A DNA stretch of 64,000 nt from Burkholderiaceae bacterium (GTDB lineage Bacteria; Pseudomonadota; Gammaproteobacteria; Burkholderiales; Rhodocyclaceae), in contig JAIPCT010000001.1 of the NCBI GenBank assembly GCA_021738065.1, forward strand, positions 1-64,000. Direction: 5' to 3'. Within the stretch, counting starts at the first letter, position 1, and each line of letters starts with the position of its first letter. The notes under the pieces are model-generated. The model ran no database searches. It saw only the letters and a program-made list of their open reading frames with translations, and was not told the origin of the DNA. The position numbers and the translations under genes were made by a program. Below are positions 1-64,000 of the stretch, piece after piece.

Positions 1-1973
1 CCCTGCATGCGCAGCTGCAATTCGGCGGCGCCGGCTTCTTCGCGGGCGATCTGGAAGGCGTCGAGGTAGTAGACGCGGATGTCGTTATCGACGATGAACT
101 TCTGCGCCCACAGCGGAAAGCTGGCCCAGGTCTGCTTGCCGAGATTCGACTGGATGATGAAGAAGCCACCCTTCTTCAGCCCGGACAAGGGATTGCTGTG
201 GCCGAACACCGCCGGATCGGGTGAGAGCACGACATCGACAAACACATATTCGCAGTTGATGCGTATCGGCTCCGGCGCCGCCGAAAGATAGTAAGTAGTC
301 GGCTGACCCTTTTTCTCGGAGCCGTACTTGGGGTTGGCCTTGATGTCCCAGCCGAGCAGTTCAAACAAGGTCATCGCCAGGTTCTTGCCGGTGGTAATCG
401 CACCCCAGCCGCCCACCGAGTGCATGCGCACGGTAATCGCGCCCTTGGGCAGGAGGTTGGGATTCTCGGAACCGCGCACGCCCAGCGCCCGGATGTTCGG
501 ATACTTGTCGGCGAGATCCTGCTGGTGCACCTCGTCCTTCGGGTTGAGCGGATCGCGGGCGAAATCGATCGACAAATAGAAGAACTTGCGCTGTGTGCCC
601 GCATTGGCAGCCTCAGGCAGCATGTTCTCCACCGCGCCAATCAGCGCCTCGGGTTGCAGGTCGCGTGAGCCCAGACCGTAGCAACCCGAATACAGGCGTG
701 GCATGTCGCCGGCAGCGTAGCTGGCGTAGTCGGGATAAGGCTTGGCCTTGTCCTGGCCGGGCGGAACCGGCAAGCCGTTTTCGATGCACTTCAACAGCGT
801 CGCCCGCAGTTCGCGCATCAGCGGCAGGTCCTCGGCCAGCGGCTGGTCGGTGCGCTCGAGCACCACCACGCCCTTTTTGCCGCGCAGCACATGGCCCAGC
901 AGATCGCCGGGGAAGGGCCGGAACATGACCACGTTGACCACGCCGACCTTGAGCTTGCGCGTTTCGCGCAGATAGTCCGCCACCGCCTCGGCCTGGACGA
1001 TCATGCTGCCCATGCCGACAATCAGGTAGTCGGCATCTTCGGCCTTGAATGTCGCCACGCGCTGATAGCGGCGCCCGGTCAGCCCGGCGTACTCGTCCAT
1101 GCAGGCGTCGGCAATGGCTTCGATGTGGTCGAAAAAATAGGGGCGTTGGCCCGCCGTGGCCTGCATGTAGGCATCCTGGTTTTGCACCGTGCCGGATACC
1201 ACCGGCACATCGACGTCCCAGATCGCCGGCACACGACGGCGCGTCGCGCCGAACAGCATTTGCTGTGCCGGCGTCGGCGTGTTGATCAGGTCGTCCGGCT
1301 TGCCGAGGTACTCGGCCACCAGTTCGCGCTCGGGCAGCAGTGCGGATTCGATCAGGTGGGTGGTGAGAAATCCATCCTGGCCGATGATGGCCGGCGTCAG
1401 CGACAGTTCGGCGATCTTGCGTCCGATCAGGTTGAGGTCAGCCGCCTCGGTGGCGCTCTTGGCCATCACCTGGATGAAGCCGGTGTCATCGACGCAGTGG
1501 TAGTCGTCATGTCCGGCATGCACGTTGAGCGAGGCCTTGGTGATGGCGCGGCAGCCCATGTTGAGCACATACGGCAGACGCTTGCCGACCGCGGCGTAGA
1601 GCGACTCGTGCATGAAGGCAACACCCTGGCCGGATGAAAAATTCACGGCGCGCAAGCCCGTCATGGACATGCCGGCGGTGACACCGGCGGCGGCATGCTC
1701 GGATTCCGGCTCGATGAAAATCAGCGGCTTGTCGGAGATGTTCAGATGGCCGGCGGCGACCTCCTCGGCCCAGTATTCGCCCATCTGCGTCGATGGCGTG
1801 ATCGGATAGGCGCCGGCCGCATCGGACGCTTCGCGTTCGACATGAACGATGGCGGTATTGCCATCGACGGCGTTGCGCACCCCGGGGTATTTCACCGCCT
1901 TGGTCGATTTTGCGGCGTTGCTCGATTCCAGCAAGGAGAAGGAAAATAGTTTTTTGATTTGTGACATTGACAT
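1..1973 (-). CDS. 2-oxoacid:ferredoxin oxidoreductase, fused alpha and gamma domains (partial)
   Basis: The gene runs off the left edge. The minus strand from ATG 1973 (GAGGA eight bases upstream) is open for about 657 codons to base 1. The N-terminal part has the thiamine-diphosphate pyrimidine-domain signature of this family (AYPITPSTQMGEYW, then IEPESEHAAAG). A transketolase-C-like segment follows (VGMGSMIVQAEAV, then VVNVVMFRPFP). The last third looks like the gamma subunit (VRMHSVGGWGAITTGKNLA). Such enzymes oxidise pyruvate, 2-oxoglutarate or an aryl-2-oxoacid to the acyl-CoA and reduce ferredoxin. The beta subunit would be expected just beyond the window. It is co-directional with the RnfB-like gene 22 bases upstream, so an operon is likely. 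Substrate (pyruvate or 2-oxoglutarate) cannot be decided from what is visible. Confidence 0.85.
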   Translation of the reverse strand, partial: MSMSQIKKLFSFSLLESSNAAKSTKAVKYPGVRNAVDGNTAIVHVEREASDAAGAYPITPSTQMGEYWAEEVAAGHLNISDKPLIFIEPESEHAAAGVTAGMSMTGLRAVNFSSGQGVAFMHESLYAAVGKRLPYVLNMGCRAITKASLNVHAGHDDYHCVDDTGFIQVMAKSATEAADLNLIGRKIAELSLTPAIIGQDGFLTTHLIESALLPERELVAEYLGKPDDLINTPTPAQQMLFGATRRRVPAIWDVDVPVVSGTVQNQDAYMQATAGQRPYFFDHIEAIADACMDEYAGLTGRRYQRVATFKAEDADYLIVGMGSMIVQAEAVADYLRETRKLKVGVVNVVMFRPFPGDLLGHVLRGKKGVVVLERTDQPLAEDLPLMRELRATLLKCIENGLPVPPGQDKAKPYPDYASYAAGDMPRLYSGCYGLGSRDLQPEALIGAVENMLPEAANAGTQRKFFYLSIDFARDPLNPKDEVHQQDLADKYPNIRALGVRGSENPNLLPKGAITVRMHSVGGWGAITTGKNLAMTLFELLGWDIKANPKYGSEKKGQPTTYYLSAAPEPIRINCEYVFVDVVLSPDPAVFGHSNPLSGLKKGGFFIIQSNLGKQTWASFPLWAQKFIVDNDIRVYYLDAFQIAREEAGAAELQLRMQ

Positions 1974-1995
1974 GGCAGCTTCCTCAATTTCGAAT

Positions 1996-2916
1996 TCAAT
2001 AGCGCAGGGGCAAGGGATCGTTGCGCAGGATTTTTTTGGCGGCGGCGCCTTTGGCCGTCCGGTCAGGCGTTTCGAACCAGACAATGGCCCCGGTCGGGCA
2101 GCGCTCGATCGGCGCGCGCGTCGCCTGGTCGTTCCAGTCGTAATTGATCACCGCCAGATTGCCGGCCAATTGCATCAGCTTGAACGGTGAATCGGCGACG
2201 CATTTGCCGCAGGCGTTGCAGGCCACATCGCACGAGGCCTCTGCGGTGTCGCCGTCCGCCTGATTCTTGCAGGCGACCCACAGCCGATGGCTCACCGGCT
2301 CGAGGCTGAACAGGCCTTTGGGGCAGACCTCGACGCAGTCGTTGCACGCCGTGCATTTCGCGCTATCCACCACGGGCAGGCCGTGAGCGTCCATGGTGAT
2401 GGCGTCGAAGGTACATACGTTTTCGCAATCGGCCAGCCCGAGGCAGCCCCAGGCGCATTCCTTGCCACCGCCGGACACCACCGCCGCGGCGCGGCAGGTC
2501 TTGAGTCCTTCGTAACGCGCTCTCAGAAACGCCACGTGGTGGCCGCCGGCGCAGGCCAGCCGCGCGACTTTCTTCTCCACGCTACCGGCAGCGACCCCGA
2601 GCAGATCCGCAATGCCTTGCCGTTGCTGCACCGTGCTGACAGTACACAACGCGGGTACCACATTGCCACCGACGACTTTTTCGGCAAAGTCGCGGCAGCC
2701 TGCCTGACCGCAGGCGCCGCAATTGGACTTGGGCAGCAGTTCCTCGACCTCGCCAATGCGCGGATCCTCATAGACGTACAGTTTCTTGTTGGCGAACGCC
2801 AGCAGCAGCGCGAGGACAATGCCCAGCCCTGCCATGAATGCGCCCGCCTCCGCCAGATTCGTCAACGCTTCCAAAAAATGCCTGCCCCTTGCTTGTCGGA
2901 TTCCATGCCTCGACAC
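1996..2916 (-). CDS. RnfB-like membrane-anchored iron-sulfur electron-transfer protein
   Basis: The protein has up to 306 aa. It has one hydrophobic N-terminal helix (MAGLGIVLALLLAF), then the RnfB-type Fe-S region with NCGACGQAGC and a following Cys, then ferredoxin-type clusters (CTACNDCVEVCP; CNACGKCV). In Rnf complexes RnfB takes electrons from ferredoxin at the membrane. No other rnf gene is present here, and the adjacent gene is a 2-oxoacid:ferredoxin oxidoreductase, so the likely role is to accept or pass on its electrons (inference). The GTG at 2916 gives the longest frame. An ATG at 2835 has a better ribosome site (GGAGG) but shortens the predicted helix, so the start is uncertain. 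Confidence 0.8.
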   Translation of the reverse strand: MSRHGIRQARGRHFLEALTNLAEAGAFMAGLGIVLALLLAFANKKLYVYEDPRIGEVEELLPKSNCGACGQAGCRDFAEKVVGGNVVPALCTVSTVQQRQGIADLLGVAAGSVEKKVARLACAGGHHVAFLRARYEGLKTCRAAAVVSGGGKECAWGCLGLADCENVCTFDAITMDAHGLPVVDSAKCTACNDCVEVCPKGLFSLEPVSHRLWVACKNQADGDTAEASCDVACNACGKCVADSPFKLMQLAGNLAVINYDWNDQATRAPIERCPTGAIVWFETPDRTAKGAAAKKILRNDPLPLRY

Positions 2917-3362
2917 ACTGAGACAAAAACCCTTAAAGTGTCATGGATTTCGTATCGCGCCTTGACGCAGTCGACATTCGTGAGTTGCCCGAAGTGCAGA
3001 CCGATCCAGTCGCGGCTAGGAAAAACCGGTCGGAAGATTCTTGCCTCGAGAGCAGAACCCACCGACCGCATCACAGCGCAGCCGGAAGTTGCTCCCGATC
3101 TGCTGGGGAAGTCGGCACGTTGGCGCCGACTCAGGACGACACCCGGGACGCGGTTGCATCCAGAGTGTTTGTGACGAGTCAACTATAAGACCAGAAACCG
3201 GAGTTATGAAATGGATAATTCTATTTCGGCATTTGCCGACTTCATCCGGCACGATAGGTGGGGATGGCAACTCGCTGCGGCCGTGATTGGAGAAAATCCC
3301 CGTCGAGCTTGGAATTGAACCATTGGCGGTGCCAGGCGACGGCTCCGTCCAAACGCTGAAAG
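2917..3362. other. 446-bp gene-free region with one inverted repeat
   Basis: This is the divergent intergenic region between the RnfB-like gene and the GFA gene. It must hold the promoters for both directions, but no convincing -35/-10 pair was found. The one clear structure is an inverted repeat at 3110-3131, arms AGTCGGC and GCCGACT around an 8-base loop. The short frames here have no family resemblance and the wrong codon flavour, so none is called. Confidence 0.5.
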
Positions 3363-3827
3363 GTGATGAAATTGAACTCGAGTCCTGTTGGAACATCGAT
3401 GCCTGCGATGCCGGTAAGCGGCGCTTGTCACTGCGGCAGCATTCGTTTTACCGCGCAAATCGATCCGACCAGGGTACTGCTATGCCACTGCGCCGACTGC
3501 CAGACGCTGTCCGGCTCGGCGTTTCGCGCGAACGTGCCTGCTACTCTGGAGTCCTTCAAACTGACCGGGACAAAACCCAGGGAATATCTCAAAACTGCGG
3601 CAAGCGGCGCAAAAAGGCTCCATGCCTTCTGTCCGGATTGCGGAACGCCGCTCTATTCCTGCGCCACCGAGAACGCAACACGGGTGTTTCTGCGCCTCGG
3701 AGCCATCCACCAGCGCGCCATGTTGCGCCCGGCATTACAAATATGGCAGCGCTCTGCCGCGCCCTGGCTGGACAATCTTGTGAAGCTTCCCGGTTCGCCT
3801 GAACAGCAGGCCCTTGATGTCCTGTAG
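3363..3827 (+). CDS. GFA/CENP-V family zinc-binding protein
   Basis: Protein of up to 154 aa. The zinc pattern of the GFA (glutathione-dependent formaldehyde-activating-like) fold is intact: CHCGS near residue 23, CHCADCQ near 42 and CPDCGTP near 90. Members of this family are usually annotated as GFA, but most have no proven substrate. It is a single gene; the LuxR gene follows in the same direction about 70 bases later. GTG 3363 and ATG 3366 are adjacent starts, and ATG 3399 is a possible shorter one. A second GFA gene lies at 11099-11497, only moderately alike, so this is not a recent duplication. Confidence 0.8.
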   Translation: MMKLNSSPVGTSMPAMPVSGACHCGSIRFTAQIDPTRVLLCHCADCQTLSGSAFRANVPATLESFKLTGTKPREYLKTAASGAKRLHAFCPDCGTPLYSCATENATRVFLRLGAIHQRAMLRPALQIWQRSAAPWLDNLVKLPGSPEQQALDVL

Positions 3828-3896
3828 AACCCGCGTGCATGCATTTTCCGCCGCCATTCATTGCGGCGTGCGACGGACTCGCTTACACTGATCCGC

Positions 3897-4643
3897 ATGT
3901 ATCTGACTGCCGCGGAAAGTCGTGCTTTGTCCCGCCTCTTCGGTCTGCTGGCCGAAGACATGGCGGAGCGGGAAGTGCGCGAGCGGGTGGGCTACGGCCT
4001 GCTCGACCTGTTGCGCGCCGATCATTTCGCGTCCTATGTCTGGGACGAGTCGACCCGGACCTTTGGCAATCGCGTTTCGCTCAACATGAGCGAGGACACG
4101 CTGGGAACCTACGAGTCCTACTATCAGTTCCACGACCCGATCACCTTTCAGTTGCAGCAGCGGCGATTGCCCACTCTGGTGACCCAGGTGATGCCGCAAC
4201 AGGAACTGATGCGCTGCGAGTTCTTCAACGACTTTCTGGCGCGCGACGGGCTGCATTGGGGCGTCAATGCCTACAGCTATGTCGGCGAACGCAATATCGG
4301 CGACCTGCGCATCTGGCGCGGTCGCAACCGCGACAACTTCGATGCGCATTCACTGGAACTGTTGCGCCTGATCGAACCGGCGTTTACCGGCGCACTGCAG
4401 CGCGCCTCGCGCCTGCTGCTGCCGACGAGCGAACCGAGCAATCTGGAGATCGGCAGCTTGTCGCCGCGCGAGCTTGAAGTTGCCCGCATGGTCAGCGACG
4501 GCCTGACCGACAAGGAAATCGCCCAGCGCCTCGCCGTCGAATTGTCGACCGTGCGCACCTACCTGAAACGCAGCTTCATCAAACTCGGCGTGCACCGCCG
4601 TGGAGGAGTCGCGGCGGTGATCGGTCGGTCTCGCCGACACTAG
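3897..4643 (+). CDS. LuxR-family transcriptional regulator
   Basis: Protein of 248 aa from ATG 3897 (an upstream in-frame start at 3861 is less likely). The C-terminal 65 residues form a GerE-type helix-turn-helix: LSPRELEVARMVSDGLTDKE followed by IAQRLAVELSTVRTYLKRSF. The N-terminal 170 residues have no REC domain and no conserved autoinducer-binding tryptophan pattern that could be confirmed, so the signal is unknown. Neighbours are an unrelated GFA gene and a convergent amidase, which gives no hint of the regulon. Confidence 0.8.
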   Translation: MYLTAAESRALSRLFGLLAEDMAEREVRERVGYGLLDLLRADHFASYVWDESTRTFGNRVSLNMSEDTLGTYESYYQFHDPITFQLQQRRLPTLVTQVMPQQELMRCEFFNDFLARDGLHWGVNAYSYVGERNIGDLRIWRGRNRDNFDAHSLELLRLIEPAFTGALQRASRLLLPTSEPSNLEIGSLSPRELEVARMVSDGLTDKEIAQRLAVELSTVRTYLKRSFIKLGVHRRGGVAAVIGRSRRH

Positions 4644-4667
4644 GGATAGTGCCAAGTCAAAAGCCTC

Positions 4668-4758
4668 ATCACAGAGAGCACAGAGAGCACAGAGAACACA
4701 GAGAAATCTAAACGGAGAGTCCGCCTTTCTCCGCGACCTCCGTGCTCTCCGTGGTGAT
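4668..4758. repeat. CACAGAG-type inverted-repeat element, copy A
   Basis: About 90 bases made of tandem CACAGAGAG units at the left and CTCCGTGCTCTCCGTGGTGAT at the right, so that the two ends are approximately inverted repeats. A second, diverged copy lies at 21871-21957. It sits between the LuxR gene and the convergent amidase. It encodes nothing. The arrangement resembles a small non-autonomous palindromic element. Confidence 0.75.
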
Positions 4759-4829
4759 CATTTGCCTTTCCAAGCCGTGCTCGAAATCCGACCACCCGGC
4801 GCGCCGGTTCCGCTCAAGGCGATGCGAGT

Positions 4830-6356
4830 TCAGCGCTTTACTGGTGGCGGCAGCCGCCCGAACAGTTTTTCCAGCGCCAGTCCAATGCCGATCAGCTTGC
4901 GATCGCTGCCGGCCGGGCCGTCGAGTTCGAGACCAATCGGCAGCTTGCTGCTCGCCCCCAGGGCCAGGGGAATCTGCAAGCCAGGGATGCCCGCATTGCC
5001 GGCCGGATCGGTGTTCTGGATGAACAGACCGAAGTTGGCCAGGCTGCTCGAATCCGGATTCGATTCGATCGCTACCCTGGGCACCGTGGGAAAGGCAATC
5101 GCGTCAAGCTTGTTGCTGCTGAACGTGTCCTTGTACAACTTTTGCAAGGCGGGACGGCCCGTCTTCATCGCCGCGTCGTAAGCCGGTTTGGTGTCGACCA
5201 GGGTATTGTTCGGGCCCGGCAATTTGTGCGGCAGCACCAGACCGTCGTAGGTTCCTTTCACGTCAGGACTCACGATGCCCTTCGCCAGATCGGCAATTGA
5301 AATGCCGGTGCCGTTGCTCTTCAGGTAGCTCACCATGTCGCTGTTGGCCTCGTAGAGCGCCACGGGAAAGCCAACCGCACCATTCAGCTCGGCCAGTTTC
5401 GCCATCTCGACATCGACCACGGTGACGCCGGCGCCTTTCATTTTCGCTATGGCCTCAGCCATGGCCGTCTGGGTGTCGGCATCCAGGTTCGCCATCATCG
5501 ACGGCACCACACCGATGCGCAGCGTTTTCAGCATCGCCGGTTTTGCCCTGGCGCCGCCACCGATCACCTGATCCAGCAGCGCGATGTCGGCCATCGAGGA
5601 TGCCATCGGCCCGGCGGTGTCGCGCGTATGCGAAATCGGCGCGATACCCGCCTGCGAATAACGACCCACGGTGGGCCGCAGCGCGGCACAGCCGTTGAAC
5701 GCACAGGGTATGCGTACCGAACCGCCGGTATCGGTGCCCAGTCCGGCCGTCACGATGCGTGCACCGATGGCAGCGCCATTGCCTGACGATGAGCCGCCGG
5801 TGATTTTGGTCACGTCGTAAGCATTGCGTACACCGGGCTGGTCGCCAGTCTGGTACGCGGCGTTGTAGCCCGAAATGCCAAAGGCCAGTTCATGCATGTT
5901 GGTCTTGCCGAGAATGATGGCGCCCGCAGCACGCAGCTTGCGAATGACCGGCGCATCTTTCTGCGGCACAAAGCCTTTCAGCGCCGCCGTGCCGGCAGTA
6001 CTTGGTAGACCGGCCACCTGGATATTGTCCTTGATCACCAGCGGCACGCCGCCCAGTGGCTTGCAGGCTGCGCCGCCTTGGCGCGCGGCATCCGCCGCTT
6101 TGGCCGCCTTGAGCGATCCCGCCTCGTCCAGCGTGATGAAGGCATTCAGTTCGGGGCGCGATTTCGCGCGCTCCAGCGTCGCAGACACCAGCACCTCACT
6201 ACTGTATTTGCCGGCACATATATCCGCCGCGGCCTGCACGGCGGTCAGTTGGTCAAGATCGGGCAATGGCTGGGCGGTAGCGAGATGCGCAATTGCAGCA
6301 CCGGCGACAAAGACAATGGCTCGCGGAAGTTTCCGCAATGGCGTGTGTTGGGGCAT
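4830..6356 (-). CDS. Exported amidase-signature hydrolase
   Basis: 508 aa from ATG 6356, chosen because GAGGAG lies 7 bases upstream; the frame is open further up to 6428. The N-terminus is a signal peptide (basic start, then AIVFVAGAAIAHLATAQ). The amidase-signature Ser-cisSer-Lys triad is visible: Lys in VIKDN, cis-Ser in GGSSSGNGAA, nucleophilic Ser in TDTGGSVRIP. It should hydrolyse an amide to acid plus ammonia outside the cytoplasm. Substrate is not predictable; it is not a GatA, since it is exported and gatBC are absent. It is monocistronic, with a terminator-like hairpin upstream at 6435-6465. Confidence 0.88.
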   Translation of the reverse strand: MPQHTPLRKLPRAIVFVAGAAIAHLATAQPLPDLDQLTAVQAAADICAGKYSSEVLVSATLERAKSRPELNAFITLDEAGSLKAAKAADAARQGGAACKPLGGVPLVIKDNIQVAGLPSTAGTAALKGFVPQKDAPVIRKLRAAGAIILGKTNMHELAFGISGYNAAYQTGDQPGVRNAYDVTKITGGSSSGNGAAIGARIVTAGLGTDTGGSVRIPCAFNGCAALRPTVGRYSQAGIAPISHTRDTAGPMASSMADIALLDQVIGGGARAKPAMLKTLRIGVVPSMMANLDADTQTAMAEAIAKMKGAGVTVVDVEMAKLAELNGAVGFPVALYEANSDMVSYLKSNGTGISIADLAKGIVSPDVKGTYDGLVLPHKLPGPNNTLVDTKPAYDAAMKTGRPALQKLYKDTFSSNKLDAIAFPTVPRVAIESNPDSSSLANFGLFIQNTDPAGNAGIPGLQIPLALGASSKLPIGLELDGPAGSDRKLIGIGLALEKLFGRLPPPVKR

Positions 6357-6434
6357 GGTGAGGTCTCCTCGATTGATTGAACGAACCCTCCGGTATTCGC
6401 TTCCGGATTCAAATCGATTGTGGAGCAATCAGTC

Positions 6435-6465
6435 AAAAAGCGATGTCCCCATTTGCGGGGACAGG
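6435..6465 (-). terminator. Rho-independent-like terminator after the DUF3014 gene
   Basis: On the minus strand TGTCCCC and GGGGACA form a 7-bp GC-rich stem with a short loop, followed by CGCTTTTT. It lies about 100 bases after the DUF3014 stop codon and before the amidase start. Confidence 0.6.
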
Positions 6466-6540
6466 CCCGCCGTCGCCAACCCGCAGTCGGCGACATGAGC
6501 CACGCGCGCCACGACCGACGCGGCAGATTCGCCACGGTAC

Positions 6541-6563
6541 GCCGTGTCGCCAGCGCCGACTTT
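6541..6563 (-). repeat. 23-bp dispersed repeat, copy 1 (exact)
   Basis: Exact copy of the 23-base consensus whose core is AAAGTCGGCGCTGGCGAC. It begins at the last base of the DUF3014 stop codon and lies wholly downstream. Other copies: 20303, 33970, 49827, 51277 and 63882, with weaker ones at 12265, 13558 and 33106. Confidence 0.85.
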
Positions 6564-7357
6564 CAGGACGGGCCGGAACTGCCGCTAACCAGCTTCCTGA
6601 TTTCGCGCAGCTTGGCCTTGATTTCAGAGGCATTGCCGCGGCCCATGCGGATCATGATCTTCTGTCCGGCGGAGCGCGATTCCAGCGCGGATTCCGCGTA
6701 CTCGTAAAGCACGCCCGGCTGTTCCAGCTTGATCGGTCCGGCAAGTTCCGGGGCCGCGAGCAGGTCGTCGATGGCGTCGACCAGACGATCATTGAAATAG
6801 GCCTTGGGATAGCCCAATTCTTCGTAGGCCCGCTGAAACAACGGGTAGTAGCGGACATAGATCGCCACCAGTTTCGTCGCGTCGACCGCGCGCAGCAGTT
6901 TCATGTGCCGGGCATAACGGGCCGCGTTGCGTGAACTGATCGCCAGGCTGTCGCCCTTGCCCGTGGTGGCGAAGACCTTGGGCACCGATTTCAGCGGAAT
7001 CACCGCAGCCGGCAGATGCCGACGCGGAAGATTGTCGACAGTCGCGACAATGCGGCGAATCACTCCATCGGTCAGCACCAGCGCCAACGGACGACCACCC
7101 AGCATGCGGCCGAGCGCCTTCAGCAGCGGCGCGTCGCTCTGTTCAAGCTCGGGCAGGGGTGCGACTGCGCTGGCGTCCGCGGCGGGGGCATTCAGCGGAT
7201 GGCGTATCGCCGGGGCAGGCGGCGGCATCGGCACAGCGGCCGGCGCCGGCATGTCGGGTGGTGGCTCCGGTATCGGCTTCAGCTGGGAAAAATAGGCGGC
7301 AAGGCCGCCGGCCAGAAGGATGGCGGCAAGCGCCATCCCGAGTGTTTTCTTTTGCAT
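6563..7357 (-). CDS. DUF3014 family protein, membrane-anchored
   Basis: 264 aa. A single N-terminal hydrophobic segment (residues about 7-24, MALAAILLAGGLAAYF) is followed by a proline-rich linker and then the DUF3014 body (LLKALGRMLGG; VATVDNLPRRHLP; KLVAIYVRYYPLFQRAYEELGYP). Function in this family is unknown; it is found in many Proteobacteria and is predicted to face the periplasm. It lies about 100 bases after the DUF1451 gene in the same direction, which may be loose co-transcription only. Confidence 0.8.
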   Translation of the reverse strand: MQKKTLGMALAAILLAGGLAAYFSQLKPIPEPPPDMPAPAAVPMPPPAPAIRHPLNAPAADASAVAPLPELEQSDAPLLKALGRMLGGRPLALVLTDGVIRRIVATVDNLPRRHLPAAVIPLKSVPKVFATTGKGDSLAISSRNAARYARHMKLLRAVDATKLVAIYVRYYPLFQRAYEELGYPKAYFNDRLVDAIDDLLAAPELAGPIKLEQPGVLYEYAESALESRSAGQKIMIRMGRGNASEIKAKLREIRKLVSGSSGPS

Positions 7358-7458
7358 TGCGTGTACTCCCTTGGCCGTCTCGGCGCGTCTACCACGACAA
7401 CGCTGCCGGGCACTGTCGCGCCGGACAGGATCGCGGTCGTGACGCTATCAGCGGCCGA

Positions 7459-8043
7459 TCAATAACTCTTGCGGAACTGCGTTCCGTGACACCCCGGACA
7501 GGGTGGAATGTGCGAACTGCGCTTGAGGTGTACCTTTTGTCCGCAACGGGTGCAGGTCAGGGTTCCCGCCGCGGTGATTTCGCCAGTGTTGTAGTGCAGC
7601 GCGTTTTCGGCCTTGCGTGAAAGATTCTGCAGCGCTGCGCCGGTGACATCGAGCAGGCGCGCCATGGACGACAGCGCTCCGGCTCCCAGGCGCGACGGAT
7701 TCAGCCTATCCCTGGCTTCCTGGCCCAGTTCGCGCATCTCCTGCGCGGTCTGATCGAGATCGCGGCGCATGAAAGCCTTGAACGCCTCGCCCCGCTCGGC
7801 CGAGAACTCCTCGGCAGCGGCAAGCTGCTCGCGCGCAGTCTCCATGGCCTTTTCCATGGCTTCCTTGCTCTTCTCCTGGCCGGCATCGAACAATTCACGG
7901 GCGCGCTCGGTAAAACGGTCGTACAACTGCTCGTAGCGCGCCCGCTCGGCTTCGGGCGGCGCATCCTGGGCGCTGTTTGCGGCGGCGTCGCCGGTCTCGG
8001 CGGCGTCGATATCAGGTTTTCGATCTGGATCGGTCGAATTCAT
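7459..8043 (-). CDS. DUF1451 (YbeL-like) zinc-ribbon protein
   Basis: 194 aa from ATG 8043 (AAGGGAAG upstream); a longer frame to 8226 lacks support. The middle (residues about 35-110) is a charged, Ala/Glu-rich helical region likely to be coiled coil. The C-terminus is the family zinc ribbon: CTRCGQKVHLKRSSHIPPCP then GC, that is two Cys-x2-Cys pairs. Members include E. coli YbeL, of unknown function. Neighbours give no functional clue. Confidence 0.85.
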   Translation of the reverse strand: MNSTDPDRKPDIDAAETGDAAANSAQDAPPEAERARYEQLYDRFTERARELFDAGQEKSKEAMEKAMETAREQLAAAEEFSAERGEAFKAFMRRDLDQTAQEMRELGQEARDRLNPSRLGAGALSSMARLLDVTGAALQNLSRKAENALHYNTGEITAAGTLTCTRCGQKVHLKRSSHIPPCPGCHGTQFRKSY

Positions 8044-8257
8044 GGTGTCTTCCCTTTTGGGTGTCTGGTCAGGCAAGCCATTGCAAATCGGGTCGGCGCC
8101 GCCCCAATCAGGCGCTCGCTCCGTGCGGCCGGGACTTTGACGTCTTGACCGCATCGCAAGGCTCATGGACAAATAGTACTCCTGCGCCGCTCCGCGACAT
8201 TTGCCGCAGACCAGCAAGGAACTCAAGGCGGCGCGCGCAATTCGCCCGGCCGCGCCT

Positions 8258-9094
8258 TCAGGCGCAACGCGCCAGCACCCAGTCGATCAGTTCCGTCCGC
8301 ACTGCTTCGCGATCAAGATCGTTGAGCGTTTCGTGGCGACTGCCCGGCCACAGGCGCAATGTGCGGTCCGCCCCGCCCCAGCGATCGTGGATGGCCTGGC
8401 TGCCAAGCGGATCGGTCAGGCGGTCGGCGTCACCATGAAGCAGATAGACCGGCAACTTCAGCGTCGGCGCCGCCGCAAGATTGGCCGCCATCGCCCTGAG
8501 CAGTTCGGCCCCGGTGCGGATCGGTGGCCCCTCATGGCTCGATAGGGGATCGCCGACATAGGCGGCCACGGCGGCAGCATCGCGGCTGATCAGTTGCGGA
8601 TCGACGCGCCCACCGCGCAAATGGGGCAGCCAGCGCGATATCAAGGGCGCCAATGCCACCAGCAGGCGTGGCATGTCGTCGCCGAGCTTCAAGGCCGCCG
8701 AAGACAGGATCAATCCGGCCAAGGCTTGCTGTCGTTGCGTCAGCCAGTGCAGCGCGATGGCGCCGCCCATGCTGTGCCCCATCAGGAAAACAGGGCGCCC
8801 TGCCGCCAGTTCGCCGACGCGGCCGAACAGGGCATCCACGTCGAGCAGATAGTCGTCAAAGCGCTCGACATAGGAGCGTTCGCCGGGCGAGCGGCCATGC
8901 CCGCGCAAATCCAGTGCCACCACGCCCACTCCGCGTGCATTGGCGCCCTCGGCAAGAAAGCCGTAGCGCCCCGAGTGCTCGGCGATGCCATGCACCAGGG
9001 CGATCACGGCGCGATGCCCGGCGGGCATCCAGGCTTGTCCGGCCAGGTGCTGCCCGTCGGTCGCGGTCAGCTCAAAAGCCTGGCTTGCCATCAT
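8258..9094 (-). CDS. Alpha/beta hydrolase, monoacylglycerol lipase-like (S33)
   Basis: 278 aa, standard length for a serine-aminopeptidase S33/Hydrolase_4 protein. The nucleophile elbow is GHSMGG near residue 113, with the likely acid in LHGDADRLTDP and the His in GSRHETLND near the C-terminus. An HG motif (VHGIAEHSGRYG) contributes the oxyanion hole. It has no signal peptide. The likely reaction is hydrolysis of monoacylglycerols or similar esters (inference from family). Transcribed alone. Confidence 0.88.
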   Translation of the reverse strand: MMASQAFELTATDGQHLAGQAWMPAGHRAVIALVHGIAEHSGRYGFLAEGANARGVGVVALDLRGHGRSPGERSYVERFDDYLLDVDALFGRVGELAAGRPVFLMGHSMGGAIALHWLTQRQQALAGLILSSAALKLGDDMPRLLVALAPLISRWLPHLRGGRVDPQLISRDAAAVAAYVGDPLSSHEGPPIRTGAELLRAMAANLAAAPTLKLPVYLLHGDADRLTDPLGSQAIHDRWGGADRTLRLWPGSRHETLNDLDREAVRTELIDWVLARCA

Positions 9095-9148
9095 CGGTTT
9101 CCCATCGTCGATTTCCTTGTCAGGTGTAACGGCGAAAACACTGCGTGG

Positions 9149-9922
9149 CTAACGCCGTTCCCGCACCACGAAAAGCTCGACCAGTGCTTCCTGCACCGAG
9201 TCGTCGCGATTGCGCGCCTGATCGAAGTTGGCATTCCAGACATCGGCGTTGGCCAGATCGGCGTCTTGCATGTCGGCCTTGAAAAAAATCGACTGGCGCA
9301 GCACGGCGCCGGTCAACCGCGTGCCGGTCAGTTTCGCCTCCGAAAGATCGGCCTCCTCCATCGCCGCACCGGTCAAGTCTGCGCCGGACAAGTCGGTGCC
9401 TTTCAGATTGGCCCCGGTAAACACGCCGCGAACCGCGTAACAATTGCGAATCGAGCCGCCCGAAAGATCGATGCCTTCCATCAGGATGTCTTTCAGGTAG
9501 GCCGCTGAAAAATCCGCCCCCTGCGCCTGGGTGCCGATCAAATTCGCGCCAAACAGATTGGCGCCGCTCAGATTGGCGCCGCTCAGATTGCCATTGTCGA
9601 ATGTCGCGTGAAAAAGATCGGCCTTGCGCAAGTCGGCACGCGCCAGATTGGCACCGGTAAAGTTGGCCCACTTGGCATTGCTGCCGCTCAGATCGGCGCC
9701 TTCGAGATTGGTTTTGCGAAAATCCGTGCTTTCCAGCTTGGCGCCGGCCAGGCGCACGCCGCGCAGGTCCTTGCCGCCGAGCTTCTTGCGCGAGAAATCG
9801 CACTGCGAAAGATCCGTCGCCGCCTTTGGGTTGGCGCAATTCCCCGTGGGCAGATCGGCCGCCGCCGCATGCGGAACAACCAGCAACGGCGCCAGCAGCG
9901 CGATCAATTGGCATGACTTCAT
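9149..9922 (-). CDS. Secreted pentapeptide-repeat protein
   Basis: 257 aa from ATG 9922 (GGGGAGAG upstream). The signal peptide (LIALLAPLLVVPHAAA) would be cut before ADLPTG. From about residue 40 to 225 there are tandem A(D/N)LXX repeats, for example GANLSGANLFGANLIG and GADLTGAAMEEADLSE, the pattern of a right-handed quadrilateral beta helix. Residues around CANPKAATDLSQCDFS contain a cysteine pair. Known cytosolic relatives mimic DNA; an exported one cannot do that, so role is unknown. Confidence 0.88.
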   Translation of the reverse strand: MKSCQLIALLAPLLVVPHAAAADLPTGNCANPKAATDLSQCDFSRKKLGGKDLRGVRLAGAKLESTDFRKTNLEGADLSGSNAKWANFTGANLARADLRKADLFHATFDNGNLSGANLSGANLFGANLIGTQAQGADFSAAYLKDILMEGIDLSGGSIRNCYAVRGVFTGANLKGTDLSGADLTGAAMEEADLSEAKLTGTRLTGAVLRQSIFFKADMQDADLANADVWNANFDQARNRDDSVQEALVELFVVRERR

Positions 9923-10044
9923 GGTGCTCTCCCCTTCACTGCACAAATGTCATTGGGCCATTCTATGCCCATCGTCCACACTTCCAGACGTATCGCCCAC
10001 GATCAGCGCCGTATCGCAAGCGCCGAGTTTTGCACGTATTCACC

Positions 10045-10599
10045 TCAAGCGCGGCGCGGCGACGGATGCCGGTAGACATGCCAGCAAGCGCCGCGAAACT
10101 CGGTCTCGCGCTCCAGTGTCGCGCCGACGGCCAGCGCAAGACGGATCGACGCGGCGTTCGCAGAGTTGATGAAACTGATCGGCGGCAGTCCGGGCAGACT
10201 GTCGCCGGCCATGGCCTGCACCGCGCGCACCGCCTCGCTGGCGTAGCCCTGGCCCCAGTGCCGGCGCGCCAGCGCCCATTTGATTTCAGGCTCCGGCCAA
10301 TCGATCGGATACCAGAGACCGACGGTGCCGAGGACGAGCCGCGTGGCTTTCTCCTCCAGCGCGTAGGGGCCGTAGCCGCGCAACTGCCAGTGGCCGAGCA
10401 TGCTGGCCATCGCCCGCCAACTGCCCGCTTCGGACTGCGCGCGGCCAAAGGTGAAGCGCACGCATTCGGCATCCGAGTAGTGCTCGTGCAGCGCGCGCCA
10501 GTCCTCTTCGACAAACATGCGAAGGACCAGCCGCTCCGTCTCCAGCCGTTGTGGAACTTTGAAACAAGATCCATCCATCATCGGAATCGGCGTCTCCAT
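10045..10599 (-). CDS. GNAT acetyltransferase, RimJ/RimL type
   Basis: 184 aa. Family features in order: LETERLVLRMFVEEDWRALH at the N-terminus, GTVGLWY, an acetyl-CoA-binding stretch RHWGQGYASEAV, and FINSANAASIRLALAVGA. This class acetylates amino groups of proteins or small molecules; the substrate here is unknown. It starts 7 bases after the stop of the membrane-helix protein upstream, so the two probably share a transcript. Confidence 0.85.
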   Translation of the reverse strand: METPIPMMDGSCFKVPQRLETERLVLRMFVEEDWRALHEHYSDAECVRFTFGRAQSEAGSWRAMASMLGHWQLRGYGPYALEEKATRLVLGTVGLWYPIDWPEPEIKWALARRHWGQGYASEAVRAVQAMAGDSLPGLPPISFINSANAASIRLALAVGATLERETEFRGACWHVYRHPSPRRA

Positions 10600-10605
10600 C
10601 CGGCT

Positions 10606-11136
10606 TCACTTCTCCTCTATGGTGCCGCAGGCGATCTCGAAGCAGGCGTCGACATGCGAATTGCCAAGATACAGCATCGCCGAAACGCTGAGCGCCACAG
10701 CCGCCGCCTGTCCGGCGAAGGGTATGTACTTCAGCACCTGCTTGGCGCCCAGTCGCACCGCGACTTTTTGCAAGGCAGACACCACGAGCTTTTTGGTGAT
10801 CGTCTGCCCCACCATCACCGCGCCGGATTTTCTCACCATGGCGTAGATCGCCAGGCGGCGCGCGGTATCGAGATCCTCGATCTGCTCCGGGCTCAGCCCG
10901 AACTTGCGATTGATCGCCGGGATCAGTTCCAGCAGCAGCCCGATATCGCCGGCGATGTCCGCCCCCGGAATCGGTATCAGCACCAGGCCGCCCGAACTGG
11001 CTGCGCGGCGCCGGACCATGGCCTTGCATGCGCCGCGAATTTTCTCCAGATCCGCCAACGTCTGCGTCGCCGGCAGCGATCGAGCGCCTGCAAGGCGATT
11101 AGGGTTTGCGTTCGTCGTAGCGCGGGTGCGAGTCAT
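10606..11136 (-). CDS. Unknown protein with glycine-rich hydrophobic helices
   Basis: 176 aa from ATG 11136, which overlaps the end of the upstream GFA gene by 38 bases; the frame stays open to 11184, so the start is uncertain. Two hydrophobic stretches (GGLVLIPIPGADIAGDIGLL; LKYIPFAGQAAAVALSVSAM) flank a helical region. The PIPGADIAG motif recalls the C-terminal domain of DUF697/YcjF-type membrane-associated proteins, but this was not confirmed. No catalytic motif is seen. It lies between the GFA and GNAT genes. Confidence 0.6.
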   Translation of the reverse strand: MTRTRATTNANPNRLAGARSLPATQTLADLEKIRGACKAMVRRRAASSGGLVLIPIPGADIAGDIGLLLELIPAINRKFGLSPEQIEDLDTARRLAIYAMVRKSGAVMVGQTITKKLVVSALQKVAVRLGAKQVLKYIPFAGQAAAVALSVSAMLYLGNSHVDACFEIACGTIEEK

Positions 11137-11497
11137 TGCAATCCAGCCAGGAGGCCTTAGAGGCATGGAAAATATGGAAGACATTGTCGCAGACGAAGTC
11201 CGTATCCACCGTCCCCAGGCGCAGACGCTTCAGCCCCGGCACGCTGTCCAGCGCGCTGTAGATCGGGCTGCCGCAATTGCCGCAGAAAACCCGCGCCTTG
11301 CCCGGGCTGGCACGGTATTCCTTGAGCAACTCGGCCCCCGCGAGCAGCCTGAAGCGGTCCGCATCGAGCGGGCTCACCGGCGCGAAGGCCGAGCCTTGCG
11401 CCTTGCGGCACTGCGAACAATGGCAGATCGAGATCTCCTCGATCTCGCCTTCGTATTCGTAACGCACGCCGCCGCACAGACAGCTTCCTTCGATCAT
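11099..11497 (-). CDS. GFA/CENP-V family zinc-binding protein
   Basis: 132 aa from ATG 11497, with AGGAG 8 bases upstream. All zinc ligands are present: SCLCGGV near residue 6, CHCSQCRK near 25 and CGNCGSP near 72. It is probably the first gene of a three-gene run (GFA, unknown membrane-helix protein, GNAT) with overlaps or very short spacing. The substrate is unknown for this subgroup. Confidence 0.85.
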   Translation of the reverse strand: MIEGSCLCGGVRYEYEGEIEEISICHCSQCRKAQGSAFAPVSPLDADRFRLLAGAELLKEYRASPGKARVFCGNCGSPIYSALDSVPGLKRLRLGTVDTDFVCDNVFHIFHASKASWLDCNDSHPRYDERKP

Positions 11498-11550
11498 TGG
11501 CCTCTCCTTTTCAGCATTCCGTTTTTGCCTGCCGACATCATCGTCCGCAC

Positions 11551-12246
11551 TCAGGCCGCCAAGGCCAGATCGACCGCCGCGAGGGCATGGGTAGCGGTGG
11601 TATCGAACAGCGGCAGGGACGTATCCATCGCACTCACCAGCAGCGATATCTCGGTGCAGCCCAGTATCACCGCCTCGGCACCCTGCGCCGCAAGTTCGTC
11701 GATGATGCGCCGATACTGGTCGCGGGATTCCGGCAACAGCTGGCCCAAACACAGCTCCTCGTAGATCACGCGATGCACGATCTCGCGGGAGTCGGCCGGC
11801 GGAATCAGAACCTTCAGCCCAAAATCCTCGGCCAGCCGGCCGCGATAGAAATCCTGCTCCATGGTGAAGCGCGTGCCGAGCAGGCCGACTGTGGCGTAGC
11901 CGGCGCGCCGGATCGCCGCACCGGTCGGGTCGGCGACGTGCAGCAGCGGGATGGCGACGGCGGCCTCGATCGCCGGCGCCACCTTGTGCATGGTGTTGGT
12001 GCACAAAACCAGCAGCTCGGCACCAGCAACTTCGAGCGCCCGCGCCGCAGCAGCCAATTGCGCTCCCGCCGCCGCCCAGCGGCCCTCATGCTGCAGACGC
12101 TCGATCTCGTGAAAGTCCACGCTGTAGAGCACCAGCCTGGCCGAGTGCAGGCCGCCCAGACATTGTTTCACCGCCTCGTTGATCAAGCGGTAGTAGGTGA
12201 CGGTGGACTCCCAGCTCATGCCGCCGATCAGACCGATGGTTTTCAT
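11551..12246 (-). CDS. Aspartate/glutamate racemase family protein
   Basis: 231 aa from ATG 12246 (MKTIGLIGGMSWEST). The two catalytic cysteines of the cofactor-independent racemases are visible: LVLCTNTMH near residue 84 and VILGCTEISLL near 194. The usual role is interconversion of L- and D-aspartate or glutamate. YgeA-type members act broadly on amino acids, and the start motif is of that type. The frame is open further to 12378, but that part crosses a repeat and lacks a ribosome site. Confidence 0.88.
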   Translation of the reverse strand: MKTIGLIGGMSWESTVTYYRLINEAVKQCLGGLHSARLVLYSVDFHEIERLQHEGRWAAAGAQLAAAARALEVAGAELLVLCTNTMHKVAPAIEAAVAIPLLHVADPTGAAIRRAGYATVGLLGTRFTMEQDFYRGRLAEDFGLKVLIPPADSREIVHRVIYEELCLGQLLPESRDQYRRIIDELAAQGAEAVILGCTEISLLVSAMDTSLPLFDTTATHALAAVDLALAA

Positions 12247-12264
12247 TGCCCTTGCCTGCCCGCA

Positions 12265-12287
12265 AAACTCGGCGCTGGCATTACGGC
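12265..12287 (+). repeat. 23-bp dispersed repeat, degenerate copy
   Basis: 19 of 23 bases match the consensus. It lies between the DinB gene and the racemase gene. Next to it is a GC stem (GGCGGCGC with GCGCCGCC, 12284-12315) that could end DinB transcription on the minus strand. Confidence 0.45.
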
Positions 12288-12319
12288 GGCGCGGGGACGT
12301 TTGGCGCGGCGCCGCCGGC

Positions 12320-12862
12320 TCATGCCACGACCTCGTTCGGAATTCTGGCCAGCAGATCGGTGACGCCGATATCGACACCGGCTTGCGAGAGCAGCGTGCT
12401 GGCCTGGCCCCGGTGATGCGTCTGATGATTGAAGAAGTGCATCACCAGGCTGAAGAAGCGCTTGTCCGACTCGACACCCCTGGTGTTGGCGTAATGCAGC
12501 GCATGCTCGAGATCGTCATCGGTCAGGCTGTCCGCCCAGCGCACGATGATGTCATCGAGTATCCGGCGCTGCTTCGCCATCGTCTCGAGGTCGCTGAACA
12601 GCATCTGGTCCAGCGCTGCCGGATCGGGCAGGCGCCGGACCGGCTCCAGTGCCGCATGCCCGGCAGGATGCCGCGCAAAGCGCTTGAGCCAGATCGTATC
12701 GGCCACCAGCAGATGATTCAGCGTGCCCAAAATCGAGCCAAAGAAGGCCCGCCGCTCGGCCGCCAACTCAGCGGCTGAGAGCGTCCCGGCAGCTGCGTAC
12801 ACTCTGGCATTCATCCACTGGTTGTAAGACGCCAGCAGACAGACATGCTCACTGAACTTCAT
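12320..12862 (-). CDS. DinB family protein
   Basis: 180 aa. It has the four-helix DinB/YfiT layout with the metal ligands expected near LNHLLVADTIWLKRF (first His) and MHFFNHQTHHRGQAS (two further His). These proteins bind a divalent metal and include thiol-dependent S-transferases, but most are uncharacterised. Single gene upstream of the racemase. Confidence 0.88.
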   Translation of the reverse strand: MKFSEHVCLLASYNQWMNARVYAAAGTLSAAELAAERRAFFGSILGTLNHLLVADTIWLKRFARHPAGHAALEPVRRLPDPAALDQMLFSDLETMAKQRRILDDIIVRWADSLTDDDLEHALHYANTRGVESDKRFFSLVMHFFNHQTHHRGQASTLLSQAGVDIGVTDLLARIPNEVVA

Positions 12863-12960
12863 CCTGCCCTCCTGAAATCGGGAAAACTCGCGCTGCCAAC
12901 ATCCGAATGCAGGCAGATTATCCGACTCAGGCCGGCTTTAACAGCGCTGTCCCCGCGCGA

Positions 12961-13509
12961 TCAGACCGGCCCGGTAAATTCGCCGCGTGCCGGGTAATCC
13001 TTGGCGATGGCGAAATCGATCGCGCCCAGCAGATCCTGGAACGGCGGACGGGCGAACGGCATGGTCTGCACGGCGCCGTAATAGAGCGTGCCATCGGGAC
13101 GCACCAGGAACACGCCGGGCTCGCTGAACAGCGGCGGTTCCTCGATGCCGATCGAGGTCTTGCCGCGTGACTCGCTGATGTACAGCCCCCACTGGCGCGC
13201 GCTTTTCAGGCTCAATCCATAGCCGAAGCTGAGCCCGCTGGCCTTGACCTTCTCCGCCATCTGCTTGCCGCGATCCTCGTCGTCGCTGCTTATGGCGATG
13301 ATATTCACGCCGCGCTGGGCGAACTCCGCCGCCAGGCGTTCGAGCTCGATCAGGTACTTGGCGCAGATCGGGCAGTGCAACCCGCGATAGAACACCACCA
13401 GATCGAAGTGTTCGCCGGGCGCGGCGCCGAGAACGAAACGGCCGCCGCTGGTCAACGGAACATTCAGTGCGGGAACGGGGTGGCGTGGCAACAAGGCGTG
13501 AAGCATCAT
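12961..13509 (-). CDS. Peroxiredoxin-like AhpC/TSA protein
   Basis: 182 aa of thioredoxin fold. The active region reads FYRGLHCPICAKYL near residue 40: a CPIC motif in place of the Prx TPVC, so it is a peroxiredoxin-like protein of the redoxin group. Further features are VNIIAISSDDEDRG and FLVRPDGTLYYGAVQ. It should reduce peroxides or act as a thiol-disulfide protein in the cytoplasm; there is no signal peptide. It follows a SnoaL-like gene with a terminator-like structure between them. Confidence 0.82.
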   Translation of the reverse strand: MMLHALLPRHPVPALNVPLTSGGRFVLGAAPGEHFDLVVFYRGLHCPICAKYLIELERLAAEFAQRGVNIIAISSDDEDRGKQMAEKVKASGLSFGYGLSLKSARQWGLYISESRGKTSIGIEEPPLFSEPGVFLVRPDGTLYYGAVQTMPFARPPFQDLLGAIDFAIAKDYPARGEFTGPV

Positions 13510-13522
13510 GACGGTATCCTTT

Positions 13523-13566
13523 CAGGGTGAACAGCAAAAAAGCAAAAGCGCGCCGGAAAACTCGGC
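13523..13566 (-). terminator. Terminator after the SnoaL-like gene
   Basis: On the minus strand a GC stem (GCGCCG, loop AGTTTTC, CGGCGC) is followed by GCTTTTGCTTTTTTGC. It lies 35-80 bases after the stop codon of the SnoaL-like gene and before the peroxiredoxin start. Part of the stem is the degenerate 23-bp repeat copy. Confidence 0.6.
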
Positions 13567-13580
13567 GCTGATGACACGGC
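13558..13580 (+). repeat. 23-bp dispersed repeat, degenerate copy
   Basis: 20 of 23 bases match the consensus. It sits between the SnoaL-like and peroxiredoxin genes and is continued by CGGTACGCCG, similar to the bases next to copy 1 at 6541. Confidence 0.5.
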
Positions 13581-13600
13581 GGTACGCCGCTTGTCGTGCA

Positions 13601-13993
13601 TCAAAACATCGTGTTGGCATTGGCCGACTCGGCGGGCACCACCTGCAGCACGTCCCAGTGCTCGAGCACCTTGCCGGCCGGGTCCATGCGGAAGATATCG
13701 ATCCCTGCCCAGTCCTTGTCGGCGCAGGTCGGCCAGACTTGACGGCAATGCAGGACGACCAGATCGCCCTCGGCGATCGCCCGTTTGAAGACCACTCGCT
13801 TGCCGGGAAATTCGGCCGCCATGCGGATGAAGTAATCGATGAAGGCCTGCTTGCCGTTGCCGACTGCCGGATTGTGCTGGGTATAGCTCGCACCGACGTA
13901 GCGTTCGACTGCCTCCGCCGGCTTGCACTGATTGAACATCAGGTCGTAGAAAGCCATGGCGTTCTGCTTGTTGCGCTCCAGCGTGTCGCTCAT
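13601..13993 (-). CDS. SnoaL-like/NTF2-fold protein
   Basis: 130 aa from the second of two adjacent ATGs (13996 and 13993), GAGGAT upstream. It is a small alpha+beta cone-fold protein: NAMAFYDLMFNQCKPAEAVE, YTQHNPAVGNGKQAF and DIFRMDPAGKVLEHWDVLQ match the SnoaL-like group often annotated as predicted ester cyclases. Family members bind small hydrophobic ligands; the substrate is unknown. The frame is open upstream to 14314 without support. Confidence 0.82.
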   Translation of the reverse strand: MSDTLERNKQNAMAFYDLMFNQCKPAEAVERYVGASYTQHNPAVGNGKQAFIDYFIRMAAEFPGKRVVFKRAIAEGDLVVLHCRQVWPTCADKDWAGIDIFRMDPAGKVLEHWDVLQVVPAESANANTMF

Positions 13994-14045
13994 CATCGAT
14001 CCTCGGCCAGGCCAAACCAGGCCGGCAATTTTCTGGAAATGTTGT

Positions 14046-14486
14046 TCAACGTCCCGGCAAAACCAGCTCAAGCGTCTTGCCGCCGTATCCGTACTTCTGG
14101 TCTCTGGCCTGGATAAGCACGACGCCGATGCCGGGCGGTATCCGCACCCCATGCAGATCGCGCGTAAACGGCTGCTCGGAAGCATGATCGTGCAGCAGCT
14201 TGCGCTCGCCGAAGACCAGACCATCCTTGCCCATGGCGCGAAAACCATCGGCATAGCGGCGCGGCGTGTCGTAGCTTGAAGAAACCGTGACGTCGAAATC
14301 GAAACTGTCCGCACCGCGCGCCGTCACACGGGCGGCAAGCACATCCGGAAACTGCTGTTCGGCGGCCGCCGCCATCGCGTTGGTCAGCGCCAGCAGAGCA
14401 AAGACCAATCCGGCCAAAACCCGAGACGCCATCGAACTCGGCGCGAGCCGCCGACCCGCCAGCGGACTCTCAGGATTCACCGACAT
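14046..14486 (-). CDS. Secreted protein of unknown function
   Basis: 146 aa from ATG 14486, which overlaps the end of the DUF2007 gene by 17 bases. The N-terminus is a signal peptide (ASRVLAGLVFALLALTNAMA, cleavage near AAAEQQ). The mature part is about 110 aa and beta-rich: FDFDVTVSSSYDTPRRYADG then DQKYGYGGKTLELVLPG. I do not recognise the family. The overlap suggests co-translation with the DUF2007 protein. Confidence 0.65.
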   Translation of the reverse strand: MSVNPESPLAGRRLAPSSMASRVLAGLVFALLALTNAMAAAAEQQFPDVLAARVTARGADSFDFDVTVSSSYDTPRRYADGFRAMGKDGLVFGERKLLHDHASEQPFTRDLHGVRIPPGIGVVLIQARDQKYGYGGKTLELVLPGR

Positions 14487-14928
14487 GAAAATCAAATTCC
14501 TCGTCCAGTTGAAACTCCCCGCGCTTGAAGGCGGCGATGATCTCCTGCGCCTCCGCCAGATAATTCTCGGGCACCCTGACACAGGCGCCGCCCACGGCGA
14601 TCGTCAGCAAGGAATGCATCTGCACCAGGTTCGTGTCGCCGGAATCGGCGGGCACGCCCCCTGCCCGCAGGCAGGAGCACAAGACATGAGCCTCGGTGGC
14701 GTCAAGGTTGCGCGCGACGATGGTCATGTCGCCATGATAGACATCGTCCAGAAGCGCCGCGCCGCCCGCGTCGGGCGCCGGAATTTGCAGCTTGCGCTGC
14801 TTCAGTTCGGCAATCGCCACCCAGCGCGCGAGTTCCGTCAGCCCGCCGGATGCCACGCGCTGCGTCAGTTCGTCGTCCGCCAGCGAACAGAATTCTTGCG
14901 CCAGCGCCTCACGGTCCGGACTCATCAA
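14470..14928 (-). CDS. DUF2007 family protein
   Basis: 152 aa. The C-terminal two thirds fit DUF2007, a small putative signal-transduction domain: MTIVARNLDATEAHVLCSCL, then GGVPADSGDTNLVQMHSLL and VRVPENYLAEAQEIIAAF. The N-terminal 50 residues are helical and variable. No enzymatic motif is seen. It is followed by an overlapping exported protein gene and preceded by the HbpS/GlcG-like gene 21 bases away. Confidence 0.8.
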   Translation of the reverse strand: MMSPDREALAQEFCSLADDELTQRVASGGLTELARWVAIAELKQRKLQIPAPDAGGAALLDDVYHGDMTIVARNLDATEAHVLCSCLRAGGVPADSGDTNLVQMHSLLTIAVGGACVRVPENYLAEAQEIIAAFKRGEFQLDEEFDFHVGES

Positions 14929-14949
14929 CGGACGATCACCGGCACGCCA

Positions 14950-15444
14950 TCAAAATTCAATCGCATCCGCAATAGCCTTGATCCCGGCCTTAGCACAGCT
15001 TTCATCGGCCTCGCCGCCCGGCGCACCGGAAACCCCGATGGCGCCCAGCAGCGTGCCGCCGCCTTCGATCAACATGCCGCCGCCGGCGGCGATGAAGCGC
15101 GGCACATTGCGTATGCCGCTCATGGCTTTTCCGGCCTGGGTTTCATGCGCCAGGGCCAGGGTCGAGGTGCGAAAGCTCGCCGCGGTCCAGGCCTTGTTGG
15201 TCGCCACCTCGGGGGTATGCGCGCCGGCATAGCGATCCCGCAGCAGCACTTGCGTCAGCCCGGATCGATCGACGACCGCGACGGCGACCTGATAGCCCTG
15301 CTTGCGGCAGGAATCAAGTGCTGCCCTGGCCGCCTGCAGCGCGGTTTCCGGCGCCAGCGATTTGGTCTGGAATACCGCCTCCTGTGCCAATGCGGCGCCG
15401 CTGAGTGCGACAACTCCAAGAAATGCCAGAACAGATGTGTACAT
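14950..15444 (-). CDS. Exported HbpS/GlcG-like heme-binding family protein
   Basis: 164 aa with a signal peptide (VLAFLGVVALSGAALAQ). The rest is the GlcG/HbpS domain: GYQVAVAVVDRSGLTQVLLRD, AWTAASFRTSTLAL, and the glycine-rich FIAAGGGMLIEGGGTLLGAIGVSG. Proteins of this family bind heme or cobalamin, or assist enzymes; the export signal suggests a periplasmic role. It starts a three-gene run with the DUF2007 and secreted unknown genes. Confidence 0.85.
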   Translation of the reverse strand: MYTSVLAFLGVVALSGAALAQEAVFQTKSLAPETALQAARAALDSCRKQGYQVAVAVVDRSGLTQVLLRDRYAGAHTPEVATNKAWTAASFRTSTLALAHETQAGKAMSGIRNVPRFIAAGGGMLIEGGGTLLGAIGVSGAPGGEADESCAKAGIKAIADAIEF

Positions 15445-15647
15445 GTTTGCCTCCGATACAGGGGTGCAGGAAATGGCACGCCATGGCGCGCGCCGGACCC
15501 GTCAAGCCTACGCCAAACCACGGCGGAATGCAGCGGGCAAGCGCCTGCCTGTATGCGTCGGAGTAATCAGCCTGAACTTACAGTCTCATCGCCGTCGAAG
15601 GCAACGCACCCCAAACCGCGCCATGCCGGTGCATGCCGCCGCGCGGC

Positions 15648-16046
15648 TCAGACGTGTGGAAAGGCGGGGTTGTGCGCGACTTCCCAGAGAAAGCCGTCGA
15701 GGTCGGTGAAGTAGCCGGAATAGCCACCCCAGTCAGTGGCATGCCCCGGCTTGGTCACCGTGGCGCCGAAAGCGGCAACGCGCTCGAGCAAGGCATCGAC
15801 CTCGGCCGCAGAGCGCACATTGTGCGCCAGCGCAAAGCCACGGAAACCGGAACCCTCGGCCGCAAGGCCGGCATCAGCGGCCAGGCTTTCCCGCGGCCAT
15901 AACGCCAGCCAGGTCTTGCCCAGCTCAAAAAACGTGATCGAAGGCGGTGTATCGATCCTCGGCAGATCGAGGCACTCGGCATAGAAGCGGGTCGCCCGCT
16001 CCAGATCGGCGACACCAAGAGTTATCAGGCTGATGCGTGGTTCCAT
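15648..16046 (-). CDS. VOC (glyoxalase/dioxygenase superfamily) protein
   Basis: 132 aa in two beta-alpha-beta-beta-beta modules. Module 1 starts SLITLGVADLERATRFYAEC; module 2 has GFALAHNVRSAAEVDALLER and ends GYFTDLDGFLWEVAHNP with the usual metal-binding Glu. The function of this subgroup is unassigned. It lies immediately beyond the distal end of the cassette cluster and has the compact chromosomal style of its neighbours rather than that of a cassette. Confidence 0.85.
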   Translation of the reverse strand: MEPRISLITLGVADLERATRFYAECLDLPRIDTPPSITFFELGKTWLALWPRESLAADAGLAAEGSGFRGFALAHNVRSAAEVDALLERVAAFGATVTKPGHATDWGGYSGYFTDLDGFLWEVAHNPAFPHV

Positions 16047-16053
16047 GATGGCC

Positions 16054-16122
16054 TCGTTAGTTTTGAAAGTAACAGTAGCTGCGCGGCTTCATCACGCAGC
16101 GTCCTGTTGACCGCCGGATTGT
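16054..16122 (-). repeat. attC-like site 1 (degenerate, distal end)
   Basis: The central hairpin of the family is present (GCGCGGCTTCATCACGCAGCG, + strand, 16081-16101), but the outer core sites are worn. The VanY stop codon (16092-16094) lies in the hairpin. This would be the terminal attC of the array. Confidence 0.5.
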
Positions 16123-16643
16123 GCGTCGCTGAAACGCCAGTGCCAAGGCTCGTATTGGTAACCGCAACGATTGCCAATGGGATAAGAGAGATAGTAGCCA
16201 AAGCTGGCAGCGTGTGCACGAAGCCAAGCAAATGCGGAAGTTTGTTCGAACTCAACTTCCAGCGAGCGACTGCCGGGAGTTGATATGTCAACCGCGCATC
16301 CAGTATGGTGCTCGCTGAATCCTGGCGGAGCGCACACTGTGAGTATGTCTTCGATTTGCGCACCAGCCCCAAGCTTTCGGCGAACAATCTCGGACTGGCG
16401 CTCAATGCTTCGGAAGGCCGAGACAATGAACAAAGAAACACCGTCCTCGAGGGCTTCAGATTTGAGATTGCGCCAAGCAATCGCGGCAGCATGAACCAAC
16501 AAATGTTCCCTACCGTCGGCTCCTACTTCGACGACTTCAAGACAGGATGCTTCCTCGCACTCGCACTAACCGCGCGCCGCCAAGAACTGACTTGAAATGC
16601 CAAGCTCGGAACAAAGTGAAACGAGGTGAAGATTCATCGCCAT
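16092..16643 (-). pseudogene. VanY/M15-type D-Ala-D-Ala carboxypeptidase with an in-frame amber stop
   Basis: Read from ATG 16643 (six bases after the attC core) the frame is MAMNLHLVSLCSELGIS and on, but codon 26 is TAG (16566-16568), and the same frame then continues without break to 16092. The downstream part is a near-complete M15 domain: FIVSAFRSIERQSEIVRRKL, EHHTGCAVDIS (zinc His and Asp), and YEPWHWRFS (zinc His). TTG 16502 could restart translation, giving 136 aa with all the zinc ligands. As it stands the gene is a pseudogene, an internally restarted peptidase or an amber-suppressed one. The family trims peptidoglycan stem peptides; relatives occur in integron cassettes. Confidence 0.8.
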
Positions 16644-16648
16644 AGAGA

Positions 16649-16718
16649 CGCCAAACGCGGAGGCGACCGGCGCTGCGCGGCCTTATCGTGCAGCGCCCGG
16701 TGGAGTGATGGGTTGGCG
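16649..16718 (-). repeat. attC site 2 (best conserved)
   Basis: About 70 bases. On the minus strand it opens with core CGCCAAC (16712-16718) and closes with GTTTGGCG (16649-16656), which are complementary, around the stem GGGCGCTGC / GCGCAGCGCC. The stop codon of the upstream cassette gene (16683) lies in the hairpin. This is the classic layout of a cassette recombination site. Confidence 0.75.
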
Positions 16719-17231
16719 TGAAGGTGATACATGGAAGTTACCCTCCTTCTTGAGCGCCGCCAGATTGGTCGAAAAGTCCTTACGGTAGTTTGGACCAAGC
16801 CAGACGGGATTTGAGGCGATGCCATCACAAACGAAGCGACCACTGTACTTAACCAAGCCTGTTCGGAGCGAAACTCCAGAACCACCAAGAAGGTCTCGAA
16901 GCCTATTTGTGAGACCAAGTACCGCGTAAGCCGAGTTGCCGGTGGGTTCCAAAAAGACAGAGTAAGTCTTGGTGTCACGAAGGTATACCCATTGCTTGAG
17001 CTGGAGAGACTTGATTGCGCAGACAACTTCTGGTGGCACCGGGCGTCCTTTACGCTCAAGCCTCGCTGCAGCTGTCCCAATAATTGATGGCGTAGCGATG
17101 GTGATGTCGCGGGCAGCCGCCAACATTTTCAAGATTTCCAAACCGGCTTCGCCATTCGATAGTCGATGTACTTCGGCCAAGAGTGACGAATAGCCGTGGA
17201 TGAATACTTCCGCCGCTTGTGGGGAAATGAC
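16683..17231 (-). CDS. Integron cassette protein of unknown function
   Basis: 182 aa from ATG 17231 (MVISPQAAEVFIHGYSSLLAE). It is a soluble, mixed alpha/beta protein with no signal peptide or transmembrane helix. The last 13 residues (PSRQPITPPGAAR) are encoded by the attC site itself, so they are probably not functional. No recognised motif. An alternative TTG start at 17249 overlaps the preceding attC core. Being a cassette gene, its natural promoter would lie outside; none is visible here. Confidence 0.7.
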   Translation of the reverse strand, partial: VISPQAAEVFIHGYSSLLAEVHRLSNGEAGLEILKMLAAARDITIATPSIIGTAAARLERKGRPVPPEVVCAIKSLQLKQWVYLRDTKTYSVFLEPTGNSAYAVLGLTNRLRDLLGGSGVSLRTGLVKYSGRFVCDGIASNPVWLGPNYRKDFSTNLAALKKEGNFHVSPSRQPITPPGAAR

Positions 17232-17245
17232 CATGGCATCTACAC

Positions 17246-17366
17246 GCAAACGTCAAGCATCAGGCGCGCGCGTCCCCGCGCGTCGGCTGGATGCACTTTT
17301 TGGGCGGCTCGCCTGCACGGTCCGGAGTCTCCATGGAACTAGCTGCGTTGAAATGCCAGGTTAGCG
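17246..17366 (-). repeat. attC-like site 3 (long form)
   Basis: On the minus strand core CGCTAAC (17360-17366) pairs approximately with GTTTGCG (17245-17251). The roughly 115 bases between hold a GC-rich self-complementary centre (GCGGGGACGCGCGC). It is longer and less regular than sites 2 and 4. The LysE stop codon (17339) falls inside it. Confidence 0.5.
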
Positions 17367-17980
17367 CCAAGACCAATCAAAATGCCGCCGCCTGCGCCCT
17401 CCATAACTCTGGCAATACGATTTGATTGCCTGAGCTTGTTCACGATAGTGCCGGCAAAGTAGACACATACAAGATCAGCCGAAGCGAGTATGACGTTAAC
17501 GATCGTGCCGAGTACCAGGAATTGAAGCCAGATGGGAAAGGCCGCTGAAGCGTCGACAAACTGCGGCAGGAACGCGATGAAAAACAACGCGGTCTTTGGG
17601 TTAAGCACCTCAACCGTCACGCTCTCCACAAACGCACGACGACCGGTTTTCTGGGAGGTAGCCATTGGGTTCACCACTTCCTTCCCGCTTGCAACGGCGC
17701 GCCAGATCATCCTGACGCCAAGCCACACTAAATAGCCTGCACCAACCGCCTTAACAACCAGGTACAACGATGGCACTGCGTGGAAAAGAGCGGAAAGCCC
17801 TGCCGCTGCTGCGCCTACGTGCAAATAGCCACCGATATGCAGTCCGAAAGCTGCCATCAATCCCGCCTTTCGACCACGAGCCACTGTCTGGGCAGCGGCA
17901 TAGAGCAAGGCGGGGCCTGGCATGAAAGCGAATAGCACCGTTGCCACCAAAAAAGCGAACATCAATTCAGAAGAAGGCAT
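17339..17980 (-). CDS. LysE/RhtB family amino-acid exporter (cassette-borne)
   Basis: 213 aa with about six hydrophobic helices. Family signatures: FAFMPGPALLYAAAQTVARG at residues 18-36, GLHIGGYLHVGAAAAGLSAL, and VEVLNPKTALFFIAFLPQF near residue 125. The family exports lysine, threonine, homoserine or related molecules across the inner membrane; the substrate is not predictable. It is the first of two LysE-family cassettes in this array; the other (18134) is clearly diverged, so they arrived separately. Confidence 0.88.
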   Translation of the reverse strand: MPSSELMFAFLVATVLFAFMPGPALLYAAAQTVARGRKAGLMAAFGLHIGGYLHVGAAAAGLSALFHAVPSLYLVVKAVGAGYLVWLGVRMIWRAVASGKEVVNPMATSQKTGRRAFVESVTVEVLNPKTALFFIAFLPQFVDASAAFPIWLQFLVLGTIVNVILASADLVCVYFAGTIVNKLRQSNRIARVMEGAGGGILIGLGANLAFQRS

Positions 17981-18054
17981 CTATGAATAAACTCCAACGG
18001 ATGTGGTTAATGAAGTGCACTTGAAATACTGGCAATCCTAAGATCCATATGGCC

Positions 18055-18126
18055 CCCCTAATGTTTGAAATCCCCGGCGCTGCGCGGCATTATCGCGCAA
18101 CGTCCGGTGGATATGCCGGGTTAGCG
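18055..18126 (-). repeat. attC-like site 4
   Basis: About 72 bases. On the minus strand core CGCTAAC (18120-18126), stem GGACGTTGCGCG / CGCGCAGCGCC, and a distal core ATTAGGG (18056-18062), one base off the G-T-T consensus. The LysE gene at 18134 stops 8 bases before its right edge. Confidence 0.65.
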
Positions 18127-18133
18127 CACAGGC

Positions 18134-18769
18134 TCACGGTTGCTGTGTCTCGAAGATGAGTTTGAGACCAAGCAAAGACATGATTGCCCCCGCCGTGCGA
18201 TCAAGCCATGCCTTCGACGCAAGATAGTGGGCGCGCGGCGAAGGGGCGGATAGCACAAGCGCTACCACGGAGTACCAGATGGTCTCTATTGCAAAGATCA
18301 TGATCGGCAGCGCGACCAGAACAATCGCCGGAACTTCGCTTGGCAACAACGAAGCGAAAATGCTCGCATACACGATAGCTGTCTTGGGATTGCTCACCTG
18401 AGTAGCAAAGCCGAGCACAAACGAGCGCCAAGCCTGCGTTGGGCGAGATTGAAGAGCTGTGATTTCAAGCACCAGTGGTTGTCTGGCGCCGCGCCAGATT
18501 CGATAGCCAAGGTAGATGAGATATGTGCCGCCTAAAACCTTCAGCGCAAGATGGAGCAGCGGAACGGCAGTAAGAATACTAATCAGGCCTAGCAGCGCGA
18601 CGGCGGAAAAGAAGACCCCGCCGACCCCCATTCCGACTGCGGCGGCAAGGCCATCCCGCCGTGAGAAGGCGACTGAAGTTCGCGCAATCATGATAAAGCT
18701 CGGCCCGGGACTCATGGCACCGAGTGTGAGAGCTACCGCGATGCCGAGTATTGCGGCAGACAATTCCAT
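18134..18769 (-). CDS. LysE/RhtB family amino-acid exporter (cassette-borne)
   Basis: 211 aa, about six transmembrane helices. Signatures: LGAMSPGPSFIMIARTSVAFS at the N-terminus, VGGVFFSAVALLGLISIL, and FATQVSNPKTAIVYASIFASL near residue 128. Efflux of amino acids or similar compounds; substrate unknown. It ends close to attC site 4 and starts 22 bases left of the core of site 5, a compact cassette. Confidence 0.88.
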   Translation of the reverse strand: MELSAAILGIAVALTLGAMSPGPSFIMIARTSVAFSRRDGLAAAVGMGVGGVFFSAVALLGLISILTAVPLLHLALKVLGGTYLIYLGYRIWRGARQPLVLEITALQSRPTQAWRSFVLGFATQVSNPKTAIVYASIFASLLPSEVPAIVLVALPIMIFAIETIWYSVVALVLSAPSPRAHYLASKAWLDRTAGAIMSLLGLKLIFETQQP

Positions 18770-18791
18770 CGAGAGTCTCCTTTTTAAATTG

Positions 18792-18871
18792 GGCGCTAGT
18801 GTAGAGGTGACCGGCGCTGCGCGGCTTCATCGCGCAACGTCCAGCAACCAAAGGAAGCGAGGCCGAGCGCC
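18792..18871 (-). repeat. attC-like site 5 (degenerate cores)
   Basis: The internal stem is nearly identical to that of site 4 (GGACGTTGCGCG / CGCGCAGCGCC). The outer ends still pair over GGCGCT, but the A-A-C and G-T-T triplets needed for recombination are altered (CGG and ACT). It may be inactive. Confidence 0.5.
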
Positions 18872-18874
18872 GGA

Positions 18875-19168
18875 TCAGGCACGCCCGGCACCACGCTTTG
18901 CCTTGAAATAGGCTACGACTGCCACTACCGAGACGAACGCAAGGAGCGGATAGAACAACAGCAGGTCTATCCGGATATTGCACTCGCCAGAACAGAGTAT
19001 GCGTAGCTTCATCGCCCGTTCGTAAGGGAAGTAGGCGAGCCACGCAAGCGCCGCAAGCAGGACTGACAAGCGTCGACATCCAAGGTACAGCACCGCAAAG
19101 ACCGCGGCCGGAACCAGGGCCAGAATGGGCCAGCCGATGAATACGCCGAGGATGATGCCTATGTCCAT
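18875..19168 (-). CDS. Small integral membrane protein of a gene cassette
   Basis: 97 aa from ATG 19168 (a TTG at 19186 extends it by six residues). There are three hydrophobic segments: IILGVFIGWPILALVPAAVFAVLYLG, LSVLLAALAWLAYF, and LLLFYPLLAFVSVVAVVAYF, with a CSGEC motif in the loop between the last two. No known family. Small membrane proteins of this sort are frequent in integron cassettes. Confidence 0.65.
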   Translation of the reverse strand: MDIGIILGVFIGWPILALVPAAVFAVLYLGCRRLSVLLAALAWLAYFPYERAMKLRILCSGECNIRIDLLLFYPLLAFVSVVAVVAYFKAKRGAGRA

Positions 19169-19180
19169 TTTCGTGCCTTG

Positions 19181-19244
19181 CGTCAAAACTCAGGGACGCT
19201 GCGCGGCCTCATCACGTGGCGCCCGCTGAAACGACGGCTTATGC
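19181..19244 (-). repeat. attC-like site 6 (degenerate)
   Basis: It ends the HigBA cassette. The central stem is preserved (GCGGGCGCCACGTGATGAGG against CCGCGCAGCGTCC, minus strand). The outer cores (GCATAAG and GTTTTGA) pair poorly. The HigA stop codon (19239-19241) lies at the right edge. Confidence 0.45.
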
Positions 19245-19499
19245 GGCGTGCTCAAGAGGAACTTCCCAACCCGGAAATACGAGTACGGCAGGATGGCAGT
19301 TCAGCGCGCGGGCAAAAACCTTCGCACGCTCGACACCCAGATTGACTCGACCATTCTCAATCGCGGAGATGGTGGCTTGCGGAATGCCCGTGAGTTCGGA
19401 CAGTTGGCTTTGGCTCAATTCCTGGAGTTCGCGCAGGATACGGACAGACTCTCCCACCGAAACCTCAGCTCGCATTTTTGCAGGACGAAACTCTTTCAT
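19239..19499 (-). CDS. higA: HigA-like antitoxin
   Basis: 86 aa from ATG 19499, placed here because AGGAG lies 8 bases upstream, across the end of the toxin gene. It is an XRE helix-turn-helix protein: VRILRELQELSQSQLSELTG then IPQATISAIENGRVNLGVER. It should neutralise the HigB toxin by binding and repress the operon at the operator 19800-19815. Toxin first, antitoxin second is the HigBA order. The longer frame to 19565 merely overlaps the toxin gene. Confidence 0.85.
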   Translation of the reverse strand: MKEFRPAKMRAEVSVGESVRILRELQELSQSQLSELTGIPQATISAIENGRVNLGVERAKVFARALNCHPAVLVFPGWEVPLEHAA

Positions 19500-19500
19500 T

Positions 19501-19785
19501 TCACGGACTCCTGTAATCGTGGGCGGTGACATGTACGACTTGAATCTGCAACATGTTTGCGACAACTCGATAGATCACACGCCATTGAAGCCCCAGTCGG
19601 GAGGAGCGATGCCCCTTCCACTCGCCAGACAGAGTTTCGTCGTGAAACCCCTTGATGGCGCGCAAGCCTTGCGGCCCGGAAAGCCTGGCAATGTCCTTCC
19701 ATTTCTCGTAGCGCTTCAGAACCTCGACAGGGACCGAGCCGGAAAGCTGCTTGTCGACGCGACGGTGTTCTTCGATTTGCCACAT
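19501..19785 (-). CDS. higB: HigB-like toxin (RelE superfamily)
   Basis: 94 aa: MWQIEEHRRVDKQLSGS, WKDIARLSGPQGLRAIKGF, HDETLSGEWKGHRSSRLGLQ and WRVIYRVVANMLQIQVVHV, the complete pattern of HigB/RelE-fold mRNA interferases. These cut mRNA at the ribosome when unmatched by antitoxin. The gene is 1 base from higA. Its transcript probably begins at or next to the start codon, because the -10 box ends 6 bases before ATG 19785. Such pairs stabilise cassette arrays against loss. Confidence 0.85.
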   Translation of the reverse strand: MWQIEEHRRVDKQLSGSVPVEVLKRYEKWKDIARLSGPQGLRAIKGFHDETLSGEWKGHRSSRLGLQWRVIYRVVANMLQIQVVHVTAHDYRSP

Positions 19786-19790
19786 GTCAC

Positions 19791-19820
19791 ATTATGTATA
19801 TACCACATTTGGTATGTCAA
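19791..19820 (-). promoter_or_regulatory. higBA promoter with embedded palindromic operator
   Basis: On the minus strand TTGACA (19815-19820), an 18-base spacer and CATAAT (19791-19796). The spacer and the edge of the -35 hold a perfect palindrome ATACCA-AATG-TGGTAT (19800-19815), the expected HigA binding site. A bound repressor would block RNA polymerase directly. The +1 predicted from the -10 is within a base or two of the higB ATG. Confidence 0.75.
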
Positions 19821-20065
19821 GAGCGGCGCGGGTCTCGCGATGCACAACTGTATGTCATCCTTGTAATGTCGAATCTGGAAGCCTCCGAAATATCTTCGAG
19901 CGCGTCACGAGGAAACTCGGCCTTCGCTCCACGGCAATTGGATTAAATTCGAGGTGGTTTCGCTTCGTGTATTGCGGCATTCGCGCCGGGAAAGCATGAA
20001 GCCGCTGCGCAGCCCGCCGGGCGGCTGCTAGACTCGGCCATGTTTCACTGACGGAGCACGATGCC
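19821..20065. other. Gene-free region where an integrase and attI would be expected
   Basis: This 245-base stretch separates the proximal end of the cassette array from the quinone oxidoreductase. No integrase remnant, attI-like core or other gene could be seen. The few small frames have no resemblance to anything known. It must contain the promoter of the oxidoreductase gene. Confidence 0.5.
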
Positions 20066-21049
20066 ATGAAATACATTGACCACGGCACGGGCGGCGATGC
20101 CGACTGTATGCGCCTTGCCGAAGGCCCGGCGCCCGCGCCCGGCCCCGGACAGATTCTGATCAAAGTGGTTTGCGCCGGGGTCAACCGGCCCGACCTGTTG
20201 CAGCGCGCCGGGCGCTACCCGCCGCCGCCGGACGCTTCGCCCGTGCTCGGGCTGGAAGTTGCGGGCCGGGTCGCCGCGCTGGGCGCGGGCGTCAGCGAGT
20301 GGAAAGTCGGCGCTGGCGTGACGGCGTTGACGCCGGGCGGCGGCTACGCCGAGTACTGCGTGGCGGCCGCCAGCCACGCCTTGCCGATTCCGGCCGGAAT
20401 GGATTTCGCCACGGCGGCGGCGCTGCCCGAAACCTGGTTTACGGTATGGGCCAATCTGGTCGATCTGGGCCGCCTGAAGTATGGCGAACGGCTGCTGGTG
20501 CATGGCGGTTCGAGCGGTATCGGCCTGGTCGCGATCCAGCTGGCGAAGCATCTGGGGGTGGAGTGCATCGTCACCGTGGGCAATGCCGAGAAGGCGGCCT
20601 TCTGCCTTGAGGCCGGGGCGGCGCACGCGATCAATTACCGCAGCGCCGACTTTGCCGCGGAGATCAAGGCCATCACCGGGGGCGAAGGCGTCGACGTGGT
20701 GCTCGACATGGTCGGCGCGCCCTACTTCCAGCGCAACCTTGCCGCGCTGCGGCGCGACGGGCGACTGGTGATCCTGGCCTTTCTCGAGGGCAGCCTGGGC
20801 GAGGTGGACCTGCTGCCGATCATGCTCAAGCGCCTGACGGTGACCGGCTCGACCATGCGCCCGCGCAGCCTGGCTGAAAAGGCCGCGATCCGCGATGCGC
20901 TGGCAAGCCACATCTGGCCAGCGCTGGCGCGCGGCGAATTGCTGCCGCATCTGTTCGCGCGCTTTCCGCTGGCGCAGGCGGCGGACGCGCACCGGCTGAT
21001 GGAATCGAGCACGCATATCGGCAAGATCGTGCTCGACGTCGCGGCATGA
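20066..21049 (+). CDS. NAD(P)H quinone oxidoreductase, PIG3/Zn-less MDR family
   Basis: 327 aa, normal length. GroES-like N-terminal domain with GVNRPDLLQRAGRYPPPPDA, a YAEYCVAAASHALPIP segment, and a Rossmann domain with VHGGSSGIGLVAIQLAKHLG (NADPH site near residue 155). It lacks the structural zinc cysteines, as in QOR/PIG3-type enzymes, which reduce quinones with one or two electrons. Residues 80-87 (KVGAGVTA) are encoded by a copy of the 23-bp repeat, replacing the usual GDRV-type motif of the family. Confidence 0.88.
   Translation: MKYIDHGTGGDADCMRLAEGPAPAPGPGQILIKVVCAGVNRPDLLQRAGRYPPPPDASPVLGLEVAGRVAALGAGVSEWKVGAGVTALTPGGGYAEYCVAAASHALPIPAGMDFATAAALPETWFTVWANLVDLGRLKYGERLLVHGGSSGIGLVAIQLAKHLGVECIVTVGNAEKAAFCLEAGAAHAINYRSADFAAEIKAITGGEGVDVVLDMVGAPYFQRNLAALRRDGRLVILAFLEGSLGEVDLLPIMLKRLTVTGSTMRPRSLAEKAAIRDALASHIWPALARGELLPHLFARFPLAQAADAHRLMESSTHIGKIVLDVAA
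20303..20325 (+). repeat. 23-bp dispersed repeat, copy 2 (in frame)
   Basis: 21 of 23 bases match. It lies inside the quinone oxidoreductase gene and is read in the sense frame as K-V-G-A-G-V-T-A. The same frame is used in nuoG and phnI. Confidence 0.75.
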
Positions 21050-21167
21050 GCGCCGCAACTCGCGTCGGCGGGAACGACGCATATCGGCACACGCTCATGG
21101 CAAGGTCGCCGGACGCCGCCTGCCCGAACCCGCGCCGCCCCCATTCCGGGGCGAGAAGGAAGAACCA

Positions 21168-21833
21168 ATGAATACACTGCGCATTGATGTTTTCTCCGAC
21201 GTGGTCTGCCCCTGGTGCTTTGTCGGCAAGCGTCACCTGGACAAGGCGCTGGAGCTGTGGCGGGCGGAGCAGCCGGAGCATGAAGTGGCCGTGCGCTGGC
21301 GGCCGTTTTTCCTCAATCCGGATACGCCGGAGAGCGGCGAGCCTTATCGACCGTTTCTGGAAAAGAAATTTGGCGGCCCTGAGCAACTGCGGCAGCTCTG
21401 GCAGCGCCTGCAAGAGGCCGGGCGTCCCGCCGGCATCGAATTCGCCTTCGAGAAAATCGAGTTGCGCGCCAACACGCTGAAGGCCCACCGCCTGATTCAT
21501 CGGGCGCAAACGGTCGAGCCGGACCCGCAAACCGTCGCCGCCCTGATCGAAGCCCTGTTCGCCGCGCATTTCCTGCATGGTCGCAACATCGGCGATGCTG
21601 CCGTGCTGGCCGATATCGCCGCTGAATGCGGCATGGATCGCGCGGCGGTGCTGGGCTACCTGGCCGGCGACGAGGGCACTGCCGACGTGCGTGCCGGCGC
21701 GGCAGAAGCCCCGCGCCTGAACATCAGCGGCGTGCCTTTCTTCATTTTCAATCGGCGTCTGGCGGCGTCCGGCGCGCATCCGCCGGCGGAACTTCTGAAA
21801 GCCATGCAGCAATCCATCGCGGCTGAGACCTAG
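21168..21833 (+). CDS. DsbA-family oxidoreductase, FrnE type
   Basis: 221 aa, no signal peptide, so cytoplasmic. Thioredoxin-like start IDVFSDVVCPWCFVGKRHLD with the CPWC active site near residue 14, a helical insert, and the cis-proline strand LNISGVPFFIFNRRLAASG near residue 185. It fits the FrnE/2-hydroxychromene-isomerase-like DsbA branch, thought to act on cytoplasmic disulfides or small thiols. It follows the quinone oxidoreductase by 118 bases. Confidence 0.87.
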   Translation: MNTLRIDVFSDVVCPWCFVGKRHLDKALELWRAEQPEHEVAVRWRPFFLNPDTPESGEPYRPFLEKKFGGPEQLRQLWQRLQEAGRPAGIEFAFEKIELRANTLKAHRLIHRAQTVEPDPQTVAALIEALFAAHFLHGRNIGDAAVLADIAAECGMDRAAVLGYLAGDEGTADVRAGAAEAPRLNISGVPFFIFNRRLAASGAHPPAELLKAMQQSIAAET

Positions 21834-21870
21834 TGCTTAGTCTACGAAAAATTGATCGAAAATCAAATGA

Positions 21871-21957
21871 TCACCACAGAGTACACAGAGAGCACGGAGG
21901 ATGGCGGGCCTTTCGTCGCTCTTGATTTCTCCGTGCACTCCGTGTACTCCGTGGTGA
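21871..21957. repeat. CACAGAG-type inverted-repeat element, copy B
   Basis: Left end TCACCACAGAGTACACAGAG and right end CTCCGTGTACTCCGTGGTGA are inverted repeats of 20 bases with one mismatch, around a GC-rich middle. It is related to copy A at 4668-4758. Situated between two convergent genes. Confidence 0.75.
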
Positions 21958-22016
21958 AGCTTTTTAAGCTGACTGGCTATTAGGTGTCACCGCCGGACCT
22001 TGTTCCGGCGAACGGT

Positions 22017-22706
22017 TCAGGAGTTGATGCGCCGCCCCTGCTCCGCGGCTTTTTGCTCGACGGCGAAGACTGCGGCTTCAACCCGCGAGGTCAGGTTGAG
22101 CTTGGCCAGGATGTGCTTGACGTGAAGCTTGACGGTGTCATGGCTGATGTCGAGCACGCGGGCGATGGCCTTGTTCGACAGGCCTTGCGATAGCTGCTGG
22201 AGGATTTCGTGCTCGCGCGCTGTCAGCAGTTTCAGGGTGTCGGCCTTGGTGCTCGCCGCATTGCCCCCTTGCAGAAGGTTGACCAGCTTGAGCGTCATCG
22301 CCGGCGCCACCACGGTTTCGCCGCGCACCGCGCGTTGCACCGCATCGACCACATCGTCCGGCTCCATGTCTTTCAGCAGATAGCCATTGGCGCCGGCCTG
22401 CAGGGCGGCAGAGAGATCTTCCTCGTCGTCGCTGACGGTGAGTATCAGCAGGGGACCGTTCCAGCCGTCCGTGCGCAGGCGGCGCAGCAGGCTGAGCCCG
22501 CCCTGGGGCGGCATGTTGAGGTCGGTGATGATGACATCGGGTCGCGCATCGGCGAGCAGACCCAGGGCTTCCTCGGCGCTGCCGGCGATGCCGGCCACGG
22601 TAATGGCACCGCGCTGTTCGAGCAACTCGGCCAGACCCTTGCGAAACAGGGTGTGATCGTCGACCAGCAGGACGCGGATCGGTTCGCCGGTGGTTTCTGT
22701 GTTCAT
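22017..22706 (-). CDS. NarL/FixJ-type response regulator
   Basis: 229 aa. REC domain at the N-terminus: VLLVDDHTLFRKGLAELL, phosphoacceptor Asp in VIITDLNMPPQGGLSLL, and the conserved Thr and Lys in LLILTVSD and GYLLKDM. C-terminal GerE helix-turn-helix: LLTAREHEILQQLSQGLSNK then AIARVLDISHDTVKLHVKHI. Strongly NarL-like. ATGA overlap with the kinase gene upstream makes it the natural partner, so the pair forms a two-component system. Confidence 0.9.
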   Translation of the reverse strand: MNTETTGEPIRVLLVDDHTLFRKGLAELLEQRGAITVAGIAGSAEEALGLLADARPDVIITDLNMPPQGGLSLLRRLRTDGWNGPLLILTVSDDEEDLSAALQAGANGYLLKDMEPDDVVDAVQRAVRGETVVAPAMTLKLVNLLQGGNAASTKADTLKLLTAREHEILQQLSQGLSNKAIARVLDISHDTVKLHVKHILAKLNLTSRVEAAVFAVEQKAAEQGRRINS

Positions 22707-23935
22707 GCCGAGACGCCCCCTCCGGGCGGAAAGCTGAGTCTGACGCGAAAGCCGCCTTGCGGCAGGTTGACGACTTCCAGCCGGCCGCCGATTTTCTGCG
22801 CGCGTTCGCGCATGATGGTCAGTCCGAAGTGGTCGCGCAGGCCGGGATGTTCGGTGAAGCCGCCAATCCGGTTGGCAATCGCGAAAAAGCCCTGCCCGCC
22901 CTTGCCGTTGTCTTCCACCGTGGCGACGTAGTAGTCGCCGGAGGCCTCCAGCGTCATGCTGGCTCGGGTGGCGCCGGAATGCCGGGCGACATTGGCCAGC
23001 GCTTCTTGCAGGATGTGAAACACCTGGCTTTCCTGTTCCGGCGTGATGCGCAGGTCGGTAAGCCGGTTCTGATAGTGAAGCAAGATGCCGGTGCGCTCCT
23101 TGAAGCCGCAGGCCAGCCCGTTCAAGGCATGCTCGAGGCCCATCGGGTCCATGCGGCTGCGAAACTGCACCAGCAGCTCGCGCAAATGGGCGTAGGCATC
23201 GTCCAGCGCCTGGCTGACGTCGCCGGCGTATTTCGCGGTGCGATCCATTTCCTGATCGGCGATCGCGTCGTTGAGCATGGCCATGCGCATTTTCATGTAG
23301 GCCAGCGTCTGCGCCAGCGAATCATGCACTTCGGCCGCCATCATCTGGCGCTCGCTGGTCAATACGATGCGCAGGTTTTCCCGCTTGAGGCGCGCGTTCT
23401 CCAGCGCCATGCCGAGATGCTCGCCGATTGAACGGAACAGCAGGGCGACTTCTTCGGGCAGCTCGAACGCCTCGGGCAGAAAAAGGTTGTAGGTGCCGAG
23501 CAGGCGCCCGCCATTCGACAAGGGCACCACGACCATGGCCTGGCAGCCGGTCTTGAAATAGTCACCACCGGTGCGCTTGTCGCAGGTTTTCAAATCGATT
23601 TCGAACAAGGGACGGTCGAGCTTGATGGCGACGCCGCATTGGCCGCATTCACGCGGGACCAGTCGCTCCTTCTCAACCACGGCGGGCGGCAAGCCGCGTG
23701 AGGCCACCATGCGCAAGTGCTTGCCATCGCTGGTCAGCACCCGCACGACGCCGGCATCGGCCTTGGCCAGGCGGATCATGGTGCCCAGAAAACGGCCGAG
23801 CAATTCGTCGAGATCGTCTTCGTCGGCGAGACTGGTCGAGATTTCGCCGAGAACATGCAACGCTTCCAGCGTATGGTCGCCGGAGGGATCGAGATCCAGT
23901 TCCTCGTGAAACGCGGGGGGATCGATGCTGTTCAT
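22703..23935 (-). CDS. NarX-like sensor histidine kinase lacking transmembrane segments
   Basis: 410 aa, no hydrophobic helix, so cytoplasmic. A GAF-type domain (residues about 25-180) holds the cysteine-rich stretch RECGQCGVAIK, then TCDKRTGGDYFKTGC. Then the HisKA_3 dimerisation/phosphoacceptor motif AAEVHDSLAQTLAYMKMRM near residue 210, and an HATPase with VFHILQEALANVARHSGA and VEDNGKGG. It phosphorylates the downstream NarL-like regulator. The cysteine set could bind a metal or Fe-S cluster as a redox sensor (inference). A Nudix gene stops 12 bases upstream of its start. Confidence 0.87.
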   Translation of the reverse strand: MNSIDPPAFHEELDLDPSGDHTLEALHVLGEISTSLADEDDLDELLGRFLGTMIRLAKADAGVVRVLTSDGKHLRMVASRGLPPAVVEKERLVPRECGQCGVAIKLDRPLFEIDLKTCDKRTGGDYFKTGCQAMVVVPLSNGGRLLGTYNLFLPEAFELPEEVALLFRSIGEHLGMALENARLKRENLRIVLTSERQMMAAEVHDSLAQTLAYMKMRMAMLNDAIADQEMDRTAKYAGDVSQALDDAYAHLRELLVQFRSRMDPMGLEHALNGLACGFKERTGILLHYQNRLTDLRITPEQESQVFHILQEALANVARHSGATRASMTLEASGDYYVATVEDNGKGGQGFFAIANRIGGFTEHPGLRDHFGLTIMRERAQKIGGRLEVVNLPQGGFRVRLSFPPGGGVSA

Positions 23936-23947
23936 TGTTCTTGCCTC

Positions 23948-24511
23948 TCAGTCTGGAACCGACCAGGCGCCGGAATCGATCTTGTCCGCCCACATCAGGG
24001 CGGCAATGGTCTTGCCGTCGGTGATTTCGCCGTCGCGCACCGCCAGCACGGCTTCGGCAACGCTCATTTCGATGACATCCAGAAACTCGCCGTGGTCGCG
24101 CTGGTGTCCGACATAGATCAAGCCCTGGGCCCAGAAAATTTCAATATGTTCGTCGGCATAGCCGATGCTGGGATGCATGGTCGCCAGATGCCGCCAGAAT
24201 TTCGCCTGGTGGCCTGTCTCTTCGCGCAATTCGCGTTTCGCAGTATCCAGCGGGTGTTCATCCGGATCAATCTTGCCAGCGGGGAGCTCGATGAAGATGC
24301 GCCCCAGCGGATAGCGGAACTGGCGCTCGAACAGGAGCTTGCCGTTGTCGAGCTTGGCCAGCACCACCACCGCCCCCGGGTGCGCGATCCACTCGCGCAC
24401 TGCCTCATGGCCGTTGGCCATGCGCACCGTGTCGCGGCGGACATGCAACAGCTTGCCGTCAAAAACCGGCTCGCTGGTGATGGTATGTTCTATCAGCTCC
24501 GAATCGTCCAT
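23948..24511 (-). CDS. Nudix hydrolase, ADP-ribose pyrophosphatase-like
   Basis: 187 aa. The complete Nudix box is GKIDPDEHPLDTAKRELREE then TGH (residues about 85-107), preceded by the strand FRYPLGRIFIELPA. Downstream HPSIGYADEHIEIFWAQGL is typical of NudF/ADP-ribose pyrophosphatase. It should hydrolyse ADP-ribose or a related nucleotide sugar. It is the first gene of the Nudix-kinase-regulator operon on the minus strand. Confidence 0.88.
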   Translation of the reverse strand: MDDSELIEHTITSEPVFDGKLLHVRRDTVRMANGHEAVREWIAHPGAVVVLAKLDNGKLLFERQFRYPLGRIFIELPAGKIDPDEHPLDTAKRELREETGHQAKFWRHLATMHPSIGYADEHIEIFWAQGLIYVGHQRDHGEFLDVIEMSVAEAVLAVRDGEITDGKTIAALMWADKIDSGAWSVPD

Positions 24512-24537
24512 TTCGCCATCAGGGTATTGATTGATAC

Positions 24538-24590
24538 TTGAACTTTCATCAGTCGATGTTATCTTATGTTAGTCACTATTAATATAGGAG
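24538..24590 (+). promoter_or_regulatory. Promoter and ribosome site of the small gene at 24597
   Basis: TTGAAC (24538-24543), a 16-base spacer, TATCTT (24560-24565). The AT-rich surroundings stand out in this GC-rich window. AGGAG (24586-24590) lies 6 bases before ATG 24597. The divergent Nudix start is at 24511. Confidence 0.5.
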
Positions 24591-24596
24591 TCTTCC

Positions 24597-25052
24597 ATGT
24601 CCGGATTGATCGCAAATTTGAACGCTGACGGTCTGGTGACCGTCAACCGGGTGCTGCTGGCCCAAGGATATACCATCGACGACCTCGAGGAACGGGTGGC
24701 GATGCTGTGCGAGAACGTGAAGACCTACCATTCGGATACCGGCTTTCGCGGCGGCATGGTGGTGCTCAACAGCGGCAGGGTCTCGAACGAGGGCAGCAGC
24801 ATCGGCAAGGCCGTGGCCAGCCCGTTGAAAGACCGCGAAGCGCTGATCATCACCTTCTGGAATTCCTTCGAGGAACACGAAGCCTCGCACCGCAGCGATA
24901 CCTTTCAGCCCCTGTTCGCGAAAGTCCTGGAACTGTGCGAAAACGGAAACGAGGAAATCGCGTATCGCATGCTGTGGTCGGGCAAGGCTTATTCGCCGGA
25001 AGAAGCTGCAGAGGCGAAGGCAGCCAAGGAGCGATACGCGAATGCCGCGTAG
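24597..25052 (+). CDS. Conserved hypothetical protein, possibly of dimeric alpha-beta barrel type
   Basis: 151 aa, soluble. Middle section reads DREALIITFWNSFEEHEASH then RSDTFQPLFAKVLELC, a rhythm like antibiotic-biosynthesis-monooxygenase/stress-responsive barrels, but no confident assignment is possible. The C-terminal 32 residues (EEIAYRMLWSGKAYSPEEAA and on) are repeated almost identically downstream at 25129-25231. Single gene with its own promoter. Confidence 0.7.
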   Translation: MSGLIANLNADGLVTVNRVLLAQGYTIDDLEERVAMLCENVKTYHSDTGFRGGMVVLNSGRVSNEGSSIGKAVASPLKDREALIITFWNSFEEHEASHRSDTFQPLFAKVLELCENGNEEIAYRMLWSGKAYSPEEAAEAKAAKERYANAA

Positions 25053-25128
25053 CGGCTTTTCGTTTCCGTTTCGGTGCAGGCTAAGCTGAGCGTAGCGAAG
25101 CTTAAGCGCCGAAGGCGCGGCCGCAGCC

Positions 25129-25231
25129 AAAACGGAAATGAAGAAATCGCCTACCGCATGTTGTGGTCGGGCAAGGCCTACTCGCCCGAGGAAGCTGCCG
25201 AAGCCAAGGCCGCCAAGGAAAAGTACGCTTA
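25129..25231 (+). pseudogene. Detached second copy of the C-terminus of the 24597 gene
   Basis: The reading frame NGNEEIAYRMLWSGKAYSPE then EAAEAKAAKEKYA and TAA repeats the last 33 codons of the upstream gene with only one or two residue changes, while many third codon positions differ (for example GAAATCGCCTACCGC against GAAATCGCGTATCGC). It has no start codon or N-terminus. It is therefore a relic of a paralogue or a failed gene conversion, not a simple recent duplication. Confidence 0.75.
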
Positions 25232-25268
25232 AGGCCTAAGGAGGTTTTTGCCGGCATTGATTTCCGGA

Positions 25269-25304
25269 GAAACATCGCGAACGCATTGCGCGTCGCGATG
25301 TTTC
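25269..25304. terminator. Perfect 12-bp inverted repeat at the 3' end of the nuo operon
   Basis: GAAACATCGCGA (25269-25280) and TCGCGATGTTTC (25293-25304) are perfectly complementary arms around 12 bases. It lies 24 bases after the nuoN stop codon, and no long T-run follows. It probably ends or stabilises the nuo transcript and may also stop the opposing gene. Confidence 0.55.
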
Positions 25305-25327
25305 GCCAGTGCGACGGGTCTTCCGCC

Positions 25328-26809
25328 CTAGAGCGAACGCGCCAGCGTGGTGTAGCAGATCAGTGCCAGTTGATCCGGGAAGAGACCGAAGGCGGCAACC
25401 GCAATACCATTCAGCGAGAGCAGCACACGCAGATCGAGGCCGGCGGTGATCGGTGCCGAATCGACCGGGGAATCAAAGTACATCAGCTTGACCACGCGCA
25501 GATAGTAGAAGGCGCCGACCAGCGAGAACATCACGGCGATGACGGCCACCATCGTGTAGCCGGCCTTGATTGCGGCCAGCAGTACCGCGAATTTGGCGAA
25601 GAAGCCGATGAAGAACGGAATGCCGGCCATGGAAAACATGAATATCAACATCATCGCGGCGAACCACGGGCTGCGCTGGTTGAGTCCCTTGAAGTCTTCC
25701 AGATTCTCGGCCTCGTAACCGGCGCGCGAGAGAAGCAACACGGTGCCGAAGGCGCCCAGCGTCATCATCACGTAGGCAATGGTGTAGTAAAGCGCGGAAC
25801 TGTAGGCGTTGAGCGCGGTGAAGGCTTCGACCCGACCGCCGACGACACCCGCCATCAGGCCCAGCACCATGTAGCCCATGTGGGAGATCGCCGAATACGC
25901 CAGCATGCGCTTGATGTTGGTTTGCGCGATGGCCGCGAGATTTCCCAGACCGATGGAGAGCACGGCCATGACCAGCAGCATCTGCTGCCAATCCTCGGCG
26001 ATACCGAACAAGCCATAGACCAGAAGACGCAAGGCCATTGCAAAGGCCGCAATCTTCGGCGCCGAACCGACGAACATGGTTATCGCGGTTGGTGCGCCGT
26101 GATAAACGTCGGGAATCCACATGTGGAAAGGCACCAGGCCGAGCTTGAAGGCGACGCCCGCAACCAGGAAGACCAGACCAAACACCAGCGCGGAGCGCTC
26201 TGCCTGGTCCTGATACAGCGCCTGGGCAATACCGCCGATTTCCAGGCTGCCCGTGGCACCATAGATCATCGACATGCCGTAGAGCAGCAAACCGGAACCC
26301 AGGGCGCCGAGCACGAAATACTTCATCGCCGCCTCGGTGGCCCGCGGCGACTCGCGATCGATGGCCACCAGGCCATAGAGCGAGAGCGACATCAGTTCCA
26401 GTCCGAGATACATGGTCAGCAGATTGGCGGCTGAAATCATCACCATCATGCCCAGGGTGGCGAACAGCACCAGGACGTAGAACTCGCCCTTGTCCAGCCC
26501 CCGGTCAGCCATGTACTGCCGGCTATACACCAGCATCATGATGACGGCGAGATAGGTCATCAGTTTGAGGAAATCGGACAGCAGGTCATCGACGAACATG
26601 TTGCTGAAGGTCAGCGTGGTCTGGCCGTCGGAAGTGACCAGCGTGATCGCCGCGCAGCCGAACAGGGTGATGACGGTGAGCATGGCCGCCATCCAGCGAT
26701 GGGTCGCGCCGAATACCAGGTCGACAAACAGCACCAGGAAGGCCATCAGCAGGAGAAATATCTCCGGAGCTGCCGGATACAGGTCGGGCGTCACGAAATT
26801 ATTCAGCAT
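25328..26809 (-). CDS. nuoN: NADH-quinone oxidoreductase subunit N
   Basis: 493 aa from ATG 26809. One of the three antiporter-like membrane subunits of complex I, with about 14 hydrophobic helices. Key charged residues of the family are visible: Glu in [17 protein letters not shown], Lys in [20 protein letters not shown], and Lys in [17 protein letters not shown]. Each such subunit is thought to move one proton. Last gene of the fourteen-gene nuo operon; an inverted repeat follows. Confidence 0.97.
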
Positions 26810-26920
26810 CGCTTCTCTCGTGTCTTTCGTATCGAGTGGCGCTAAGGCGTGCAATTCCGTTTCGAGATTCTTTGTGACGCGAAGTCGACAAAGTCACGGA
26901 GGATATGGAAACGGAATTCA

Positions 26921-28402
26921 TCAGAGCTTGCTCACTGCAACATGCTTGAGCAGATTATCCACCGAGGCATGCATCACTTCGGTGAAGGGGAACGGGTAAA
27001 GACCCATGGCCAGAACGCAGACTGCCAGCAGGCCGAGGATCAGGAACTCGCGATTGCCGATGTCTTTCAGCTTGGCAACCTTGTCGTTGGCAACCTCGCC
27101 GAACACCACGCGCTTGATCATCCACAAGGTATAGGCGGCGCCGAGAATCAGCGTGGTCGCCGCGGCAAAGCCGACCCAGAAATTGAACTTGATGGCGCCG
27201 AGAATGACCATGAACTCACCGACGAAGCCCGAAGTGGCCGGCAGGCCCGAGTTGGCCATGGCGAAGAACACGAACAAGGCGGCGAACTTCGGCATGGTAT
27301 TGACCACGCCACCGTAATCGGCGATCTCGCGCGAATGCATGCGGTCGTACATGACGCCGACGCAAAGGAACATCGCGGCCGAGATGAAGCCGTGAGAGAT
27401 CATCTGCACCAACGCGCCTTCGATGCCGATGGCGTTGAAGATGAAAAAGCCGAGGGTGACGAAACCCATGTGCGAGATCGACGAGTAGGCGATCAGCTTC
27501 TTCATGTCGGTCTGCACCAGGGCAACAAAGCCGATGTAGACGACGGCAATCAGGGAGAGCGCAATCATCATTGGCGCCATCTGATGCGCGGCGTCGGGCA
27601 CGATGGGCAGGGAAAACCGCACGAAACCGTAGGCGCCCAGCTTCAAGGCAATGGCCGCCAGCACCACCGAGCCGCCGGTGGGTGCCTCGACGTGGGCGTC
27701 CGGCAACCAGGTATGCACCGGCCACATCGGTACCTTGACGGCAAACGAGATGAGGAAGGCGATGAAAATCAGGATCTGCGGCTTGATGCCGAGCGGCAGC
27801 TGATGCCAGTCGAGAATGTTGAAGCTGCCGCCCGACTCCAGGAACAGCCAGATCAGGGCAACCAGCATCAGAAGCGAGCCGAGCAGCGTATAGAGGAAGA
27901 ACTTGAAGGCGGCATAGACCCGGTTCGGCCCGCCCCAGGCGCCGATGATGATGTACATCGGAATCAGCGAGGCCTCGAAGAAGACATAGAACAGCACGCC
28001 GTCGAGCGCGCTGAAAATTCCGTTCATCAGGCCCGACATGATCAGGAAAGCGCCCATGTACTGCGCCTGCTTGTCCTCGATCACTTCCCAGCCCGCCAGC
28101 ACCACCAGCACGGTAATGAAACTGTTGAGCAGGATGAATGGCATCGAAATGCCGTCAACCCCGAGCAGGTACTCAACATTGAAACGCGTGATCCACGGCG
28201 TCTGTTCGACGAACTGCATGCCGCTCAGGGCCGTGTCGAACCCGGTATAGAGCGGGATGGTGACCAGGAAGCCGGCGACGGCAACCGCGAGCGCCAGCCA
28301 GCGCACCAATGTGCGGCGCTCGGAGCCGATCCAGAAAACGGGGACGGCGCCCAGGATGGGGACCCAGATGGCGAGACTCAGTAAGCTTGCATTCATATTC
28401 AT
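26921..28402 (-). CDS. nuoM: NADH-quinone oxidoreductase subunit M
   Basis: 493 aa, about 14 transmembrane helices. The antiporter-like signatures are FYVFFEASLIPMYIIIGAWG (Glu of TM5), FAVKVPMWPVHTWLPDAHVE (Lys of TM7) and KKLIAYSSISHMGFVTLG. Proton-pumping subunit in the membrane arm. nuoN follows after 111 bases and nuoL ends 18 bases before its start. Confidence 0.97.
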   Translation of the reverse strand: MNMNASLLSLAIWVPILGAVPVFWIGSERRTLVRWLALAVAVAGFLVTIPLYTGFDTALSGMQFVEQTPWITRFNVEYLLGVDGISMPFILLNSFITVLVVLAGWEVIEDKQAQYMGAFLIMSGLMNGIFSALDGVLFYVFFEASLIPMYIIIGAWGGPNRVYAAFKFFLYTLLGSLLMLVALIWLFLESGGSFNILDWHQLPLGIKPQILIFIAFLISFAVKVPMWPVHTWLPDAHVEAPTGGSVVLAAIALKLGAYGFVRFSLPIVPDAAHQMAPMMIALSLIAVVYIGFVALVQTDMKKLIAYSSISHMGFVTLGFFIFNAIGIEGALVQMISHGFISAAMFLCVGVMYDRMHSREIADYGGVVNTMPKFAALFVFFAMANSGLPATSGFVGEFMVILGAIKFNFWVGFAAATTLILGAAYTLWMIKRVVFGEVANDKVAKLKDIGNREFLILGLLAVCVLAMGLYPFPFTEVMHASVDNLLKHVAVSKL

Positions 28403-28420
28403 GATTACCTGGCAGCCGCG

Positions 28421-30430
28421 TCAAAGAGCACGACTGAAAACCGACCACCACGCATAACTCAACAGGGCCAGTGCCCCGAAGATCATGAAGAATGCGTATT
28501 GGTAGATGCGGCCCGTCTGGAACAAACGAACCAACCCGGATATCCAGCCGACGACTCGGGCCGAACCATTCACCATCACGCCGTCGATCAACACCTGGTC
28601 GCCACCCTTCCACAAGCCGCGACCGAGGCCGCGTGCGCCACCGGCAAAAAACCAGTCGTTGAAGCGGTCTAAGCCATATTTTTCTTCGAGAATCATGGCC
28701 GGGAACGCCAGATTCTTCTTGATCACGGCCGGCAGATCGGGGCGGACGATGTAGAGGAACCAGGCGGTCGCCGCGCCGGAGAGCGCCAGCCAGAAGGGCA
28801 GCGTTGTCACGCCGTGCGCCATCATGCCGTACACGCCATGGAACTGCTCGGCCATCATCGCCATGCCTTTGTGGTTGTCGGCAATGACAATCGCGCTGCC
28901 GAACCAGTTGTCGTAGAGCACGATGCCGATCAGCCAGCCCGAGGCGATGGCGGGAATTGACAGAAGGATCAGCGGTACGGTGACGACCTTGGGCGACTCG
29001 TGCGGTTCCGCCGGGCCATGGTGACCGTGGTCATCGTGATGTGCGTCGTGACCATGCGCGTCATGCGCGACTTCGCGGAAGCGCTCCTTGCCATGGAAGG
29101 TAAAGAAGATCAGGCGGAAGGAATAGAAGCCGCCGACAAACACCGCCGCCAGCGCGCAGACATAGGCAAAGCCAGCGCCCGGCACTTGCGAGAAATGCAC
29201 CGCCTCGATGATCGAGTCCTTGGAGAAGAATCCGGCGAAGGGAGGCAGGCCGGCGTTGGCGATGGCGCCGATCAACATGGTGGCGTAGGTGATCGGCAGG
29301 TACTTCCTGAGCCCGCCCATGCGCCGCATGTCCTGTTCGTGGTGCATGGCGATGATCACCGAGCCGGCGCCGAGGAACAGCACGGCCTTGAAGAAGGCGT
29401 GGGTCATCAGGTGGAAAATCGCCACCGAATAGGCCGATGCGCCGAGCGCCATGGTCATGTAGCCGAGCTGCGACAGTGTCGAATAGGCAACGACGCGCTT
29501 GATGTCGGTCTGCACGATGGCGATCAGCGCCATGAAAAGCGTGGTGATGGCGCCGATGACGATGACGAAAGACAGCGCGGTGTCGGACAGTTCGAACAGC
29601 GGCGACATGCGCGAGACCATGAAGATGCCGGCTGTGACCATGGTCGCGGCATGGATCAGGGCCGAGATCGGGGTCGGGCCTTCCATCGAATCGGGCAGCC
29701 AGACATGCAGCGGGAACTGCGCCGACTTGCCCATGGCGCCGATGAAAAGACAGATGCAGACGGCTGTGATCAGCGGCCAGCCGGTGACGGTTTCGGTGAT
29801 GGCGGCCAGCTCATTTCGCTTGGCAAACACCGTGGCGTAATCGAGGCTGCCGGCATATGCGGCAATCAGGCCGATGCCGAGCAGGAAGCCGAAGTCGCCG
29901 ACGCGGTTGACCAGGAAGGCCTTGAGATTGGCGTAGATCGCCGTCGGCCGCGTGTACCAGAAGCCGATCAGCAGGTAGGAAACCAGGCCCACCGCTTCCC
30001 AGCCGAAGAACAGCTGGACGAAGTTGTTGGACATCACCAGCATCAGCATCGAAAAAGTGAACAGCGAGATGTAGCTGAAGAAGCGCTGATAGCCGGGGTC
30101 TTCCGCCATGTAGCCGATGGTGTAGACGTGCACCATGAGCGAGACGAAGGTGACCACCAGCATCATCATGACCGTCAGCGGATCGATCAGGAAGCCGATT
30201 TCAAGCTTGAGGCCGCCCGATTCCATCCAGGTGTACACCGCGCCATTGAACACATTGCCGGCCTGCACGTCCTGATAGATCAGCACCGAGAGAACGAAAG
30301 AAATCGCGACGCCGAGAATGGTTACCACGTGCGAACCGGTGCGGCCCAGCATCTTGCCGAAGAATCCGGCGAGAATGGCGCCGACCAACGGGGCCAGGGG
30401 AACCAGCAAATAAAGTGTCTTCATGCCCAT
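28421..30430 (-). CDS. nuoL: NADH-quinone oxidoreductase subunit L
   Basis: 669 aa from ATG 30430, 9 bases after AAGGG; GTG 30436 and ATG 30424 are alternatives. It is the largest antiporter-like subunit. FFGWEAVGLVSYLLIGFW and MGKSAQFPLHVWLPDSMEGP are the canonical Glu and Lys helices, and KRVVAYSTLSQLGYMTMALG the third. A His-rich loop (DAHGHDAHHDDHGHHG, residues about 465-480) is a lineage-specific insertion before the lateral helix. The C-terminus ends in a single transmembrane helix. Confidence 0.97.
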   Translation of the reverse strand: MGMKTLYLLVPLAPLVGAILAGFFGKMLGRTGSHVVTILGVAISFVLSVLIYQDVQAGNVFNGAVYTWMESGGLKLEIGFLIDPLTVMMMLVVTFVSLMVHVYTIGYMAEDPGYQRFFSYISLFTFSMLMLVMSNNFVQLFFGWEAVGLVSYLLIGFWYTRPTAIYANLKAFLVNRVGDFGFLLGIGLIAAYAGSLDYATVFAKRNELAAITETVTGWPLITAVCICLFIGAMGKSAQFPLHVWLPDSMEGPTPISALIHAATMVTAGIFMVSRMSPLFELSDTALSFVIVIGAITTLFMALIAIVQTDIKRVVAYSTLSQLGYMTMALGASAYSVAIFHLMTHAFFKAVLFLGAGSVIIAMHHEQDMRRMGGLRKYLPITYATMLIGAIANAGLPPFAGFFSKDSIIEAVHFSQVPGAGFAYVCALAAVFVGGFYSFRLIFFTFHGKERFREVAHDAHGHDAHHDDHGHHGPAEPHESPKVVTVPLILLSIPAIASGWLIGIVLYDNWFGSAIVIADNHKGMAMMAEQFHGVYGMMAHGVTTLPFWLALSGAATAWFLYIVRPDLPAVIKKNLAFPAMILEEKYGLDRFNDWFFAGGARGLGRGLWKGGDQVLIDGVMVNGSARVVGWISGLVRLFQTGRIYQYAFFMIFGALALLSYAWWSVFSRAL

Positions 30431-30435
30431 ACCCA

Positions 30436-30741
30436 CTAGCCCTTCAGACTGTCGAGATCTTCGACGTCGATGGAGGACAGGTTGCGGAACAGCACCACCA
30501 GGATGGCGAGACCGATACCGGATTCGGCGGCAGCCACCACGAGGATGAAAAACACGAAGAGCTGGCCCGAAAGATCATTGAGGTAATGCGAGAAGGCGAC
30601 GAAATTGATATTCACCGCAAGCAGCATCAGTTCGATGGCCATCAGCAACACGATCAGGTTTTTCCGATTGAGGAAGATGCCGATAATGCTGATGGCGAAC
30701 AGGATGGCGGCAAGGATCAGATAGTGAGAAAGCGAAACCAT
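30436..30741 (-). CDS. nuoK: NADH-quinone oxidoreductase subunit K
   Basis: 101 aa from ATG 30741 ([20 protein letters not shown]). Three transmembrane helices. The two conserved membrane glutamates are in [13 protein letters not shown] and [14 protein letters not shown]. It connects the antiporter units to the quinone end. A longer frame to 31239 is only an overlap with nuoJ. Two bases separate it from nuoJ. Confidence 0.97.
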
Positions 30742-30743
30742 GC

Positions 30744-31373
30744 TTATTCCCCTCCCTTTTTCGCCGCGACGGGAAGTTCGACTTCCGGCGCCATCTTGAC
30801 CAGTCGCATGCGGTCCTTGGCCTTGACCGCAATCTGATCCGCCGGATTCATCGCCTTGGTGTCCTTGCGCCGACGCAGGGTCAGCATGACCGCGACCACG
30901 ATGGCGACGAGCAGGATGACTGATGCGATTTCGAAGGGATAGGCGAACTCGGTATAGAGCACGCGCGCCAGTTCCTTGGTATTGCTGTAGTCGGCCGGCA
31001 GATTTTGCGCCGGGAAATTCGCCAGGCCGAAATAGCGCCCGGAAAGCACCACGCCCATCTCGGCGACCATCAACAAGCCAACAAAGGCGCCCAGCGGCAG
31101 ATTGCTCCAGAAACCCTGGCGCACGCGCTCGATATTGATGTCGAGCATCATCACCACGAAGAGGAACAGCACCATCACCGCGCCGACGTAGACCATGATC
31201 AGGGCCAGCGCCAGAAACTCGGCTTGCAGCAGCATCCACAGCGCCGCCACGTTGAAAAATGCCAGCACCAGGAACAGCACGGCGTGCACCGGATTGCGCG
31301 CGGTGATCACGCGCAGCGCCGCGAATATCGTCACTGCGGAAAAGATGTAGAAAAGGATGGTCTTGAATTCCAT
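30744..31373 (-). CDS. nuoJ: NADH-quinone oxidoreductase subunit J
   Basis: 209 aa from ATG 31373 ([17 protein letters not shown]); the frame continues to 31430, but that would overlap nuoI. Five transmembrane helices; the conserved TM3 pi-bulge region is [20 protein letters not shown]. The C-terminal 40 residues are charged and soluble. It sits between nuoI and nuoK as usual. Confidence 0.96.
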
Positions 31374-31380
31374 GGCTGGG

Positions 31381-31878
31381 TCAGCGGTAAGGTGCATCCT
31401 GGGCGCGATCGGCGGCAATCTGCGCTTCATTGCGGTCGCCGACGGCCAGCAGCATTTGCTTGGTGTAATAGAGATCGCCGCGCTTTTCGCCGTGATACTC
31501 GAAGATGCGGGTCTGGACGATGGCGTCGACCGGGCAGGCTTCCTCGCAGAAACCGCAGAAAATGCACTTGGTCAGGTCGATGTCGTAGCGTGTGGTGCGG
31601 CGCGATGCCTGGCCATTCGCATCGACCCGCTCGGCCGATTCGATGGTGATCGCCAGTGCCGGGCAAACCGCTTCGCAAAGTTTGCAGGCAATGCAGCGTT
31701 CTTCGCCGTTCGGATAGCGACGCAGTGCATGCAGGCCACGGAAGCGATTGCTTTGCGGCGTCTTCTCTTCCGGGTACTGAATGGTGATTTTGCGCGCGAA
31801 CATGTAGCGCCCAGTCACCGCCATACCCTTGAACAGTTCCTTGAGGAACAGGCTACCAATGAAATCTCTTGCACCCAT
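31381..31878 (-). CDS. nuoI: NADH-quinone oxidoreductase subunit I
   Basis: 165 aa. Two 4Fe-4S motifs: [12 protein letters not shown] and [12 protein letters not shown], binding clusters N6a and N6b that carry electrons from NuoG toward N2 in NuoB. An N-terminal amphipathic helix ([20 protein letters not shown]) lies on the membrane. Stop codon is 7 bases from the nuoJ start. Confidence 0.97.
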
Positions 31879-31893
31879 GGCGATCTCTCGGTC

Positions 31894-32979
31894 CTATTTC
31901 CAGATGGTCAGCGGCGACATCATCCAGACGCCGACAACAAGAATCCATACCAGCGTGAGCGGCACGAATACTTTCCAGCCCAGACGCATGATGTGGTCGT
32001 AGCGATAGCGCGGGAAGGTGGCTCGAATCCAGAGGAAGAAGAACAGGATCGAGGCCATCTTGACAGCCAGCCAATGGAAACCGTCGGGCAGGAAGCCCAC
32101 CGGGGACAACCAGCCGCCGAGAAAGAAGATCGAGGTCATCGCCGCGATCAGGATCATGTTGGCGTACTCGGCGAGGAAGAACATCGCGAAGGACATGCCC
32201 GAGTATTCGACCATGTGACCGGCAACAATTTCCGACTCGCCTTCGACCACGTCGAACGGCGCGCGATTGGTTTCCGCGACACCAGAGATCAGGTACACGC
32301 CGAACATCGGCAGCAGCGGCAGCCAGTTCCAGGAAAGCGCACCGAGACCCATATCGGCGAAGCGTCCCGCGCTCTGCGCGACGACGATCTCGGTCAGGTT
32401 CAGGCTGTTCGACACCATCAGCACGGTGATCAGCGCCAGACCCATCGAGATCTCGTAGGAAATCATCTGTGCCGAGGCGCGCATGGCGGCAAAGAACGGG
32501 TACTTCGAGTTCGATGCCCAGCCGGAAATGATGATGCCGTAGACGCCCACCGAACTGATGGCCAGCAGATACAGGACGCCGGCATTGACGTTGGCCAGTA
32601 CCCAGCCCGGCGCGAAGGGAATTACCGCCCAGGCGGCCAGTGCCGGGGCAATCGCCATGATGGGACCGAGGATGAAAAGCTTCTTGTCTGCCGCGGACGG
32701 AAACAACACTTCCTTGAAGAACAGCTTCATGCCGTCGGCGATCGGCTGCAACAAGCCCCAAGGACCGACGCGGTTGGGACCGATGCGGACCTGCATCCAG
32801 CCGATGATCTTGCGCTCCCAGAACGTCAGGTAGGCGACCGACAGCAACAGCGGGACCAGGATCAGGACGATCTTGACCAGGGTCCAGATCAGCGGCCAAA
32901 CCGGCTCAAGCAGAGCCCACAGCGGCGCCCACAGCGGGCCCCACAACCATTCGAAGAAACCGAGAACGGTGGCTTCCAT
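31894..32979 (-). CDS. nuoH: NADH-quinone oxidoreductase subunit H
   Basis: 361 aa, eight or more transmembrane helices. Signatures of the quinone-channel subunit: [40 protein letters not shown] and [20 protein letters not shown]. It links the peripheral arm to the proton-pumping modules. It overlaps the nuoG stop by one base. Confidence 0.97.
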
Positions 32980-35354
32980 CAGATCTTCTCCACGCTGAGA
33001 ACGGAGAACATCGCGCCCAGCGCTTGCGTGTCGGCATGGGCGGCGGCGACGCGCAACGCGTTGTCGGGCAAACCGTTGTCGAGTTGGGCCACCAGTGTCA
33101 CCTGCGCCGTATCGCCAGCGCCGTCCGACTGGATACCGCTGCGCATAACTTTCACGGCATCACCGGCCAGCAGGCCATGCTTGACCAGAGTCGCGGCGTT
33201 CATGCGTGCGCTGGGTACCGCCGAGTCGGCGGCTTTTTGCAATGCCGGCGCGCGACGCACCAGGGAGTCGGCAAAGTGGATCGGCACATCGGCGACCCGT
33301 TCGAGTCCATTGGCCGCTGCTTCGAGATTCGGCGCCACGTTGACCGCGTTTTCGAGGCCGGAAACAAACTCGGGCGCGCCACCCAAGGCTTCGTCGCGGA
33401 CCTCTTCGCTGCTGTTCTGCTCAAAGCCTTCGACTTTCAGCAGATTCCCGAGGACGCGCAACACCTTCCACGCCGGGCGGGATTCGCCCAGCGGTTTGGC
33501 GGCGGCGTAGAAACTCTGCACCCGGCCTTCGGTATTGACGAAGCTGCCGGAGGTTTCCGAGAACGGCGACACCGGCAGCAGAACCGCGGCGTAGTCGAGC
33601 ATGGCCTGCGACTTGAAGGGGCTCAAGACCACAACCGCAGCGGCCTGAGTCAAGCTTGCCAGCGCCTGGGCGCCATCGGCGCAATCGAGTTCAGGTTCGG
33701 CGCCGACCACCACATAAGCCTGGCGCGGAGTATTCAGCATCGCCGCGGCGTTGAGGCCATCACCTGTCGGGATCGCCTTCGCCACATAACCACCAACACT
33801 GTTGGCTGCTTCGCCGAGAAAGCCGAATCGGCCACCGAGCAGCCTAGCCAATTGCTGGGCCAGTACGTTCAGGGTCGCCGCCTGCGGGTGCTGCTGCGCA
33901 AAGTTGCCGAGCAGGACGCCGCATTTGCTGCCCTCACTACCCGATACGAGGCTGGCCGCGATTTTCTTCGCCGTGTCGCCAGCGCCGACTTTTGCCAGTG
34001 CGGGGTCTGCCGCCACACCCTTCAGCGCGGCGACGGCATTCACCACTTCAGCGAGTTGTGCCGGCAGTTGCGAAGGCGCAACAATGGCGCGCGCTTCCAG
34101 CTTGATCAACAGATCGTCATCGGCGCTGTGCAGGACGCTGACCTGTGCGCCGCGCTTGGCCGATTGGCGCAGGCGCTGGGCAATCAAGGGATGGTCCTTG
34201 CGCAGGAAAGAGCCGACCACCAGCACGCGATCGAGCTCACCGATCTCGGCAATTTTCATTCCCAGCCACGGCGTTCCCTTGCGCTTTCCGTCGGCCGAGA
34301 AATCGCTCTGACGCAGGCGAAAATCGATGTTTTCGCTGCCGAGGCCGCGCAGCAGTTTTTGCGCCAGATACATTTCTTCCAGCGTCGCGTGCGGGCTCAG
34401 CAAACCGCCGATGGCAGAACCGCCGTGCGTTTTGGCGACATCGCGCAGCGCATGCGCGGCGTAATCGAGAGCGACATTCCAGTCGACTTCCTTCCACTCG
34501 CCGCCCTGCTTGACCATCGGCTTGGTCAGGCGCCCATTGTCACCTTCCGAATTCAGACCCTGATAGGAATAGCGCTCCTTGTCCGTCAGCCAGCATTCGT
34601 TGATGGCTTCATTTTCCAGCGGCAGCACGCGCAGCACGCGGTGATGCTTGGTCTGCATGATCAGGTTGCTGCCGAGGCCATCATGCGGGCTCACCGACTT
34701 GCGCCGGGACAATTCCCAGGTGCGGGCCGAAAAACGGAAAGGCTTGGAAGTCAGCGCGCCGACCGGACACAGATCGATGATGTTGCCGGAGAGCTCGGTA
34801 TCGACTGTCTTGCCGATGAAGGGCATGACTTCGGCGCGCTCGCCGCGATAGGACTGGCCGAGTTCCATGAAGCCGGCAATCTCGGCGGTAAAGCGAATGC
34901 AGCGCGTGCAGTTGATGCAGCGGGTCATGTCGGTCGCCACCAGTGGACCGAGGTCCTTGTCGGGAACGACCCGCTTTTCCTCTTCGTACTGCGAGGCGGA
35001 TTCACCGTAGCCGACCGCCAGATCCTGCAACTGGCACTCGCCGCCCTGATCACAGATAGGGCAATCCAGCGGATGGTTGATCAGGAGGAACTCCATCACG
35101 GCCTTCTGCGCCTTTACCGCCAGTTCCGAATGGGTGAATACCTTCATGCCGTTGGCCACCGGCGTGGCGCAGGCCGGCATTGGCTTGGGCGCTTTCTCGA
35201 CCTGGACCAGACACATCCGGCAGTTGGCCGCGATGGACAGCTTCTTGTGATAGCAGAAGTGCGGAATATAGGTGCCCATCTGGTGGGCTGCCTCGATGAT
35301 GGTGCTGCCTTCCACCACTTGCAGCGTCGTGCCGTCGATTTCGATCTCGACCAT
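32979..35354 (-). CDS. nuoG: NADH-quinone oxidoreductase subunit G, with a repeat-encoded segment
   Basis: 791 aa. The N-terminus holds the 2Fe-2S site ([10 protein letters not shown]), the His-ligated 4Fe-4S site ([17 protein letters not shown]) and a further 4Fe-4S set ([10 protein letters not shown] and later [10 protein letters not shown]). The rest is the molybdopterin-oxidoreductase-like domain, without a cofactor site. Residues about 455-462 (KVGAGDTA) are encoded by an exact 23-bp repeat; a second partial match at 33106 encodes DGAGDTA near residue 745. Both lie in the poorly conserved C-terminal domain, so activity should be unaffected. Confidence 0.96.
33106..33123 (-). repeat. Partial 23-bp repeat in nuoG
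   Basis: 17 of 18 bases of the repeat's right portion match, then it diverges. It is read as D-G-A-G-D-T-A in nuoG, the same frame as the full copies. Confidence 0.45.
33970..33992 (-). repeat. 23-bp dispersed repeat, copy 3 (exact, in frame in nuoG)
   Basis: All 23 bases match. In nuoG it is read as K-V-G-A-G-D-T-A, between DPALA and KKIAASL. Confidence 0.85.
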
Positions 35355-36697
35355 TACGCTGCCTCCGTTGCCGACGAAGCGCGGAAGAATCCGCTGCCCG
35401 CGCGCTGAACTTCAGGGTCGACGAGACACTTCTTGTGCTCGACGTGATATTCAAATTCGCTCTTGAAATGCTTGATGAAGCTGCGCACCGGAAACGCGGC
35501 GGCATCGGCCAGGGCGCAGATGGTTTTTCCCATCATGTTGTCGGTCACCCGGTTCAGCAAATCGAGATCTTCCTGGCGGCCCTGACCGTGCTCGATCCGA
35601 TGCACGACGCGATACAGCCAACCCGTGCCTTCGCGGCACGGCGTGCATTGGCCGCAGGATTCCTCATAGTAGAAGTAGGACAGGCGCTCCAGCGCCTTGA
35701 CCATGCAAACCGTTTCGTCCATCACGATCACCGCGCCGGAACCCAGCATGGAGCCGGCCTTGGCGATGGAGTCGTAGTCCATGGTGCAGTCCATCATGAC
35801 GTCTGCAGGCAGTACCGGCGCCGAAGAGCCGCCGGGAATCACCGCCTTGAGCTTGCGGCCGCCGCGCATGCCGCCGGCCATTTCCAGCAGTTTGGCAAAA
35901 GGTGTGCCCATCGGCACTTCATAGTTGCCGGGACGATTGACGTGCCCGGAAACGGAAAACAGTTTGGTGCCGCCGTTGTTGGGCTTGCCCAGATTCAGAT
36001 AGGCCTCGCCGCCCATGCCAAGAATGAAGGGAATCGCGGCAAAGGTTTCGGTGTTGTTGATCGTCGTCGGCTTGCCGTACAAGCCGAAGTTTGCCGGGAA
36101 AGGCGGCTTGAAGCGCGGCTGGCCTTTCTTGCCCTCGATGGACTCGAGCAGGCCGGTTTCCTCGCCGCAAATATAGGCGCCCCAGCCGTGATGCGCGAAG
36201 AGGTCAAAGCTGAATTCCGAGCCAAGAATGTTCTCGCCCAGATAACCGGCGGCACGCGCCTCATCCAGCGCGGCTTCAAAGCGCTGGTAGATCTCGAAAA
36301 TTTCGCCGTGAATGTAGTTGTAACCGCGTTTCGCGCCCACCGCATAGCCAGCGATGATCATGCCCTCGATGGTCGAGTGCGGATCGAAGCGCAACAGGTC
36401 GCGATCCTTGAACGTGCCCGGTTCGCCTTCGTCAGTGTTGCAGACGACGTATTTTTCCGGCGCCGCCTTGGGCATGAAGCTCCACTTGAGGCCGGTCGGG
36501 AAGCCCGCACCGCCACGACCGCGCAAGACCGACTTCTTGACCTCGGCAATCAAGTCGTCCTGGCTCATTTTGCTGGTCAGAATCCGCTTCAACTGCGCGT
36601 ATCCGCCGCGCGCCTCATAGTCCTTGAGACTCCAGCCGGCGTCGCCCTTGCCCCAACCGGTGGTGAGCAGGGGATTGATAGTGTCGATCAGAGCCAT
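35354..36697 (-). CDS. nuoF: NADH-quinone oxidoreductase subunit F
   Basis: 447 aa. It carries the NADH site ([15 protein letters not shown]), the FMN site ([19 protein letters not shown]) and the N3 cluster motif [11 protein letters not shown] near residue 354. NADH is oxidised here and electrons go via FMN to the Fe-S chain. Its stop overlaps the nuoG start by one base. An 82-base spacer separates it from nuoE and contains a repeat, unusual for this tight operon. Confidence 0.97.
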
Positions 36698-36702
36698 GTC
36701 AC

Positions 36703-36779
36703 GCCTCCGCAGGGCCGTCCAGTGGAGGTGTGCGCCCTTCCCGTGGGAGGCAGCGAACGAAGGTGAGCGTGGAGGGCCA
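36703..36779 (-). repeat. CCACGCTC-type GC repeat in the nuoE-nuoF spacer
   Basis: On the minus strand the spacer reads CCTCCACGCTCACCTTCGTT, CGCTGCCTCCCACGGG, and ends CTGGACGGCCCTGCGGAGGC. The same order of blocks occurs inside frdB (43414-43496). It resembles a repeat found widely in betaproteobacterial genomes (recollection, not searched). It supplies the nuoF ribosome site region (GGAGGC). Confidence 0.6.
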
Positions 36780-37271
36780 TCATTTGCACTCCGCCAACAA
36801 AGCGTCGATCTGTTCGGGCAGCATGAAGCTGCACATGCGCTTGTCGTTCACCAGCATCACCGGCGCGTCGCCGCAGGCGCCCATGCACTCGCCCTCTTTC
36901 AAGGTGAACTTGCCGTCCGCGGTTGTCTCGTTGAAGTCGATGCCGAGCTTTTCCTTGACGTAATCCGCTGCATGGACTCCGCCCGACAAAGCGCAAGGCA
37001 GGTTGGTGCATACCGTCAGCTTGTACTTGCCGACCGGCTTCAGGTTGTACATGTTGTAGAAACTCGCCACTTCATAGGCGGCGATCGGCGCCATGCCCAG
37101 ATAGCCGGCAACCTCGGCAATGACTTCCTGCGCCAGCCAGCCCTTCTCGTCCTGGGCAATCACCAGCGCCGCCATGATCGCGGACTGCTTCTGCTCCGCC
37201 GGATACTTGGCCACTTCCCGATCGATTTTTCGGAATGCTTCGGGACTCAACATGTCGTTTTGTTTATCCAT
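36780..37271 (-). CDS. nuoE: NADH-quinone oxidoreductase subunit E
   Basis: 163 aa, thioredoxin-like 2Fe-2S protein. The N1a cluster ligands are in [11 protein letters not shown] and [11 protein letters not shown]-terminal helical part has [20 protein letters not shown], as in the family. Works with NuoF in NADH oxidation. Confidence 0.96.
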
Positions 37272-37279
37272 ACGGCTGT

Positions 37280-38533
37280 CTATCGGTCGACGTCGCCGAG
37301 CACCAGATCGATGGTGCCGATGATGGCGGTCGCATCGGCCAGCATGTGGCCCCGGGTCATTTCATCGGTGGCGGCCAGATGCGGAATCCCGGCCGTGTGG
37401 AGTTTGATGCGATAAGGCTTGTTGGCACCGTCGGACACCGCCCAGACAGCCATTTCGCCCTTGGGATGCTCGATGGCGGCATAGGCTTCGCCGGCCGGCA
37501 CGTGCATCCCCTCGGAGAACAGTTTGAAGTGGTGAATCAACTCTTCCATGCTGCCCTTCATCTTCTCCCGCGATGGCGGCGCTACCTTGTGGTCGTCGGT
37601 GATGACCGGGCCCGGGTTCTTTCGCAGCCACTCGATGCACTGCTTGATGATGCGATTGGACTGGGACATCTCTTCCATGCGCACCAGATAGCGGTCATAG
37701 GTATCGCCATTGACGCCCACCGGAATATCGAAATCCATGCGGTCGTAGACTTCATAGGGCTGCTTCTTGCGCAGATCCCACTCGATGCCGGAACCGCGCA
37801 ACATCGCCCCGCTGAAACCCAGCTGCAGTGCACGCTCGGGACTGACCACACCGATGCCGACGGTGCGCTGCTTCCAGATGCGGTTGTCGGTCAGCAAGGT
37901 GTGGTACTCGCCCAGAAGCACCGGAAAACGGTTGGTGAAGTCTTCAAGGAAATCCAGCAGTGTGCCGCTGCGTGCTTCGTTCAGTTCCTTGACCGTCTTG
38001 GCATTCTTGAAACGGTTCTCCTGGTACTTCGGCATCTGGTCCGGCAGATCGCGATAGACGCCACCGGGCCGGTAATAGGCCTGATGCATGCGTGCACCGC
38101 AAACCGCCTCGAGCACGTCGAACAGATCCTCACGTTCGCGGAAGGTGTACAGCACCATGGTCATGGCGCCGATGTCGAGTGCGTGGGTGCCGATGTTGAG
38201 CAAGTGATTCTTGATGCGCGTAACTTCATCCATCATGACCCGCACGTACTGGGCGCGAATCGGTACGTCGACACCCAGCAATTTCTCGATGGCCAGGCAG
38301 TAGGCGTGCTCGCTCGGAATCATCGAGGTGTAATCGAGGCGATCCAGATAGGGCAGCGATTGCAGCCAGGTGCGCGTTTCAGCCAGCTTTTCGGTGCCGC
38401 GATGCAGCAGTCCGATATGCGGATCGGCGCGCACGATCACTTCTCCATCCAGCTCCAGCACCAGGCGCAAAACACCGTGCGCGGCAGGATGCTGCGGACC
38501 GAAGTTGATGGTGTAATTCTTGATTTCAGCCAC
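37280..38533 (-). CDS. nuoD: NADH-quinone oxidoreductase subunit D
   Basis: 417 aa from GTG 38533, 8 bases after AAGGG; this gives the common N-terminus [23 protein letters not shown] 38539 and a longer frame to 38563 are alternatives inside nuoC. It forms the quinone-binding pocket with NuoB: the His of GPQHPAAHG and the Tyr of [17 protein letters not shown] are conserved. Hydrogenase-related fold; no metal site remains. Confidence 0.96.
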
Positions 38534-39128
38534 GACCATTGCCCTTTGCGTACTGCTCTTCACGCACGATGCGTGGCGTCACTTCGCGCGGCTCGATAGT
38601 TACCGGCTGATAGATCACGCGCTGCTGCTCGGGGTCATAACGCATCTCGACGTACCCTGAAATCGGGAAGTCCTTGCGAAACGGGTGACCCACAAAACCG
38701 TAGTCGGTCAGGATGCGGCGCAGATCGATATGCCCGTCGAAATGGATGCCGAACAAGTCAAAAGCCTCGCGCTCATACCAGTTGGCGACGTTCCAGATAT
38801 CCATGACCGAAGCCACCACGGGGAATTCATCATCCGGCGCAAACACCTTGACGCGCAGCCGCCAGTTGTGCGTGAGCGACAACAGTTGGCTCACCGCGGC
38901 GTAGCGCTTGCCCTGATAACCAGTGAACTCGGAATAGTCGATTCCGCTGAGGTCCATCAACTGCTCGAACCTGAACACCGGGTCATCGCGCAATTGGCGC
39001 ATGGCGTCCAGATAGTTCTCGGCCGGAATCGCCACGGTAACTTCGCCCAGCGCCAACACCGGTTCCATGATGCGATCGCCGAACTTTTCCTTCAGCTGCC
39101 GACAGAGACGTTCCAGTTTCTCGCTCAT
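38526..39128 (-). CDS. nuoC: NADH-quinone oxidoreductase subunit C
   Basis: 200 aa. The 30-kDa-subunit signature is [20 protein letters not shown] followed by [20 protein letters not shown] near residues 125-165. It is a structural subunit of the peripheral arm. nuoC and nuoD are separate, not fused as in enterobacteria. It overlaps nuoD by 8 bases. Confidence 0.96.
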
Positions 39129-39144
39129 TGGGTGGGCTTCCTGG

Positions 39145-39621
39145 TCAGCGGGCGATGGTGGTGGTACGGCGGATCTTGCTTTGCAGCTGGATCAGGCCAT
39201 ACAGCAAAGCCTCGGCGGTGGGCGGGCACCCCGGCACGTAGACATCGACGGGAACGATACGGTCGACGCCACGGACAACCGAATACGAATAGTGGTAATA
39301 GCCGCCGCCATTGGCGCATGAACCCATGGACAACACCCAGCGCGGCTCGGCCATCTGGTCGTACACCTTGCGCAGGGCCGGCGCCATTTTGTTGGTCAGC
39401 GTACCGGCGACGATCATCACGTCGGACTGACGCGGACTCGGGCGAAACACGATGCCGAAACGATCGAGGTCGTAACGCGAACAGCCGGCGTGAATCATCT
39501 CGATGGCACAACAGGCCAGACCGAAGGTCATCGGCCACATCGACCCGGTACGCGTCCAGTTGATGATCTTGTCCAGCGACGTGGTGACGAAGCCTTCCTG
39601 GAGAACGCCTTCGATGCTCAT
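39145..39621 (-). CDS. nuoB: NADH-quinone oxidoreductase subunit B
   Basis: 158 aa. Ligands of cluster N2, the final electron carrier before quinone, are the tandem cysteines of GLACCAIEM plus MGSCANGGG and [11 protein letters not shown]. No N-terminal membrane helix. Located between nuoA and nuoC in normal order. Confidence 0.97.
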
Positions 39622-39643
39622 GCGTCAGGCCCCTTGAGTTTGT

Positions 39644-40018
39644 TCATTCCCAATCCAGCGCACCCTTGGCCCACGCGTAGATGTAGCCAACGACGAGGAT
39701 TCCGATAAAGACAAACATTTCGATGAAGCCGAACATCCGCATTGGCTCGGTATTGACAATCTCCTTGAAAATCGTCGCCCACGGCAAAAGGAAGGCGATT
39801 TCAAGGTCGAACAGAATGAAGAGGATAGCGATCAGGTAGTAGCGCACGTCGAACTTCATGCGCGCGTCTTCGAACGGAGCGAAGCCGCACTCGAATGCAG
39901 AGAGTTTTTCGCTGTCGGGCCGGTTGGGGGCAATCAACCATCCGAGAAGTATGGGCACGCATCCGAAGACGAGGCCCACCACTGCGAAAACGAGTATGGG
40001 GAAATAGTTTTCCAGCAT
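39644..40018 (-). CDS. nuoA: NADH-quinone oxidoreductase subunit A
   Basis: 124 aa, three transmembrane helices. The TM1-TM2 loop has the conserved [20 protein letters not shown] stretch, and TM2 starts [20 protein letters not shown]. First gene of the operon; transcript probably starts between it and the tRNA-Leu 113 bases upstream, or further upstream at tpiA. Confidence 0.96.
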
Positions 40019-40131
40019 TTTGGTGACAAGCCACTCCGCTCGTTATTGTCGGCCGGTCAATCCGCAATACTTTGCAAGACAACCAACGCTCAACTACTAC
40101 TTTCTACTGCACTTTCTATCGCCAAATTTCT

Positions 40132-40216
40132 TGGTGCCGTCGGCGAGACTCGAACTCGCACAGCTTTCGCCACTACCCCCTCAAGATAGCGTGTCTACCA
40201 ATTTCACCACGACGGC
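40132..40216 (-). tRNA. tRNA-Leu (anticodon GAG)
   Basis: 85 bases including encoded CCA. The acceptor stem pairs GCCGTCG with CGACGGC; the D-arm is GTGAAATTGGTAGACACGC; the anticodon loop CTTGAGG gives GAG; a long variable arm (as class II tRNAs need) and the T-loop GTTCGAGTC are present. The discriminator is A. Its place between secG and nuoA is the common betaproteobacterial arrangement. Confidence 0.95.
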
Positions 40217-40312
40217 TTTGCGCTATTGCACGAGCGACGCAAATTATATAACAAGCGATTGACTAATTAGTGCGCTGCAACAAATTAATCTATCGACTCG
40301 GACGAACTAAAA

Positions 40313-40663
40313 CTACTTCGGAATGTCTTTTGCCTTTGAATCAGGCAACTCGGGCCGTTGCGCGGGCACGGCCGGCGCCGTCTGTGCGGGAACGGAATCC
40401 ATCACGCTGCCAGATGTCCGCGGCGCCGAAGTCGCGATATAAGAGAGCCCGAGGCTGGTCAGAAAAAATACGACAGCAAGAACCGCCGTCAAGTGCGAGA
40501 GGAAATTCGATGAGCCCGTGGCGCCAAACAAGCTTCCCGAGGCGCCACTGCCGAATGCGGCGCCCATGTCAGCGCCCTTGCCATGCTGCAGCAACACCAC
40601 GCCGATAATGGAAAGCGTGGCAATGACATGTACGGTCAAAATCACGGTATGCAGTAGATCCAT
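40313..40663 (-). CDS. secG: Preprotein translocase subunit SecG
   Basis: 116 aa. Two transmembrane helices with the signature IIGVVLLQHGKGADMGAAFG then GSGASGSLFGATGSSNFLS between them. It aids SecYE-mediated protein export. The C-terminal 30 residues are Pro/Ala rich and disordered, as in many betaproteobacterial SecG. tpiA ends 22 bases upstream. Confidence 0.95.
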   Translation of the reverse strand: MDLLHTVILTVHVIATLSIIGVVLLQHGKGADMGAAFGSGASGSLFGATGSSNFLSHLTAVLAVVFFLTSLGLSYIATSAPRTSGSVMDSVPAQTAPAVPAQRPELPDSKAKDIPK

Positions 40664-40684
40664 GTAAACCTCTTGAAATTATGT

Positions 40685-41428
40685 TCAGGCGGCGGCGCAG
40701 ATGGCGAGAAAATCCTCAGCCACCAGCGCAGCGCCGCCGATGAGTCCGCCATCGATATCGGGCTGACCGAAAAGCTCGACAGCGTTGTTCGGCTTGACGC
40801 TGCCGCCATAGAGAAGACGCAATCCCGCTGCGATATCGGCACTGTCGCGCGCGAATCGGGCACGAATCAGGGCATGCACTTCCTGCGCCTGCTCAGGCGA
40901 CGCGGTGCGTCCGGTGCCGATCGCCCATACCGGCTCATAGGCGACCACGGCTTGGGCAAATGCCGCCACGCCGCATTTGGCGAGCACAGCGTCAATCTGG
41001 CGCGTCACTACCTCACCGGTAATGCCGGCCTCGCGTTCAGCCAGCGTTTCACCCACGCACAGCACGGGTGTCAGCCCGGCCACTTGCGAAGCCGCAAACT
41101 TGGCGGCGACGACCGCATCGGTATCGCCAAAAAAAGAACGCCGCTCGGAATGCCCTACCAGAACATAGCGACACGCGAAATCGGCCAGCATCGCCCCGCT
41201 CACTTCGCCGGTCCAGGCGCCTTGCGCATGCTCGGAGACATCCTGTGCACCCCAGGCGACTGCGCTGCCTTCCAGCGCGGTGCGAGCTTGCGCAAGATAG
41301 GGGTAAGGCACGCAAACCGCGACCTCGGCTTTACCCTTGACGCCATTGCGAACGGCCTCCAGCAGCCCGATGTTTGTGGCAAGGCTGCCGTGCATTTTCC
41401 AGTTTCCAGCAACAAGTTTGATGCGCAT
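40685..41428 (-). CDS. tpiA: Triosephosphate isomerase
   Basis: 247 aa. Start KLVAGNWKMHGS contains the catalytic Lys; His is in YVLVGHSERRSFFGD and the Glu in VVAYEPVWAIGTGRTASPEQ. The phosphate loop is RLLYGGSVKPNN. It interconverts dihydroxyacetone phosphate and glyceraldehyde 3-phosphate. Transcribed ahead of secG, divergent from frdA. Confidence 0.97.
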   Translation of the reverse strand: MRIKLVAGNWKMHGSLATNIGLLEAVRNGVKGKAEVAVCVPYPYLAQARTALEGSAVAWGAQDVSEHAQGAWTGEVSGAMLADFACRYVLVGHSERRSFFGDTDAVVAAKFAASQVAGLTPVLCVGETLAEREAGITGEVVTRQIDAVLAKCGVAAFAQAVVAYEPVWAIGTGRTASPEQAQEVHALIRARFARDSADIAAGLRLLYGGSVKPNNAVELFGQPDIDGGLIGGAALVAEDFLAICAAA

Positions 41429-41570
41429 GATGGCTAGCTAGCTTCTACACGAAACGCAGGATTATAGCCGCAGCGACCCGTGAATGCCAGAAGGCCGGCG
41501 GTTCACCAAACCCGGTGAACCTCGCTTGAAGGCCGCCCAGCGGGTTGGAATACACAGGTGCGGGGCCAAA

Positions 41571-41584
41571 TTGACGCAAGTCAA
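41571..41584 (+). promoter_or_regulatory. FNR/ANR-type box upstream of frdA
   Basis: TTGACGCAAGTCAA is a perfect palindrome (TTGAC-GCAA-GTCAA) differing from the consensus TTGAT-N4-ATCAA at one symmetric pair. Its centre is 41.5 bases before a plausible start of transcription near 41619, with a possible -10 (GATACT, 41606-41611). That is the class II activator position, so anaerobic activation of frdABCD is likely. Confidence 0.7.
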
Positions 41585-41650
41585 CCGTGAGCCGGCTAAT
41601 TAGCCGATACTAATGGACCAATAACACCAAAAAACTTCCGGACAAGCGCA

Positions 41651-43408
41651 ATGGAAACGATTACAACCGATATCGCAATCGTCGGCGCCGGCGGTGCCGG
41701 TTTGCGTGCGGCAATCGCCCTCGCCGAAACCAATCCTGCCTTGCGCATCGCGCTGATTTCCAAGGTGTACCCGATGCGCAGCCATACCTGCGCCGCCGAG
41801 GGTGGCGCCGCAGGCGTGATCAAGCCTGACGACAGCTTCGACATGCACTTCGACGATACCGTGGGCGGCGGCGATTGGCTCTCCGATCAGGACTGCGTCG
41901 AGTATTTCATCCATGAGGCGCCGAAGGAACTACTGCAACTGGAGCACTGGGGTTGCCCGTGGAATCGCGAAGCCGACGGCTCGGTGTCAGTGCGTCCATT
42001 CGGCGGCATGAAGAAAAAGCGCACCTGGTTTGCCGCCGACAAGTCGGGCTTTCATATTCTGCACACCCTGTTCCAGACCTCGCTCAAGTTTCCCTCGATC
42101 ACCCGCTACGACGAGTACTACGCGCTCGACCTGCTGGTCGACGACGGCCGATGCCAAGGCTTGACCGCCATGGAAATGCGCAGCGGCGAACTGCGCCAGT
42201 TCCACGCCAAGTCGGTAATCATTGCCGGTGGCGGCGCCGGACGCATGTTCCCCTTCTCGACCAATGGCGCAATCAAGACTGGCGACGGCATGGCCATGGC
42301 CTACCGTGCCGGCGCGCCGCTGAAAGACATGGAGTTCGTCCAGTACCACCCGACCGGCCTGCCCAACACCGGCAGCCTGCTGACCGAAGCCTGCCGCGGC
42401 GAGGGCGGCATTCTGGTGAACAAGAACGGCCGCCGCTACCTGCAGGATTACGGCATGGGCCCGGAAACTCCGGTCGGCAAGCCTCAACTCAAAACCATGG
42501 AGCTCGGGCCGCGCGATCGCGTCAGCCAGGCCTACTGGCACGAATTGCAAAAGGGGAACACGGTTACCACGCAGTGGGGCGAGTGCGTGCTGCTGGACAT
42601 GCGCCATCTCGGCGAAAAGATGATCAACGAGCGCCTGCCGTTGGTGCGCGAACTGGCCGAAGCCTATCTCGGAGTCGACATCGTCAGGGAGGCGGTGCCG
42701 ATCCGCCCCGTGGTGCATTACATGATGGGCGGCATATCCACCAACACGGCCGCCGCCACGCCTCTGCCCGGCCTTTTCGCCGCCGGTGAATGCGCCTGCG
42801 TCAGCCTCAACGGCGCCAACCGCCTGGGATCGAACTCGCTGGTGGAACTGCTGGTATTCGGCCGCCGTGCCGCGTTGTCCGCCATCGAGCACCTGCAGGA
42901 CTTGCCCCCAGCCAACACCGTAGCGCTGAACGCGCGCGCCGGGGAAACGCAGGCGCGTATCGACGAACTCTTCTCACGCAGCGACGGCACCGAATCCATG
43001 TCGGGACTGCGCAAGGAGATGATGGACACGATGGAAAAGAACGTCGGCATCTATCGCACCGAGGCGGGCCTAAAAGAGGGCGTCGACAAAATCCACGAAT
43101 TGCGCCAGCGCTACCGTCGCGTGATACTCACCGACAAGAGCAGCGTCTTCAACACCGATCTGTTCCAGGTGCTCGAACTGGGCTCCATGCTCGATTGTGC
43201 CGAGGCTGTTACCGTCGGCGCGCTGGCCCGCAAGGAATCGCGCGGCGCGCACCAGCGCCTCGACTTCGTTGAACGCGACGACACCAACTACCTGCGCCAC
43301 ACCATGGTCTATCACCAGGGAATGGATTCGCCGCGCATCGATTACCTCGACGTGGTCATCACCAAGTCGCCGCCTGGCGTGCGCGACTACTCGGGAGACC
43401 ACAAATGA
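41651..43408 (+). CDS. frdA: Fumarate reductase / succinate dehydrogenase flavoprotein
   Basis: 585 aa. The FAD-linking His is in MRSHTCAAEGGAAG; the FAD-binding start is DIAIVGAGGAGLRAAIALAE. Active-site residues lie in TEACRGEGG and the Arg/His of IRPVVHYMMGGI. MELGPRDRVSQAYWHEL is the FrdA-type motif. It reduces fumarate to succinate, or the reverse, using FrdB electrons. The FrdC/FrdD-type membrane subunits that follow and the FNR box favour fumarate reduction as the main role. Confidence 0.92.
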   Translation: METITTDIAIVGAGGAGLRAAIALAETNPALRIALISKVYPMRSHTCAAEGGAAGVIKPDDSFDMHFDDTVGGGDWLSDQDCVEYFIHEAPKELLQLEHWGCPWNREADGSVSVRPFGGMKKKRTWFAADKSGFHILHTLFQTSLKFPSITRYDEYYALDLLVDDGRCQGLTAMEMRSGELRQFHAKSVIIAGGGAGRMFPFSTNGAIKTGDGMAMAYRAGAPLKDMEFVQYHPTGLPNTGSLLTEACRGEGGILVNKNGRRYLQDYGMGPETPVGKPQLKTMELGPRDRVSQAYWHELQKGNTVTTQWGECVLLDMRHLGEKMINERLPLVRELAEAYLGVDIVREAVPIRPVVHYMMGGISTNTAAATPLPGLFAAGECACVSLNGANRLGSNSLVELLVFGRRAALSAIEHLQDLPPANTVALNARAGETQARIDELFSRSDGTESMSGLRKEMMDTMEKNVGIYRTEAGLKEGVDKIHELRQRYRRVILTDKSSVFNTDLFQVLELGSMLDCAEAVTVGALARKESRGAHQRLDFVERDDTNYLRHTMVYHQGMDSPRIDYLDVVITKSPPGVRDYSGDHK

Positions 43409-44232
43409 GCAATAGCCCCCCACGCTCGCACCCCCCGCTCGCTGCCCCCCCGGAGGGGGCGGCTGCTTCCTTGGGACGGCCCGGCGGAAGCAGCGAGCGC
43501 ACCGTCACGCTGGAAGTCCTGCGCTATGATCCCGATACGGATAGCGAGGCCCGCTTCCAGCGCTACGAAGTGGTCTGCCAGGAAGAATGGGTGGTGCTCG
43601 ACGCCCTCAACAAGGTCAAGGCGGACATCGATCCCACGCTCAACTACCGCTGGTCGTGCCACATGGCGGTGTGCGGCAGTTGCGGCATGATGATCAACGG
43701 CGAACCGAAGCTGTCCTGCCACGCTTTCCTGCGCAACTACGAGGGTGTGATCCGGATCGAGCCGCTGGCGAATTTCCCGATCGAACGCGATCTGGTGGTT
43801 GCGCCCGACGATTTCATGGACAAGCTCAAGCGCGTCAAGCCCTACCTGATTCCGAAGCAGGAAAAACCGATCAGCGAGGGCGAGTACAAGCAGACCCCGG
43901 CGCAACTCATGAAATACCGGCAGTACTCGATGTGCATCAACTGCATGTTGTGCTACGCCGCCTGTCCCCAGTACGGGCTGACGCCAAGTTTCATCGGTCC
44001 GGCGGCGCTAACCCTTGCACATCGTTACAACCAGGATTCGCGCGATGGCGGACGCAAGGAGCGTCAAGAAGTGGCGGCCACCCATGAAGGCGTCTGGGAA
44101 TGCACCTTCGTCGGCGCCTGCTCCGAAGTCTGCCCGGCCCATGTCGATCCCGCCAGTGCCCTGCAACAAATGAAGATCACCAGTTCGATCGACTGGATCG
44201 TCGAACACCTGATTCCCGGAGGAAAACCATGA
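43405..44232 (+). CDS. frdB: Fumarate reductase iron-sulfur subunit with a repeat-derived N-terminus
   Basis: 275 aa. The 2Fe-2S site is SCHMAVCGSCGMMINGEPKL with a later SCH; the 4Fe-4S and 3Fe-4S sites are CINCMLCYAACPQYG and CTFVGACSEVCPAHVDP. Conserved sequence starts at residue 30 (ERTVTLEVLRYDP). Residues 4-29 (SPPRSHPPLAAPPEGAAASL and on) are encoded by a GC-rich repeat (43414-43496), so the N-terminus is about 28 residues longer than family norm. Overlaps frdA by ATGA. Confidence 0.92.
   Translation: MSNSPPRSHPPLAAPPEGAAASLGRPGGSSERTVTLEVLRYDPDTDSEARFQRYEVVCQEEWVVLDALNKVKADIDPTLNYRWSCHMAVCGSCGMMINGEPKLSCHAFLRNYEGVIRIEPLANFPIERDLVVAPDDFMDKLKRVKPYLIPKQEKPISEGEYKQTPAQLMKYRQYSMCINCMLCYAACPQYGLTPSFIGPAALTLAHRYNQDSRDGGRKERQEVAATHEGVWECTFVGACSEVCPAHVDPASALQQMKITSSIDWIVEHLIPGGKP
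43414..43496 (+). repeat. CCACGCTC-type GC repeat inside frdB
   Basis: Blocks CCCCCCACGCTCGCACC, CGCTCGCTGCCCCCCC, GGAGGGGGCGGCTGCTTCC and GGGACGGCCCGGCGGAAGC follow in the same order as in the nuoE-nuoF spacer (36703-36779). Here it is in frame and translated as a Pro/Ala/Gly-rich tail. Confidence 0.65.
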
Positions 44233-44621
44233 GCCGCAGGCCCTTGCTACGCGAGTTTCCTCCGACCACCTGGTACTTCCGCCAGCCGCGCTACCTGCGC
44301 TACATGTCGCGCGAGATCACCAGCATTTTAATTGCCGCCTACTGCGTGCTGCTGGTGTTTGGCCTGCACAGCCTCGCCGCCGGCCCCGCCGCCTGGGAGG
44401 CTTTTCTGCTGACGCTGAAGAGCCCGGCATCGATCGTGTTCCAGCTACTCGTCCTGATCGCGGCGGTGTATCACGCCGCCACCTGGTTCAATGCGACACA
44501 GAAAGCCATGCCGCTGCAGATCGGCGAGTATTTCGTGCCGGGCGCGATGATTTCCGGGGCGCACTACGTGGCCTGGGCACTGCTCTCGTTCGCCATTCTC
44601 TTTCTTGCGGGAGTAATTTGA
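44229..44621 (+). CDS. frdC: Fumarate reductase membrane subunit C
   Basis: 130 aa from ATG 44229, overlapping the frdB stop (ATGA). N-terminal soluble part WYFRQPRYLRYMSREITS, then three transmembrane helices (ILIAAYCVLLVFGLHSLAAG; IVFQLLVLIAAVYHAATWF; MISGAHYVAWALLSFAILFL). FrdC-type subunit (without SdhC-type heme-binding features), anchoring FrdAB and contributing to the quinol site. Confidence 0.9.
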   Translation: MSRRPLLREFPPTTWYFRQPRYLRYMSREITSILIAAYCVLLVFGLHSLAAGPAAWEAFLLTLKSPASIVFQLLVLIAAVYHAATWFNATQKAMPLQIGEYFVPGAMISGAHYVAWALLSFAILFLAGVI

Positions 44622-44622
44622 G

Positions 44623-44964
44623 ATGGCCAAATCGCACAAACCGGTGGTCTGGTTTCCCTTCGCCGCGGGTGGTACGGTGATCGCCTTTTTCATCCCGGTT
44701 ATCGTCCTGCTTACCCTGATGGCCGCCCTCGGCCACGCTCCCGCCGGACTGGACTATGCAAACTTGCATGCCTTCGCTGCCAACGGTCTGGGAAAACTGA
44801 TCATTTTTGGCGTGGTCTCTCTGTCTATGTGGAGTTCTGCCCACCGTTTGCGCTGCACTTTCTATGATTTCGGCGTGCGAGCCGACACAGCGGTCGCGAC
44901 AATTCTGTATCTAGCGGCGATCATCGGCAGCATCCTGGCCGCGATATACCTGCTGCGCATCTAA
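44623..44964 (+). CDS. frdD: Fumarate reductase membrane subunit D
   Basis: 113 aa, three helices: VVWFPFAAGGTVIAFFIPVI, GLGKLIIFGVVSLSMWSSAH and AVATILYLAAIIGSILAAIY. It contains AHRLRCTFYDFGVR between helices 2 and 3. Pairs with FrdC as the membrane anchor. One base separates it from frdC. Confidence 0.9.
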   Translation: MAKSHKPVVWFPFAAGGTVIAFFIPVIVLLTLMAALGHAPAGLDYANLHAFAANGLGKLIIFGVVSLSMWSSAHRLRCTFYDFGVRADTAVATILYLAAIIGSILAAIYLLRI

Positions 44965-45014
44965 GCCATCCGCAACGGATAAAATCAAGACCCCAACCGA
45001 GGAGAACCACAACA

Positions 45015-45776
45015 ATGGCGCCACCCCCACTAGCTTCGCGCGAAGCGGCTCGCGAAGAACGCTTCGGCGACGTCTGGAGCAACGAACTGAACGACGCCTT
45101 CGCCGATATCGCACGTTATTACGACCGCGCCAACGAGATTGCCGCTCTCGGCCTGTGGAGCAGCTTCCTCAAGCGCTTCATGCGAACGGTGGACATCCAG
45201 CCGCAACAGAAAGTACTCGACGTCTGCGCCGGCACCAATGCCATCGGCATTGCCCTGCTCAAGCGTGAGCCGACCCTGGACGTGCATGCCATGGACCGCA
45301 GCGCCGAGATGCAGACCGTGGGGCAGCAGAACGCCACGGCATTGGACCTGCACATCAAGAGCACCATCGGCGACGTCCACACCCTGCCCTTCCCCGACAA
45401 TCATTTCGACATCGTCACACTGCAGTTCGCCTCGCGCCACCTTCGAGTGCGTGAGGTGTTCAGCGAGATCCAGCGGGTGTTGAAGCCGGGCGGGCATTTC
45501 CACCATTCGGACATGCTGCGCCCGCGCAACGTGATCGTGAAGAACCTCTATTACGCCTATCTCAAGACCTGCCTCAATTTCACCAGCCTGATCGTCGGCA
45601 GCAGTCCGGCGGCCACCAAGTTCAAGCAGTACTTCATCGATGCGCTGGACCTTTTCTACTCCGCTGAAGAACTCTCGATTGTGCTGCGCGAATTGGGCTA
45701 CGTCGATGTCACGGTGGATACGGTGTTCTACGGCATGATCGGTTTCCATCGAGCGGTCAAGCCGGCTGGAGCCTGA
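45015..45776 (+). CDS. UbiE/MenG-like SAM-dependent methyltransferase
   Basis: 253 aa, GAGGAG upstream. UbiE-type layout: FADIARYYDRANEIAALGLW, the SAM site VLDVCAGTNAIGIALLKREP (motif I altered from the usual GGTGD), and FPDNHFDIVTLQFASRHLRV, then VLKPGGHFHHSDMLRP and a C-terminal GMIGFHRAVKP. UbiE methylates the ring of ubiquinone and menaquinone precursors. It is placed 50 bases after frdD, so it may provide a modified quinone for this fumarate reductase. Not RquA by eye, but not ruled out. Confidence 0.8.
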   Translation: MAPPPLASREAAREERFGDVWSNELNDAFADIARYYDRANEIAALGLWSSFLKRFMRTVDIQPQQKVLDVCAGTNAIGIALLKREPTLDVHAMDRSAEMQTVGQQNATALDLHIKSTIGDVHTLPFPDNHFDIVTLQFASRHLRVREVFSEIQRVLKPGGHFHHSDMLRPRNVIVKNLYYAYLKTCLNFTSLIVGSSPAATKFKQYFIDALDLFYSAEELSIVLRELGYVDVTVDTVFYGMIGFHRAVKPAGA

Positions 45777-45800
45777 CACGAACGGATCGGCGCCAGTACC

Positions 45801-46454
45801 GTGAAGCGAGCCCGGACGCTCGCCCGGCTCAATGGCCGGATTCTCCAAGCCTTCAGCGGGCGCACGATTCTGGCGCTGCGCGCAAGCTTGCCCTTGCGCC
45901 TGGCCCTGCCTCACCTGGAACCGGTGTTGGCGCTGAATGTCGACAAAGAAGTTGAGAAGGACAGGCTGGTAATCCTCCGCGCCGGAGAACTAGTGACCGA
46001 AGGTCCGGTAGACTGGAATGCCGTCCTTCCCCAACTGCTGCAAGCAAGCAAGGAAGTCGACCGCGCGTTTCTTGCCCGAATCAGCAGTTTTCCAGTCGAC
46101 ATCGTGGTTCGCTACGAGGAAATCGCTCCGATACGCAGTCGGCGCATGAGGCTACTGTTCGAAGCCGCGTTGAAAATCCAGACAGCGAACGACACGCCGC
46201 GCCCACTGCGCGACGCCCTGCAGACAAGTTATTCGCGGGATGCGCTCGCGCAGTTGCTGTACGAACTATTGCGCTTGTATGCCGAAGAAACCCGAACCCT
46301 GAGTCGCTCGGTGCGCTTGCCGGGACCGTTGGCGCTCCTGCGAGAGTTGGTGGCCCAGGAATTGTTGAACGTCATGCTGCGGGTCGCGCGATCACTGGCG
46401 GACGAGGTTTCCACGGCACACTTGCGCCCCACCGAAAGTACGCCTCAAACATGA
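45801..46454 (+). CDS. Unknown protein following the UbiE-like gene
   Basis: 217 aa from GTG 45801, 24 bases after the methyltransferase, so probably in the same operon. Soluble and mostly helical, Arg/Leu-rich. Recognisable only as LVILRAGELVTEGPVDW, SKEVDRAFLARISSFPVDIV and ELLRLYAEETRTLSRSVRLP. No motif or signal peptide. Could be an accessory factor for quinone synthesis (inference from position only). Confidence 0.6.
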   Translation: MKRARTLARLNGRILQAFSGRTILALRASLPLRLALPHLEPVLALNVDKEVEKDRLVILRAGELVTEGPVDWNAVLPQLLQASKEVDRAFLARISSFPVDIVVRYEEIAPIRSRRMRLLFEAALKIQTANDTPRPLRDALQTSYSRDALAQLLYELLRLYAEETRTLSRSVRLPGPLALLRELVAQELLNVMLRVARSLADEVSTAHLRPTESTPQT

Positions 46455-47064
46455 ACACGGCGCTCATGCAGCGCGCTTTCCTTTCGGACCACCAACTCAG
46501 ATTCAAGGACAGACTCAAGGCGTGGCCTGCCGCTGCTTCGCCGCTCACGAACACGCTGTGTTAGCATTGCACCAGATAAATTGTCCGTATCGATTGAACG
46601 ATTCCGCTGTGAATCGTAGCCGGGGCCCAAAAAACTGCCTCGCCTGTGAAATCCGAGCTGGCATTGCGTTGCGCAATACCGCCACAGGAACATGGAGCGA
46701 ACAGTGCTTGTGCCGTATCGTGAGTCTATTCGGCTTCAAAACGCTCACTGGGTGTTGCCCACAACGATAGTCGACCCGCTTTGTCCGCATAGGATACGAA
46801 GCCATGTCTCGGGCTTCGGGCGAAATTCGAGGTGACTCATCACTTCCGTTCCGATTTCTGGAACTTCCCCGGTATCGAGGCCTCACGCCGAGTTCGAGTG
46901 GTCGTTCAGCACTTCATTCGCGACGCACTCTTCACCCAAAACGATTCGGCGGATTCGATGGCAATCGTTTCAGCATCCGGGAATCCCGCGCTGCGCAAGA
47001 CCAAAGACGGGCAAAAAGAGGCAATTGCGCAGGTGCTTCATTTCCCTCGGCAGTTGAAGTGCGC
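46455..47064. other. 610-bp region without a gene
   Basis: No frame here looks like a protein. The frame of the sensor kinase continues upstream to 46804, but that part has no hydrophobic or domain content and lacks a ribosome site. It should hold the kinase promoter, not recognised. The GTGTTAGCA near 46559 is not backed by an attC-like stem. Confidence 0.5.
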
Positions 47065-49779
47065 ATGAGCTTGGATTTCATCAAGTGGCGATCGCTCAAG
47101 ACGCGCGTCACTGCTGCAATGCTGGCGATTTTTTTGCTCGGCATCTGGACCCTTACGCTCTACGTCAGCCGGATGCTCCACGAAGACATGAAACGCCTTT
47201 TGGCCGAGCAACAGTTCTCGACGGTGTCATCCATTGCCGCGGAGATCAACCGCGACATGCAAGAACGATTGAGAAGTGTCGCCGAAGGTGTTACTCCGGC
47301 AATACTGGGCAATCCCGAGGCCCTGCAGTCGCTTCTGGAGCAGCGTCCGCTTCTACTGCGACTGTTCAATGGCGGCACCCTCGCCACGGGATTGGATGGA
47401 ACAGCAATTGCCTCGCTTCCGCTCTCGGGGGAGCGGATTGGCGTCAATTTCATGGACCAAGACTATCTGATCGCTGCGCTCGAGAAAGGAAAAGCAGCGA
47501 TCGGGCCGCCGACAATGAGCACCGCGTCATTGGCGCCGCAGGTGACAATCGCAGTCCCGATTCGGGATGCACGGGGTGACGTAATCGGTGCCTTGGCAGG
47601 TACGATTGATCTCGCCAAATCCGGTTTCCTGAACAAGATTCTGGGAACCCGCTATGGCGAGACGGGCAGCTATCGGCTGGTCGCGCCCCAACACCGGCTG
47701 ATTGTCGCCAGCTCCGACAAAAATCAGATCCTCAAGACTCTGCCGGCCACCGGTATCAATCCCACGATGGACCGCTTTATCGAAGGCTACGAAGGTTCTG
47801 CCATAGTAGACGACCCTCTGGGCGGAGAAGTGCTGGCGTCCGTCAAGAGTATTCCCGTGCCAGGCTGGATCGTCGGTGCCACCTTGCCCGTTGCGGAAGC
47901 TTTTGCCCCGATTCGCATCCTGCAGCAGCGCACGCTGCTGTCGGCGATCTTCCTGACGCTATTGGCGGGAACCCTGGCATGGTGGATGGTAAGGCGCCAG
48001 CTCGCTCCGATGTTTTCGGTTGTGGAGACACTGGCCTCCATGACAGCAAATGCAAATGGCCACTCACTGCGGCCTCTGCCGATTGCGCGGCAGGACGAGA
48101 TCGGGGAACTGCTCGGTGCGTTCAATCGCCTGCTGGAAACACTCGGGCACCGAGAAGACGCCTTGAAAGAGGCGCTGGACCGTCTGCAAAAAATTGCCAG
48201 CCGGCTACCCGGAGTTGTTTTTCAGCTTCGCCTGCGTACCGACGGCAGCTTCTGCATTCCCTACGCCAGTGAAGCCCTCAAGGAGATATACCGCGTCAGT
48301 CCGGATAAAGTTCGTGAAAACGCTTCGCCGATGTTTGCTGCTATTCACCCGGACGATCTGGCGAGCCACCTTGCTTCTCTTGAAGCATCGGCCCTGAACT
48401 TGACGCCCTGGAGTACCGAATACCGACTTGGATTCGAGGGTGAGTCGGATCTTTGGTTGCTCGTAAATGCGATACCACAGAGGGAAGCAGACAACTCGGT
48501 GCTCTGGCATGGATTCGCCACCGACATCACTGAACGCAAGCGCGCCGAAGCCGAACTGGAAAGGCACCAGAGTCACCTTGAAGAACTGGTGATCTCCCGT
48601 ACTGCAGAACTGCAGCGCGCCAAGGAGGGAGCTGAAACCGCCAACCGAGCCAAGAGCGCCTTCCTCGCCAACATGAGCCATGAGATTCGCACACCGATGA
48701 ATGCCATCCTCGGCATGGCGAATCTCCTGCGTCGCGACGGCGTGATGCCGCGCCAGGCCGAGCGTCTCGACAAGATCGATACCGCCGCCATGCATCTGCT
48801 TTCCATTATCAACAACGTCCTCGATCTGTCGAAGATCGAAGCCGGAAAGTTCGTACTGGAGAACGCTCCGGTCAACTTCAACAGCCTGCTGGGCAATCTC
48901 AAGTCCATTCTTTCCGAACGTGCCAAGGCCAAGGGTATTGAACTGCGGGTCAGGACCGCCGCTTTCCCGCCCGATCTCTATGGCGACCCCACTCGACTGC
49001 AGCAAGCTCTGCTGAATTACGCCACCAACGCGATCAAATTCACCGATACCGGCGCCGTGACACTGTCACTCAGCAAGCTGGAGGAAGATGCAGAATCGGT
49101 GCTGGTGCGTTTCGCGGTCGAGGATACCGGCATCGGGATTGCGCCCGAGGCAGTAGGACGGCTGTTCAACGCCTTCGAGCAGGCGGACAATTCAACCACG
49201 CGCAAGTATGGCGGCACCGGACTCGGCCTGGCCATCACGCAACGACTGGCCGGATTGATGGGCGGCAAAGTCGGCGTCGAGAGCACGCCGGAGCTTGGCA
49301 GCACATTCTGGTTTACCGCCAGGATGAAAAGAGGCGGCGTGGCACCCATCGCATCGAAAGCGATCACGGATGCCGAACAGCAACTTCGACTGCGCCATTC
49401 CGGCGCCCGAATCCTGATCGCCGATGACGAGCCGATAAACCGGGAAATTGCCAGGCTGCAACTGGAGTCCGTCGGATTGACCGTGGACACTGTGGACGAC
49501 GGTGCGGAAGCGGTAGCTGTGGCACAGCAAGTCGTCTATGCCGCGATCTTGATGGACATGCAGATGCCGAACATGGACGGGCTTGATGCGACGCGCCAAT
49601 TGCGACAGCTTATCGGCTACCGAAACGTGCCGATCATCGCCATGACGGCCAATGCCTTTGCCGAAGATAGGGCGCGCTGCATGGAAGCGAAAATGGATGA
49701 CTTTCTGATCAAGCCATTGGATTCAAAGCTGCTGTTTTCGACCTTGCTCAACTGGCTCGATCCGAGGCCCGCGGATTGA
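47065..49779 (+). CDS. Hybrid sensor histidine kinase with PAS and receiver domain
   Basis: 904 aa from ATG 47065. Order: TM1 (TAAMLAIFLLGIWTLTLYVS, residues about 12-31), a periplasmic dCache-like sensor of about 230 aa, TM2 (LLSAIFLTLLAGTLAWWMV), HAMP, PAS_3 (YASEALKEIYRVSPDKVREN, then WHGFATDITERKRAE), coiled coil, HisKA with phospho-His in NMSHEIRTPMNAILGMANLL, HATPase (VEDTGIGIAPEA; GGTGLGLAIT), and REC with Asp in AAILMDMQMPNMDG. The signal is extracytoplasmic but unknown. No response regulator is adjacent; the fused receiver suggests a phosphorelay. Confidence 0.92.
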   Translation: MSLDFIKWRSLKTRVTAAMLAIFLLGIWTLTLYVSRMLHEDMKRLLAEQQFSTVSSIAAEINRDMQERLRSVAEGVTPAILGNPEALQSLLEQRPLLLRLFNGGTLATGLDGTAIASLPLSGERIGVNFMDQDYLIAALEKGKAAIGPPTMSTASLAPQVTIAVPIRDARGDVIGALAGTIDLAKSGFLNKILGTRYGETGSYRLVAPQHRLIVASSDKNQILKTLPATGINPTMDRFIEGYEGSAIVDDPLGGEVLASVKSIPVPGWIVGATLPVAEAFAPIRILQQRTLLSAIFLTLLAGTLAWWMVRRQLAPMFSVVETLASMTANANGHSLRPLPIARQDEIGELLGAFNRLLETLGHREDALKEALDRLQKIASRLPGVVFQLRLRTDGSFCIPYASEALKEIYRVSPDKVRENASPMFAAIHPDDLASHLASLEASALNLTPWSTEYRLGFEGESDLWLLVNAIPQREADNSVLWHGFATDITERKRAEAELERHQSHLEELVISRTAELQRAKEGAETANRAKSAFLANMSHEIRTPMNAILGMANLLRRDGVMPRQAERLDKIDTAAMHLLSIINNVLDLSKIEAGKFVLENAPVNFNSLLGNLKSILSERAKAKGIELRVRTAAFPPDLYGDPTRLQQALLNYATNAIKFTDTGAVTLSLSKLEEDAESVLVRFAVEDTGIGIAPEAVGRLFNAFEQADNSTTRKYGGTGLGLAITQRLAGLMGGKVGVESTPELGSTFWFTARMKRGGVAPIASKAITDAEQQLRLRHSGARILIADDEPINREIARLQLESVGLTVDTVDDGAEAVAVAQQVVYAAILMDMQMPNMDGLDATRQLRQLIGYRNVPIIAMTANAFAEDRARCMEAKMDDFLIKPLDSKLLFSTLLNWLDPRPAD

Positions 49780-49826
49780 TAGACCCGCCCCTTCGCGACC
49801 ATCTGTGCGCCAACCGGCAAGCCTGC

Positions 49827-49849
49827 ACCGTATCGCCAGCGCCGACTTT
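49827..49849 (-). repeat. 23-bp dispersed repeat, copy 4
   Basis: 21 of 23 bases match. It lies between the hybrid kinase and arsR. On the minus strand an open but unsupported frame reads CWKVGAGDTVQACRLAH across it. Confidence 0.7.
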
Positions 49850-50013
49850 CCAGCATCCCAAGCGCTTGAACCGGGCAACAAGCGCCCTCGGCTGCCGACT
49901 GAGATATTGAACGGGAAGGGCGCGACCGCATCCTTGGATGTCGGTTCTTTGCGGCGCAACGGCGCCAAACAAAACGCAGAAATGCGCTGAGCGGTTTCAC
50001 GACACGCCACGCG

Positions 50014-50040
50014 AGCCCAACTATTCCTAAAAGTTGGGCT
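50014..50040. terminator. 9-bp perfect hairpin upstream of arsR
   Basis: AGCCCAACT (50014-50022) and AGTTGGGCT (50032-50040) pair perfectly around ATTCCTAAA. No T-run follows on the plus strand. It may end kinase transcription or be a small palindrome in the 356-base gap between the kinase and arsR. The rest of the gap holds nothing else recognised. Confidence 0.4.
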
Positions 50041-50105
50041 GGTAGAGCGGCCGAAAGTCCCGGCCCACTGGTCGCTGTCATGCGCACAGGAAGATTGAAA
50101 TCGCT

Positions 50106-50135
50106 TTGTCACAATAATTTGATAATATTCGAACT
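50106..50135 (+). promoter_or_regulatory. Probable ars promoter/operator region
   Basis: An AT-rich stretch directly before arsR: TTGTCA at 50106-50111, then CAATAATTTGATAATATTCG. The imperfect inverted repeat TTTGA-N6-TCGAA is in keeping with ArsR-type operators. No -35/-10 pair with good spacing was found, so limits are approximate. Confidence 0.4.
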
Positions 50136-50510
50136 ATGGAATCACTAAACGCCTCCGAACTGCTTGCCGCCTTGGGTCATGAATCCCGCCTTTCGATTTT
50201 TCGCCTGCTGGTCGAAGCTGGACCGACGGGGATCAATGCCAGTGCGATCGGCGAGCAATTGGGACTTGTTCCGGCAACCCTGTCTTTTCATCTGGCCCAT
50301 CTCAGCCGGGTCGGACTGATCCAGGGAAGACAGGAAAGCCGATTCATTTACTACTCCGCCGACTATGGCGAGATGGATGAATTGATTTCCTTCCTGACCA
50401 ATAATTGCTGCCAGGGAAAAGCCTGCCTGCCCAAGACTTCCATGGCAAACACCGTCATCAAGCGCCGCAGCCGTGTCGCAAAATCACCCGCAACGAAAGG
50501 AAATTCATGA
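50136..50510 (+). CDS. arsR: ArsR-family arsenite-responsive repressor
   Basis: 124 aa. Winged helix: LGHESRLSIFRLLVEAGPTG, ASAIGEQLGLVPATLSFHLA and HLSRVGLIQGRQESRFIYYS. It lacks the ELCVCDL cysteines of classical ArsR, but has NNCCQGKAC at residues about 90-98, matching the C-terminal As(III) site of the Acidithiobacillus-type ArsR (Cys-Cys-x4-Cys). It represses the operon until arsenite binds. Its stop overlaps arsC1 (ATGA). Confidence 0.9.
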   Translation: MESLNASELLAALGHESRLSIFRLLVEAGPTGINASAIGEQLGLVPATLSFHLAHLSRVGLIQGRQESRFIYYSADYGEMDELISFLTNNCCQGKACLPKTSMANTVIKRRSRVAKSPATKGNS

Positions 50511-51022
50511 GCGAGCGCGTCTACAACGTGCTGTTTCTGTGCACCGGCAATTCGGCCCGCAGCATTCTGGCGGAATCGATTCTCAACCTGCCGGTGGTTG
50601 GACAAGGTCGCTTTCACGCTTACAGCGCCGGAAGCCATCCTGCGGGAACCGTCAACCCCTACACAATCGAGCTGCTGCGCAAGAACCGTATCCCGACGGA
50701 GGACCTGCGCAGCAAGGGCTGGGAGGAATTCGCCGCGCCGGGCGCGCCGGCACTGGATTTCGTATTCACAGTATGCGACAACGCGGCCGGCGAAGTCTGC
50801 CCCGTCTGGCCCGGGCAACCGATGACCGCGCATTGGGGTATTGCCGACCCGGCAGTCGCGGAAGGCAGCGAGGACGCCAGGCGCAAGGCCTTTTTTACCG
50901 CCTACAACCAGCTCCACCGCCGAATCGCCATGTTCGCCAGCCTGCCCTTGGCCAAGCTCAAGGGCGTCGCTCTCAAGCAGGAACTCGATGGCATCGGCAG
51001 GCTCGATGGCGCGAGCCAATAG
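50507..51022 (+). CDS. arsC: Arsenate reductase, low-molecular-weight phosphatase type (1)
   Basis: 171 aa from ATG 50507, GAAAGGAAA upstream. Phosphatase loop FLCTGNSARSILAESILN near residue 11. Further cysteines in FTVCDNAAGEVCPVWPGQ (near 85-95) provide the redox relay of thioredoxin-type ArsC. The ending ALKQELDGIGRL is extra. It reduces arsenate to arsenite in the cytoplasm so that Acr3 can export it. First of two tandem arsC genes. Confidence 0.9.
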   Translation: MSERVYNVLFLCTGNSARSILAESILNLPVVGQGRFHAYSAGSHPAGTVNPYTIELLRKNRIPTEDLRSKGWEEFAAPGAPALDFVFTVCDNAAGEVCPVWPGQPMTAHWGIADPAVAEGSEDARRKAFFTAYNQLHRRIAMFASLPLAKLKGVALKQELDGIGRLDGASQ

Positions 51023-51060
51023 GCATCCACGCTTTTTTAGTCTTTCCATTTACTGCGATC

Positions 51061-51552
51061 ATGAACAAAACAATTAATGTTCTGGTGCTTTGCACCGGCA
51101 ATTCCGCCCGTTCCATTCTCGGCGAGATGCTGTTCAATCATTTGGCAAACGGACGCGTCAATGCCTATTCGGCAGGTAGCAAGCCGGCGGGGCAGGTCAA
51201 TCCCGTGGCGCTGGAGACCCTGGCGAATCACGGCGTGCCAGCCGCCGGCGCGCGCAGCAAGTCGTGGGACGAATTCGCCGTGGCGTCAGCGCCGACTTTT
51301 GACTTCATTTTCACGGTTTGCGGCAACGCGGCGGCGGAGGCCTGCCCGGTCTGGCCGGGTCACCCCGCCACGGCTCACTGGGGCATTACCGATCCGGCGC
51401 ACGTGGAGCCGCTCGATGCGCGGCGCGCCGCATTTGAAGCTGCCTACCGGTCGCTGAAGAAACGCGTCACCGCTTTCCTTGCCCTGCCGCTGGAAACCAT
51501 GAGTCGCGACGAAGCGCTTGTGGCAGCCCAGCGTATTCACGCGGAGGAATGA
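51061..51552 (+). CDS. arsC: Arsenate reductase, low-molecular-weight phosphatase type (2)
   Basis: 163 aa from ATG 51061. Same family as arsC1 and clearly related: LVLCTGNSARSILGEMLFNH, FTVCGNAAAEACPVWPGHPA and TAHWGITDP. A 23-bp repeat copy lies inside (51277-51299), on the opposite orientation to the copies in nuoG and phnI; here it encodes AVASAPTF, where arsC1 has AAPGAPAL. Cysteines needed for catalysis are preserved. ATGA overlap with the acr3 frame. Confidence 0.9.
   Translation: MNKTINVLVLCTGNSARSILGEMLFNHLANGRVNAYSAGSKPAGQVNPVALETLANHGVPAAGARSKSWDEFAVASAPTFDFIFTVCGNAAAEACPVWPGHPATAHWGITDPAHVEPLDARRAAFEAAYRSLKKRVTAFLALPLETMSRDEALVAAQRIHAEE
51277..51299 (-). repeat. 23-bp dispersed repeat, copy 5 (antisense in arsC2)
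   Basis: 21 of 23 bases match. It lies in the coding strand of arsC2 in reversed orientation, so the protein reads A-V-A-S-A-P-T-F. Confidence 0.65.
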
Positions 51553-51554
51553 GC

Positions 51555-52640
51555 ATGTCCGCCCAATGTGAAGTGGCTGCCAATCTTGCCGCCGGCGCGC
51601 CGATGAGCGCGTTCGAGCGCTACCTGACGGTCTGGGTCTTTCTCTGCATCATCGTCGGCATCGCCCTCGGCCAGTGGCTGCCGGCCCCCTTCCAGGTGCT
51701 CGGCAAACTCGAGGTCGCGCGGGTCAATCTGCCGGTCGGCCTGCTGATCTGGATCATGATCATCCCGATGCTGGTCAAGGTGGATTTCGGCGCCCTGCAT
51801 GAGGTCCGCCAACATGTGCGCGGCATCGGCGTCACGCTGTTCGTGAATTGGCTGGTCAAACCCTTCTCGATGGCTTTCCTCGGCTGGCTGTTCATTCGCC
51901 ACCTGTTCGCCCCCATGTTGCCCGCCGATCAGTTGGACAGTTACATCGCCGGCCTCATACTGCTCGCAGCCGCGCCCTGCACCGCGATGGTTTTCGTCTG
52001 GAGCCGGCTGACCAATGGCGATCCGCTGTTCACCTTGTCGCAGGTCGCCGTGAACGACACCATCATGATTTTTGCCTTCGCCCCGCTGGTCGGCCTGCTG
52101 CTCGGCATCTCGGCCATCACCGTGCCCTGGGATACGCTGCTCACCTCGGTCGTGCTCTACATCGTGATACCGCTGGCGCTGGCCCAAGTCTGGCGCAAAA
52201 GCTTGCTGAGCAAGGGCACGGCGCATTTCGATGCGATGATGGAAAAGATCGGACCGTGGTCGATTTCGGCGTTGCTCGCCACACTGGTGCTGCTGTTCGC
52301 CTTCCAGGGCAAAGCCATCATCGAGCAGCCGCTGATCATTGCCTTGCTGGCGGTGCCCATTCTGATCCAGGTCCTGTTCAACTCGAGCCTGGCCTATTGG
52401 CTGAATCGCGTCGTCGGCGAGAAGCACAGCGTCGCCTGCCCCTCGGCGCTGATCGGCGCCTCCAATTTTTTCGAACTGGCCGTGGCCGCCGCCATCAGTC
52501 TGTTCGGCTTTGAGTCCGGTGCCGCACTCGCCACTGTGGTCGGCGTACTGATCGAAGTCCCGGTCATGCTGCTGGTGGTGAAGATCGTCAATCAATCCAA
52601 GGGCTGGTATGAGGCCGGCCTGCAAACAAAGGAACCGTGA
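51555..52640 (+). CDS. acr3: Arsenite efflux transporter Acr3
   Basis: 361 aa from ATG 51555, GGAGG 7 bases upstream; ATG 51549 is a further possibility. Ten hydrophobic helices. Family motifs: LLIWIMIIPMLVKVDFGAL, AAAPCTAMVFVWSRLTNGDP with the essential Cys, and NDTIMIFAFAPLVGLLLG. It exports arsenite by proton antiport and can work with ArsA. This is Acr3-type (BASS superfamily), not ArsB. Confidence 0.93.
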   Translation: MSAQCEVAANLAAGAPMSAFERYLTVWVFLCIIVGIALGQWLPAPFQVLGKLEVARVNLPVGLLIWIMIIPMLVKVDFGALHEVRQHVRGIGVTLFVNWLVKPFSMAFLGWLFIRHLFAPMLPADQLDSYIAGLILLAAAPCTAMVFVWSRLTNGDPLFTLSQVAVNDTIMIFAFAPLVGLLLGISAITVPWDTLLTSVVLYIVIPLALAQVWRKSLLSKGTAHFDAMMEKIGPWSISALLATLVLLFAFQGKAIIEQPLIIALLAVPILIQVLFNSSLAYWLNRVVGEKHSVACPSALIGASNFFELAVAAAISLFGFESGAALATVVGVLIEVPVMLLVVKIVNQSKGWYEAGLQTKEP

Positions 52641-53020
52641 TGAAAACGCTTGAAGTGTATGACCCCGCCATGTGCTGCTCCAGCGGTGTCTGCGGCGTCG
52701 ATGTCGATCCGCAACTCGCCCGTTTCGCCGCCGACCTGAAATGGGTCGAGCAACAAGGCATTGAGGTGACTCGCCACAATCTGGGCCAGGAGCCGCAAGC
52801 CTTTGCCGCCAATCCGGCGGTCATCAAGGAAATGGAGGCCGGGATGGAGCGGCTGCCGGTAATCGTGCTCGATGGGAAAATCGTCTCGACAGGCTTGTAC
52901 CCGTCCCGCGAGCAGCTCGCACAGAAGCTCGGTATTGCCGCAGTTGTCGATGTCGTCACCACCGAAACATCGGCGGCCAAGGCTGCACCCTGTTGCTCGC
53001 CCAAATCCGGCTGCTGCTGA
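52640..53020 (+). CDS. arsD: Arsenic metallochaperone ArsD
   Basis: 126 aa from ATG 52640, one base overlapping the acr3 stop. The arsenite site is AMCCSSGVCG near residue 12 (Cys-Cys-x4-Cys), and there is a second cysteine cluster CCSPKSGCC at the C-terminus. It hands As(III) to ArsA. Thioredoxin-like body: LPVIVLDGKIVSTGLYPSRE. Confidence 0.92.
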   Translation: MKTLEVYDPAMCCSSGVCGVDVDPQLARFAADLKWVEQQGIEVTRHNLGQEPQAFAANPAVIKEMEAGMERLPVIVLDGKIVSTGLYPSREQLAQKLGIAAVVDVVTTETSAAKAAPCCSPKSGCC

Positions 53021-53036
53021 AACAGAACGTCGAGAC

Positions 53037-54788
53037 ATGGCCCTCCCCGAACTGAGAACCCGACACGCTTTCTTCACCGGCAAGGGCGGGGTGGGCAAGA
53101 CATCCCTCTCCTGCGCAAGCGGACTCGCCATGGCCGAAGCCGGCCAACGAGTCCTCATCGTCAGTACCGACCCAGCCTCCAATCTCGATGAAGTACTTGG
53201 CACGGCACTGAGTCAAACGCCGACCGCGATACCCGGCGTGGCGGGTCTTTTCGCGCTCAACATCGATCCGGAAGCGGCCGCCCGCGACTACCGCGAACGC
53301 ATGGTCGGACCCTACCGGGGTGTCCTCCCGGCAGCGGCAATCCAGAGCATGGAGGAGCAGTTCTCCGGCGCGTGCACCATCGAGATCGCCGCCTTCGACG
53401 AATTCTCGAAACTGCTAGGCGATCCGGCGGCAACGCGCGATTTCGATCATGTCATCTTCGACACCGCCCCGACCGGGCATACCCTGCGACTGCTGACGCT
53501 TCCCTCGGCCTGGGACGAGTTCATCGCCTCGTCGACCGGCGGCGCGTCCTGCCTCGGGCCGCTTGCCGGACTGCAAAAGCAGAAGGCGCTTTACGCGGCC
53601 ACGGTCAAACGTCTTGCCGATTCCGAAGAAACCTCCGTCATTCTGGTCAGCCGCCCCGACGCCTCGGCATTGCGCGAAGCCGAGCGCACGCGCAGCGAAC
53701 TGGCCGATCTCGGTGTGCGCAACATCCAGCTCACCATCAATGGGCTATTCGTGGCGGCAACGCCGGGAGACGTCATCGCCGACGCCATGACCCGCCGCGC
53801 GGCAGACGCCCTTGCGGGCATGCCGGCAACCCTCTCCGGACTGCCCGGCAGTACGATTCCATTCCTGCCGCGCGGCACGGTCGGCATCGAAGCCCTGCGC
53901 GTCATGGCGCGACCCGAAACCGCCATCAAGCCGGGCTTCGCCGATGCCGCACCACAAACCCGGCTGCCGCCCGGTCTGCAGCGCATGGTCGAAGAAATTG
54001 CCGCGAGTCGCCGCGGAGTCATCATGACCATGGGCAAGGGCGGCGTCGGCAAGACCACCATCGCGGCGGCCATTGCCGTCGCCCTGGCCAAGCGCGGCCA
54101 CCCGGTGCTGCTGTCGACCACCGATCCCGCCGCCCATGTCGACGCCGCTGTGGAGGAAGCTGTCACGGGGCTGCGCGTGACCCGGATCGATCCCGCTCTT
54201 GAAGTCCTGCAATACACCGACGAAGTGCTGAAAAAAGCCGGCGACACGCTCGATGCGGCCGGCCGGGCCATGCTGGAGGAGGACCTGCGTTCCCCCTGCA
54301 CCGAAGAAATCGCGGTGTTTCGCGCCTTCGCCCGTACTGTCGACGAAGGCAAGGATGGATTCGTGGTGCTCGACACGGCACCCACGGGACACACGATTCT
54401 GCTGCTGGATGCGGCCGAGGCCTATCACCGCGAAGTAATGCGCACCCAGGGCGACATGCCCGAATCCGTGCGCCAGTTGTTGCCGCGCCTGCGCGACCCC
54501 GACTACACGCGAACCCTGATCGTGACGCTGGCCGAAGCCACTCCGGTGCACGAAGCCGAACGCCTGCAGGACGATCTCGCCCGGGCCGGCGTCAAACCCT
54601 ATGCCTGGGTGATCAACCAATCACTTCTGGCCAGCGGCACCCATGATCCGCTGCTGTCGGAACGCGGAGCCTACGAAGTGCCTTACATCCACCGAGTGTT
54701 AGATGAACTGGCGGAGCGCTGCGCTCTGATACCGTGGCTGGCCGAGGCGCCGACGGGCACGCAGGGCTTGTCGAAGCTGATCCAGTAA
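53037..54788 (+). CDS. arsA: Arsenite-transporting ATPase ArsA
   Basis: 583 aa with two homologous ATPase halves. P-loops are FFTGKGGVGKTSLSCASG and TMGKGGVGKTTIAAAIA; both halves contain DTAPTGHT. The arsenite-binding cysteines are in QFSGACTIEIAAFDEF and GASCLGP, and SPCTEEIAVFRAF in the second half. ATP hydrolysis energises efflux through the transporter. Frame is open upstream to 52872 inside arsD, but ATG 53037 is the natural start, 17 bases after arsD. Confidence 0.94.
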   Translation: MALPELRTRHAFFTGKGGVGKTSLSCASGLAMAEAGQRVLIVSTDPASNLDEVLGTALSQTPTAIPGVAGLFALNIDPEAAARDYRERMVGPYRGVLPAAAIQSMEEQFSGACTIEIAAFDEFSKLLGDPAATRDFDHVIFDTAPTGHTLRLLTLPSAWDEFIASSTGGASCLGPLAGLQKQKALYAATVKRLADSEETSVILVSRPDASALREAERTRSELADLGVRNIQLTINGLFVAATPGDVIADAMTRRAADALAGMPATLSGLPGSTIPFLPRGTVGIEALRVMARPETAIKPGFADAAPQTRLPPGLQRMVEEIAASRRGVIMTMGKGGVGKTTIAAAIAVALAKRGHPVLLSTTDPAAHVDAAVEEAVTGLRVTRIDPALEVLQYTDEVLKKAGDTLDAAGRAMLEEDLRSPCTEEIAVFRAFARTVDEGKDGFVVLDTAPTGHTILLLDAAEAYHREVMRTQGDMPESVRQLLPRLRDPDYTRTLIVTLAEATPVHEAERLQDDLARAGVKPYAWVINQSLLASGTHDPLLSERGAYEVPYIHRVLDELAERCALIPWLAEAPTGTQGLSKLIQ

Positions 54789-54893
54789 CAGGGACACGAT
54801 TCAGGCTTTCGATGACCGCGACAAGCCCGCAATAGAAGGGCGGCGACAAGGCAAACCCCGCTGGCGCAGCACCGCGCCGTGCGCCCACCCGGA

Positions 54894-56033
54894 TCAGAGA
54901 ATGCGGTTGCCTTCCAGCCAGGAAGCGGTCACCGACACCACATGACTGTCGGCATGGACCCTGATCAAGTCCGCACGCATTCCCGGCGCAATCTCGCCCC
55001 GGTCGTTCAAGCCGGCCAGACGTGCTGGATTGGCACTCACTACGGCGACAGCATCGGGAAGACCCCAGCCCGCTCGCTCAGTCAGCAAAAAAGCTGCATG
55101 CAACAGGCTCGCCGGCACATAGTCGGAAGACAGGCCGTCGAGCAGCCGTTCTTGCGCGAGCTCAAGCGCCGAGACGTTGCCCGAGTGCGAGCCGTTGCGC
55201 ACCACGTTTGGAGCGCCCATCACCACACCAAGATTGCTCTGCCGTGCCGTTCGCGCGGCTAGCAGTGTGGTGGGAAATTCCGAGATCACGACACCTTCCG
55301 CCACGGCCTCCGCCACATGCTCCGGCGTCGCATCGTCATGACTCGCGAGAGGGATGCCGCGAGTGCGACACACCTCGACAACAACGCTGCGGTTTGCGGC
55401 GCTGTGGCTCAAGTGATTCTTCTGCTGCTCGACGACAAACGCGTCCATTTCATGATTGCTCAGGCCGTGTTTGCCCTGATAGTACTCACGGTGTTTTGCG
55501 AGGTCGATGAACTGTCGCTGGCCAGGCGTGTGGTCCATCAGGGAAACAAGCTGCAGTGTCGCTTGCCCGACCAGCCCTTCGAACAATTCGATGAGCCTGG
55601 CGTAGGAGAGTTCGCAGCGCAAATGGAGCAGATGCCGGGCGCGTAGCAGGCCTCTCTCCCCGCAATGTTCGAGCGCTTCCAGCATCGGACGCAACTTGTC
55701 GGTGCGCGCAGTGCCGGTGCCGACATCGCCGATGGAAATGGCGTCGAGTACGGTGGTGATGCCAGCGGCGACAATCTGCGCATCATGCGCCAGGACCGCC
55801 GGCAAGGCCGGCCAGGTCACTCCCGGCCGGGGTGTCAGATGTTTTTCGAGGTTATCGGTATGCAGTTCGACCAGGCCCGGCAGCAGGTAGTCGCCGTTCC
55901 AGTCTTCCGCGGTGGTAGCCGTCGTGCCGCGTGCCAAATCCGCAATCCGGCCATTGGCCAGGTGCAGGGTGCCGAGAAACTCCTCGTCCCGCGTCACGAT
56001 ACGGGCGTTGCGAATCGTTAACTCTGTGCTCAT
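54894..56033 (-). CDS. phnM: PhnM-type diphosphatase, second copy
   Basis: 379 aa from ATG 56033 (AGGGTGG upstream). An amidohydrolase-fold enzyme: LVELHTDNLEKHLTPRPGVT, LQLVSLMDHTPGQRQF, ASHDDATPEHVAEAVAEG and VRNGSHSGNVSALELAQ. PhnM removes diphosphate from alpha-D-ribose-1-methylphosphonate-5-triphosphate analogues. It is the last gene of phnC-D-E-phnM, and a paralogue of the gene at 60256. Why two are kept is unclear. Confidence 0.88.
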   Translation of the reverse strand: MSTELTIRNARIVTRDEEFLGTLHLANGRIADLARGTTATTAEDWNGDYLLPGLVELHTDNLEKHLTPRPGVTWPALPAVLAHDAQIVAAGITTVLDAISIGDVGTGTARTDKLRPMLEALEHCGERGLLRARHLLHLRCELSYARLIELFEGLVGQATLQLVSLMDHTPGQRQFIDLAKHREYYQGKHGLSNHEMDAFVVEQQKNHLSHSAANRSVVVEVCRTRGIPLASHDDATPEHVAEAVAEGVVISEFPTTLLAARTARQSNLGVVMGAPNVVRNGSHSGNVSALELAQERLLDGLSSDYVPASLLHAAFLLTERAGWGLPDAVAVVSANPARLAGLNDRGEIAPGMRADLIRVHADSHVVSVTASWLEGNRIL

Positions 56034-56071
56034 GCTGCCACCCTGTTGCGCAGACGCCGATGCGGCTGCAT

Positions 56072-56872
56072 TCAAATGAACCGTTTGCGAATCTGCGCCG
56101 AAACCAGATCGATCAGGCTAACGGTAACGATGATGATGATCATCACCGCACAGGTTTCGGCATAGTAAAAGCCGCGAATAATTTCCCACAGCACCACGCC
56201 GATGCCGCCGGCACCGACCATGCCGACCACCGTGGCGGAGCGCACGTTCGATTCGAAGCGATAAAGCGAATATGAAATCCACAGTGGCAGCACCTGCGGG
56301 ATGACGCCGAAGACGATCTCTTCCAGCGCTGTCGCGCCGGTGGAACGGATACCCTCCACCGGATGAGGATCGATGGCCTCGACCGCTTCCGAAAACAGCT
56401 TCGCCAGGATGCCTGTCGTATGAACGAACAGAGCCAGCACCCCGGCAAACGGCCCGAGGCCTACGGCCACCACAAACAGCATGGCGAAAACCATTTCGTT
56501 GATGGCGCGCGCGGCATCCATCAGCCGCCGCACGGGTTGATGAATCCACGCCGGTGTGATGTTCCCGGCACAGAGCAGGCCGAACGGCACTGCCAGGACC
56601 ACGGCAAGCACCGATCCCCACACGGCGATCTGCAGCGTGATCAGCATCTCATGCAGATAGATGCGCCAGTCACCAAAGTTGGGCGGAAAGAAATCCGCAA
56701 CATAGGTGACCATGTTGCCGGAATCCCGGATCAGGTCGGCGGGCCGCATGTCGGCCCCGGACCAGGATCCCGCCAGAATCGCCAGGAAAAGTCCCCACCC
56801 GGCCAATTGGGCCACCGATGCCTTGGGGAAGGCACCGGCGGGATCAGGCAATACTTGCGTGCGTTCGGACAT
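56072..56872 (-). CDS. phnE: Phosphonate ABC transporter permease PhnE
   Basis: 266 aa, five or six helices. The permease EAA region is [20 protein letters not shown] then [19 protein letters not shown]-type stretch [20 protein letters not shown] is as in PhnE. It forms the membrane channel for phosphonate uptake together with PhnC and PhnD. Confidence 0.92.
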
Positions 56873-56896
56873 GAGATGCGTATTTCGATCCGACGC

Positions 56897-57877
56897 TTAC
56901 TTCAGGGCAGCAAGTTTTTGATTGAGCTCGCCAAGTTTCTGGTCGATTTCCTGAATCTTGGCCTGCTTGTCGCTTGCACTCAGGGTGCCGTCGGCAGCGA
57001 TCTTGCTCTTTTGTTTGAATAGTTCGAGCTGGCGGATGGGGAGCAGCTGGTTGTTGTTGGATTCGGAAAAGCCCTTGTAGTTGATCTTGCTCAAAATAGC
57101 CAGTTCGCGCGCCGCATCCGGGCCACTACCATAGGTGAGGAAGAACGCCTTGATTTTCGCCTTGGCTTCGTGGTCCAGGTCCTCGCGCCAGACCATCGGG
57201 TCAGCGGGAATCAGGGGCGATTTCCAGATGATGCGCAACTCCTTGAGTTTTTCCGGAAAACGCTGGGAGAACTTTTCCCAGTTTTCGGTGTTGTTGGTCG
57301 CCATGTCGACCTGCTTGTTGATCACGGCCATCAGGTTGGTTTCGTGGTTGGCAGCGCGAATGGTCTTGAAGTGCGTCTTCGGGTCGATATGGTTGAGCGC
57401 GAAGACGTAGTAGCTGGGAACCAGGAAGCCGGAGGTCGAGTTCGGGTCGCCGATGCCGAAGTTGATGTCCTTGCCATGCTTGACCAGGTCGTCCAGCGTC
57501 TTGTACGGTGAATCCTTGTGGGTGATCACGAGCGACCAATAGCCGGGTGAGCCGTCCATGGCAACGACTTTGGCGAAAATTTCTCCGCGCGAGCGATCCA
57601 CGGCTTCCATGGCAGATTTGTTGCCGAACCAGCCGACCTGTACCTTGTTGAAACGCATGCCTTCAATCACCCCCGCATAGTCCGGGGCGAAGAAGGCGTT
57701 CACCTTGATGCCGGTTTGCTTGCTCATGTCATCGAGCAGCGGCTGCCAGTTCTGCTTGAGGACCTGGGACGATTCGGTGGCGATGATGCCGAAGTTGATC
57801 TCTTTCGGCGATTCGGCAAGGACCGGCGTGGTCACGGCAGCAGCCAGCGCGACGGAGGCGATCAGTTTCTTGAACAT
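56897..57877 (-). CDS. phnD: Phosphonate-binding periplasmic protein PhnD
   Basis: 326 aa with a signal peptide (LIASVALAAAVTTPVLA, cleaved near AESPKE). Family features: FGIIATESSQVLKQNWQPLL, YAGVIEGMRFNKVQVGWFGN and GDPNSTSGFLVPSYYVF, the latter lining the phosphonate pocket. The last 40 residues are a charged helix (SDKQAKIQEIDQKLGELNQK). It delivers phosphonates to PhnCE. Confidence 0.93.
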   Translation of the reverse strand: MFKKLIASVALAAAVTTPVLAESPKEINFGIIATESSQVLKQNWQPLLDDMSKQTGIKVNAFFAPDYAGVIEGMRFNKVQVGWFGNKSAMEAVDRSRGEIFAKVVAMDGSPGYWSLVITHKDSPYKTLDDLVKHGKDINFGIGDPNSTSGFLVPSYYVFALNHIDPKTHFKTIRAANHETNLMAVINKQVDMATNNTENWEKFSQRFPEKLKELRIIWKSPLIPADPMVWREDLDHEAKAKIKAFFLTYGSGPDAARELAILSKINYKGFSESNNNQLLPIRQLELFKQKSKIAADGTLSASDKQAKIQEIDQKLGELNQKLAALK

Positions 57878-57900
57878 GGTTGTGATTCCCTTTCGTGGAT

Positions 57901-58788
57901 TTAGAGGACTTGGGCTTGCAGGACAGGTTCGGCCTGACGCATTGGCACATGCTGCCGCTCGACGTAGGCCGGATGGACAAGAGCGGCTGGGGAGGACGCT
58001 GGCGCGGGCGTTGTCAGCAGATCCTCGACCTCCGCGCCATACAGTTCGCGCAACAACTGCGGAGTCAGACTGGCCGAGGCACCGTCATAGACGACTTTGC
58101 CCCGGTGCAAGGCAACGGTTCGCGGGCAATATTTCAAAGCGATGTCGACCTGATGCAGCGATACCATGACCGTGGTCCCATCCTCGCGGTTGATGCGGGC
58201 GAGAATGTCCATCACCTTGCGCGATGACTCGGGATCGAGCGAAGCGATCGGTTCGTCGGCGAGGATGATGTCGGCCTTTTGCACCAGCGTGCGCGCGATG
58301 GCGGCACGCTGCTGCTGACCGCCGGAGAGGGTCGAGGCCCGCTGATGCGCTCGCCCCGAAAGCCCCACGCGACCCAATGCCGCGACTCCGTGACGGATTT
58401 CATCGCGGGTAAAGTAGCGCAGTGAGCTGCGCCACGTCGGTACCCGATACAGCATACCGGCCAGCACATTGGTAATCACCGGCAGCCGTTCCACCAGATT
58501 GAACTGCTGAAAAACGAAACCGATGTTGGCGCGAATATCGCGAATGTCCTTGGCAATGACACCACCCTGCTGCGCGACACGACCATCGATACGCACTGCG
58601 GAGGAACCACTGTCGAGGTCAGCGGCGGAAAGGCCCGCGATGTGGCGCATCAGGGTGGACTTGCCCGAGCCAGAAGCGCCGATCAGGGCGACCATTTCTC
58701 CCGGGGCAACACTGAGACTGACATCGTCAAGCGCTTTCTCCCGTAAATAGCTTTTGCTGAGGCAGGTGACATCGATCGATGAACGCAT
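57901..58788 (-). CDS. phnC: Phosphonate ABC transporter ATP-binding protein PhnC
   Basis: 295 aa. Walker [19 protein letters not shown], signature [17 protein letters not shown], Walker [18 protein letters not shown], and switch His in [14 protein letters not shown]. The [20 protein letters not shown] stretch is typical of PhnC. The C-terminal 45 residues are an Ala/Pro-rich extension. First gene of phnCDE-phnM; it starts 178 bases after the EEP-family gene, a gap likely to hold its promoter, though no Pho box was recognised. Confidence 0.93.
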
Positions 58789-58966
58789 AGCTCTCTTTCA
58801 TTGGCCACTGATGTGCTGAAAAACTCGATCCCAGACAAGGAAACCAGATCTGGGGAAGGCGGTACTGCGTGCAGCGTTTGGAATTGCCACCCGTGTTCAG
58901 GCTTGAAGTTCCGTTTGCTACATTGATGGAGAAGTCTATACAAGCTATGTGAACGGGTTGTTGCAT

Positions 58967-59785
58967 TCAGATGACGAATTTCACCGAGCCGAAACTCGCG
59001 GCGAGGATCACGTGGGTTTCCACGCCGCAGTGGTCGCTGGGCTTCACGCCTGACAGCGCGTCCGCTGAGTTCAGGACGACTGCCGAATCGCTGAACTCCG
59101 GCAGTTGCCCGTGTCTGCACGGAATCGAAAAGATGTGATCGAGGTCGCGCCAGTTCCCGTCCGCACCAACACACGTGGTCTTTTCTCCGCCGCCGCCGGC
59201 GACATGAGTGTCAAGAAGACGCCACGGCGGCCCGAGATAGTGATGCAACTCCGGCGCCTGCCTGTCCGCATTGAAATCGCCGCAGACCAACGCCGCGTCG
59301 TAACTGCAACGGAAAAGCTCATGCGACAGAACAGCTTCCAGTTGGCGGCGGCGAAGTTCGCCGCCGCCCGCCAGATGGGACAGATGGACATTGGCGACCA
59401 GCACCGATTGCGCGCCTACGTTGATCAGGCAGACCTGCGCACTGCGGCCACCATCCTCAATCGACGATGGCAGCGGAATTTCAAGACACTGACTGAAAGG
59501 GTATCTCGACAGCAGGGCAAGGCCGGAATAGCTGTCGACCCAAAGACCATCGCAGTTGCGCCGCTTGCGGCGCGCCGGAACGAAACAAACATTCAGGCCC
59601 AGACAGCGCCCAAGACGTGCAGCCGTATCAAGGCTGCCATCGATACTGGCAAACGACTCCTGCACGGCCACGACATCGGGATTCCGCTCAGCCAGTTGCC
59701 TTTCCAGCGCCTGCATCCGCGACTGATAGTCACCATCGCACTTCCAGGTGTTGATGGTGACTATCTTCAGGATCTGAGCGCTCAC
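58967..59785 (-). CDS. Endonuclease/exonuclease/phosphatase (EEP) family phosphodiesterase
   Basis: 272 aa, cytoplasmic. EEP fold residues in order: TINTWKCDGDY, VVAVQESF (metal-binding Glu), NVHLSH, CGDFNADR (Asn/Asp of the active site), RDLDHIFS and PSDHCGVETHV (catalytic Asp-His). Such enzymes cut phosphodiesters of nucleic acids, lipids or cyclic phosphates. It follows the GNAT in the C-P lyase operon by 11 bases. A role in opening ribose cyclic phosphate, as PhnP does in E. coli, is possible (inference). Confidence 0.82.
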   Translation of the reverse strand: MSAQILKIVTINTWKCDGDYQSRMQALERQLAERNPDVVAVQESFASIDGSLDTAARLGRCLGLNVCFVPARRKRRNCDGLWVDSYSGLALLSRYPFSQCLEIPLPSSIEDGGRSAQVCLINVGAQSVLVANVHLSHLAGGGELRRRQLEAVLSHELFRCSYDAALVCGDFNADRQAPELHHYLGPPWRLLDTHVAGGGGEKTTCVGADGNWRDLDHIFSIPCRHGQLPEFSDSAVVLNSADALSGVKPSDHCGVETHVILAASFGSVKFVI

Positions 59786-59796
59786 GCGATACGCGG

Positions 59797-60225
59797 CTAT
59801 GCCAGGTCGACCACAAAACTCACGCCGTGTCGCCGAAAGCCGAGTGCGTCGTAGAAACGATGGGCATCGGCCCGTTTCGTGTTGGAGGAGAGGGCCAGCT
59901 TTCCAGCACCGCCCTGACGCGCCAAATCAAGCGCACTCGCCATGAGTAGGCGGCCGATTCCCTGGCGCCGCCGATCCCGCGCCACCACCACCGAATCCAC
60001 CAGTGCCTGAGGCTGTCCAGCGTGAATCAGCGTGACATAAAGTAAAAGGTAGAACGCCCCGACTGCTACGCCATCCTCCCACGCCATGTAGTAACTGCCG
60101 GTTCGCTGTACCTGTTCGAACAGAAACCGCCCCTCACTTGGCGAAATCCGCGGCTCGTCGTCAAGCTCGGTCAGCAGGGCCAGCAGTACCGGCAGTTCTT
60201 CATCGCTTACGCGGCGGATTTCCAT
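59797..60225 (-). CDS. GNAT acetyltransferase in the C-P lyase operon (PhnO-like position)
   Basis: 142 aa. Acetyl-CoA site VVVARDRRRQGIGRLLMASA, then KLALSSNTKRADAHRFYDAL and LGFRRHGVSFVVDL. In E. coli, phnO N-acetylates aminoalkylphosphonates, permitting their use by C-P lyase. Location between phnM and the EEP gene suggests the same, but sequence alone does not settle the substrate. Confidence 0.82.
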   Translation of the reverse strand: MEIRRVSDEELPVLLALLTELDDEPRISPSEGRFLFEQVQRTGSYYMAWEDGVAVGAFYLLLYVTLIHAGQPQALVDSVVVARDRRRQGIGRLLMASALDLARQGGAGKLALSSNTKRADAHRFYDALGFRRHGVSFVVDLA

Positions 60226-60255
60226 CTGTATCCCTGCCCCACCAATGCGACAGTC

Positions 60256-61392
60256 TCAGGAAGTGCGCCGCCCGTTTAGCCAGACCGTCATCGGGTGTGG
60301 AATGTGCCCGGACTCGCGCACGCGAACGAGATCGGCGCGCAAGCCGATGGCAATTTCACCGCGATCGTCGAGACCCGCCAAGCGCGCCGGGTTGCGCGTG
60401 ACCGTGGCGACCGCCTGCGACAGACTCCAGCCAGCCCCCTCGTGCAACATGAATGCGGCGAACAGCAGACTCGCCGGGACGTAGTCCGAGGAAAGCGTGT
60501 CGAGCAGGTCGTGCCGGGCCAGCTCACCCGCTGCAATGTTGCCGGAGTGCGAGCCGCCGCGCACGATATTGGGGGCACCCATCATGATGCCGATGCCATG
60601 CTCGCGGGCGACGCGGGCGGCCTCCAGCGTGGTGGGAAACTCCGAGATCGTAACGCCCTCGGCAAGCGCCTCGTGCACGTGTCCGGCCGTGGTGTCGTCG
60701 TGACTGGCCAGGGCGATGCCACGCTGCCGAGCATGTTCCACGATCGCCGCCCGATTGCTCGCCGCATTGCGTTCCTGCAGCGTCTGCAGTTCCGCCACCA
60801 CCTGGGCAAGTCGTTCGTCGCTCCAGGGCTCGCGCTTCTGATAGTAGAGCCGAAATTTTTCGATGTCGGTCCACTGCCGCTGACCCGGTGTGTGGTCCAT
60901 GATCGACATCAGCTTGAGCAGAGGTTCGTCGAGGATCGGCTCCATCTCGTCGAGCAAGCTGTCAGCCCCTATTTCGCAGCGAAGGTGCAGCAGGTGATCG
61001 GCCCGCGTCAGCTTCGCATCCAGGGCCTGGCGTATCGCGGCAACGGTCCCCCGCAACTTTCGCGCGGATTTGCCCAAGGCGTCGACGTCGCCGACACGGA
61101 TCGAGTCGAATACGGTGGTGATTCCGGCGGCCGCAATCTGGGCGTCGTGGATCAAGGTCGCGGACAGCAGCGGCCATTCGACGCCCGGCCGCGGCGACAT
61201 GTGCTTCTCCATGTTGTCCGTGTGCAATTCGACCAGACCAGGCAGCAGAAAGTCGCCTTCGAGATCCTGGGCAGATGGCAGCGCAGTACCGCCGCGCACG
61301 ACGTCATCAATGCGACCGCCGATGACATTGACCGTACCGAGAAATGTCTCGTTTGCGGTGACGACGCGGGCATTAGTCAGGGTCATCCTCAT
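60256..61392 (-). CDS. phnM: PhnM-type diphosphatase, C-P lyase operon copy
   Basis: 378 aa. Amidohydrolase motifs LVELHTDNMEKHMSPRPGVE, LKLMSIMDHTPGQRQWTDIE, ASHDDTTAGHVHEALAEG and IVRGGSHSGNIAAGELA. It hydrolyses the triphosphate of the ribose-phosphonate adduct made by PhnGHIL to monophosphate, which PhnJ then cleaves. It overlaps phnL (ATGA). Confidence 0.92.
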   Translation of the reverse strand: MRMTLTNARVVTANETFLGTVNVIGGRIDDVVRGGTALPSAQDLEGDFLLPGLVELHTDNMEKHMSPRPGVEWPLLSATLIHDAQIAAAGITTVFDSIRVGDVDALGKSARKLRGTVAAIRQALDAKLTRADHLLHLRCEIGADSLLDEMEPILDEPLLKLMSIMDHTPGQRQWTDIEKFRLYYQKREPWSDERLAQVVAELQTLQERNAASNRAAIVEHARQRGIALASHDDTTAGHVHEALAEGVTISEFPTTLEAARVAREHGIGIMMGAPNIVRGGSHSGNIAAGELARHDLLDTLSSDYVPASLLFAAFMLHEGAGWSLSQAVATVTRNPARLAGLDDRGEIAIGLRADLVRVRESGHIPHPMTVWLNGRRTS

Positions 61393-62093
61393 GCGACGGC
61401 CTCGAGTCGCTGCACCGCGACAGGATGGAGCCGGGTAGCCACGCGGCCACGGATATCCGTATCGTGGAATATCCCGACCACGGCGGCGCCGCGACGGCGG
61501 GCTTCATCGATGAGTTCGGCGACGCGCTCGGCATTGGCGGCGTCGAGCGAAGCGGTAGGTTCGTCGAGCAGCAGGATCGGCTTCTCGGCGATCAGCCCGC
61601 GCGCGATGTTGACGCGCTGCTGCTCGCCTCCGGAGAACGTCGCCGGCGGCAAATGCCAGAGCCGTTCGGGCAGGTGCAGTCGCGCCAGCAGGATGGCCGC
61701 TCGTGCGCGCGCCGATGCGGCATCAACACCCAGTTCGCGCAGCGGCTCGGCCACCACATCCAGCGTCGACACACGCGGAATCACCCGCAGGAACTGGCTG
61801 ACATAGCCGAGCGTGCTGCGGCGCAGGGCGAGAATTTCACGCGGCGCGGCGCACGGCAGGTCGACCCAGCGCCCCTCATGGCGCAGACGGATCTCGCCGG
61901 CGCTGGCGAGATAGTTGCCGAACAGGCAGCGCAGCAAAGTGCTTTTGCCGGCCCCGGAGGGGCCGACCAGCGCCACACATTCACCGCTGGCCACGCTCAG
62001 CGCGACATCGTGCAGCACGGCTATCCGTGCCGCGTTCCGGTTGTGCAGCGTGAAGGTCTTTTCCAGACCGCGTACCTCTATGAACTTTTCCAT
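61389..62093 (-). CDS. phnL: C-P lyase subunit PhnL
   Basis: 234 aa from ATG 62093. ABC-type ATPase: Walker A ALVGPSGAGKSTLLRCLFGN, signature FSGGEQQRVNIARGLIAEKP, Walker B ILLLDEPTASLDAANAE. It is not a transporter; PhnL works with PhnGHI in forming the ribose-phosphonate nucleotide. Starts 29 bases after phnK stops. Confidence 0.92.
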   Translation of the reverse strand: MEKFIEVRGLEKTFTLHNRNAARIAVLHDVALSVASGECVALVGPSGAGKSTLLRCLFGNYLASAGEIRLRHEGRWVDLPCAAPREILALRRSTLGYVSQFLRVIPRVSTLDVVAEPLRELGVDAASARARAAILLARLHLPERLWHLPPATFSGGEQQRVNIARGLIAEKPILLLDEPTASLDAANAERVAELIDEARRRGAAVVGIFHDTDIRGRVATRLHPVAVQRLEAVA

Positions 62094-62121
62094 GCGTTCT
62101 CCGTGATTTGTCCGGCCGCTC

Positions 62122-62970
62122 CTACACTTGCAGTACGGACGACACCAGCAACTGGGTATAGGGATGCTGGGGGTCATCCAGCACCTGGTCGGTCAGGCCG
62201 GTTTCCACCACGCGACCTTCGCGCATCACCAGAATGCGATGCGCCAGCAGGCGCGCCACAGCGAGGTCGTGCGTGACGATGACAGCCGCCAGGCCGAGAT
62301 CGGTGACCAGTTCGCGCAGCAGGTCGAGCAGGCGTGCCTGTACCGAAACGTCAAGCCCCGCGGTGGGTTCGTCCATGAACACCAAACGCGGCCGCGTTAC
62401 GAGATTGCGGGCTATCTGCAAACGCTGCTGCATGCCGCCGGAAAATCCTGTCGGCAACTCGTCGAGTCGCGCCGGATCCATCTCCACCCGTTGCAGCCAG
62501 TCCTTGGCAGTACGGCGGATCTCTCCGTAGTGCCGCGCCCCTACTGCCATCAACCGCTCGCCGACGTTGGCCCCGGCGCTGACGTTCATGCGCAGGCCGT
62601 CGCGCGGATTCTGCTCGACATAGCCCCAATCAGTGCGCATCAGCCAGCGGCGATCGGCCTCGGACAAGAGCTTGAGATCGACCAGACCGCGGCCTGTGAT
62701 CTGGTAGTGCATACGGCCCGCATCGAGCGCGAGGCGCGTTGCCAGCAGCTGCAGCAGCGTCGATTTGCCTGAGCCTGATTCGCCGACCACGGCCAGCACC
62801 TCGCCGGCATGTAGATCGAAACTCACATCGGCGCAACCGACGCGGTCGCCGTAGTTTTTACACAGACCTTCGACGCGCAACAATGGGGCGCCTGCCCCCC
62901 AGCCCCCTGCCAGAGGGAGGACGTGAAGGTCGTTCGCGGGCTCCGCCCGCTCCCTACCGCAGGCGCTCAT
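62122..62970 (-). CDS. phnK: C-P lyase subunit PhnK with an N-terminal repeat-derived extension
   Basis: 282 aa from ATG 62970 (overlapping the phnJ stop as ATGA). ABC-type ATPase: Walker [21 protein letters not shown], signature FSGGMQQRLQIARNLVTRPR, Walker B LVFMDEPTAGLDVSVQ. Conserved PhnK starts at PLLRVEGLCKNYGDRVGCAD (about residue 28). Residues 4-27 (CGRERAEPANDLHVLPLAGG and on) are encoded by a GC-rich repeat-like stretch at 62879-62960. PhnK binds the PhnGHIJ core during catalysis. Confidence 0.9.
   Translation of the reverse strand: MSACGRERAEPANDLHVLPLAGGWGAGAPLLRVEGLCKNYGDRVGCADVSFDLHAGEVLAVVGESGSGKSTLLQLLATRLALDAGRMHYQITGRGLVDLKLLSEADRRWLMRTDWGYVEQNPRDGLRMNVSAGANVGERLMAVGARHYGEIRRTAKDWLQRVEMDPARLDELPTGFSGGMQQRLQIARNLVTRPRLVFMDEPTAGLDVSVQARLLDLLRELVTDLGLAAVIVTHDLAVARLLAHRILVMREGRVVETGLTDQVLDDPQHPYTQLLVSSVLQV
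62879..62960 (-). repeat. GC-rich repeat in the N-terminal coding part of phnK
   Basis: It contains GGGAGCGGGCGGAGCCCGC (a self-complementary start) and GGCAGGGGGCTGGGGGGCAG. In the phnK frame it gives LPLAGGWGAGAP, a peptide known to me as a frequent translation of betaproteobacterial repeats. No other copy of this family was found in the window. Confidence 0.45.
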
Positions 62971-63842
62971 GCCGACACCTCCATCGGGGTGTTTTCCGTT
63001 CCGGTGTGCCCCGCCGCCTGCCGTGTCCGGCAATAGTCGGAATCGGAGCAGACGAACATGCGTCCGCCGCCATCAAGCACCACTTCGTCGAGAAAGCTGT
63101 CATCCGCATCGCACAAGGCGCAGACCTGCTGCCAGCGCTGTATGCTGAACGGATGGTCCTCGAAGTCCAGGCTTTCAACCCGCGTCCAGGGCGGAATGGC
63201 GTAGACGCGCTTCTCGCGCCCGGCGCCGAAAAGCTGCAGGGCCGGGCTCATGTGCAGTTTTGGGTTGTCGAATTTCGGAATCGGCGACGGCGCCATCAGG
63301 TAACGGCCGTTGACCAGCACCGGATAGTCGTAGGTAGTGGCGATGTGGCCGTAGCGCGCGATGTCCTCGTAAAGCTTGACATGCATCAGGCCGTAATCGG
63401 CCAGCGCATGCAGCTTGCGCGTCACTGCTTCGTGGGGCTCCAGGCGCGTCATCGGTTCTGGCAGTGGCACCTGGAATACCAGAATCTGATTCTCGTTCAG
63501 CGGCTTCTCGGGAATGCGGTGGCGGGTCTGGATGATGGTGGCTTCTTCAGTGCGGTCCGTTGTCGCTACATCGGCGGTACGGTTGAAGAAGCGCCGGATG
63601 TTGACGGCATTGGTGGTGTCGTCCGAGCCCTGGTCGATGACCTTGAGCACGTCTTTCCGACCCAGAATCGAAGCGGTGACCTGAATGCCGCCGGTGCCCC
63701 AGCCATAGGGCAGCGGCATCTCACGGCTGCCGAAGGGCACCTGGTAGCCGGGGATCGCGACCGCCTTGAGCAGGGCGCGGCGGATCATGCGCTTGGTCTG
63801 TTCGTCGAGGTAGGCGAAGTTGTAACCCGGGAGTCCGTTCAT
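62967..63842 (-). CDS. phnJ: Carbon-phosphorus lyase PhnJ
   Basis: 291 aa. Start LPGYNFAYLDEQTKRMIRRA; middle PYGWGTGGIQVTASILGRKD. The radical-SAM cluster cysteines are in QVCALCDADDS and FVCSDSDYC near residues 240-272, the family spacing. It cleaves the carbon-phosphorus bond of the ribose-phosphonate adduct, releasing the hydrocarbon. ATGA overlaps with phnI upstream and phnK downstream. Confidence 0.95.
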   Translation of the reverse strand: MNGLPGYNFAYLDEQTKRMIRRALLKAVAIPGYQVPFGSREMPLPYGWGTGGIQVTASILGRKDVLKVIDQGSDDTTNAVNIRRFFNRTADVATTDRTEEATIIQTRHRIPEKPLNENQILVFQVPLPEPMTRLEPHEAVTRKLHALADYGLMHVKLYEDIARYGHIATTYDYPVLVNGRYLMAPSPIPKFDNPKLHMSPALQLFGAGREKRVYAIPPWTRVESLDFEDHPFSIQRWQQVCALCDADDSFLDEVVLDGGGRMFVCSDSDYCRTRQAAGHTGTENTPMEVSA

Positions 63843-64000
63843 GCCTCTTCCCTTTCGGTGGCACGAAGCTCGGGTTGGTTTGCCGTGTCGCCAACGCCGA
63901 CTTTTGCGCTGGATGACCGCATCTTGCGCAGCAGTTCGAGCTCGGACTGGAAATCGACGTAGTGGGGCAGCTTCAGATGCTGGACGAAGCCGCTGGCTTC
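63839..64000 (-). CDS. phnI: C-P lyase subunit PhnI (C-terminal end only)
   Basis: The last 53 codons are in the window: EASGFVQHLKLPHYVDFQSE, LELLRKMR, then SSSAKVGVGDTANQPELRAT and EREEA. The first part is the conserved PhnI C-terminus. PhnI, with GHL, joins phosphonate to the ribose of a nucleotide. The tail after KMR contains a 23-bp repeat read in frame as KVGVGDTA and is longer than needed; it may be a repeat-borne extension. Stop overlaps the phnJ start. Confidence 0.85.
   Translation of the reverse strand, partial: EASGFVQHLKLPHYVDFQSELELLRKMRSSSAKVGVGDTANQPELRATEREEA
63882..63904 (-). repeat. 23-bp dispersed repeat, copy 6 (in frame in phnI)
   Basis: 22 of 23 bases match. It lies in the last codons of phnI and is read as K-V-G-V-G-D-T-A, in the same frame as in nuoG and the quinone oxidoreductase. 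Confidence 0.8.

Follow-up and report, generated by a model that had tools for sequence, protein, structure and literature searches.

Cassette arrays that lack an integrase are frequent, and it is seldom possible to tell for a particular one whether an integrase was lost or the cassettes were scattered. In the description of IntegronFinder 2.0, a cluster of at least two attC sites with no integrase nearby is termed a CALIN (PMC9024848). For Xanthomonas, a report on the ilvD integron describes a fixed chromosomal dock beside one gene across the genus, with two exceptions. There, intI is often truncated or deleted with the cassettes kept, CALINs occur at other loci too, and in X. arboricola the divergence of intI is out of step with that of the neighbouring gene (PMC12444791).

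The array analyzed here, small and decaying and made up of cassettes that were once mobile, belongs to an environmental bacterium and lies within a stretch of 64,000 nucleotides (the window, 64 kb). According to an attC model trained on congeners it is a CALIN, a known kind of remnant: four sites score between 35.6 and 74.3 bits in the window and a fifth reaches E 0.004 in a regional search, and no integron integrase was found near the cluster or anywhere in the genome (~88% complete). The attC cluster without a nearby integrase thus resembles the CALINs of PMC9024848. In contrast to CALINs in general as treated in that source, relatives carry integrase-bearing and empty versions of the same locus, so that in this single instance one can argue that the array arose by loss of its integrase, and the evidence on how this remnant arose is unusually clear. 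With the Xanthomonas integron, the window shares a genus-wide dock, cassettes without intI, CALINs elsewhere and a mismatch between intI and its neighbour; it differs in the genus, in the dock (an ADH/quinone-oxidoreductase-type gene), in having kept no recognisable piece of intI and in its visibly worn attC cores (PMC12444791). With a probability of roughly 80% we regard the feature as what is left of a sedentary chromosomal integron that stood at a genus dock and lost its intI; same-locus intI together with attC sites in relatives places it in this class. One genus here offers, at one locus, empty sites, complete integrons, an integrase-less array and differing integrase lineages, i.e. a small natural series for measuring the fate of attC sites and cargo after the integrase is gone.

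Cassettes and their cargo

Six cassettes with seven frames occupy 16054-19848, all on the minus strand and each followed by an attC-type site, in agreement with the seven minus-strand frames of a preliminary description. The first cassette starts at a GTT (19846..19848, minus strand, read from the sequence), the junction that would face attI, and holds both a RelE/HigB-type toxin of 94 aa (19501..19785; TIGR02385 RelE_StbE, 33.2 bits against a cut-off of 27.9) and an Xre-type antitoxin of 108 aa (19239..19565; PF01381 HTH_3, 54 bits). The antitoxin stop codon is located inside the R'' end of site S6, and several stop codons lie within sites, as had been noticed before. The closest toxin relatives reach 96% identity, and an attC match was present within the fetched stretch for 27 of the 80 fetched relatives. 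Homology of the toxin cassette stops at 19848 in comparison with loci L091 and L095 and at 19857 in comparison with L093.

Cassettes 2 (103 aa, 18875..19186) and 5 (188 aa, 16683..17249) encode minus-strand proteins without a Pfam or NCBIfam match; for the latter, 4 of 299 further genomes sampled from the order contain relatives (38-46% identity). Cassettes 3 (18134..18769) and 4 (17339..17980), also on the minus strand, each carry a LysE-family exporter (PF01810, 114.6 and 93 bits), and an 85% identical relative of the former in genome G204 is immediately followed by an attC site. Cassette 6 contains a VanY-type D,D-carboxypeptidase frame (16092..16502, minus strand; PF02557, 127.5 bits), a 79% identical relative of which is a cassette of a full integron in another family. 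Comparison with the G050 relative points to an in-frame stop close to the 5' end, so that the VanY frame looks broken; the remaining frames look intact. The cargo proposed earlier (HigBA, two LysE exporters, a peptidase and unknown proteins) was confirmed, with the correction that the peptidase looks broken. The dN/dS values of the cassette genes against their relatives range from 0.03 to 0.15, a measure which sums selection over all the divergence separating two copies and so does not reveal whether it persisted after the loss.

A glyoxalase gene at 15648-16046 was considered as a seventh cassette, and this assignment is unsupported: no attC match follows the gene, and at the 11 congener loci examined its relatives are sited elsewhere, nine of them without an attC match in the stretch. 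The labels DsbA, LuxR, HK, Nudix, GlcG, DUF2007, SnoaL and racemase are readings by eye and derive from no family search.

A match between the two ends of one cassette is a signature of integron cassettes. Here, the cassette start (R') agrees with the cassette's own end (R'') at 23 of 30 variable positions, compared with 12 of 25 between neighbouring cassettes, and only 4 of 720 permutations were as good; the 8-mers for S3, S6 and the start of cassette 1 were picked by eye in this comparison. R' is thus complementary to its own R'', as in integron gene cassettes.

attC sites and the state of their cores

The attC sites were searched with a covariance model (R1) trained on 26 congener sites, none from the window and 13 of them from arrays with intI. 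The training rows were trimmed by requiring AAC and GTT, so that core conservation among them is partly by choice. R1 detected five of the six array sites (74, 54, 51, 36 and 16.5 bits) and missed S3. At the distal end of the array, S1 (16054..16125, minus strand as all sites) reached 35.6 bits (E 3e-7, 64-kb window) with both core triplets changed. S2 (16648..16719; 53.2 bits at 16649-16719 in the window, 54.2 in the regional search) has both core triplets intact and paired ends, and S4 (18055..18127; 51.4 bits) has kept the AAC of R'' with a changed GTT in R'. S5 (18793..18881), a site of the long type, gave the best score (74.3 bits, E 4.4e-18), with both core triplets changed. S3 (17243..17368), undetected by R1 in the window as well as in a search of 16000-20060, was called from its core sites, AAC and GTT both being present, and from the cassette-end match; its middle part is different and longer. 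Consequently, the six sites of shared design in the preliminary description are indeed six, of which five follow one design and S3 belongs to a different, longer type.

The strongly decayed S6 (19176..19257) scored weakly. In the window it obtained 14.6 bits (E 0.22), about as much as the best match beyond the array (14.0 bits, 24355-24420), and in an unfiltered search restricted to 16000-20060 it obtained 16.5 bits (E 0.004). S6 starts 540 bases past the toxin start codon, and its reading as a site gains support because 11 of the 80 fetched toxin relatives have an attC match at the same spacing (537-540 bases); among these 11, the contig L152 had supplied training sites for R1 as well. A hairpin pattern allowing up to three mismatches occurred 16 times in the genome and its reversed version not at all, and an Rfam search of the window gave no match.

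Folding revealed full R''/R' pairing for S2 only. The z-scores of the folding energy were -2.8 for S2, -1.6 for S4, -1.0 for S3, -0.6 for S1 and S5 and +0.5 for S6. Folding energy is weak evidence and too weak as a site test. The mostly unremarkable single-site values would suit a reading as ordinary terminator-like hairpins, or as members of an unrelated repeat family, separating genes that have nothing to do with one another. This reading is contradicted by scores of up to 74 bits to a congener-trained model with half of its training sites from intI arrays, by the matching cassette ends and by the relatives of three cassettes that sit in attC-bearing places elsewhere, and we consider it close to excluded.

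Both core triplets are intact in two of the six window sites and in 24 of 26 sites of intI-bearing arrays (Fisher p 0.006, with sites within an array not being independent of each other). The counts were made on all 84 model matches, with S3 and S6 added to the window count by eye. Rows of intI arrays were reduced from 28 to 26 by removing one duplicate on the opposite strand and one site truncated at the end of its contig, and those of the window's own genome from 23 to 21 by removing two duplicates; three rows counted as intI array (L102) belong to a second integron of G002, which lies away from the ADH-type gene. Worn cores do not generally characterise arrays that lack intI: in G001, where no intI was found, 12 of 13 sites were intact, in G019 2 of 2, in the window genome's other arrays 16 of 21 (p 0.14 relative to the window sites), and in the arrays of G020, G011 and G008 7 of 14. 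The decay may thus reflect age or chance and not the loss. Since core triplets are changed in four of the six sites, the array is probably immobile now. The former view of a store of mobile genes in an otherwise core region is to be refined: the array occupies a dock that holds intI in seven genomes of the genus, and mobility has probably ceased. The location at a dock had not been noticed at that time.

The locus across the genus and the missing integrase

The array is adjoined by an ADH/quinone-oxidoreductase-type gene (20066..21049, plus strand; PF00107, PF08240), which is not a cassette and in relatives is the conserved neighbour of intI. Among 31 genus genomes, including that of the window, this gene was located in 27. 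In seven of these a full intI lies directly beside it with the cassettes facing away; attC sites were present on the stretch read at six of the seven loci, and the contig of the seventh (G028) begins 300 bases before intI. Three genomes (the window, G001 and G019) have attC sites without intI at the dock, 11 have neither in the stretch read, and six loci are cut by contig ends. The same gene order without sites was seen in none of the matches listed from the 31 genomes.

The closest locus is that of G003 (L072), which has the same neighbours on both flanks and the same cassette orientation relative to the ADH-type gene. It carries a full intI and an attI-like core, neither of which is recognisable in the window, and a different array, to which no cassette protein of the window was matched. 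In G011 the site is empty, with the two flanks ~520 bp apart. In a tree of four genes of the locus itself, midpoint-rooted only and with G003 flagged for odd base composition, the window and G003 group together (support 100/100) and fall in the half that holds all six intI rows (split support 90/96). rpoB, of which none was found in G003 by search, was used only for identities.

A TIGR02249 search of the whole genome (~88% complete) yielded no integron integrase above the cut-off and no match on contig C62; no intI gene, as a complete integron would have, was thus found, and the earlier observation of no integrase on either side extends to the genome. Given this completeness, an intI may lie elsewhere. 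Three tyrosine recombinases of the genome were examined as hidden IntI and rejected: they score far below the cut-off and by reading look like XerD, XerC and a phage-type integrase. In the gap where seven genus genomes carry intI and attI (19853..20028, plus strand), no recognisable attI or intI fragment is left, which speaks against a loss. The 23 nt at 20006-20028 match the 3' end of an intI and ranked first of 18 loci without intI (shuffle p 0.068), and the best gap score of an attI-core profile (13 attI-like cores from 16 intI loci tried) was equalled by 373 of 1000 shuffles. Searched against 101 genomes, the gap matched nothing but itself and some short stretches (the best with E 4e-4 across 24 bases), and a plasmid search of the region in near mode gave no match. 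A 9-base match to attI cores was noted by eye only.

Most likely intI was lost here and had not been missing from the outset, and the following order of events is the most likely one. In an ancestor, as in seven genus genomes today, the space separating cassette 1 (~19848) from the ADH-type gene (20066) would have held an intI read in the direction leading away from the cassettes. These would have been inserted singly at attI, each keeping its own pair of matching ends. Deletion or replacement between about 19853 and 20028 would then have removed intI and attI and left the array behind. Without a local integrase, attC core triplets may have been lost and at least one cargo gene (VanY) broken.

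Alternatively, the cassettes could have been placed without a local integrase, either because an integrase encoded elsewhere in the genome used a secondary site or because part of another array recombined into this place. Scattered cassettes do exist: the genome-wide search proposed in the preliminary description revealed 20 further attC matches on ten other contigs, some of them single, and in G002 a toxin-antitoxin relative lies at 2.25 Mb with an attC site ~1.2 kb before it, far from the two integrases of that genome (1.43 and 3.67 Mb). However, the array sits where seven genus genomes have intI, with its cassettes oriented as if started from intI-attI there. Position and orientation make a chance landing unlikely, and we judge this alternative improbable, if still worth weighing.

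Much less probable is an assembly artefact, in which the organism has intI and a chimeric join in the metagenome assembly lost it. According to PMC9024848, CALINs are overestimated in draft assemblies, and several other attC arrays of the genome lie at contig ends (C48, C56, C61). This array, however, is internal to a contig of 84.7 kb and has conserved neighbours at either end, and the absent piece would separate cassette 1 from the ADH-type gene and would not fall at an attC repeat.

Integrase lineages at the dock

The intI genes at the dock belong to at least three lineages, so that both gain and loss have occurred there. Between G002 and G023 the nucleotide identity is 65% for intI and 86% for the ADH-type gene, between G002 and G005 it is 95.5% and 86%, respectively, and for G003 and G023 it drops from 88% in the intI stretch to 81% in the ADH stretch. 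Because some pairs of intI diverge far more and others far less than their neighbours, a swapping of intI lineages is suggested. We tentatively propose, at somewhat less than even odds, that the 5' side of the ADH-type gene is a fixed genus dock at which intI lineages are swapped by recombination, the window being one vacated state of this cycle. By eye, G023 and G026 contain a second piece resembling the intI 3' end between intI and the ADH-type gene.

Cassettes and attC sites

Between 16054 and 19848 the minus strand carries six cassettes whose order runs from high to low coordinates, namely a toxin and antitoxin pair (cassette 1), an unknown 103-aa protein (2), two LysE-family exporters (3 and 4), an unknown 188-aa protein (5) and a VanY-type peptidase (6). 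One site is placed 3' of every cassette (S6, 19176–19257, nearest the first cassette, to S1, distal at 16054), and five of the six sites share a common design consisting of the R'' core end, a GC-rich hairpin in which a single base is left unpaired, and the R' core end. A glyoxalase-family gene (15648–16046) begins 8 bases past S1; its relatives sit elsewhere in the 11 congener loci examined, several of them in one common neighbourhood.

In an integron, the two ends of any one cassette match each other. The own ends of the six cassettes matched at 23 of 30 variable positions, which was equalled by 4 of 720 permutations, and ends compared between neighbouring cassettes matched at 12 of 25 positions. 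This is the strongest test of an array versus chance and uses cassette logic instead of hairpins. The hairpin pattern itself gave 16 matches in the genome versus none for the reversed control. A covariance model trained on 26 congener sites, none from the window and 13 from arrays bearing the integrase gene intI, recovered S5 (74.3 bits), S2 (53.2 bits), S4 (51.4 bits) and S1 (35.6 bits) in a search of the whole window. There S6 scored 14.6 bits, level with the best match elsewhere in the window (14.0 bits), and an E value of 0.004 was reached only in a search restricted to the array region. S6 starts 540 bases past the toxin start, within the spacing (537–540 bases) at which an attC begins in 11 of the 80 toxin relatives that were fetched. 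S3 was missed by the model, so that its call rests on its core sites.

The toxin scan yielded 403 relatives; attC matches lay within the stretch in 27 of the 80 fetched and directly 3' of the toxin-antitoxin pair in 11, one of which (L152) is a contig that also supplied training sites. A VanY relative (79%, G050) stands, with an attC at its end, in an array whose contig also carries intI, and a LysE relative (85%, G204) has an attC directly 3'. Thus three of the six window cassettes have relatives standing as cassettes in other genomes.

The dock in related genomes

The array lies at a dock 5' of an ADH/quinone-oxidoreductase-type gene (20066–21049, plus strand), which among the matches listed is present in at least 27 of the 31 genomes of the genus, a set that contains the window's own genome; for G004, G009, G013 and G029 the matches listed show no ADH-type gene. 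The genes beyond it, which we take to be DsbA, LuxR, histidine kinase and Nudix, are the same set in the relatives as in the window. A full intI stands directly before the ADH-type gene, on the same strand, in 7 of the 27 (G002, G003, G005, G023, G025, G026, G028); six of these docks have attC sites further out, oriented as in the window, and the G028 contig starts 300 bases before intI. Sites without intI occur at three docks (window, G001, G019), neither attC nor intI was found in the stretch read at 11 (G006, G010, G011, G012, G014, G015, G016, G018, G021, G022, G027), and contig ends interrupt six (G007, G008, G017, G020, G024, G030). The cleanest empty dock is that of G011, where the counterpart of the gene at 11099–12004 lies ~520 bp from the ADH-type gene.

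The nearest relative at the locus is G003 (86% over four genes), followed by G001 (85%); the kinase of the window and G003 shows 97% protein identity. G003 carries intI and attC sites, beyond which its distal genes agree with those of the window, by our labels GlcG-like, DUF2007, SnoaL-like and racemase-like. In a tree of four locus genes the window pairs with G003 (support 100/100), which is flagged for odd composition, and both fall in the tree half (90/96) holding all six intI rows. As a separate observation, four attC matches of G011 (L251, contig C55, 14346–16068) are 6–9 kb away from a gene distantly related (67%) to the GlcG-like one bordering the window's region.

The dock intI genes (L069, L071, L072, L073, L075, L076, L077) form at least three lineages with 58–67% protein identity between them, the neighbouring genes show about 78–95% nucleotide identity, and in some pairs intI is closer in sequence than the genes beside it. 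The comparison suggests that intI was exchanged at a fixed place. By eye, another stretch similar to the 3' end of intI was seen in the space that separates the complete intI from the ADH-type gene (L077, 4627–4767; L069, 1977–2120), possibly a trace of an earlier integrase. Upstream of intI in an environmental congener (L023, G020:C283) lies a region which we take to resemble attI1 of class 1 integrons.

The window array falls under the definition of a CALIN, a cluster of attC sites without nearby integrase; CALINs had earlier been proposed to be degraded integrons (PMC9024848). The Xanthomonas ilvD integron (PMC12444791) is a close precedent with a fixed dock, intI often lost, cassettes kept and intI divergence out of step with the neighbour gene. 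Among titles and abstract openings, no paper on integrons of Sulfuritalea, the inferred genus, was found. On these grounds the array is of a kind already known, with a well-resolved history.

Probable integrase loss and core decay

In an ancestor, IntI would have put cassettes into attI beside the ADH-type gene, and loss of intI would then have fixed the array. Cassette genes would probably still be transcribable from their own promoters; toxin-antitoxin pairs usually have a promoter of their own. Movement would be left only to an integrase acting in trans on sites with intact cores. The gap between first cassette and dock gene (19853–20028) holds no clear intI or attI trace, and nothing in this genome (87.6% complete) reached the family cut-off for an integron integrase; its weaker recombinase matches look Xer-type and phage-type. 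Twenty more attC matches lie off the window's contig (C35, C48, C56, C61, C85, C106, C127, C142, C144, C146), of which two score low (31 and 25 bits); several form clusters and some lie at contig ends. Because the genome is incomplete and the C48, C56 and C61 arrays are located at contig ends, an integrase may lie elsewhere in the genome.

Core decay was counted on 84 model matches, intact meaning both the AAC and GTT triplets. Arrays bearing intI kept both in 25 of 28 rows, G001 (no intI found) in 12 of 13, G019 in 2 of 2, the other arrays of the window's genome in 18 of 23, the G020, G011 and G008 arrays in 7 of 14, and the window in 1 of 4. Once duplicates and one cut site had been dropped and S3 (intact) and S6 (changed) included, the window had 2 of 6 versus 24 of 26 in intI-bearing arrays (p 0.006) and versus 16 of 21 in the genome's other arrays (p 0.14). 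By these counts the window sites are worn, and wear is not general in arrays without intI; the loss in G001 may be recent, or decay may be governed by something else. An in-frame stop close to its start sets the VanY frame apart from the relative in G050, so the cargo appears to be decaying too.
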